Shown: piece after piece, positions 1 to 32,611 of the stretch
How the letters are laid out: every line of letters starts with the position of its first letter
How positions within the stretch are numbered: the first letter of the stretch is position 1
Assembly (NCBI GenBank): GCA_019745575.1
Contig: JAIETA010000278.1
Coordinates: 1-32,611, forward strand
From: Reyranella sp.
GTDB taxonomy: Bacteria > Pseudomonadota > Alphaproteobacteria > Reyranellales > Reyranellaceae
Direction of reading: 5' to 3'
Length of the DNA stretch: 32,611 nucleotides
Translations under genes and position numbers: made by a program
The notes under the pieces: generated by a model
Told to the model about the DNA's origin: nothing
The model's database searches: none
The model's input: only the letters and a program-made list of their open reading frames with translations

Positions 1-333
1 AACATCGGCTCGATCAACGGCCAGGGCGGCCAGTACGGCCAGGTGAACTATGCCGCCGCCAAGTCGGGCATCCACGGTTTCACCAAGGCGCTGGCCCAGG
101 AGGGCGCGGCCAAGGGCATCACCGTGAACGCCATCGCGCCGGGCTACACCGAAACCGACATGGTGGCGGCCGTGCCGGCCAACGTGCTGGAGAAGATCGT
201 GGCCAAGATCCCGGTCGGGCGCCTCGGCAAGGCCGACGAGATCGCGCGCGGCGTGATGTTCCTGGTGGCCGACGACGCGGGCTTCATCACCGGCTCGACG
301 CTGTCGATCAACGGCGGCCAGCATATGTACTGA
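1..333 (+). CDS. phaB: Acetoacetyl-CoA reductase PhaB, 3' part only
   Basis: This is the C-terminal 110 residues of a short-chain dehydrogenase; the start lies left of the window. The visible part opens at the conserved serine region (NIGSINGQ), followed by the catalytic pair Tyr-x3-Lys in the stretch NYAAAK, then the NAIAPGYTETDM loop and the C-terminal GSTLSINGGQHMY. These match PhaB, which reduces acetoacetyl-CoA to (R)-3-hydroxybutyryl-CoA with NADPH for polyhydroxybutyrate synthesis in the cytoplasm. The INGQ-x-GQ-x-GQ context separates PhaB from the related fatty-acid enzyme FabG, although a FabG-type reductase cannot be fully excluded without the N-terminal half. The gene ends at TGA and is followed by a strong terminator, so it closes a transcription unit. 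Confidence 0.88.
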   Translation, partial: NIGSINGQGGQYGQVNYAAAKSGIHGFTKALAQEGAAKGITVNAIAPGYTETDMVAAVPANVLEKIVAKIPVGRLGKADEIARGVMFLVADDAGFITGSTLSINGGQHMY

Positions 334-357
334 CAATCCGGCGGGAGACGCCATGAT

Positions 358-389
358 GGGGCCGGCGCCGAGCCGGCCCCTTTTCATTT
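358..389 (+). terminator. Rho-independent terminator after phaB
   Basis: A perfect 9-base-pair GC stem (GGGGCCGGC with GCCGGCCCC, loop of 5) is followed at once by TTTTCATTTC. It lies 24 bases after the phaB stop and ends 15 bases before the next start codon, so it separates phaB from the operon that follows. Confidence 0.85.
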
Positions 390-404
390 CTACCGGAGCG
401 ATCG

Positions 405-803
405 ATGGCCAAGCTGACCGAATACAAGGACATGAACCCACGGGCGAAGGCCGTCGTCGACGGTATCGCCCAGGCGCGCGGCACCGATCCGGCCGCCATC
501 AACAACGTGTGGAAGGCGCTCGCCCGCCACCCCGATGTCATGGAAGGCTTCGCGGCCGAACTGAAGGTTGCGATGGCGCCGGGCAAGCTCGATGGCTTGA
601 CCAAGGAGCTGATCTACCTGGCGGTCAGCATGGCCAACCAGTGCGAGTACTGCATCACCTCGCACGGCTACATGGCGCGCAAGAAGGGCATGACCGAGGA
701 GATGTTCGGCGAGTTCATTGCCGTCGTGCTGGCGGCGCAGAAGGGCAACAAGATCGCCACGGCCTATCGCGTGCCGGTCGACGCGGCCTTCGAGGAGAAG
801 TGA
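405..803 (+). CDS. Carboxymuconolactone decarboxylase / AhpD-like family protein
   Basis: The protein has 132 residues and is all-helical in character. It carries the redox or proton-relay motif Cys80-x2-Cys83-x3-His87 (QCEYCITSH), which is the hallmark of the AhpD-like branch of the carboxymuconolactone decarboxylase family. Members act as peroxidase partners or alkylhydroperoxidases; the substrate cannot be read from sequence. The start is chosen because GGAG at 395-398 lies 6 bases upstream of the ATG. The stop TGA (801-803) overlaps a GTG start of the next gene, which suggests translational coupling in an operon. No signal peptide is seen, so it should act in the cytoplasm. Confidence 0.85.
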   Translation: MAKLTEYKDMNPRAKAVVDGIAQARGTDPAAINNVWKALARHPDVMEGFAAELKVAMAPGKLDGLTKELIYLAVSMANQCEYCITSHGYMARKKGMTEEMFGEFIAVVLAAQKGNKIATAYRVPVDAAFEEK

Positions 804-1609
804 CCTTGAGCGAGGCGAGATCGCCCGTCTGGGACGCCAATCTCTACCTGAAGTTTGCCGACCATCGCGTGCGGCCGGCCCTCGACCTGATGGGCCGGCT
901 CGATCCGGCCAACGGTGCGCGGCCGGGCCACGCGATCTACGATCTCGGCTGCGGCGCCGGCAACATCTCGCGCATCCTGGCCGAGCGGTTTCCGGCGGCG
1001 GAAATCGTCGGCATCGATTCCTCGGAGGAGATGCTGGCCAAGGCGCGCACGCAGACGGCCGACGGCCGCGTGACTTTCACCAAAGGCGACCTCGCGCAAT
1101 TCAAGCCGGGCAAGCCGCCGGGCATCCTCTACAGCAACGCGGCCTATCACTGGCTGGAGGGGCATATCGACATGTTCCCGGGCTTGCTGAAGCTGCTGCC
1201 GGCCGGCGGCCAGCTCGCCATCCAGATGCCGCGCAACCACGAGGCGCCCTCGCATGCGCTGATGCGCGCGGCGGCCGAGGCGGGACCATGGCGCGACAGG
1301 CTCGCCCAGGTGCGCACGATCCGGCCCGTGTTCGAGCCCGCGCGCTACTACGACGCGCTGAAACCTCTCTGTTCCGAACTGGAAATCTGGGAGACGATCT
1401 ATCAGCAGCCGCTGACCGGCAAGGATCCGGTCGCGCAGTTTACGTCCAGCACGGGCCTGCGCCCGTTCCTCGACCTGCTGGAGGAGCCGGAACGGACCCG
1501 GTTCTACGAGGTCTACGCGGGTCTGGTCGGCCAGGCTTATCCGACGCGTGCCGACGGCATCACGATTTTTCCCTTCCGCCGGCTGTTCATCGTGGCACGC
1601 CGCGCATGA
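800..1609 (+). CDS. tam: Trans-aconitate 2-methyltransferase-like SAM methyltransferase
   Basis: The protein has 269 residues with a class I SAM-binding fold. Motif I is YDLGCGAGNISR, the acidic end of strand 2 is GIDSSEEML, and the family-specific stretches SNAAYHWL, QMPRNHEAPSH, TGLRPFLD and PFRRLFIVA follow in the order known from Tam. Tam methylates trans-aconitate, an inhibitory by-product of the citric acid cycle enzyme aconitase. The start is uncertain: GTG at 800 gives a 4-base GTGA overlap with the previous stop, and TTG at 806 is the alternative. The ATGA at its 3' end starts the next gene. A related methyltransferase with another substrate remains possible. Confidence 0.82.
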   Translation: MTLSEARSPVWDANLYLKFADHRVRPALDLMGRLDPANGARPGHAIYDLGCGAGNISRILAERFPAAEIVGIDSSEEMLAKARTQTADGRVTFTKGDLAQFKPGKPPGILYSNAAYHWLEGHIDMFPGLLKLLPAGGQLAIQMPRNHEAPSHALMRAAAEAGPWRDRLAQVRTIRPVFEPARYYDALKPLCSELEIWETIYQQPLTGKDPVAQFTSSTGLRPFLDLLEEPERTRFYEVYAGLVGQAYPTRADGITIFPFRRLFIVARRA

Positions 1610-3261
1610 AGCCGGGCCGCCTCTTCGCCATCCTTGCGGTGCTGCTCGCCGTCTGCCGCGTGCAGGCCTCTGTGGCGGCGCCGCAGACGATGGCGGCGGC
1701 GGCGCATCCGCTCGCCGTCGAAGCGGGCCTCGAGATGCTGCGGCGCGGCGGCTCGGCCGTCGATGCGGCGATTGCCGCGCAGATGATGCTGGGCGTGGTC
1801 GAGCCGCATGCGTCGGGAATCGGCGGCGGCGGCTTTCTCCTTCACTACGATGGCGCGACGCAGACGATCGCCGTCTACGACGGCCGGGAGGCGGCGCCGG
1901 CCGGCGCTTCGCCCGCGATGTTTCTCGACGCTGGCGGCAAGCCGCTCGGTTTTCGCGAGGCCGTGGCGTCGGGCATTTCCGTCGGGGTCCCCGGCGTGCT
2001 GGCAATGCTCGAGCTTGCCCATCGGGAACACGGCAAGCTCGCCTGGCGCGAGCTGTTCGAGCCGGCGATTGCCACGGCGCGCGACGGCTTCGCGGTGCCG
2101 CCGCGGCTCGCGACGTGGTTGGGCCGGATGCCGGGGCTGCGCCAGGAGCCGGCCATCGCGGCGCTCTACTTCCATGCAGATGGATCGCCCAGGAAGCAGG
2201 GCGAGCGCATCGCCAATCCCGACCTCGCCGAGACGATGCGGCTGATCGCCGAGCAGGGAGCGGGCGTCTTCTATCGCGGCGCACTGGCCGCCGAGATGGT
2301 GGATCGCGTGCGCCATCACGTCAGGCCCGGAACGCTCTCGCTTGCCGACTTGGCCGGGTATCGTCCGATCAAGCGCGAGGCCGTGTGTGGGCCGTATCGG
2401 GTGTGGGTCGTGTGCGGCATGCCTCCGCCATCGTCGGGCGGCATCGCGGTCCTGCAAGTCCTGACGCTGCTCGAACCCTTCGAGATCTGGCGCGAGGCGC
2501 CCAATAGCCTGCGGTCGATCCATCTCATTGCCGAGGCGAGCCGGCTCGCCTTCGCCGATCGCGACCGCTATGTCGCCGATCCCGCCTTCGTGAAGGTGCC
2601 GGTCGAGGGATTGCTGTCGCCGGCCTATCTCGCAGAGCGTCGCCAGCTCATGTCGCCGGACCGCAGCATGGGTAAGATCGGTCCCGGCGTGCCGCCGGGC
2701 TATGTCGAACGCGGCACCAGCCACCTGAGCATCGTCGACCGCTGGGGCAACGCCGTCAGTTTCACCACCACCATCGAGGCGCCCTTCGGCTCCCAGATCA
2801 TGGTGCGCGGCTTTCTGCTCAACAACGAGCTCACCGATTTCTCGGCACTGCCTGAAGTCGATGGCAAGGCGATCGCCAACCGGGTCGAACCTGGCAAGCG
2901 GCCGCGCTCGTCGATGTCGCCGACGCTTGTGCTCGACCGCGACCGGAGGCTGGTGGCTACCGTGGGGTCGGCCGGCGGATCGCGCATCATCGGCGATACC
3001 CTCCATGCCCTGATCGGCATGCTCGACTGGAACCTGTCGGTTTCCGCAGCCCTCGCGCAGCCGCGGGTGATTCGAGCCAATGGCCCGACCGAACTGGAGG
3101 CCGGCACGCCGCTCGCCGATCAGGCCGACCGCTTGCGCGCCTTGGGCCATCAAGTACAAGTCCGCGTGCATGAGGGTGGCCTCGCCGGCATTCGCCGGGT
3201 AGGCGACGGTTGGGAGGGCGGTGCCGATCCCCGCCGCGATGGCGTCGCCCGAGGAGAATAG
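1606..3261 (+). CDS. ggt: Gamma-glutamyltransferase (glutathione hydrolase), exported
   Basis: The protein has 551 residues and begins with a hydrophobic signal peptide (KPGRLFAILAVLLAV). It is an N-terminal nucleophile hydrolase made as one chain that cleaves itself; the expected new N-terminus and nucleophile is Thr371 in the motif ERGTSHLSIVD. Other family marks are SGIGGGGFLLHYD, the gamma-glutamate-binding Arg in DGREAAP, RSSMSPTLV and the oxyanion glycines in VGSAGGSRI. It hydrolyses or transfers the gamma-glutamyl group of glutathione in the periplasm. The ATG overlaps the previous stop (ATGA). The next gene begins 1 base after its TAG. Acylase relatives of the same fold are the main alternative. 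Confidence 0.9.
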   Translation: MKPGRLFAILAVLLAVCRVQASVAAPQTMAAAAHPLAVEAGLEMLRRGGSAVDAAIAAQMMLGVVEPHASGIGGGGFLLHYDGATQTIAVYDGREAAPAGASPAMFLDAGGKPLGFREAVASGISVGVPGVLAMLELAHREHGKLAWRELFEPAIATARDGFAVPPRLATWLGRMPGLRQEPAIAALYFHADGSPRKQGERIANPDLAETMRLIAEQGAGVFYRGALAAEMVDRVRHHVRPGTLSLADLAGYRPIKREAVCGPYRVWVVCGMPPPSSGGIAVLQVLTLLEPFEIWREAPNSLRSIHLIAEASRLAFADRDRYVADPAFVKVPVEGLLSPAYLAERRQLMSPDRSMGKIGPGVPPGYVERGTSHLSIVDRWGNAVSFTTTIEAPFGSQIMVRGFLLNNELTDFSALPEVDGKAIANRVEPGKRPRSSMSPTLVLDRDRRLVATVGSAGGSRIIGDTLHALIGMLDWNLSVSAALAQPRVIRANGPTELEAGTPLADQADRLRALGHQVQVRVHEGGLAGIRRVGDGWEGGADPRRDGVARGE

Positions 3262-3262
3262 C

Positions 3263-4456
3263 GTGGCCGCCAAGAAACTGCCGAGTGTCCTGCTGCGTGC
3301 CGGCGAGGACCGCCGCGTCCGGTCGGGCCATCCCTGGGCCTTCTCCAACGAGATCCTGATGGACCCCGAGACCAAGGCGCTGCCGCCGGGCTCGCTGGTG
3401 ATCCTGCGCACGCCGGGCGGCGAAGCGCTGGGCGTGGCCACCTTCAACCCGCACTCGCTGATCGCGGCCCGCCTGCTGACCTCGAATCCCGAGGCCACGA
3501 TCGACGCCCTGTTCTTCGGCCGACGTCTGGCCAACGCGGTTGCCCTGCGGGAAAAGCTGGTCGGCGTTCCCTACTACCGCCTCATCCATGCCGAGGCCGA
3601 CGGTATTCCGGGCGTCATCATCGACCGCTTCGGCGATGCCGTGGTCGTGCAGGTCAATTCGGTCGGCATGGATCGCCTGACGCCGGTCTTGCTCGAAGCC
3701 ATAGAGGCCGAGCTGTCGCCGCGCGTGGTCGTGCTGAAGAACGATTCGCCGGTGCGCGAACTCGAAGGCCTTAAACGCGAGACGACGATTGCCAAGGGCG
3801 AACTCGACGGGCCGATCGAGTTGATCGAGAACGATGCGCGGTTCGTGGCCGATCTCTCGGGCGGCCAGAAGACCGGCTGGTTCTACGACCAGCGCGACAA
3901 CCGCCGCTTCATGGCGCGCTTCGCCCGGGACGCCCGCGTGCTCGACGCCTATTGCTACAGCGGTGGCTTTGGCGTGCTCGCGGCCAAGCATGGCGCCAAG
4001 TCGGTGATGTGCCTCGATCGCTCGCAGCCCGCGCTCGATTCCGCCACCAAGGCCGCTGCCCTGAATGGTGTGAGTGCGGTCATGACCTTCAGGAAGGGCG
4101 AGGTCTTCGAGACCCTGGAGAAACTCGGCCCCGACGGCCGCAACTTCGATGTCGTGATCTGCGATCCGCCGGCCTTCGTGAAGAGCCGCAAGGACATCAA
4201 GGTGGGCGTCCAGGGCTATCGCAAGATGGTCCGCCTGGCCGCCCCGCTGGTGGCGCCCGGAGGCTTTCTGTTCGTGGCCTCGTGCTCGCACCTGGTCGAG
4301 CCGCCGCTGTTCGCCGAGCAGGTGCGGCGCGGACTGCGCGATGCCGGCAAGGGCGGGCGCATCCTGCACAGCGCCGGCGCCGCCCTCGACCATCCGGTGC
4401 ATCCAGGCCTGCCCGAGACCGCCTATCTCAAGGCCATGACCCTGCAGATCGACTGA
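3263..4456 (+). CDS. rlmI: 23S rRNA (cytosine-C5) methyltransferase, RlmI-like
   Basis: The protein has 397 residues, the usual RlmI length. An N-terminal PUA-type RNA-binding domain covers about residues 1-75 (RRVRSGHPWAFSNEI), then a central region holds GWFYDQRDNRR, and a class I SAM methyltransferase domain holds LDAYCYSGGFGV (motif I), CDPPAF (motif IV) and the Cys-containing SCSH. RlmI makes m5C at position 1962 of E. coli 23S rRNA. GTG at 3263 is preferred because GAGGAG at 3251-3256 sits 6 bases upstream; in-frame ATGs at 3221 and 3239 would overlap ggt. The P1 peptidase gene starts 2 bases after the stop. Confidence 0.88.
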   Translation: MAAKKLPSVLLRAGEDRRVRSGHPWAFSNEILMDPETKALPPGSLVILRTPGGEALGVATFNPHSLIAARLLTSNPEATIDALFFGRRLANAVALREKLVGVPYYRLIHAEADGIPGVIIDRFGDAVVVQVNSVGMDRLTPVLLEAIEAELSPRVVVLKNDSPVRELEGLKRETTIAKGELDGPIELIENDARFVADLSGGQKTGWFYDQRDNRRFMARFARDARVLDAYCYSGGFGVLAAKHGAKSVMCLDRSQPALDSATKAAALNGVSAVMTFRKGEVFETLEKLGPDGRNFDVVICDPPAFVKSRKDIKVGVQGYRKMVRLAAPLVAPGGFLFVASCSHLVEPPLFAEQVRRGLRDAGKGGRILHSAGAALDHPVHPGLPETAYLKAMTLQID

Positions 4457-4458
4457 CC

Positions 4459-5502
4459 ATGCTTCAGGCCGGCCCCCGCAACCTCATCACCGACGTGGAC
4501 GGCATTCTGGTCGGCAACGCCCAGGACGCGAGGGTGCGCTCCGGCGTCAGCGTGGTGTTGTGCGAAAGCCCGTCGATGGCGTCGGGCGATGTGCGCGGCG
4601 GTGCGCCCGGGACGCGCGACACCGACCTGCTGGATCCGTCGTGCCGCGTCGACCGTATCGACGCCGTCTGCCTGTCCGGCGGTTCGGCCTTCGGCCTGTC
4701 GGCGGCCGATGGCGTGATGCGCTGGCTGAAGGAGCGCGGCCGAGGTGTCGCCATCGCCGATGCCATCGTCCCCATCGTGCCTACGGCCATCCTGTTCGAC
4801 CTGTTGAACGGTGGCGACAAGGGCTGGGACTGGCCGCCCTACCGCGAACTGGCCTACGACGCGACTGGCCGCGCTGGCCGCGATTTCGCGCTCGGCAATG
4901 TCGGCGCGGGACTGGGCGCCAAGGCCGGCAATCTGAAGGGCGGCCTGGGCAGTGCCTCGGCGGTCGATCCGGCCACAGGCCTGCAGGTTGGCGCGCTCGT
5001 GGCGGTCAATGCCCGTGGCTACACCACAATGGGCGACATGCCGCAGTTCTGGGCTTGGGCGCTGGAACAGAACGGCGAGTTTGGCGGCCTGCCGCCGCCG
5101 GCGCGCGGTCTGGCGCTGCCCGTCTCGCACAGCCGCGCCGACCTCAGTCACGATCCCGCCCCCGATCCCGCCGATGCCGCCCGCAGCGATCCGCGCGGCA
5201 ACACCACCATTGCCGTGGTGGCGACCAACGCCACGCTCGACAAGGCGTCGGCCAAGCGGCTGGCGGTGATGGCGCAGGATGGCCTCGCCCGTGCCATCCG
5301 GCCCGTGCACACGCCGCAGGATGGCGACACGGTGTTCGCAATCGCCACCGGCCGGCACGATCTTGGCGGCGACCCTCTGGCGCTCGCCGAACTGGGCACG
5401 CTGGCGGCCGATTGCCTGGCCCGTGCGGTGGCGCGGGGCGTTTATAGCGCGCTCACGCTGGGCGCGGCGCGTGGCTGGCGAGATGTGTTTGGCCGGCGTT
5501 AG
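4459..5502 (+). CDS. P1 family self-processing peptidase/amidase (DmpA/NylC-like)
   Basis: The protein has 347 residues and belongs to the DmpA fold of N-terminal nucleophile hydrolases. Recognisable family blocks are NLITDVDGILVGNAQD, CESPSMASGDVRGGAPGTR, LSGGSAFGLSAADGVM, GNVGAGLGAKAG and GNTTIAVVATNA. Self-cleavage is expected between Asn248 and Thr249, making Thr249 the nucleophile, as in nylon oligomer hydrolase NylC. Family members include L-aminopeptidases/D-esterases and beta-aminopeptidases; the substrate here is unknown. No signal peptide is seen. It closes the five-gene run that starts at 405. Confidence 0.85.
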   Translation: MLQAGPRNLITDVDGILVGNAQDARVRSGVSVVLCESPSMASGDVRGGAPGTRDTDLLDPSCRVDRIDAVCLSGGSAFGLSAADGVMRWLKERGRGVAIADAIVPIVPTAILFDLLNGGDKGWDWPPYRELAYDATGRAGRDFALGNVGAGLGAKAGNLKGGLGSASAVDPATGLQVGALVAVNARGYTTMGDMPQFWAWALEQNGEFGGLPPPARGLALPVSHSRADLSHDPAPDPADAARSDPRGNTTIAVVATNATLDKASAKRLAVMAQDGLARAIRPVHTPQDGDTVFAIATGRHDLGGDPLALAELGTLAADCLARAVARGVYSALTLGAARGWRDVFGRR

Positions 5503-5537
5503 GCCGGTGCCGCAGTTTCCTGTTGTGCGAACCTGCC

Positions 5538-5553
5538 GATTGTCCCGACAATC
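5538..5553. repeat. Short perfect inverted repeat between P1 peptidase and NTF2-like gene
   Basis: GATTGTC and GACAATC face each other around a 2-base centre, about 46 bases upstream of the next start codon. It may be an operator or a weak hairpin; there is no T-run after it, so it is not a standard terminator. Confidence 0.4.
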
Positions 5554-5599
5554 CCGCGGCCTGCCGACTATCGAAACGCCGATTCCCGAGGACTCAAGC

Positions 5600-6091
5600 A
5601 TGCCCGTCAGAATTTCAGCCGCCACCCGGCGGGCGCTGATCGCCGCCACTGCCGCATTCTTCGCCATTGGCCCTGCCCACGCGCAAGGATCGGACGACCC
5701 GTCACGGCTTGTTGCCATCATGGAGAGCTATGCGGCGGCCCTTCGCGCCAGCAACGTCGAGCAACTGGTCGCGCTCTACAGTCCAAACGGCGTCTTCATC
5801 CGGGACAACATGCCGGCGGTCGCCGGCCGCGAGGCGCTGCGCGCTGCCTATCGCGAGACCTTTTCGACCCTGAAGGTCGACCTGCCGATCACCGTGCAGG
5901 AAGTCGAAGTGTCGGGTGACATGGCGTGGTTGCGCGCCACTTCGGCGGGCCGCGTAAAAGTTCTCGCTTCGGGGCGCGAGTCGAACGACGCCTTCAACCT
6001 GATGGTCGTGTTTCGCCGCGAGGGCGGCGCCTGGAAGATTCGCAGCTACATCTATGCGCCGAGCCGCCCTGGCGCCGGGCCGGTGAACTAG
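5600..6091 (+). CDS. Exported NTF2-like (SnoaL/DUF4440-type) protein
   Basis: The protein has 163 residues. Residues 1-29 form a signal peptide with twin arginines near the front (ATRRALIAATAAFFAIGPAHAQ), cut after AHA. The mature part matches the cone-shaped NTF2-like fold: an N-terminal helix (IMESYAAALRASNVEQLVALYSP), a GVFI strand, a central AGREALRAAY helix, then beta strands ending in GGAWKIRSYIY. Such proteins bind small molecules or act as isomerases or accessory domains, mostly with unknown roles. It starts a second plus-strand cluster, with 21 bases before the NHL gene. Confidence 0.75.
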   Translation: MPVRISAATRRALIAATAAFFAIGPAHAQGSDDPSRLVAIMESYAAALRASNVEQLVALYSPNGVFIRDNMPAVAGREALRAAYRETFSTLKVDLPITVQEVEVSGDMAWLRATSAGRVKVLASGRESNDAFNLMVVFRREGGAWKIRSYIYAPSRPGAGPVN

Positions 6092-6112
6092 AGATCGACG
6101 CCGGAGGATCCG

Positions 6113-6958
6113 ATGTCCGACGAACGCGTCACGGTGGTTTTGGGCGACCGCCGCTACGCTGTCCATCGCAAGTGGGCACGGCTGCCGGCAGGCGAAAGCT
6201 TCGGCTTCCTGTCCGACCTGATGGTCGACGGCGAAGGCCGGGTGCATGTCGCGCAGCGGGGCACCGACCGGCCGGTGCTGGTGTTCGATCGCGACGGCAG
6301 GTTGACGGGGAGCTGGGGCGAGGGCCAGCTTGCCGAGCCGCACTATCTCAACGCCGCCCCCGACGGCTCGATCCTGGTAGCCGATCGCGACGCTCATCAG
6401 GTGTTGCGCTTCGATCCCGCCGGCCGCCTCCTGCAGGCCCTGGGCCGCCGCCACTGGCCCTCGCTCGATGCACCGTTCAACCATCCGACGGCGGCGGCGC
6501 AGGCAGCCGACGGCGAGATCTATGTCGCCGACGGCTACGGCAATTCCAGCGTCCATCGCTTTGCCGCCGACGGCAGGCTGATCGCGACCTGGGGCGGCCC
6601 GGGGACGGGCGACGGCGCCTTCACCACGCCGCATGCCATCTGGGTCGACCGCTCCGGGAAGGTGCTGGTGGGAGATCGCGAGAACAACCGTGTCCAGGTA
6701 TTCGATCGCGACGGCACTTTCCTCGCGGCCTGGGGCGACTTCTACCATCCCATGCAGATCTGGGTGGATGACCGCGACATGGTGTTCGTGACCGACCAGA
6801 TCCCGTGCATCAGCCTGCTGTCTTCGGATGGCAAGCTGGTCGGCCGCTGCCGCGGCGCGATCAACGGTGCGCATGGTCTTTCCGGCGACGCCGAGGGCAA
6901 TCTTTACCTCGCCGAGCTGCCGCCGCAGGAGATCACCAAGCTTGAGCGGTTGAACTGA
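6113..6958 (+). CDS. NHL-repeat beta-propeller protein
   Basis: The protein has 281 residues made of repeated NHL blades: VLVFDRDGRLTGSWG, ILVADRDAHQVLRFDPAGR, IYVADGYGNSSVHRF, VLVGDRENNRVQVFDRDG and VFVTDQIPCISLLSSDGKL. This implies a six-bladed propeller, like the peptidylglycine lyase domain and other bacterial NHL proteins. The repeats bind partners or small ligands; some relatives are lyases or lactonases, but nothing here fixes an activity. There is no signal peptide. The start has GGAGG at 6102-6106, 6 bases upstream. It is followed 13 bases later by the AtzG-like gene. Confidence 0.82.
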   Translation: MSDERVTVVLGDRRYAVHRKWARLPAGESFGFLSDLMVDGEGRVHVAQRGTDRPVLVFDRDGRLTGSWGEGQLAEPHYLNAAPDGSILVADRDAHQVLRFDPAGRLLQALGRRHWPSLDAPFNHPTAAAQAADGEIYVADGYGNSSVHRFAADGRLIATWGGPGTGDGAFTTPHAIWVDRSGKVLVGDRENNRVQVFDRDGTFLAAWGDFYHPMQIWVDDRDMVFVTDQIPCISLLSSDGKLVGRCRGAINGAHGLSGDAEGNLYLAELPPQEITKLERLN

Positions 6959-6971
6959 GAGGGTGCCGACG

Positions 6972-7154
6972 ATGGACAAGGCGACAATGGAACTGCTGGC
7001 GCGCGGCGCCGGCCTCGACAAGGCCCTGGCCGAGTTCCCCGAAGACGTCGCGGCGGCGGCGACACAGGCGGCCGGCTCCACCCAGAAGATCAAAGCGCCC
7101 ACAGACCCGCGCGCCGAGCCATGGCCGCCGATGCGAGCTGGAGACGGGCTGTGA
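6972..7154 (+). CDS. AtzG-like small subunit (DUF4089 type)
   Basis: The protein has 60 residues: an acidic and Ala-rich helical front (ATMELLARGAGLDKALAEFP) and an extended tail with the PTDPRAEP segment typical of AtzG-like proteins. AtzG forms a tight complex with the amidase AtzE in cyanuric acid breakdown. The assignment rests on size, the tail motif and position directly before an AtzE-like amidase. The ATG at 6972 has GAGAGGG at 6957-6963 upstream; an in-frame GTG at 6963 lies inside this ribosome-binding site. The stop overlaps the GTG of the amidase gene (GTGA), so the two subunits are probably made together. Confidence 0.65.
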   Translation: MDKATMELLARGAGLDKALAEFPEDVAAAATQAAGSTQKIKAPTDPRAEPWPPMRAGDGL

Positions 7155-8545
7155 CCGATCTGCACTGGATGACGGTTGCGGCGGCCGCCCGGGCGATTGC
7201 CGCCCGTGACCTCTCGCCGGTCGAGCTGATGGCGGCGCTGCTTTCCCGTATCGAACGGCTCGATGCCAAACTCAACGCTTTCATCCGCCTCGACGGTGAG
7301 GCGGCGATGGCGGCGGCGCGGACGGCCGAAGCCGAGGCCGCATCGGGCCACTTGCGCGGTCCGCTGCACGGCGTGCCGGTCGGCGTAAAAGACATCATCG
7401 ATGTCGCGGGCCTGCCCACCACCGGCCATTCGAAGATCCTGCAGGACAACATGGCCGATGCGGACGCCGTCTGTGTCTCGAAGCTGCGCGGCGCCGGCGC
7501 CATCGTGCTGGGCAAGCTCTCGACCCATGAGTTTGCCATCGGTGGCCCGAGCTTCGACCTGCCCTGGCCGCCGGCCCGCAATCCGTGGAACACAAACCAT
7601 CATCCCGGCGGCTCGTCGTCTGGTTCGGGCTCCGGCGTGGCGGCCGGCCTGTTCCCGATGGCGCTCGGCACTGACACCGGCGGCAGCGTCCGCAATCCGG
7701 CAAGCTGCTGCGGCATCGTCGGGCTGAAGCCGACCTACGGCCTGGTGTCGCGTCGCGGCGTCTTTCCGCTGTCCTTCACGCTCGACCATGTCGGGCCGAT
7801 GACCCGCACCGTGGCCGACAACGCCCTGATGCTGGAGGCTCTTGCCGGCCACGATCCCGCCGACCCCGGCAGCGCTGCCGTCGCCCGGGCTCGCTATTCA
7901 GCAGAGATGGAGCGCGGCGTGCGCGGGCTTCGCGTCGGCTTCGTCCAGCATTTCCATGAAACCGACGTGCCGGCCGATCCGGAAGTGACGGCGGCCCTGG
8001 GGCATGTCGCCCGCACGTTGCAGCTCGAAGGGGCGGAAATTCGCGATGTCCACCTGCCGACGCTGGGCGAGTTCGCGGCGGTGAACCGCGTGATCCTGCA
8101 AAGCGAGGCTTGGGCCATCCATGGCCCCTGGCTGCGCGACCGTCCCGGCGACTACGGCCAGCTCGCGCGCCGCCGCCTGATGGCGGGCGCGTTCTTCGGC
8201 GCCGGTGACTACGTCCAGGCCCAGCGCCGTCGTCTGGAGATGATCGCCGCCGTCGAGAATGCGCTGCGCAATGTCGACGTCCTGCTGTGCGCCAGCTCGA
8301 TGGATCCGGCCTGCCGCATCGACAGTCCGGCCGAGATCGAGCGGACTTACCCGCGCCAGGCGCGCACGCCGTTCAACGTCACCGGCCACCCGGCGCTCGC
8401 CATGATGGCCGGCATCTCGGTGGGAGGATTGCCGCTCTCGGTGCAGTTCGTCGGGCGCAATTTCGCCGAAGCCACGCTGTTCCGGGTGGCGCGGGCCTGG
8501 GAGCGGGCGGCGGGCACCGACAAGAAGCACCCGGCGATCTTGTGA
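7151..8545 (+). CDS. Amidase signature family hydrolase, AtzE-like
   Basis: The protein has 464 residues with the complete Ser-cisSer-Lys triad: Lys80 in GVPVGVKDIID, cis-Ser155 at the start of the SSSGSGSG run, and nucleophile Ser179 in GTDTGGSVRNPA, with the standard spacing of 24 between the serines. The C-terminus has RTPFNVTGHPALAMMAG, usual for soluble amidases. The closest functional model is AtzE (1-carboxybiuret hydrolase), mainly because an AtzG-like gene precedes it; an amidase of unknown substrate is the safe name. GTG at 7151 is preferred for its 4-base overlap; ATG at 7121 would overlap the small gene by 34 bases. Confidence 0.87.
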   Translation: MTDLHWMTVAAAARAIAARDLSPVELMAALLSRIERLDAKLNAFIRLDGEAAMAAARTAEAEAASGHLRGPLHGVPVGVKDIIDVAGLPTTGHSKILQDNMADADAVCVSKLRGAGAIVLGKLSTHEFAIGGPSFDLPWPPARNPWNTNHHPGGSSSGSGSGVAAGLFPMALGTDTGGSVRNPASCCGIVGLKPTYGLVSRRGVFPLSFTLDHVGPMTRTVADNALMLEALAGHDPADPGSAAVARARYSAEMERGVRGLRVGFVQHFHETDVPADPEVTAALGHVARTLQLEGAEIRDVHLPTLGEFAAVNRVILQSEAWAIHGPWLRDRPGDYGQLARRRLMAGAFFGAGDYVQAQRRRLEMIAAVENALRNVDVLLCASSMDPACRIDSPAEIERTYPRQARTPFNVTGHPALAMMAGISVGGLPLSVQFVGRNFAEATLFRVARAWERAAGTDKKHPAIL

Positions 8546-8552
8546 GAACGGG

Positions 8553-8576
8553 CTAATCCGATGGATTAGTTCTTGT
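8553..8576. repeat. Perfect 17-base dyad between amidase and monooxygenase genes
   Basis: CTAATCC, a 3-base centre and GGATTAG form a perfect dyad at 8553-8569, followed by TTCTTGT. It starts 8 bases after the amidase stop and ends 56 bases before the next start codon. It could be a weak terminator for the amidase unit or an operator for the monooxygenase gene. Confidence 0.45.
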
Positions 8577-8624
8577 CGTCCGACCCGCCTTGCCGGGCGC
8601 TGATGCGCTTGCGAGATAGTCTCC

Positions 8625-9977
8625 ATGAAGCCCAAACGCCAACTCCGCCTCGGCGCCTTCATGCGCCCGGTCAGCATCCACACCGCCGCCTGGCGCTATC
8701 CCGGCGGCACGCCGGATGCCAACTTCAATCTCAAGGCGCTGGTGCAGTACGCCCAGACGCTGGAGCGCGGCAAGTTCGACGCCTTCTTCATGGCCGACCA
8801 CTTGGCGGTGCTGAACATGCCGATGGCGGCGCTGAAGCGCAGCGCCACGGTGACGTCGTTCGATCCGCTGACGCTTCTGCCGGCGCTGGCGATGGTGACC
8901 AGGCATCTCGGCCTGATCGCGACCGCCTCGACCACTTTCGAGCCGGCCTACACGATTGCCCGGCGCTTCGCCTCGCTCGACCACATCAGCGACGGCCGCG
9001 CCGGCTGGAACCTGGTGACGACGTCCAACCCTGATGCCGCGCTCAATTTCGGCATGGACGACCAGATGCCGCATGCCGAGCGCTATGCGCGGGCGCGTGA
9101 GTTCTTCGATGTCGTGACCGGCTTGTGGGATTCCTGGGCCGACGACGCCTTCGTCCGTGACGTCGAGAGCGGTCTCTACTTCGATCCCGACAAACTCCAC
9201 GTGCTGGATCACAAGGGCAAGTACCTGAAGGTTCGCGGGCCGTTGAACATCGCGCGGCCGATCCAGGGCTGGCCGGTTGTCGTCCAGGCCGGCGCCTCCG
9301 ATGCCGGCCGCCAGCTCGCCGCCGAGACCGCCGAGGTTGTGTTCGCGGCCGGCGGTCCGATTGCCGCCGGGCGGGAATTCTATGCCGACGTCAAAGGCCG
9401 CGCCGCCCGGGCTGGCCGCAACCCCGATCACCTGAAGATTCTGCCGGGCGCCTTCACCATCGTGGGCGAGTCGCTGGGCGAGGCGCAGGAGAAGAGGGCG
9501 CGGCTCGACAGTCTGGTCAACTACGACAGCGGCATCGCCGCGGTGTCGATCGCGCTCGGCACCGATGCACGCGCCTTCGATCCGGACGGGCCGTTGCCTG
9601 CCGACATCCCAGAAACCGACGCGAGCAAGAGCGGTCGCGAGCGTGTCATCGCGCTCGCCCGGCGCGAGGGGCTGACGGTGCGTCAGCTCGCCGGACGTCT
9701 CGGCGGCTACGGTGGCCTCGCCATGATGGGCACGCCCAGGATGATCGCCGACCAGATGGAGGAGTGGCTGGTGACGGAAGCCAGCGACGGCTTCAACGTC
9801 ATGTTCCCCTATCTGCCGGGCGGCCTGGATGATTTCGTCAACAAGGTCGTGCCCGAACTGCAGCGCCGCGGTCTGTTCCGGACCGAGTACGAAGGCGCGA
9901 CCCTGCGCGAGAACCTCGGCCTGCCGCGGCCGGACAACCGGTTCTTCCCGGTCGCCGGCCGCAAGGCCGCCGAGTAG
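8625..9977 (+). CDS. FMN-dependent LLM-class monooxygenase (NtaA/SnaA/DszA family)
   Basis: The protein has 450 residues and is a flavin-dependent luciferase-like TIM barrel. Family marks are the N-terminal LGAFMRPVSIHTAAWRYPG, KFDAFFMADH, FDPLTLLPALAM, the ASTTFEPAYTIARRFASLDHIS block with DGRAGWNLVTT, and PVVVQAGASDAGRQLAAE. Relatives are the oxygenase components of two-part systems that oxidise nitrilotriacetate, EDTA or organosulfur compounds and need a separate flavin reductase. No reductase gene is visible nearby. The substrate cannot be predicted. Its stop lies 6 bases from the stop of the convergent gene. Confidence 0.87.
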   Translation: MKPKRQLRLGAFMRPVSIHTAAWRYPGGTPDANFNLKALVQYAQTLERGKFDAFFMADHLAVLNMPMAALKRSATVTSFDPLTLLPALAMVTRHLGLIATASTTFEPAYTIARRFASLDHISDGRAGWNLVTTSNPDAALNFGMDDQMPHAERYARAREFFDVVTGLWDSWADDAFVRDVESGLYFDPDKLHVLDHKGKYLKVRGPLNIARPIQGWPVVVQAGASDAGRQLAAETAEVVFAAGGPIAAGREFYADVKGRAARAGRNPDHLKILPGAFTIVGESLGEAQEKRARLDSLVNYDSGIAAVSIALGTDARAFDPDGPLPADIPETDASKSGRERVIALARREGLTVRQLAGRLGGYGGLAMMGTPRMIADQMEEWLVTEASDGFNVMFPYLPGGLDDFVNKVVPELQRRGLFRTEYEGATLRENLGLPRPDNRFFPVAGRKAAE

Positions 9978-9983
9978 CCTGCG

Positions 9984-10358
9984 CTATTGCAGCGTGATGA
10001 CCGGCGTCTGGCCGCCGTTGCAGGTGTAGCAACATTTCTCGCAGCGCTGGTTGTTCTTGCCGATCCCCCAGTAGCGGTTCTGGTTGCCGGAAACCCAGGC
10101 GCCATAACAGATCTTCTCGCCGCCCAGGCAGCCGATCTTGAAGTTGCGAACGTTTGAATCATCGAGCATGTAGACCTTGCCCGGCGCCGGCCACTGATGG
10201 CCCTTGCGATCGGACGAGTACATGACGAACTCGACTTTGTATTGATATTCCGATTTGACCTGGAAGGTCATTTCACTCTGCGCCTCGGCCGACGCCGGAA
10301 CGAATGCGAGCGCCATCGCGGCAAACACGGCTGCCAGCACAATCCTTATCTTTTCCAT
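9984..10358 (-). CDS. Small Cys-rich exported protein of unknown function
   Basis: The protein has 124 residues. Residues 1-27 form a signal peptide (KIRIVLAAVFAAMALAFVPASAEAQ). The mature part of about 97 residues is rich in Tyr and Trp and has six cysteines, two in IGCLGGEKICYGAW and four in the C-terminal CEKCCYTC. Disulfides or metal binding in the periplasm are plausible. I recognise no named domain. The gene is alone on its strand, and its start faces a GNAT gene across a 122-base divergent promoter region, so it has its own promoter. The even number of cysteines and the secretion signal argue that it is a real gene. Confidence 0.75.
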   Translation of the reverse strand: MEKIRIVLAAVFAAMALAFVPASAEAQSEMTFQVKSEYQYKVEFVMYSSDRKGHQWPAPGKVYMLDDSNVRNFKIGCLGGEKICYGAWVSGNQNRYWGIGKNNQRCEKCCYTCNGGQTPVITLQ

Positions 10359-10480
10359 GCTAGGTCTTCCCCAAAACTAGAGCCGGTTGGCTGCTCCCAC
10401 AGCGATCCTTCCGGTCCCCCGGACAATCGTCGAATATCTGCAGTTTAGACGCAAGATTTTTCGAAGCAGGAGGATGAGAC

Positions 10481-11332
10481 ATGGCGGCATTCGATATCGG
10501 CGTGGCGAGCGCCGACGATCTCGCGCTGATGGCCGAGTGGGCGGCCGACGAGGGTTGGAACCCCGGCAACACCGACGTCTTGGCCTTCCAGGCCGCCGAT
10601 CCCGGGGCCTTCCTGATCGGCCGGTTCGATGGCCGGCCCGCAGCCTGTATCTCCGTTGTGAAATACGGCCTCACCTTCGGATTTCTGGGCTTCTACATCG
10701 CCCGGCCAGAAATCCGCGGGAAGGGCTACGGTATTCAGATCTGGCGCGCAGGCATGGCCCGCCTGGGCGGCCGCAACGTCGGCCTCGATGGCGTGGTGGC
10801 GCAGCAGAACAACTATCGAAAGTCGGGCTTTCGGCTGGCCTGGAACAACGTTCGTCACGAGGGTCCGCCGCCCCCCCTGGCAGCAGGCCCGCCGGCCGGA
10901 GTCGAGCTGGTCGATGCCAGGGCCGTGTCGTTCGACCGGCTCGCCGCCTACGACCGCCGCTTTTTCCCCGAGCCGCGCGACCATTTTCTGGCGCCATGGG
11001 TTGCCGTGCCACAGCGGGCGAGCCTGGTTGCCGTGAAGGACGGCGAACTCCAGGGGTTTGCCGTGATCCGCCCCTGCCGCGCGGCCTCGCGCATCGGGCC
11101 GATCTATGCCGGCACGCCGGAGATCGCGGCATCGCTTGTCGCAGCCCTTGCTGCCCGGACCGGCGCCACCGCCATTGCCATCGACGTGCCCGACCGCAAC
11201 AAGTCCGCCGTTCGTCTCGCTGAAGAAATGGGTCTGAAACCTGCCTTCGAGACGGCGCGCATGTACACCGGTGCCGATCCGGACGTCGAATATCCCGGGA
11301 TATTCGGGGTGACGAGCCTCGAACTGGGATGA
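10481..11332 (+). CDS. GNAT family N-acetyltransferase with two GNAT-like domains
   Basis: The protein has 283 residues. The N-terminal GNAT domain (about 1-130) has the acetyl-CoA pyrophosphate loop R79-GKGYG in ARPEIRGKGYGIQIW, followed by the helix that normally contacts the cofactor. The C-terminal half (about 135-283) has the second, degenerate GNAT-like fold common in this type (FAVIRPCRAASRIGPIYAG and DVPDRNKSAVRLAEEMGLKP). Such double-domain enzymes acetylate small amines or remain uncharacterised. The start has a strong AGGAGG at 10468-10473, 7 bases upstream. It converges on exoD with 27 bases between stops. Confidence 0.85.
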   Translation: MAAFDIGVASADDLALMAEWAADEGWNPGNTDVLAFQAADPGAFLIGRFDGRPAACISVVKYGLTFGFLGFYIARPEIRGKGYGIQIWRAGMARLGGRNVGLDGVVAQQNNYRKSGFRLAWNNVRHEGPPPPLAAGPPAGVELVDARAVSFDRLAAYDRRFFPEPRDHFLAPWVAVPQRASLVAVKDGELQGFAVIRPCRAASRIGPIYAGTPEIAASLVAALAARTGATAIAIDVPDRNKSAVRLAEEMGLKPAFETARMYTGADPDVEYPGIFGVTSLELG

Positions 11333-11359
11333 TGCCGGCCGGACTGCGCGCCCGACGGA

Positions 11360-11992
11360 TCAGCCGATGAAGGTCAGGATCCAGTCCAGAATCTCGGCAC
11401 CGAACAGGATGAGGGCGACGGTCCAGACGAGGGCAACCAGGCTGAGGCCGAGGGCTGTGAGGATGGCCACGCCGTCGCGTTCCATGAAGCCCAGGGCGAA
11501 CACCACGAGGGCAATGGCCGGCAGGCCGTTGCCCATCGGGATCGGCAGCGCGAGCGCGAACGCCAGGAGGAGAAGGGGTCCGGCAAGGGCAACGCGTGCG
11601 ACCCGACCGGTCAACGGCAGCAGCCGGCGCGGTGTCGACAGCCGCTCGGCCCAGCGCAGGGGCGCCGCGAAGCGACGCATGGCGACGGCGACCGGTGCCG
11701 GGGGGATGGTGCGATTGGCCAGGAACCGCGGCAACCGCAGCCGGTTCTGGCCCATCATTACCTGAACCGCGATCGCGGCGATCATCGCGCCGAACACCAG
11801 ACCGAACGGCCCCGGCAGCGGGATCAGCGCCAGTAGGGCCGGTATCATCAGGCCGAGACTCAGGGCCGAACGGCCAAGCCCATCGAGCAGCTCGCCAATG
11901 CTGACCCGCTCGGCACGGCCAGCCAGCTGCTCGCTCAGGATCAGGAGGCGCGCCGAGACGCCGGCGGCTCGGCCATTCGGCGGAGGAGTCAT
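11360..11992 (-). CDS. exoD: ExoD-family membrane protein
   Basis: The protein has 210 residues, with a polar front (residues 1-40), then hydrophobic helices around SLGLMIPALLALIPLPGPFGLVFGAMIA and three more near the C-terminus (VALAGPLLLLAFALALPIPMGNGLPAIALVVFALG and ALGLSLVALVWTVALILF). The proline-rich LIPLPGPFG and LPIPMGNGLPA segments are typical of ExoD. The family is named for a Rhizobium gene needed for normal exopolysaccharide production and alkali tolerance; its biochemical role is unknown. The ATG overlaps the stop of the upstream TerC gene (ATGA), so it is translationally coupled to it. Confidence 0.85.
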   Translation of the reverse strand: MTPPPNGRAAGVSARLLILSEQLAGRAERVSIGELLDGLGRSALSLGLMIPALLALIPLPGPFGLVFGAMIAAIAVQVMMGQNRLRLPRFLANRTIPPAPVAVAMRRFAAPLRWAERLSTPRRLLPLTGRVARVALAGPLLLLAFALALPIPMGNGLPAIALVVFALGFMERDGVAILTALGLSLVALVWTVALILFGAEILDWILTFIG

Positions 11993-12975
11993 GTCGGTCC
12001 GGCGGGTGGGCGCGCGGCGCGCGTCCGCCACAGGCTGTAGCCGATGCCGCCGGCCAGCAGGGCCACCGTCACACCGAGCGAAATGCTCGCCGGAAACTTC
12101 TCCCAGCCGGCGAGATCGGCCACGAAGATCTTGGCGCCGATGAACACCAGGATCAGCGCCAGCGCGACTTTCAGATACTTGAAACGGTGGATCACCGCGG
12201 CCAGGGCGAAGTACAGCGCGCGCAGACCGAGAATCGCGAAGATGTTCGACGTGTAGACGATGTAGGGGTCGCTCGTGATGGCGAAGATCGCCGGCACGCT
12301 GTCGACGGCAAAGATCAGGTCGACGACCTCGATCAGCAGGAGCGCCACGAACAGCGGCGTCACCCACAACACGGTCCGGCCGGTCGCCGGATCGGGCTGC
12401 CGCACGAAGAAGCGCTCCTGGTGCAGCTCGGGCGTGATGCGCAGCGTCCGGCGCAGCAACCGCAGGACGGGGTTGCGCTCGATGTCGGGAATCTTGTCGC
12501 CCATCAGCAGCATCTTTATGCCGGTGGCGATCAGGAACACCGCGAAGACGTAGAGGACCCAGCCGAACTCGGCGACCAGCGTCGCGCCCAGCCCGATCAT
12601 GATCGCGCGCAGGACGATCACGCCCAGAATGCCCCAGAACAGGACCCGGTGCTGGTACTGCGGCGGAACGGCGAAGTAGGTGAAGATGAGCGAGATCAGG
12701 AAGACGTTGTCCATCGCCAGCGTCTTCTCGATCAGGAAGCCGGTGAGGTACTCCTCGCCGCTCTGGGCGCCGAGCGCGTACCAGACCCAGGCGCCGAACA
12801 GCAGGGCAACGGCGAGATAGAAGGCGCTCAGCCACAGGCTTTGGGAGACGCCGATCTCGCGTTGCTTGCGGTTGAGCACGCCGAGGTCGAAGGCCAGCAG
12901 GACGACGACCGCGCCGATGAACAGCGCCCACATCCATGCCGGCTTGCCGAGCAGCGGAACTGCCAACGCTTCCAT
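11989..12975 (-). CDS. TerC family membrane protein, copy 2
   Basis: The protein has 328 residues with about nine membrane helices. Conserved acidic family motifs in the membrane are LLAFDLGVLN, IEKTLAMDNVFLISLIFTYF and VVDLIFAVDSVPAIFAIT. TerC-family members such as E. coli Alx are linked to manganese export and to tellurite or alkaline stress. The loop between the middle helices (residues about 155-215) differs from copy 1 (KIPDIERNPVLRLLRRTLRI). It lies 48 bases downstream of copy 1 and overlaps exoD at its 3' end. The start has GGAG about 10 bases upstream on the minus strand. Confidence 0.9.
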   Translation of the reverse strand: MEALAVPLLGKPAWMWALFIGAVVVLLAFDLGVLNRKQREIGVSQSLWLSAFYLAVALLFGAWVWYALGAQSGEEYLTGFLIEKTLAMDNVFLISLIFTYFAVPPQYQHRVLFWGILGVIVLRAIMIGLGATLVAEFGWVLYVFAVFLIATGIKMLLMGDKIPDIERNPVLRLLRRTLRITPELHQERFFVRQPDPATGRTVLWVTPLFVALLLIEVVDLIFAVDSVPAIFAITSDPYIVYTSNIFAILGLRALYFALAAVIHRFKYLKVALALILVFIGAKIFVADLAGWEKFPASISLGVTVALLAGGIGYSLWRTRAARPPAGPT

Positions 12976-13023
12976 GGCCCGTCAACTCCGCGGTTTGCCG
13001 TAGGACTTCGCGTCGCCGCCCGC

Positions 13024-13992
13024 CTAGCTGGTGGCCGCCCGGCGGGTCTTCCAGAGCGACACCAGGATGCCGGCGGCGATGATCGACACGGTCACGCCGA
13101 GCGAGATCGCCGGGTCGAGCTTGGCGACGATCTGGTTCCAGAAGATCTTGGCGCCGATGAAGACCAGCACGATGGCGAGTGCGTACTTCAGATACTCGAA
13201 CCGGTGAACCATGGCGGCGAGCGCGAAGTAGAGCGCGCGCAGGCCGAGGATCGCCATGATGTTGGCGGTGAACACGATGTAGGTGTCGGTCGTGATGGCG
13301 AAGATCGCCGGGACCGAGTCGACGGCAAAGATGAAGTCGGCGATGTTGATCACGATCAGCGCCAGGAACAGCGGTGTCGCGAACAGGGCGAGCTTGCCGG
13401 TCTGAGGGTCGGTCTGCCGGACGAAGAACTGCGAACCGTGCAGTTCGGACGAAATCCGCATCCGCTTGGAGAGGAAGCGCACGAGCGGGTTCTTGGACAC
13501 GTCCGGTTCGTTTTCGCCGACGACCAGCATCTTTATGCCCGTGGCGATCAGGAAGGCGCCGAAGAAATACAGCACCCAATCGTAGCGCTCGACCAGCGCC
13601 GCGCCGACCGCAATCATGATACCGCGCAACACCAGCACGGCCAGGATGCCCCAGAGCAGCGCGCGGTACTGGTATTTGGCGGGGATCGCGAAGTAGGTGA
13701 AGATCAGCGAGATCACGAACACGTTGTCGATCGACAGCGCCTTCTCGATGGCATAGCCCGTGTAGTACTCCATGGCCGACTCGGCGCCCATGGACCACCA
13801 CACCCAGCCACCGAACGCCAGGGCGATCGCGATGTAGAAGACGGACAGCTTCAGGCTCTCCGCGACGCCGAGTTCCCGATCATGCTTGTTCAGAATCCCG
13901 AGATCGAAGGCCAGCAGCACGACAACCAGGCTGAGGAATGCCAACCAGAACCAGGCCGGCGTGCCGAGAAATTCGGCGGTCAAGAATTCCAC
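13024..13992 (-). CDS. TerC family membrane protein, copy 1
   Basis: The protein has 322 residues and is a clear paralogue of the next gene, with the same helix order and the motifs LLAFDLGILN, IEKALSIDNVFVISLIFTYF and ADFIFAVDSVPAIFAIT. Loop differences include NEPDVSKNPLVRFLSKRMRI. As for other TerC proteins, a role in divalent metal (manganese) efflux or stress is likely but unproven. The start codon is GTG with GGGGGA on the minus strand about 7 bases upstream. It leads the TerC-TerC-ExoD run and follows the DUF465-like gene by 129 bases. Confidence 0.9.
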   Translation of the reverse strand: MEFLTAEFLGTPAWFWLAFLSLVVVLLAFDLGILNKHDRELGVAESLKLSVFYIAIALAFGGWVWWSMGAESAMEYYTGYAIEKALSIDNVFVISLIFTYFAIPAKYQYRALLWGILAVLVLRGIMIAVGAALVERYDWVLYFFGAFLIATGIKMLVVGENEPDVSKNPLVRFLSKRMRISSELHGSQFFVRQTDPQTGKLALFATPLFLALIVINIADFIFAVDSVPAIFAITTDTYIVFTANIMAILGLRALYFALAAMVHRFEYLKYALAIVLVFIGAKIFWNQIVAKLDPAISLGVTVSIIAAGILVSLWKTRRAATS

Positions 13993-14121
13993 TGTTGTTT
14001 CCCCCGTCTACTGCCGTGTCTTGTCCGGCGCCCCGGCCTGGCTGAAAAAGCCCATCGGCACGCCGTGGTCATTTTTTGCAGGTCGACTGCCGGCGCGCCG
14101 GTCAATCAAATCCGTCCTGGT

Positions 14122-14331
14122 TCAGACTCGCGCGAATGCCGGAGAAGCCTGCGGCACTGTCGGCCGCAACGCTGCGGCAGACATCGCCTTGAGCCGGCTC
14201 TTCAGGCGCAGGCGCAACAGCTTGAGCCGCAGCAGCATGATCCAGTTGGGTGTGGACCGGGTACGTTCGGCCTCGATCTTCGATTGAACATGGGCCGACT
14301 TGAGCAGCAGCGAGTGAAATTTGCGAGACAT
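14122..14331 (-). CDS. Small DUF465/YdcH-like helical protein
   Basis: The protein has 69 residues. The front (SRKFHSLLLKSAHVQSKIEAE) and the basic helix LLRLKLLRLRLKSRLKAM match the helical hairpin of small DUF465/YdcH-like proteins, where an EIEAE-type helix is followed by an LKKLRLAIKDRL-type helix. The last 20 residues look unstructured. The start is well supported: GGAGG at 14337-14341 lies 5-6 bases upstream on the minus strand. Function is unknown for the family. It is on the same strand as the TerC genes and may be the first gene of that unit. Confidence 0.62.
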   Translation of the reverse strand: MSRKFHSLLLKSAHVQSKIEAERTRSTPNWIMLLRLKLLRLRLKSRLKAMSAAALRPTVPQASPAFARV

Positions 14332-14419
14332 GAGCCACCTCCATCAACGATGTTGGAGGCATGTTCCGGGGCCAACACAGACGAACAGCACCGGGACATG
14401 CCCGATGCGGTACGACATC

Positions 14420-14436
14420 GCGACCCGAAGGGTCGC
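14420..14436. repeat. Perfect hairpin in the LysR / DUF465 gap
   Basis: GCGACCC and GGGTCGC pair around GAA in the 174-base gap between the LysR stop and the small gene. No T-run follows on either strand. Nothing else is seen in this gap. Confidence 0.4.
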
Positions 14437-14505
14437 CAGAGGGGCCCGTCCCGCTATCTACGGTCCTAGATGGGGTGGTATGGCTGTTCGTCAAGGGGGC
14501 TGCCG

Positions 14506-15378
14506 TCAAACCGCGCCGACGTCCTCGAGGGAGCGCACGATGTGTTCGTGCAGGCGCCGGGCCGGCGCTGACAGCTTGCGCGCCGGCAGCAGGGCGATCT
14601 CGGTGTCGTGCAGGTCGGGCAGATCCTCGCGGTGCTCGATGGCGGCCAGTCCAGCAGGCACCATGTCCTTCGGCAGGACCGTGACGCCCAGCCCGGCCTT
14701 GACCGCGGCATGCTGGCCGGCCAGCGAGGCGCAGCTGTAGGCGATGCGCCAGGGCCGCCGCACGGTGTTGAGCGAATCGGTCGCCCGCTTGCGGTAGACG
14801 CAAGGCGGCGGCGACAACACCAGCGGCAGCGGCCCTTCCCCGGGCACCGCCAGGCGCTCGGCGGCCACCCAGACCAATGGCTCGCGCCACACGCGGATGC
14901 CGCGATCCGACCGCTCGGGTTCGCGCTTGACCAGGACGAGATCGAAGTCGCCGTGGCGGAAGCGTGCCGCCAGATTGAGCGTGAGGTCGCAGGTCACTTC
15001 GAGTTGCACCGCCGGATAGGCCTGGGCGAACCGCGCCAGAACCTGCGGCAGATGGGTGGTGGCGAAATCCTCCGGTGTTCCCAGCCGCACCGTGCCGGCC
15101 AGCGCCGGTCCGCTGAGCCGGGCGACCAGTCGATCGTTCAGTTCCAGCATGTGGCGGGCATCGGCCAGCAGCGACTCGCCCTCGGCGGTCAGCCGCACGC
15201 GGCGCGACGTGCGGTCGAGCAGGCGCCGGCCCAGCGCCTCCTCGAGGCGCTTGATCTGCAGACTGAGCGTCGACTGGCGGCGCAGCAGCATGTCGGCGGC
15301 GCGGGTGAAGCCGCCGAGCTCGGCCACCGTCACGAAGGCGCGCAGCAGGTCGATGTCGAGGTTTTGCAGGCGGGCCAT
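14506..15378 (-). CDS. LysR family transcriptional regulator
   Basis: The protein has 290 residues. Residues 5-65 form the winged helix-turn-helix (LDIDLLRAFVTVAELGGFTRAADMLLRRQSTLSLQIKRLE, split over the canonical helices), followed by the linker helix and a substrate-binding domain beginning GTVRLGTPEDFATTHLPQVL. The ligand is unknown. It is divergent from the isocitrate dehydrogenase gene with 113 bases between start codons, the classic arrangement for LysR autoregulation plus control of the neighbour. The start has GGAAAG just upstream on the minus strand (15383-15388). Confidence 0.9.
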   Translation of the reverse strand: MARLQNLDIDLLRAFVTVAELGGFTRAADMLLRRQSTLSLQIKRLEEALGRRLLDRTSRRVRLTAEGESLLADARHMLELNDRLVARLSGPALAGTVRLGTPEDFATTHLPQVLARFAQAYPAVQLEVTCDLTLNLAARFRHGDFDLVLVKREPERSDRGIRVWREPLVWVAAERLAVPGEGPLPLVLSPPPCVYRKRATDSLNTVRRPWRIAYSCASLAGQHAAVKAGLGVTVLPKDMVPAGLAAIEHREDLPDLHDTEIALLPARKLSAPARRLHEHIVRSLEDVGAV

Positions 15379-15388
15379 GGTCTTTCCG

Positions 15389-15431
15389 ATTGATCAATTT
15401 CATAAATGTATAGTCTAAAAACTATCAATTT
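15389..15431. promoter_or_regulatory. Operator-like region between lysR-type gene and icd
   Basis: This AT-rich stretch in an otherwise GC-rich region holds a palindrome (AATTGATCAATT-like, 15389-15399), an inverted repeat ATAGT-N6-ACTAT (15410-15425) and a direct repeat TCAATTT at 15394 and 15425, 31 bases (three helical turns) apart. ATAG/CTAT dyads of this kind are common LysR-family sites. It lies 11-53 bases from the regulator start and 61 bases from the icd start, so it could control both promoters. Confidence 0.6.
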
Positions 15432-15491
15432 CTCAAGAGAAGCGCCACCCTTTATCTGATTGCCACACACCTCGCCAACCCGGAGATGACC

Positions 15492-16988
15492 ATGAACGCC
15501 CTCGTCCAACCCCTCCCGCTCGTCGAACCCGCCACCCTGATCGACAGCCCGGTGCCGATCACCGTCGCCTACGGCGACGGCATCGGCCCGGAAATCATGA
15601 AGGCCAGCCTGCGCGTGCTGGAGGCTGCCGGCGCGCGCCTGGCGGTCGAGAACATCGCCATCGGCGAAAGCGTCTATCTGGCGGGAAACAGCGCCGGGAT
15701 CGAGGCGTCGGCCTGGGACTCGCTGCGCAGCACCAAGGTTTTCTACAAGGCGCCGATCACCACGCCGCAGGGCGGCGGCTACAAGAGCCTGAACGTCACC
15801 GTGCGCAAGTCGCTCGGCCTGTTCGCCAATGTCCGGCCCTGCGTCGCCTACGCGCCGTTCGTCGCCACCAAGCATCCCAAGATGGATGTCGTGATCGTCC
15901 GCGAGAACGAGGAGGACCTCTATGCCGGCATCGAACACCGGCACAGTGACGAGGTCTACCAGTGCCTGAAACTGATCACCCGGCCGGGCTGCGAGAAGAT
16001 CGTGCGCTACGCCTTCGAGTATGCGCTGGCCAACGGCCGCAAGAAGGTCACGTGCTTCACCAAGGACAACATCATGAAGATGACCGACGGTCTCTTCCAC
16101 AAGGTGTTCGACGAGATCGGCGCCGAGTATCCGACGATCGAGAAGGAGCACATGATCGTCGACATCGGCGCCGCGCGGCTGGCCGACACGCCGGAGATCT
16201 TCGACGTCATCGTCATGCCGAACCTCTACGGCGACATCCTGTCCGATGTCGCCGCCCAGATCGCGGGCTCGGTGGGCCTCGCCGGCTCCTCCAACATCGG
16301 CGCGCACGGCGCCATGTTCGAGGCCATCCATGGCAGCGCCCCGCCGCTCGCCGGCAAGGACGCCGCCAATCCGTCGGGCCTGCTGCTTGCCGGCGTGATG
16401 ATGATGCAGCACATCGGCCAGTCGTCGGTCGCCGAAGCCGTCCACAATGCCTGGCTGTGTGCCATGGAGGACGGGATCCATACCCAAGATGTGTTCAAGC
16501 CGGGCCTGTCCAGCCAACTGGTCGGCACGCAGGCCTTCGCCGACGCGGTGATCGCCCGGCTCGGTCGCAAACCGCAGAAGCTCGCGCCGGTCGCCTACGA
16601 CAAGGCCACCAAGCCCATCGCGGTGCCCACCTACACGCCGCGCCCGGCGGCGAAGAAGCAGATGGCCGGCATCGACGTGTTCGTGCACTGGGCGGGCCAA
16701 AGCCCCGACGAGCTGGCGCTAAAACTGGCGCCCGCGGCGCCCGAGAGCTTCGCGCTGCAGGTCATTACCAACCGCGGCGTGAAGGTGTGGCCGGCCGGCC
16801 TCGCCGAGACGTTCTGCACCGATCACTGGCGCTGCCGGTTCGTCCTGGCCGAGGGCGTGGCCGGCAACAACACCATGATCGCTCACCTCCTGTTGCAGCT
16901 GGCCGCCACCGGCCTCGACGTGGTGAAGACCGAGAACCTCTACCTGTACGACGGCGAGCGCGGCTTCTCGTTGGCGCAAGGACAATAG
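15492..16988 (+). CDS. icd: Isocitrate dehydrogenase (long alphaproteobacterial/Thermus-like type)
   Basis: The protein has 498 residues, longer than E. coli Icd. The dehydrogenase domain spans about 1-340: ITVAYGDGIGPEIM, NVRPCVAYAPF, VIVRENEEDLYAGIEH, CFTKDNIMKMTDG and the signature NLYGDILSD. A C-terminal extension (about 375-498; FVHWAGQSPDELALKL, WRCRFVLAEG) is usual for this type. It oxidatively decarboxylates isocitrate to 2-oxoglutarate. The cofactor loop reads HGSAPPLAGK: residues 285-286 are Pro-Leu, not the Lys-Tyr of NADP enzymes nor the Asp-Ile of NAD enzymes, so NAD or NADP use is open. ATG at 15492 is chosen because GGAG lies 6 bases upstream; the ATG at 15486 abuts it. Confidence 0.85.
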   Translation: MNALVQPLPLVEPATLIDSPVPITVAYGDGIGPEIMKASLRVLEAAGARLAVENIAIGESVYLAGNSAGIEASAWDSLRSTKVFYKAPITTPQGGGYKSLNVTVRKSLGLFANVRPCVAYAPFVATKHPKMDVVIVRENEEDLYAGIEHRHSDEVYQCLKLITRPGCEKIVRYAFEYALANGRKKVTCFTKDNIMKMTDGLFHKVFDEIGAEYPTIEKEHMIVDIGAARLADTPEIFDVIVMPNLYGDILSDVAAQIAGSVGLAGSSNIGAHGAMFEAIHGSAPPLAGKDAANPSGLLLAGVMMMQHIGQSSVAEAVHNAWLCAMEDGIHTQDVFKPGLSSQLVGTQAFADAVIARLGRKPQKLAPVAYDKATKPIAVPTYTPRPAAKKQMAGIDVFVHWAGQSPDELALKLAPAAPESFALQVITNRGVKVWPAGLAETFCTDHWRCRFVLAEGVAGNNTMIAHLLLQLAATGLDVVKTENLYLYDGERGFSLAQGQ

Positions 16989-17022
16989 CAACGGGGAGGC
17001 GACGACCAACCGACGGCCGCGC

Positions 17023-17060
17023 ACGGCCGACTCCGGCAACGGGGTCGGCCGTTTTCTTTT
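17023..17060 (+). terminator. Rho-independent terminator after icd
   Basis: A 12-base-pair stem with one G-T pair (ACGGCCGACTCC with GGGGTCGGCCGT, 6-base loop) is followed by TTTCTTTTC. It lies 35 bases after the icd stop. Confidence 0.85.
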
Positions 17061-17110
17061 CGCGCCCGTGCACTCGACCGCCCATCGCGCGACGCGGCCT
17101 TGATCAACCC

Positions 17111-17203
17111 GGTGACGCTCCCCATCTCGGCGTCACCCCTGGTCCGGGCCCCTCTGGCGAGCGCCGCCGGCGCTCTCGCGATGTCGGACCTTCGTCGACA
17201 TCG
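17111..17203. repeat. Cluster of three consecutive hairpins
   Basis: In the gap between icd and the next gene there are three inverted repeats in a row: GGTGACGC/GCGTCACC (17111-17137), a 9-pair stem with a 2-base bulge (17157-17179) and CGATGTCG/CGACATCG (17179-17203). None has a T-run. The cluster ends 24 bases before the next start codon. It resembles the palindromic clusters at 17592 and 20628 in layout but not in sequence. Confidence 0.55.
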
Positions 17204-17227
17204 AATGCCGGCTTTGTGGAGGCACCC

Positions 17228-17536
17228 GTGCTGGACAACGCGCTCGCCGCTCTTGTTTCCTTTTTCCTGATCGATCCGCTGCAGGCCGAGATCTCGCAGA
17301 GACTAGCGGCAGCCGGCGCGCCGCAGACCGTCGTGGCCGACGTTGCGGCCTGTGCCCGCACGGCGACCCCCGCCATCATCGAACGGGCGTCGGGCGATCC
17401 CTGGTGGGCCGCCACGACGGCGGCGGGCGTCTGGCTGGGCTCGACCAGGCCCGATGCGGTGCTCGTGGAGGTGGCGCCGGCCTGCGCGCCCGCGGTCGAC
17501 GCGGCGCGTCCGTTCCTGGCAGCGCGGCAGGCTTAG
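17228..17536 (+). CDS. Hypothetical protein of 102 residues
   Basis: The protein has a hydrophobic front (LDNALAALVSFFLIDPLQAEI) and an Ala-rich helical body with GDPWWAATTAAGVWLGSTRPDAVL in the middle. I do not recognise a family. GTG at 17228 is chosen because GGAGG at 17218-17222 lies 5 bases upstream; another in-frame GTG is at 17216. It sits between two palindromic repeat regions and converges on lon. Codon use (GC-rich third positions) is like its neighbours, which supports it as a real gene. Confidence 0.55.
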   Translation: MLDNALAALVSFFLIDPLQAEISQRLAAAGAPQTVVADVAACARTATPAIIERASGDPWWAATTAAGVWLGSTRPDAVLVEVAPACAPAVDAARPFLAARQA

Positions 17537-17591
17537 CGCAGGCGGCAGGCCTTTCGGGGTGCCCGGCCTGGAGCTGGGGTAGAGTTTTTCT

Positions 17592-17729
17592 CCTCCCCTT
17601 GCGTAGCAAGGGGAGGTGTCACCGTCTTACGGTGACGGAGGGGTCGGGAGCACCTCGACCGGGGCTTCTGACCCCTCCGTCGGCCTATGAGGCCGACACC
17701 TCCCCTTCGCGGACTCCGCGAAGGGGAGG
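17592..17729. repeat. Composite palindromic intergenic repeat (BIME/REP-like)
   Basis: Two related units lie head to head. Left unit: hairpin CCTCCCCTTGC/GCAAGGGGAGG (17592-17616), hairpin GTCACCGT/ACGGTGAC (17618-17636) and arm GGAGGGGTC (17637-17645). Right unit: arm GACCCCTCC (17670-17678), hairpin GTCGGCC/GGCCGAC (17679-17697) and a 14-pair hairpin (17699-17729). The arms pair across a 24-base loop, and the outer CCTCCCCTT also matches AAGGGGAGG at the far end. It ends 10 bases from the lon stop and could end or protect transcripts of both convergent genes. Such elements are usually dispersed in alphaproteobacterial genomes. Confidence 0.8.
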
Positions 17730-17739
17730 AGCAAGAAAT

Positions 17740-20129
<2,390 letters not shown>

Positions 20130-20133
<4 letters not shown>

Positions 20134-20552
20134 GGCCTGCCCCGCCGGGTGGTGGTCTTGCTCAGGCTGATCACAAGGCAGCCGTTGACGGCGCTTCGCC
20201 GCACCGAGTCGTAGCGCCCGGCGGGCAGCGCGATCCGCCGCTCGAACCGGCCCTGCGGCAGCTCCAGGCGATGGATGGTGGCGGTACGCCATTCGTCCGG
20301 CACCACACGCATGCCCGAGATGACCAGCACGCCGTCCTCGATCGCGGCCTGCACCTGCTGCGGGTCGACGCCGGGCAGGGCGGCCAGGATCAGCACCTCG
20401 CCGTCGGTTTCCAGCATGTCGACCGGCGGCTCCCAGGTCACGCCCTGCGTGGAAGCCTGCGGCCGGAACATCTGGCGGTGGAGCCGGTCGGCCTGCGCCA
20501 GCATGTGCAGCGCCTCCGACCACATCCAATCGCGGGGACCGCTTCCGGTCAT
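20130..20552 (-). CDS. Small heat-shock protein, Hsp20/alpha-crystallin family
   Basis: The protein has 140 residues. A short N-terminal arm (MWSEALHMLAQADRLHRQMFRP) precedes the alpha-crystallin domain: PPVDMLETDGEVLILAALPGV, the VLVISG strand, and the family-typical FERRIALPAGRYDSVRRSAVNGCLVI block near the C-terminus. Such proteins hold unfolded proteins until refolded or degraded. It comes directly before lon with a 4-base overlap and has a sigma-32-like element upstream, so the pair is probably a heat-shock operon. The start has GGGAGA at 20561-20566 on the minus strand. Confidence 0.92.
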
Positions 20553-20580
20553 GGCTCAGATCTCCCTTTCCCGGCTGTGA

Positions 20581-20608
20581 ATATGGGGAGCGTTTGCCGT
20601 TAGTGCAG
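20581..20608 (-). promoter_or_regulatory. Putative sigma-32-type promoter of hsp20-lon
   Basis: Read on the minus strand, CCCCATAT (20588-20581) matches the classic heat-shock -10 element. Fourteen bases upstream is CTGCAC (20608-20603), a weak match to CTTGAA. The -10 lies about 28 bases from the hsp20 ATG. The good -10, the spacing and the chaperone-protease content support it; the poor -35 lowers confidence. Confidence 0.4.
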
Positions 20609-20627
20609 GGGTGGGGGGTGATTTCGT

Positions 20628-20754
20628 GGCCGAGCGTAGCTCGGCCCATGAGCGGCAGGACATTGCGTGGCAATGTCCGGGAGCGTCGAAGGCTCTTCCA
20701 AGCTGCCGCGAACATCAAACCGGCCGGACCAGCGCGACGCGTCCGCGCTGGTCC
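20628..20754. repeat. Cluster of three strong hairpins between ATPase and hsp20 genes
   Basis: The 249-base gap holds three perfect stems: GGCCGAGC/GCTCGGCC with loop GTA (20628-20646), GGACATTGC/GCAATGTCC with loop GTG (20658-20678) and an 11-pair stem GGACCAGCGCG/CGCGCTGGTCC (20726-20754). The tight GTA and GTG loops resemble the first stem of the repeat at 17592. No T-run follows on the minus strand, so this is not a standard terminator for the ATPase gene. No gene is credible in the gap. Confidence 0.65.
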
Positions 20755-20801
20755 CGAGGTCGTACGACACCTGCATCAGCATATGCTACGGTTGTAGGCG
20801 G

Positions 20802-23285
20802 TTATTTTTGACTAGCATTGGAAGATGCAAATTCGAATGGCGCCTGACAGCTGTCATGTGCGCATAGCGGGCGCCTCAAGGTGACCGGCCGCATAAAGCG
20901 TACCCGGCCGCACTTCGTGCACTTGAACTGATCGCGAAAGGCTTTGAACTCCGTCCATCGCGTTTTCTCATCGCCAATTGACCCCGCGCCGTACATCGCA
21001 TCTTGGAAGTGGCTACCGAAGTTCTCGACTTCACCCTTTTGCAGCGTATCGAGAAAACGATTCTGCATACCCGCAACGGGCTGTGGCGTGAGGTTTGCCT
21101 TGCCAAGGAAACTTGCCAACGCCGAAGCCAACTCGGCTCGTTCATACGAGTATGCTCGCTCAAGCGGTCGGATACGGATATCGACGCCGAATTCTCGGCA
21201 ACGCGCCAATAGCCACTCTTCTTCGGCTTGACGCATCTCGTTGGCTGCCGATTGGCCTTCGCTCCAACGGCTCTCGATCATCTCGTCACTCACCATGTCA
21301 TTCCCAAGTCGTGGGCCGAATCCGGGGGCGAGTCCGATAATGCGGTTGAAATTCCAATTTGCGGGTGAGAGTAGGTCCTTCAGATACAGGAAGAGCCGCT
21401 CATCGTGGGTAACAATGATCGTCTGGCAGTCGGCAAATTTTGCGGCAAGCATCTGCGCAAATGTGCGCCGATGATCGGCGTCGTACGATGTTACGATGTC
21501 GTCGAGTACCACGAGCGGCGCGCCCTTGTTGAATTCGAGAATCGCCGCCAATCGCAACGCCAGCGCAAGTGAGTGGATCTGTGAGTCGCTGAGATAGCCG
21601 GAAGGCTGAACCCCTTCGCGGTTGGCGGCGAAATCGACCAATAGAAGAAGCCTCTGCTGATTCGAGTCTTCCTCGGCCGGAAGTTCCAAGCGTACCTTCG
21701 CAGCACCCTGCCCTTGGACTAGCGCATAAATCTCGTTCGTAGGCTCGCGAAGCCGATCCAGCAGAAATTGCACCTTTGCCCTGATTGCACCCGAAATGAC
21801 GGTAGCCTGCTGAGCGAGTCCCATCGACAATTTGCCGAGTTCGTCGAGTGTGCGCTGTGCTGTGGCGTGTTCCACCTTGAGTTTGCGCAGTTCGTCGGTT
21901 TTAGCCTTTGCCTTGACGTAGGTGTGTTCACCTTGGCTCCTCTCAATGGCGTTAATCTTATCGTCAAGATCCTGGGTCAGGGTGGCAATTCCTGTCGTCG
22001 CCATTGTGGACTCTGGTGCCGCACCGTTACGCCAAGCATCGACGGCGGCCCGATAAGTTGCCACCGTCGCCTTAAAGGCCGCTTGGTCTTCTCGTAGTAA
22101 GGCCTGCAAACTGTCGATAGCGGTCAGTAGGCGCCGGCGGGCATCGGCGGCGGCCTTTCCGGCATCGCGTTGCAACTTGTTTGCGGCGGCATAGGCTGCA
22201 AGATCGGCAAGATGTTGACTAATATGCTTGTCAATCTCAGCTGCGCTGCCGGCTGAAGTCTTGTCTAGCGGGGTCGTACAGACCGGGCAGACCACCGGAA
22301 CTTCTGCGCCAGATTGGAAAAGTGGCGCGGCCGTACTCCATAGCTTCTCAAAAGCGGCGTCCTTTGCTTTCGCTCGCTCGGTTGCCTCGAACTCTACGGC
22401 GACAGCAAGTGCCGTCGCCGCCGCCTCGAAGGTTGGCAGTGCACCAGTTAAATGCTCGTCAGCTTCGTCTTTAGTCTCGCCCCAGATCGCGGCAGCAGTT
22501 CTCCGCAGCAGGCGCAGCCCATCCAAACCGAGCTTACCTTCTTCGTCCTTCGCTCGCTGAATCAGCTCAAGGTAGCCAGTGTCGTTGTCGTTCAGCGAAC
22601 TCAGCTTTAGCGCTGCGTCGAGCGGTGCGATGGCAGTGTCGTTTACATGGGCAACGCAGGCCGCTTCATCCCACGAAGTCACCTTTTGGCCAGTCAGTCG
22701 TGCAACCTGCAGATCGACCTGCCGAAGGTCGGACCCATCTTCCGACGCGATCTTCACCGCCGCTCGAATGGATCTCAGGTTCTTTTGAACTTCGACCAGC
22801 GGCCCAAGTTGCAGCCAGGTCGCGATGTCTGTGTAGCGTTGTTCGGCGGTCCGCGACTCGACAAATGCGCGCAGCGAGTAGCCTCGAATGATCGGGTCCA
22901 CGACGAAACAGTCGCGCACACTCTTCGCGATGGCGGGAATAGGGCGCTTAGAGGTCGCAGCTTGCCGCGTACCTTCTTTGGCCGCCGCCTTGCCCTGAGC
23001 AAAAGCGATGGTGACGCTCGGCTTTAGGCCGGCTGCTTCCGCCGCATTGTGCGCAAGAGCGACCGGGCCGGCCTGATTGTTGATCGCCCTCTGACCCAGG
23101 CGCTCGAGCGTGCCGTCGGCGGAGAAGACGAATTCCAGGGCGTCCACGATGCTCGACTTACCAGAACCGTTGGGACCGAAGACGGCGAGGCATCGCTTGG
23201 CCACGAAGTCGAATTCCTTCGTAAGCAAATAGGCACGAAACCCCGTCAGAACGAGGCGACGAAGGAGGTAGGGTGCATCAGGCAT
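20802..23285 (-). CDS. Rad50/SMC-like AAA ATPase with zinc hook and C-terminal zinc ribbon
   Basis: The protein has 827 residues. The N-terminal half-ATPase has Walker A G37-PNGSGKSS (Lys43). A block with IIRGYSLRAFVESRTAEQRY follows. A long coiled-coil region is broken by Cys333-Pro-Val-Cys336, a Rad50-type zinc hook. The C-terminal half-ATPase has the signature L565-SDSQ, Walker B LVVLDD (Asp595-Asp596) and the switch His627 in VTHDE. After it comes an extra domain of about 190 residues with GSHFQDAMYGAGSIGDEKTRW and a four-Cys ribbon (C789-x2-C792, C808-x4-C813). It should form DNA-clamping dimers. No nuclease motif is seen. ATG at 23285 overlaps the small upstream gene by 8 bases; an in-frame start at 23330 is less likely. 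Base use is less GC-rich than the flanks, suggesting transfer. Confidence 0.85.
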   Translation of the reverse strand: MPDAPYLLRRLVLTGFRAYLLTKEFDFVAKRCLAVFGPNGSGKSSIVDALEFVFSADGTLERLGQRAINNQAGPVALAHNAAEAAGLKPSVTIAFAQGKAAAKEGTRQAATSKRPIPAIAKSVRDCFVVDPIIRGYSLRAFVESRTAEQRYTDIATWLQLGPLVEVQKNLRSIRAAVKIASEDGSDLRQVDLQVARLTGQKVTSWDEAACVAHVNDTAIAPLDAALKLSSLNDNDTGYLELIQRAKDEEGKLGLDGLRLLRRTAAAIWGETKDEADEHLTGALPTFEAAATALAVAVEFEATERAKAKDAAFEKLWSTAAPLFQSGAEVPVVCPVCTTPLDKTSAGSAAEIDKHISQHLADLAAYAAANKLQRDAGKAAADARRRLLTAIDSLQALLREDQAAFKATVATYRAAVDAWRNGAAPESTMATTGIATLTQDLDDKINAIERSQGEHTYVKAKAKTDELRKLKVEHATAQRTLDELGKLSMGLAQQATVISGAIRAKVQFLLDRLREPTNEIYALVQGQGAAKVRLELPAEEDSNQQRLLLLVDFAANREGVQPSGYLSDSQIHSLALALRLAAILEFNKGAPLVVLDDIVTSYDADHRRTFAQMLAAKFADCQTIIVTHDERLFLYLKDLLSPANWNFNRIIGLAPGFGPRLGNDMVSDEMIESRWSEGQSAANEMRQAEEEWLLARCREFGVDIRIRPLERAYSYERAELASALASFLGKANLTPQPVAGMQNRFLDTLQKGEVENFGSHFQDAMYGAGSIGDEKTRWTEFKAFRDQFKCTKCGRVRFMRPVTLRRPLCAHDSCQAPFEFASSNASQK

Positions 23286-23532
23286 CGGCCGTCTCGCCGT
23301 CTTTGCCTGGCGCGGCGCGGTCCTTCGCAAGCTTTACGATCGACGAGACAGCCCGAGCGCTTGCGTCCTTCGCAGGGTTTTCGATCAAGAGTTCGGTGGC
23401 AAGGATCTTAGCGAGCTCCTTGTCGATGCCATCGCTGCTTTGCAGCGTGTTCGCGAGAGCCGCTAGAAAGTCCGCCGGGGTTTCGGCGGCGCCCGGGGCA
23501 GCAGATGCCGGTGCTTGGTCGTGATCAACCAT
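23278..23532 (-). CDS. 84-residue protein in operon with the Rad50-like ATPase
   Basis: The protein is acidic to neutral, with a disordered Ala/Pro-rich front (residues 1-20) and a helical core (FLAALANTLQSSDGIDKELAKILATELL and ARAVSSIVKLAKDRAA). I recognise no family. It is probably real: its stop overlaps the ATPase start by 8 bases on the same strand, which is a common sign of a paired function, and its helices could bind the ATPase. The ribosome-binding site is weak (GAAAG about 6-10 bases upstream of ATG 23532). It would be the first gene of the two-gene unit. Confidence 0.6.
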   Translation of the reverse strand: MVDHDQAPASAAPGAAETPADFLAALANTLQSSDGIDKELAKILATELLIENPAKDASARAVSSIVKLAKDRAAPGKDGETADA

Positions 23533-23790
23533 GATCTTGCTTTCAGTGGGATGCGCTATCGGCGGGCCCCGAACCTAACGACGGTCGGCCCATAGGAAAG
23601 GCTTTCTCGCGCGGCCTCGATATGACATTTACCACGGCCCCCCGACTATGAAAGGGCCGAAAAGCCCCCGGTATTTCAGAGGCCCGGAGCTGCTTACGTT
23701 CCCTCCCGGCGTCCGGCTGGGAGTATCGTCACAACGGCACTATGCTGCCCCGATCCGGGCGATCTGCTATTCTGGCGGAGACCAGAAGGG
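23533..23790. other. Divergent intergenic region between the ATPase operon and DUF433 gene
   Basis: These 258 bases separate two divergent units and must hold both promoters. I see no clear -35/-10 pair on either strand; TATTCT at 23768-23773 is a weak candidate -10 for the DUF433 gene. A run with GGGCCGAAAAGCCCCC near 23656 could form a short hairpin. No gene is credible here. Confidence 0.4.
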
Positions 23791-24027
23791 ATGAATGCCG
23801 TGAACCACGACCGCATCGTTCTCGGTCCTGCGATCCTCGCCGGCAAGCCGGTGATCCGGGGCACCCGTCTGTCGGTCGAGTTCATCATCGGCCTGCTCGC
23901 CGATGGCTGGAGCGAAGCCGCGATCGTCGAGAACTACCCCGGCATGGCACATGATGACGTACTGGCGTGCCTGGCCTACGCGCGCGACAGACTGCGGGAC
24001 GAACGCATCTATCCCAGCGCCGCGTGA
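23791..24027 (+). CDS. DUF433 family antitoxin-like protein
   Basis: The protein has 78 residues and matches DUF433 along its length: DRIVLGPAILAGKPVIRGTRLSVEFIIGLLADGW, then SEAAIVENYPGMAHDDVLACLAYARDRL. DUF433 proteins have a helix-turn-helix-like fold and are often the antitoxin next to a PIN-like DUF5615 toxin. ATG at 23791 abuts AAGGG, so GGAG at 23777-23780, 10 bases upstream, or the GTG start at 23800 may be used. The next reading frame opens 2 bases after the stop and begins like DUF5615 but is broken, so this antitoxin appears to be orphaned. Confidence 0.85.
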   Translation: MNAVNHDRIVLGPAILAGKPVIRGTRLSVEFIIGLLADGWSEAAIVENYPGMAHDDVLACLAYARDRLRDERIYPSAA

Positions 24028-24029
24028 CG

Positions 24030-24195
24030 ATGCGCTGGCTGTGCAACGAGAATATCCCGCGCCATCTCGTCGAGGAGCTTCGCAGGCGCGCTGCCACCCG
24101 CAAGGGATAGGCGTCTGGGCCGGCATCTGCTGGCAAAATGCCAGCAGCCCTGCGAAATCCTCGATGCTGACTTGCAAAATGAGATTCACAGGTTC
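24030..24195 (+). pseudogene. Degraded DUF5615-type PIN-like toxin gene
   Basis: The open frame at 24030-24110 gives 26 residues, MRWLCNENIPRHLVEELRRR and a short tail, then TAG. The front matches the start of DUF5615 proteins (M-R-x-L-x-N/D-E-N-x-P-x-x-V/L-x-x-L), which are normally about 110-120 residues. Family-like pieces continue in other frames: GIGVWAGICWQNASSP (from 24104) and EILDADLQNE (from 24154), comparable to the VVW-x-n-A-x-D-x-E-I-L region. At least two frameshifts are implied and the C-terminal half with its acidic residues is gone. The N-terminal match is good; the later pieces are less certain. Confidence 0.55.
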
Positions 24196-24247
24196 AACAG
24201 GTTTTATACTATATTTTTGATACGTTGTCACGACGTGCGTAATACGC

Positions 24248-24284
24248 AGGCCGCCCGGGTTTCCTGACCGGAGCGGCCTTTTTT
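24248..24284 (+). terminator. Rho-independent terminator after the toxin relic
   Basis: The stem AGGCCGC/GCGGCCT has an inner CCGG/CCGG extension with a small bulge and is followed by TTTTTT at 24279-24284. It probably ended the DUF433/DUF5615 transcript. Confidence 0.8.
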
Positions 24285-24595
24285 CGTGGCCGGTGGCGTT
24301 CCGCCACCACGAATCTTTGGCCATGCCCCGCCCGGCGCGCCCGCCGGGTACGATCCCTGGAGGATGAGGGGCCGTCCCGCGGCCTTGCCCATACCGGGTA
24401 CTGAGCCGTGAGTAGCAAGCAAAAGGCCGTCCCCGCCGACGACTGTCCGGCAGTGGGGTGGACCGAGGTGCGATCAACGCATCCGAGAGCTGATGAGACA
24501 GTCTTCTGCGGCCGCCCGAGGTGGGGCCGCAGGGTCAGATTCCCGCGAGGACACAGGTGGGCGATTGGCCTGTGTCACAACATTTGTCTCAACTT

Positions 24596-24619
24596 GGTGT
24601 GACACCTTGGGTGTGACAC
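24596..24619. repeat. Direct repeat GGTGTGACAC x2
   Basis: Two identical 10-base words are separated by CTTG, and an inverted copy of their core (GTGTCAC) lies at 24572-24578. Each word is itself nearly palindromic. It may be a protein-binding site or one end of a lost insertion element. Confidence 0.5.
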
Positions 24620-24650
24620 GGCCGGCGCGCGTGTCGGAAAGTCGCCGTTC

Positions 24651-25532
24651 TCAACCCTGTCGGCCGGGCACCAGGGCGAGCCACAGCGAAATCACGGTCG
24701 AGGCGATGGCCGCCGCCTGCAGCCACGACAGCGGTTCGTGCAGGATCAGGATGCCGCTCACGATCGCCACGATCGGAATGGCGATGGAGGACAGTGCTGC
24801 GACCTGCGTGGGCAAGAGCTTCACCAGGGCGAACCAGGTGGCGGTGCCGAGCGCCATGGGGATGGCGCCGGTGTAGATCGTGGCGGCGAGCGCCCGGGCC
24901 GACGGCCAGTGCGACGGCAGGCCGTCGATCAGCAGGGCACCCAGCGCGATCGGCGGCAGGCTGATGGCGACCTGCCAGAAGGTGAGGGACAGGCCCATGC
25001 CCGGCCACGTCGTGCGCTTGACGATGAACGTGCCGATCGCCCAGCAGAAGCCGGCGAACAGGCCCCAGAACAGGCCGAGCGGCGCCTCGGCGTAGTCGCG
25101 GAAGTTGGGCACCATCAGCGCCGCCACGGCGGCGGCGCCGATCAGGATGGCGGCCAGCAGCCGGCCGGTCAGGCGCTGGCCGAACACCGCGAAGCCGATC
25201 GCCGCCACCCACAGCGGCATGGTGTAGGCCAGCACCGAGGCATGGCCCGACGGGATGTAGAGGACGGCGAGCGAGGTGGCGATGTTCCACACCGCGATGT
25301 TCATCGCCGACGCCGCGGCGAGCGCCGGCCATCGGCCCTTGGGCACGGCAAAGCTTTCGCGGCGGGCGAGCAGGATCGCCAGCAGCATGACGATGGCGGC
25401 GAGCAGCACCAGCGTGCGGAAGCTCCACACCGGCAATTCATCGAGGGCGATGCGGAACAGCGGCCAGTTGGTGCCCCACACGAGGGTGAGGATGCCCAGC
25501 AGCGCCAGCACTCTGGGCGAAACGCCGGTCAT
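24651..25532 (-). CDS. DMT superfamily transporter (EamA type)
   Basis: The protein has 293 residues and two EamA repeats of five membrane helices each, ten in all. The first begins LALLGILTLVWGTNWPLFRIAL; the second begins after NFRDYAEAPLGLFWGLFAGFCWAIGTFIVKR. The IPSGHASVLAYTMPLW and IPIVAIVSGILILHEPLSW segments, with a Pro and Glu before the last helix, are typical. Such proteins export or import amino acids, nucleosides or drugs; the substrate is not predictable. It starts 6 bases after the stop of the DUF4864 gene, so they are probably co-transcribed. Confidence 0.9.
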   Translation of the reverse strand: MTGVSPRVLALLGILTLVWGTNWPLFRIALDELPVWSFRTLVLLAAIVMLLAILLARRESFAVPKGRWPALAAASAMNIAVWNIATSLAVLYIPSGHASVLAYTMPLWVAAIGFAVFGQRLTGRLLAAILIGAAAVAALMVPNFRDYAEAPLGLFWGLFAGFCWAIGTFIVKRTTWPGMGLSLTFWQVAISLPPIALGALLIDGLPSHWPSARALAATIYTGAIPMALGTATWFALVKLLPTQVAALSSIAIPIVAIVSGILILHEPLSWLQAAAIASTVISLWLALVPGRQG

Positions 25533-25538
25533 GGCGAG

Positions 25539-25973
25539 CTAGGCCTGATGCTCGTCGGGCGCCTGCAGGTAGCAGCCATCGATGCGCCAGCTTCCGTCGG
25601 GCAGCTGCGTCATGGGATAGAGCGCCGTGACTGGCCGTCCGTCGGGGCCGATCACATGGACCTTCTGGACGATCTGGCCATTCAGCACGACGACCTCGCG
25701 GAAGTCGAAGGCCTGCGGGCGGTACACCGGCCGATAGCCTTGGCGCACCATGTCCATGAAGATGGCGGACTGCCCGAACATCCCCTGGATCATCGGCGAG
25801 GCGAAGCCGAAGGCGGCGTCGGCATCGTCGCGGCGGAAGGCGTCGACCTGGCGCTGAATGACATCGCGGATCGCCGCTTGGTCGGCGGCAGAAACGGCGG
25901 GCTGCTGCGCCGGCGCGGCCGCCGCGAGGCCTAGCACCAAGGTGAGCACGGCGAGGGCGCGGGCGATCATCAT
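25539..25973 (-). CDS. Exported DUF4864 domain protein
   Basis: The protein has 144 residues. A signal peptide (MIARALAVLTLVLGLAAAAPAQQ) precedes the DUF4864 domain: DQAAIRDVIQRQVDAFRRDDADAAFGFASPMIQ, FMDMVRQGYRPVYRP, then VHVIGPDGRPVTALYPM and a final GSWRIDGCYL. The fold resembles NTF2-like proteins; function is unknown. Three nearby ATGs are possible (25970, 25973, 25979). ATG 25973 is preferred because AGAGG at 25980-25984 on the minus strand lies 6 bases upstream. It is divergent from phnC with 168 bases between starts. Confidence 0.85.
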   Translation of the reverse strand: MMIARALAVLTLVLGLAAAAPAQQPAVSAADQAAIRDVIQRQVDAFRRDDADAAFGFASPMIQGMFGQSAIFMDMVRQGYRPVYRPQAFDFREVVVLNGQIVQKVHVIGPDGRPVTALYPMTQLPDGSWRIDGCYLQAPDEHQA

Positions 25974-26069
25974 TGGCATCCTCTGAGGCATCCCGGCCGG
26001 AAAGCGCAGCGTCCGGCCTCCGGCAACTTGTCCACCATGCCGCGCAGTCGGCATGTCGGCGTCTTGGAT

Positions 26070-26087
26070 TTGTAACGAAATTGTCGC
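26070..26087 (+). promoter_or_regulatory. Candidate PHO box upstream of phnC
   Basis: TTGTAAC-GAAA-TTGTCGC consists of two 7-base words with 11-base spacing, the layout of a PhoB-binding site (consensus CTGTCAT-N4-CTGTCAT). The TGT core is kept in both, the rest is degenerate. It lies 54 bases upstream of the phnC start, and phosphonate operons are usually under PhoB control, so the position is right even if the match is modest. Confidence 0.4.
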
Positions 26088-26141
26088 CGCGTCGCAGCCT
26101 GCCACCTTTACCAGCCAGAGAGGCAAATCGTCGAGGTCCCG

Positions 26142-26954
26142 ATGCTGCGGCTGGAAGGCGTTGTGAAGAATTTCGGCGACAAATGCGCTGTCGACCGCGT
26201 CTCGCTCGTCGTTCCGGCGGGTCAGATGGTCGGGGTGATCGGCCGCTCGGGCGCCGGAAAGTCGACCCTTCTGCGCATGATCAACCGCCTGAACGACCCG
26301 TCGAAGGGATCGATCTGGTTCGATGACGTCGACGTCACAGCCCTGCGCGGCCGGCCGCTGCGCGAGTGGCGGGCGCGCTGCGCCATGATTTTCCAGCAAT
26401 TCAACCTGGCCGGCCGGCTCGACGTCCTGACCAACGTCCTGATGGGCCGGCTTGGCTACGTCGGCACGGTGCGGGCGATGTTCAAGCTGTGGAGCGAGGA
26501 AGATCGCTCGATCGCGCTGTCGGCGCTCGATCAGTTCGACATGGCGGGTCTCGCCGCGCAGCGCGCCGACACGCTGTCGGGCGGCCAGCAACAGCGCGTC
26601 GCCATCGCGCGCGCACTGGTGCAGGAGCCCTCGATCGTCCTGGCCGACGAGCCGATCGCTTCGCTCGACCCGCGCAACACCAAGGTCGTGATGGACGCTC
26701 TGCTGCGCATCAACCGGCATTTCGGCATCACCGTCATCTGCAACCTTCACTCTCTCGACACCGCGCGAAACTACTGCGACAGGCTGGTGGGCATGGCGCA
26801 GGGCCGGGTCGTGTTCGACGACGTGCCGCACGCCCTGACCGACAATCTCGCCCGCGAGCTTTATGGCCTCGATGCCGGAGAGGTCATGGACACGGCCGGC
26901 ACCGCCTTGCCGGTACCGAAAGACGGCGTCCGCCCGTCGATGGCCGTCGCGTGA
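26142..26954 (+). CDS. phnC: Phosphonate ABC transporter ATP-binding protein PhnC
   Basis: The protein has 270 residues and all ABC motifs: Walker A G34-RSGAGKST (Lys40), Q-loop FQQFNL, signature [15 protein letters not shown], Walker B IVLADEP and switch His in NLHSLD. The insert around [17 protein letters not shown] and the [18 protein letters not shown] stretch are typical of PhnC. It powers uptake of phosphonates with PhnD and PhnE at the inner membrane. It is the first gene of the transporter operon and has a candidate PHO box upstream. phnD starts 45 bases downstream. Confidence 0.95.
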
Positions 26955-26999
26955 CGCGGCAAGAAAATCATCCGTTCAATGAACCCTCGGAGTGTTGCC

Positions 27000-27941
27000 A
27001 TGATCAATAGACGTTCGGCTCTCGTGCTCGCAGCCGGTGCTTTCGCCCTGGCAGCCCCAGGCTTCGCCGACGCGCAGGACTGGAAGGCCAAACATCCCGA
27101 GATCGTCGTGGCCATCGTTCCGGCCGAGAATGCCAGCGGTACCGTCGATCGCTATACGCCGTTCGCGAAGTATCTCGAGAAGGAGCTGGGCACCAAGGTC
27201 ACCCTGCGCGTCGCCAACGACTACACCGCCGTGATCGAAGGCATGAAGAACCGCCAGATCCATATCGGGTTCTTCGGACCGGGCTCCTACGCCCGCGCCT
27301 ACGCCGTGTCCGGCGGCAACACGGTCGCGTTCGGCACGACCCAGAACCAGGACGGCTCCATCGGCTACTACTCGGTCGTCTACGTGAAGGCCGACAGCCC
27401 CTACAAGACCCTCGACGATCTGAAGGGCAAGAAGCTCGGGCTCGTCGACGTCGAATCGACGTCGGGCTTCAAGGCGCCGACGTTCTTCATGACCCGCGAA
27501 GGCAAGGCGCCGGACAAGTTCTTCTCGGTGGCCCAGGTGACCGGCAGCCACGAGAACGCCGTGCTCGCCATGGTCCAGGGCACGGTCGACGGCGCCACCA
27601 ACTGGTGGAATTCGGACACCGACTCCAACCTCACGCGCATGCTCAACAAGGGCATGCTCAAGAAGGCCGACGGCACGCCGATGAAGTACGAGGACTTCCG
27701 CATCGTCTGGAAGTCGCCGCTGCTCGCGGGCTCGCCGTTCGCCTATCTCAACGACATGCCCGACGACCTGAAGAAAGCGATCGCCGACGCCTTCTACAAC
27801 GCCAACAAGAAGGACAAGGCGGCATTCGACAGGCTGTCCGACGGCAAGGATCTCGGCTTCGTGCCGGTGAGCCACAAGGACTATCTCGAGTTCATCGAAC
27901 TCAACAAGTTCCTGGAGGAACTGCGCCGCAAGAAGACCTGA
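27000..27941 (+). CDS. phnD: Phosphonate-binding periplasmic protein PhnD
   Basis: The protein has 313 residues. A signal peptide (INRRSALVLAAGAFALAAPGFADAQ) precedes a two-lobed binding domain of the PhnD/SsuA/TauA class: IVVAIVPAENASGTVDRYTPFAKYL, the DYTAVIEGM and GFFGPGSYARAY segments that line the pocket, GLVDVESTSGFKAP, and a WKSPLLAGSPFAYLNDMPDDLK hinge. It captures phosphonates or phosphate esters in the periplasm for PhnE. ATG at 27000 is chosen for GGAG at 26989-26992, 7 bases upstream; an in-frame ATG at 26979 lacks this. A strong hairpin follows the gene. Confidence 0.95.
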   Translation: MINRRSALVLAAGAFALAAPGFADAQDWKAKHPEIVVAIVPAENASGTVDRYTPFAKYLEKELGTKVTLRVANDYTAVIEGMKNRQIHIGFFGPGSYARAYAVSGGNTVAFGTTQNQDGSIGYYSVVYVKADSPYKTLDDLKGKKLGLVDVESTSGFKAPTFFMTREGKAPDKFFSVAQVTGSHENAVLAMVQGTVDGATNWWNSDTDSNLTRMLNKGMLKKADGTPMKYEDFRIVWKSPLLAGSPFAYLNDMPDDLKKAIADAFYNANKKDKAAFDRLSDGKDLGFVPVSHKDYLEFIELNKFLEELRRKKT

Positions 27942-27959
27942 TGCCCTACGCCCGGGCCT

Positions 27960-27990
27960 GGGGGTCGCCGTGCCGGCGGCCCCCTTCTTT
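27960..27990 (+). terminator. Intercistronic hairpin between phnD and phnE1
   Basis: An 11-pair stem with one G-T pair (GGGGGTCGCCG with CGGCGGCCCCC, 3-base loop) is followed by TTCTTT. It lies 18 bases after phnD and 11 bases before phnE1. Hairpins here usually reduce read-through or protect the upstream mRNA, giving more binding protein than permease. Confidence 0.7.
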
Positions 27991-28001
27991 GTGACGACAC
28001 G

Positions 28002-28886
28002 ATGAAGACCGTCCTCACCCTGCCGCCGGCGCAACTCGCGCCGCTTGCCCGTGGCTATGCGGCAGCAGTCGCGGCGAAGAGGCGGTGGACCATCGGCGGC
28101 ATCGCGCTTCTTGCGGTTCTGTCGCTGCTGTCCGGGTGGATCGGTCAGGTCGATCCGGTGAAGTTCTGGAGCGGCCTGCCGCGCTTTGCCAGCTACTTCT
28201 ACGATATCGTGCCGCGGTTGCGTCTGGAGACGTTCTTCGCCGACATCGCGGAGTGGTTCTGGAACTTCGATGGCTGGCTGGCGCTTCTCTGGGACACCCT
28301 GCTGATCGCTTATGTCGGCACGCTGTTCGGGGCCATCGCCGGCTTCTTCCTGTGCTTCCTCGCGTCGGCCAACGTGACGCGGTCGGCGTCGGTGCGGTTT
28401 GGCGCGCGCCGCACGCTGGAGTTCTGCCGCACCGTTCCCGAGATCGTGTTTGCGCTGATGTTCGTCTACGCCTTCGGGTTCGGGCCGATGCCGGGCGTTC
28501 TCGCCATCGCCATCCATACGGCGGGCGCACTGGGCAAGCAGTTCTCCGAAGTCGTCGAGAACGTCGACATGCAGCCGGTCGAGGGCATGACGGCCACCGG
28601 CGCCTCGTATGTCGAGACCATCCGGTTCGGCGTCGTGCCGCAGATCCTGTCCAACTTCGTGAGCTACACGCTGCTGCGCTTCGAGATCAACGTGCGCGGT
28701 GCGACGGTCCTGGGCTTCGTCGGCGCCGGCGGCATCGGCAAGGAACTCATCTCGTCGATCCGCCAGTTCTACTACGCCGACGTGAGCGCCATCCTGCTGA
28801 TCGTGATCGGAACGGTCTTCCTGATCGATTGGCTGACGGAACTTCTGCGCCACAGGCTGCTCAGCCTGAACGAGGCCGGACGATGA
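28002..28886 (+). CDS. phnE: Phosphonate ABC transporter permease PhnE, first copy
   Basis: The protein has 294 residues with about six membrane helices, the first near residues 31-50 (WTIGGIALLAVLSLLSGWIG). It keeps the PhnE family segments WDTLLIAYVGTLFGAIAGFFL, RRTLEFCRTVPEIVFALMF, HTAGALGKQFSEVVENVDMQPVEGM (the EAA-like loop that contacts PhnC) and GATVLGFVGAGGIGKEL. It forms the membrane channel with the second PhnE. The stop overlaps the next start (ATGA). The TGA-free 60-base gap before it holds the intercistronic hairpin. Confidence 0.94.
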   Translation: MKTVLTLPPAQLAPLARGYAAAVAAKRRWTIGGIALLAVLSLLSGWIGQVDPVKFWSGLPRFASYFYDIVPRLRLETFFADIAEWFWNFDGWLALLWDTLLIAYVGTLFGAIAGFFLCFLASANVTRSASVRFGARRTLEFCRTVPEIVFALMFVYAFGFGPMPGVLAIAIHTAGALGKQFSEVVENVDMQPVEGMTATGASYVETIRFGVVPQILSNFVSYTLLRFEINVRGATVLGFVGAGGIGKELISSIRQFYYADVSAILLIVIGTVFLIDWLTELLRHRLLSLNEAGR

Positions 28887-29755
28887 CAGTGCACAAGAGC
28901 CCGCTGCGGGCGCGGGCCGAGGCCGATCTTGCGGGATTGAAGCTGCGTCATCCCGCGGTCTTCCGGGCGCCGCTGGGCGCGCGCCTGATGACGGCGGCCA
29001 TTGCGACGTTCGCCACGGCGCTTGCCGTCTATACGCTGTGGCGCTTCGGCTTCTCGCCGCTGAAGTTCGTGGAGGGCCTCGGCAAACTCGGCACCGTGGT
29101 CGTCCTGATGGTTCCCCCCGATCCCGGCAACCAGTTCTGGAATTATGTCGTGGCTCTGGGCGAAACGCTGGCGATCGCCTTTCTCGGTACGCTGGGCGCG
29201 GCGCTGCTGGCCTTACCGGTCAGCCTGCTGGCGGCCAAGAACGTGATCGCCAACCGGATCATCCATTTCTCGAGCCGGCGGTTCCTCGACACGATCCGCG
29301 GCGTCGATACGCTGATCTGGGCGCTCATCTGGATCAATGTCGTGGGGCTGGGACCCTTTGCCGGCATCCTGGCCGTGCTGACTTCCGATTTCGGCGCCTT
29401 CGGCAAACTGTTCTCCGAGGCTATCGAGGCTGCGGACAAGAAGCCGGTCGAGGGCGTGGTCTCGGCCGGCGGCTCCGATCTGCACGGTTTCCGCTTCGGC
29501 GTGCTGCCCCAGGTCATGCCCGTCCTGCTCAGCCAGATTCTCTATTACTTCGAGAGCAACGTACGGTCTGCCACCATCATCGGCATCGTCGGCGCCGGCG
29601 GCATCGGCCTGTACCTTGCCAACGAGATCGCCCAGGCCGAGTGGCCGGGCGTGGCGTTCCTGATCCTGATGATCCTGGGAACTGTCGCCGCCATCGACTG
29701 GATATCCGGAAAGGTGCGGCTGGCGATCATCGGCACCCGGGGACGGGTCGCTTGA
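28883..29755 (+). CDS. phnE: Phosphonate ABC transporter permease PhnE, second copy
   Basis: The protein has 290 residues with a hydrophilic front (residues 1-35) and six membrane helices. Family segments are ETLAIAFLGTLGAALLALPVSLLAAKNV, RRFLDTIRGVDTLIWALIW, the EAA-like loop KLFSEAIEAADKKPVEGV, and SATIIGIVGAGGIGLYLANEIAQ. It differs clearly from the first copy, so the channel is probably a heterodimer. The ATG overlaps the previous stop, and its own stop overlaps the TTG of the next gene (TTGA). Confidence 0.94.
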   Translation: MTVHKSPLRARAEADLAGLKLRHPAVFRAPLGARLMTAAIATFATALAVYTLWRFGFSPLKFVEGLGKLGTVVVLMVPPDPGNQFWNYVVALGETLAIAFLGTLGAALLALPVSLLAAKNVIANRIIHFSSRRFLDTIRGVDTLIWALIWINVVGLGPFAGILAVLTSDFGAFGKLFSEAIEAADKKPVEGVVSAGGSDLHGFRFGVLPQVMPVLLSQILYYFESNVRSATIIGIVGAGGIGLYLANEIAQAEWPGVAFLILMILGTVAAIDWISGKVRLAIIGTRGRVA

Positions 29756-30504
29756 GCGAACACGCCGCGCCGGCCACACCGCGCTATGCCCTCTACTATG
29801 CGCCGCGGCCCGAGGAGGGGCTGGCAACGACGGCAGGGCAATGGCTCGGCCGCAGCCCCGAGACCGGGTCGGTGCGGGCTCGGCACGCCGTCCCGGGGCT
29901 GTCGCCGGAAAGGCTGGCCGAGATCACGGCCGAACCACGATTCTATGGCTTTCACGGCACCCTGAAGCCGCCCATGGCTCTGGCCGACGACGCCTCCGAG
30001 CGCGACCTGGTCGAGGCCGTCGGCCGATTCGCCGCCGGTCAGACAGCTTTCGCGGCGTCTTCCCTGAACCTCGTCGTCCTGTCGGGGTTCTTCGCGCTGG
30101 TGCCGCAGGCCCGCTGCGCCGAGCTGCAGGACCTCGCCGACCGCTGCGTCGTGGAGTTCGACGAATTTCGCCGCCCGGCCGAAGAGCACGAGCTCGCCCG
30201 ACGCCGCGCCGCCGGCCTCACACCCCGCCAGGAGACGCTTCTGACGCGGTGGGGCTATCCCTACGTCCTCGACGAATGGCGCTTCCATCTCACCCTCACG
30301 GGGCGGATTTCCGACGACGGGGAGCGGGCTGCGGTCATGGCGGCGCTGCAGCGGCATTTCGCGGCGGTGGTGGAGCGACCGCTGCCGGTGAACGATCTCT
30401 GCATCTTCCGTCGGCCGGCGATGGACCGGCCCTTCACGGTTCTTGCGCGGTTCAGGCTCGGAGGCGGGCGGCGGGTTCGGACCGAAACGTGGTCAGCGCC
30501 CTGA
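29752..30504 (+). CDS. DUF1045 phosphonate-cluster protein (2H phosphoesterase type)
   Basis: The protein has 250 residues. Two His-x-Thr motifs, His68 in GFHGTLKPP and His179 in FHLTLTG, mark the 2H phosphoesterase fold, where the two histidines act on cyclic phosphates or RNA-like 2',3'-phosphates. DUF1045 genes are regular members of C-P lyase clusters; a role with the cyclic ribose phosphate made by PhnJ is plausible but unproven. The start is TTG, overlapping the phnE stop (TTGA); no better ATG is near. The 3' end overlaps the convergent phnN by 53 bases. Confidence 0.85.
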   Translation: MSEHAAPATPRYALYYAPRPEEGLATTAGQWLGRSPETGSVRARHAVPGLSPERLAEITAEPRFYGFHGTLKPPMALADDASERDLVEAVGRFAAGQTAFAASSLNLVVLSGFFALVPQARCAELQDLADRCVVEFDEFRRPAEEHELARRRAAGLTPRQETLLTRWGYPYVLDEWRFHLTLTGRISDDGERAAVMAALQRHFAAVVERPLPVNDLCIFRRPAMDRPFTVLARFRLGGGRRVRTETWSAP

Positions 30505-31039
30505 CCAATGCGGCGGCGGCCTCCTCGAGCGGCCCGTCGTTCGTGATGGTGATCAGCCGCGGGTCGTGGACCTCGTAGGCGGTGCTGCGCGCGAGGCGTT
30601 GCGCCGCGGCCGCCTGGTCTTCGCGGCCGCGCATCGCCAGGCGTTCGCGCAGCCGCTCGGCCGGCGCCGTGATCAGCACCGGATAGGTGTCCGGATCGAC
30701 GCCGGCCACGTTCTGGAAATGCTCGCGAGAGCCGCTCACCACGACGCCGAGGCCGGCCCGGCGCCAGGCGTGGATCTCGCGGCCGATGCCATAATGGTTG
30801 CCGTGCGCCAGCCAGTGGAAGGCAAACAGGCCATGGCTGCGCCGCAGCGCGAATTCGGAAGCGCTCAGCGCCACGTGGTTCTCGCCTGCGGCGTCGGGCA
30901 GGCGCGTGATGTAGCGATGGGCGAAGACGACCGACGAGTCGGCCGCCAGCAGGGCGCGGGCGCGGGCGAGGACCGAATCCTTGCCGGCGCCGGACGGTCC
31001 CATCACGTAGAACAGCGGTGCATTGCCCAAGGCCGGCAT
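30452..31039 (-). CDS. phnN: Ribose 1,5-bisphosphokinase PhnN
   Basis: The protein has 195 residues and is a guanylate-kinase-like P-loop enzyme. The P-loop is G14-PSGAGKDS, with the Asp after Lys20 that is typical of PhnN. Other marks are AHRYITRLPDAAGENHVALS, the FAFHWLAHGNHYGIG substrate region, VVVSGSREHF and RGREDQAAAAQRLARS, which acts as the lid. It makes 5-phosphoribosyl diphosphate from ribose 1,5-bisphosphate, the last step after C-P bond cleavage. It starts 2 bases after the phnM stop on the same strand. Its 3' end overlaps the DUF1045 gene on the opposite strand. Confidence 0.94.
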   Translation of the reverse strand: MPALGNAPLFYVMGPSGAGKDSVLARARALLAADSSVVFAHRYITRLPDAAGENHVALSASEFALRRSHGLFAFHWLAHGNHYGIGREIHAWRRAGLGVVVSGSREHFQNVAGVDPDTYPVLITAPAERLRERLAMRGREDQAAAAQRLARSTAYEVHDPRLITITNDGPLEEAAAALVRALTTFRSEPAARLRA

Positions 31040-31041
31040 CG

Positions 31042-32187
31042 TCAGACCACGCGCTCGCCTTCGCGCCACACGGTGCGGACCAGCGGGGCGCCGTCGAGCA
31101 GCCGCACCCGCACGAGATCGGCCCGGCGCGCCGGCGCGATCTCGCCGCGGTCGCCGAGCCCGACGGCCCGGGCGGGATTGAGCGACGCCAGGCGCACGGC
31201 CTGCGGCAGCGAGATCGCCGCCGCGCTCGAGGGCAGCCTGAAGAGGCTTTCCATCAGGCTGGCCGGCACATAGTCGGACGACAGGATGTCGGCTTGGCCC
31301 GCGCGCACAAGGTCGATGGCGGCGATGTTGCCGGAATGCGAGCCGCCCAGCACGAGGTTGGGGGCGCCGACCAGGACGGCGAGACCGGCCTCGCGCGAGG
31401 CCTGTGCCGCCTCGAGCGTGGTCGGGAACTCGGCAATGGTCATGCCGTTGTCGACTGCTTCCTGGACGTGGGCGCGCGTGGCGTCGTCGTGGCTGGCAAT
31501 GGGCAGCGCGCGCGCCTGGGCGCGGGCGACGATCTCGTTGCGGTGCCGGGCGGCGTTCCGGCCGTGCAGCTCGGTGGCACGGTAGCTGAAGGCGTCGAAC
31601 TGGGCCTCGGTCATGGCGTACTTGCCCATGTAGTACTGCTTCAGCTTCTCCGGATCGAGGAACTGGCGCTGGCCCGGCGTGTGATCGTTGATCGACACCA
31701 GGCCGACCAGCGGCAGGTCGATCCACCGGTCGACGGCCTCGACGGCGTCGTCGGCCGTAATCTCGCAGCGCAGGTGGAGCCGATGTTCGGCACGGGTCAG
31801 GCGCCGTTCGCTGGCTGTGCCGACCGCCTCGATCATGCGCTCGCGATTCTGCAGCCGGTCGGAGCGGCCATGGACGTCGCCCAGCGCCAGGGAATCGAAC
31901 ACCGTGGTGATGCCGGCGGCGGCGATCTGGGCGTCGTGCGCCATCACGGCGGGCAGGCTCGGCCACTTCACGCCAGGCCGCGGCGCGAAGTGCTTTTCCA
32001 TGTTGTCGGTGTGCAGCTCGACCAGCCCGGGCAGAAGGTAGTCGCTGTCGAGATCGATCGCGCACGGGGCATGCGAGCGTCCGGGCGCGACCTCGACGAT
32101 GCAGCCGTCGCGCACGACGACGGTGCCGTCGAATTCGGCGTCGGACGTGACGACGCGGGCGTTGGTCAGGATGGTCTCGGCGGTCAT
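31042..32187 (-). CDS. phnM: Alpha-D-ribose 1-methylphosphonate 5-triphosphate diphosphatase PhnM
   Basis: The protein has 381 residues of the amidohydrolase superfamily. The first metal site is [21 protein letters not shown]; further sites are [24 protein letters not shown] and [12 protein letters not shown]. The block [15 protein letters not shown] is PhnM-specific. It removes pyrophosphate from the triphosphate intermediate before PhnJ cleaves the C-P bond. Its ATG overlaps the phnL stop (ATGA) and phnN follows 2 bases after its end. Confidence 0.95.
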
Positions 32188-32611
32188 GGCGGGGCTCCCG
32201 CAAGGGCTCCGGAAGGGGGTTCGGGAGGAACGACGTCGAGGATGCGAGTCGCCACGGAGTCGCGGACCGCGATGTCATGGAAGATGCCGACGATTGCCGC
32301 GCCGGCGTCGAGGCGCTGGCGGATCAGTTCCACCACGCCGCTGCAGTTGGCGGCGTCGAGCGAGGCGGTCGGTTCGTCGAGCAGCAGGATCGGGTAATCG
32401 ACGATCAGGGAGCGCGCGATGTTGACCCGCTGCTGTTCGCCGCCCGAGAAGGTGGCGGGCGGCAGCGACCACAGGCGCGGCGGAATGCCGAGCACGCTCA
32501 GCAGGAATTCGGCGCGGTCGCGCGCCTCAGCCTCGGGCACGCCCAGCCGGATCGCCGGCCCGGCCACGACGTCGACCACCGGCACCCGCGGAATGACCCG
32601 CAGGAACTGGC
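32184..32611 (-). CDS. phnL: C-P lyase accessory ATPase PhnL, 3' part only
   Basis: The C-terminal 141 residues of an ABC ATPase are visible; the start lies right of the window. The visible part begins [16 protein letters not shown], the Q-loop region of PhnL, followed by the signature [15 protein letters not shown], Walker [13 protein letters not shown] and switch His in GIFHD. PhnL is needed for the first step of the C-P lyase pathway. The stop overlaps the phnM start. Other C-P lyase genes (phnG to phnK) are expected upstream on this strand, beyond the window. Confidence 0.93.

Follow-up and report, generated by a model that had tools for sequence, protein, structure and literature searches.

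A conserved and mobile gene pair encoding a small protein and a zinc-hook Rad50/SMC-like ATPase with a predicted RNase-like C-terminal domain

In a 32,611-nucleotide stretch of DNA from Reyranella sp. (contig JAIETA010000278.1, hereafter the window), a small gene overlaps the start of a gene encoding a Rad50/SMC-like ATPase. By comparing this locus with others, which we refer to by our own locus (L) and genome (G) numbers, we found that the gene pair is the conserved unit, that both genes are under selective constraint, and that the two-gene unit is patchily distributed and mobile, with carriage on plasmids. A role of the pair in defence is likely, and RNase activity is predicted from sequence motifs for the C-terminal domain of the ATPase. 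We give slightly less than an even chance to the combined account, in which the unit likely acts against invaders and its ATPase is predicted first to restrain and then to free a C-terminal domain that likely cuts RNA.

The pair lies on the minus strand with the small gene first (23278-23532, 84 aa), followed by the ATPase gene (20802-23285), which encodes 827 aa from its ATG, or 842 aa when the frame is read from an alternative TTG start. The two genes share eight bases, ATGCCTGA (23278-23285, minus strand), which hold the ATPase start and the small-gene stop, just as a sequence-only reading of this DNA had described. Its estimate of base composition (around 53-65% GC against around 70% or more) is also near the measured values. 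In 1-kb windows, GC is 0.56-0.61 over the pair (20.5 to 23.5 kb), against 0.69-0.72 towards Lon (17.0 to 20.5 kb) and 0.65-0.69 on the opposite flank (24 to 26 kb). Of the flanking genes that could be named, HSP20 and Lon stand to one side of the pair and DUF433 and an EamA transporter to the other, in agreement with the earlier remark that no MRE11-, TOPRIM- or Cap4-type partner is present. No RNA structure was found upstream of the small gene (z 0.90). Its product is predicted from family alignments to contain three helices (residues 19-32, 38-49, and 57-73), with low confidence (model pLDDT 63); it has no PADLOC or Pfam match, and a fold search with this poor query model returned nothing at E 0.001.

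The ATPase consists of an ABC head, coiled coils with a CPVC hook, and a C-terminal domain. Its Walker A motif, GPNGSGKS, occupies residues 37-44 (23154-23177), the CPVC zinc hook residues 333-336 (22278-22289), the ABC signature LSDSQ residues 565-569 (21579-21593), and the Walker B/D-loop segment, LVVLDDIVTSYD, residues 591-602 (21480-21515), all on the minus strand, and THDER stands at residues 626-630. The two half-ATPase parts, the hook, and the catalytic motifs recognized by the sequence-only reading are therefore present, and they are mostly invariant in 50 aligned relatives; this is true of LSDSQ and of C333, P334, and C336 in the hook. In the same alignment, invariant columns make up 46% of the signature/Walker B segment, 30% of the N-terminal lobe, and 11-12% of the coiled coil. 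The head fold is closest to Rad50 and SMC heads in a fold search with the whole-protein model, and the ATPase matches SMC_N in Pfam at 1.1e-22, but the profile searches suggested earlier for both proteins returned no specific model for either in Pfam, PADLOC, NCBIfam, or PHROGs.

We compared the arrangement of the pair first across 11 close loci (the window, L048, L007-L011, L045, L047, L066, and L067; 51-92% identity), leaving out L068, where the ATPase is a remnant and the small gene is missing. The small gene, whose absence beside the ATPase would have spoken against the proposal of the sequence-only reading, adjoins it in all 11, and the octamer ATGNCTGA is found at the ATPase start in every one of them. 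In L009, a plasmid copy, the small gene is frameshifted near its end (9774-9993), and the ATPase frame stays open.

The distant set comprises 15 loci from Alphaproteobacteria, Bacteroidota, and haloarchaea (L046, L069, L084-L088, and L091-L098), namely 13 hand-picked plasmid records plus two genomes, several of which were recovered with distant members as queries. Within this hand-picked set, all 15 loci have an ORF of 53-81 aa that runs 4-26 nt past the ATPase start, a result that bears on the proposed check of whether the neighbours stay together in unrelated genomes and shows a similar arrangement beyond the close relatives; 12 of these ORFs are annotated, and three (L046, L069, and L095) come from an ORF scan. 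At random positions in 22 loci, an ORF of 50-100 aa overlapping by 1-30 nt was found in 392 of 6600 cases. The unannotated 81-aa ORF of the Hymenobacter plasmid L095 (3772-4017), which overlaps the ATPase start by 26 nt, sits where Fibrella L094 has its annotated small gene. Comparison of the window's small protein with the distant ones gave hhalign probabilities below 4%, values that do not establish homology. When the small proteins were compared with shuffled controls, the L087/L046/L069 group and all groups pooled scored above every one of 40 shuffles, while the other four groups did not. The source contigs apparently common to the ATPase and small-protein families number 13 against 0.27 expected, a count that we take as supporting only.

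Comparison with genome G406 bounds a GC-poor insert of around 3.1 kb that carries the pair (20627-23742): the G406 flanks align to window position 20626 and again from 23743, with around 690 bp in place of the 3.1 kb. Given that this slot in G406 (L050, 5750-6366) holds a Gp49 (DUF891)-HTH gene pair, the HSP20-DUF433 site takes up different small cassettes. Window positions 20531 and 24663 lie around 90 bp apart in G405 (L024), and G414 has the pair, 90.5% identical in its DNA and flanked as in the window. Relative to the G414 copy, the small gene has a dN/dS of 0.20 and the ATPase, over 762 codons, one of 0.13. Beside the insert, the DUF433 gene (23791-24027, plus strand) precedes a frame with only 26 codons before its stop (24030-24110), which looks like a shortened toxin-antitoxin partner; G406 shares the DUF433 part.

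ATPase relatives were found in three of 61 genomes of the genus (its own included) and, as lower bounds obtained by scoring the best two or three candidates per genome, in at least three of 385 genomes of the class (its own and one distant member included), at least two of 398 of the phylum (its own and one distant member), and at least three of 295 of another alphaproteobacterial family (one being a remnant). Full-length relatives occur in five of 72,556 plasmid records, and a protein database holds 497 small-protein relatives (E 0.01) and at least 403 ATPase relatives (E 1e-3). The pair is not part of a chromosomal family with fixed synteny, an outcome that the sequence-only reading had named as contrary to its proposal, as the insert is missing in close relatives and other copies are found on plasmids. 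We also considered and rejected the idea that the ATPase is a phage-borne gene: the window ATPase has no match in 50,697 phage records, and none of 23 viral-contig stretches matching two peptide patterns encodes a relative.

Several copies of the pair are located beside defence genes. Among the close loci, the following lie within around 10 kb: MmeI and AbiE in L007 (by annotation); Mrr-nSTAND3 and PDC-S73 in L045; HamC2, SIR2, HerA, and ArdC in L047; LmuA (1e-87), LmuB (1.4e-154), and AbiEii in L066, which also carries DUF3223; and PDC-M01A/PtuA and PDC-M01B (Septu-like), together with an integrase, in L067. Among the distant loci, the pair in Halorhabdus (L091) is found inside a BREX-5 operon in the order pglX, small gene, ATPase, pglZ, while AbiE and an abortive-infection gene are near L086, DarT near L088, and DUF262 and HipA near L097. 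The expectation of defence neighbours thus holds for these copies and not for others: the window copy has no defence gene among its named neighbours, L008-L010 and L011 have no clear one nearby (L011 has UvrD- and PD-(D/E)XK-type genes), and L085, L092, L096, and L098 have none by annotation. This survey describes the observed loci alone, without a random-gene control. Two further observations concern the order of genes. In L007, a plasmid of Bradyrhizobium sp. 195, SIR2 and HerA genes are reduced to their ends, which directly precede SbcD (14809-15143), as if an order like that of L047 (ATPase, DUF3223, SIR2, HerA, SbcD) had lost its middle. The 239-aa DUF3223/HamC2 proteins of L047 (8843-9562) and L007 (12475-13194) end in a C-x2-TG ... 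DH pattern that looks HNH-like by eye.

The C-terminal domain of the ATPase (residues 661-827; 20805-21305, minus strand) has no Pfam match and is predicted to be RNase-like. Residues 661-785 contain 47% invariant columns in the 50 relatives and are as conserved as the ATPase core. They include R685-x3-E689 (21219-21233), invariant in the relatives, and N755-F-G-S-H759 (21009-21023), in which N755 and H759 are invariant; a Cys4 ribbon follows (C789, C792, C808, and C813; 20847-20921) with a weak match to Zn_ribbon_8, below the cut-off. All these elements are on the minus strand, and the first two resemble the RloC motif Arg-X3-Glu-X36-52-His, in which Ser often precedes the His and in which an Ala change at the Arg, Glu, or His abolishes nuclease activity in vivo (PMC2610378). 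The window ATPase has the S758-H759 dipeptide after a spacer of 69 residues, outside the X36-52 range. At the distant loci, the Glu and the His are each present in 15 of 15, the Asn in 14, and the Arg in 13, and the residue before the His is Ser in three, Val in 10, and Ala in two. In column permutations of the ATPase family, R-x3-E...SH arose in 1.85% of shuffles and its combination with N-x2-SH in 0.03%, both being post hoc figures. The window domain aligns with two distant members at a probability of 93%.

The RNase domains of RloC and PrrC have been placed in the HEPN superfamily, for which the motif is Rx4-6H (PMC3710099). The window ATPase does not show this motif, as Glu754 stands at the position expected for the Arg. 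The Bacteroidota members L094 and L095, which are without the Arg of R-x3-E, show the classical HEPN Rx4-6H form as RNEVGAH, which looks as though the active-site Arg had shifted to its usual HEPN place. No Pfam HEPN family scored above the cut-off for the window C-terminus or for five distant ones, a PDB sequence search with the C-terminal profile gave three chance matches, and no HEPN or RNase fold was found among whole-protein fold matches, lists that were filled by the ATPase head and barely reached residues 664-827. The structure model falls below pLDDT 50 at residues 757-767 and so says nothing on active-site geometry. Against RloC, hhalign probabilities for the domain were 0.04-12.6%, overall not a significant match, and the best P-value (0.0012) was obtained only with the shared ATPase H-loop included; the best local pieces were the motif blocks. 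The local score exceeded those of all 120 column shuffles, whereas 52 of the 120 reached the global score. The RNase reading therefore draws on the motif and the architecture rather than on established homology. Because this region matches the ATPase core in conservation and has an RloC-type motif, an effector in the C-terminal region fits best among the options offered by the sequence-only reading, which had otherwise cast the ATPase as sensor or clamp and the small protein as adaptor, and whose interpretation is partly supported overall.

Taken together, the architecture, the motif, the neighbourhoods, the conservation of the pair, and its mobility are best explained by a likely anti-invader system whose ATPase has its own predicted C-terminal RNase. 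Under this explanation, the small protein would be made first, by translational coupling, and would bind the ATPase as a lock or an adaptor. Two ATPases could then join through the zinc hook and scan DNA until invader ends, hairpins, or forks are met, at which point ATP-driven head closure would free the C-terminal domain. The freed domain might cut RNA (in the manner of RloC, this would most likely be tRNA) and halt the infected cell. The DNA cue is assumed here by analogy with Lamassu (PMC10586767) and RloC (PMC2610378). The earlier suggestion of a defence module is supported in that the pair is conserved, patchy, mobile, and several times found beside defence genes. More tentatively, the pair may constitute an undescribed immune module of bacteria and haloarchaea, able to sit in BREX operons, in which a zinc-hook clamp would drive its own C-terminal HEPN-class RNase and the tiny, fast-diverging overlapping protein would act as lock and trigger. 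We found no description of the gene pair in the available text of open-licence PMC papers, and DUF3223, RloC, PrrC, zinc hook, and SbcC do not occur in a 2026 BREX survey (PMC12839542).

It is also conceivable, although we consider it doubtful, that the ATPase is a defence sensor without a nuclease of its own, which recognizes invader DNA while the small protein recruits a nuclease in trans (SbcD or DUF3223/HamC) and the C-terminal domain serves as a binding platform. DUF3223/HamC does lie directly after the ATPase in six close loci, intact in L007, L047, and L066 and truncated in L008, L009, and L010; SbcD adjoins in L007, L011, L047, and L066; and the best PADLOC matches of the ATPase, LmuB and mad3, are parts of separate-effector systems. 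However, DUF3223 is absent from the other five (the window, L048, L011, L045, and L067), no relative of it was found in the window's genome or in G414, with G408 and G897 as positive controls, and the C-terminal domain is conserved beyond the need of a platform. From the same counts, we rejected DUF3223/HamC as an obligate third subunit.

A role in DNA maintenance or plasmid stability, with a Rad50/SbcC-like repair or segregation ATPase and a small loader, is unlikely. The head fold closest to Rad50 and SMC, the carriage of the pair on large plasmids, and the SbcCD genes adjoining it in four close loci would suit such a role, but Rad50 proper is without such a C-terminal domain, as stated for Rad50, SbcC, and gp46 in PMC2610378, and the pair is co-located with varied defence genes. 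Furthermore, no relative was found in 58 of the 61 genus genomes, which indicates that the pair is dispensable. Least probable is a toxin-antitoxin addiction pair with the C-terminal RNase as toxin, the first-translated small protein as antitoxin, and anti-phage action as a secondary effect, for although the small gene comes first with an overlapping stop/start, plasmids carry the pair, and a Gp49 (DUF891)-HTH pair fills the G406 slot, the small gene of L009 is frameshifted while its ATPase frame has no stops, and a zinc-hook ATPase of 827 residues would make an unusual addiction toxin.

The window ATPase has counterparts, in part, in several known systems. The best single PADLOC match of the window ATPase is MADS mad3 (80.7 bits), but only pieces of that 374-position model are matched. 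Some relatives have in common with Hachiman type II a HamC2-like DUF3223 gene, which in these relatives comes directly after the ATPase; HamC, a DUF3223 gene, accompanies 379 Hachiman systems (PMC8565338). No HamA or HamB, however, is annotated in the opened loci or among the window's named neighbours. The head fold and the zinc hook are shared with SbcCD/Mre11-Rad50, from which the window ATPase differs by its extra C-terminal domain; no Mre11-type gene is among the named neighbours, an SbcD query found no SbcD in the window, and the SbcD next to the pair in L011, L047, and L066 comes with an SbcC-like gene of its own. Lamassu likewise has a Rad50-like hook ATPase as its presumed sensor, and the window ATPase scores 72.8 bits on the LmuB model PDLC03859; this score does not decide either way, as the model is unspecific, given that the LmuB of L066 scores 66.7 (514 on its own model) and an RloC-type fragment 57.2. 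The window ATPase is around 170 residues longer than LmuB, which has around 650 aa (PMC10586767), and has no LmuA beside it. Plain Lamassu was not adopted, there being no LmuA and, in L066, a separate LmuA-LmuB pair near the gene pair.

RloC and PrrC share with the window ATPase a Rad50-like ABC head, a coiled coil with a CXXC hook, a length of around 800 aa, and a C-terminal R-x3-E...SH. In 14 RloC-type proteins of PF13166, which score 362-611 and all have CXXC, R-x3-E followed by SH is found in 11 (L074 and L079 are without it, and L078 has only an implausible match), and the RloC-type L070 matches PADLOC PDC-S06. By contrast, the window ATPase scores 15.5 bits on PF13166 (cut-off 36) and 35 bits on PDC-S06, its spacer of 69 residues between Glu and His compares with 36-44 in the 11 RloC-type proteins counted identically, and it has a Cys4 ribbon after the motif as well as a small partner gene. 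RloC has been described as a zinc-hook Rad50-like ATPase whose hook mutants are more active, and its authors raised the possibility of a "cognate silencing partner" (PMC2610378), of which the small overlapping protein would be a concrete counterpart if our reading is true. The pair would then link Rad50/SMC-like DNA-sensing defence, as in Lamassu and Wadjet, with the ABC-RNase suicide enzymes RloC and PrrC, through a family that is found in two domains of life and that has so far had no specific model in the four profile collections named above.
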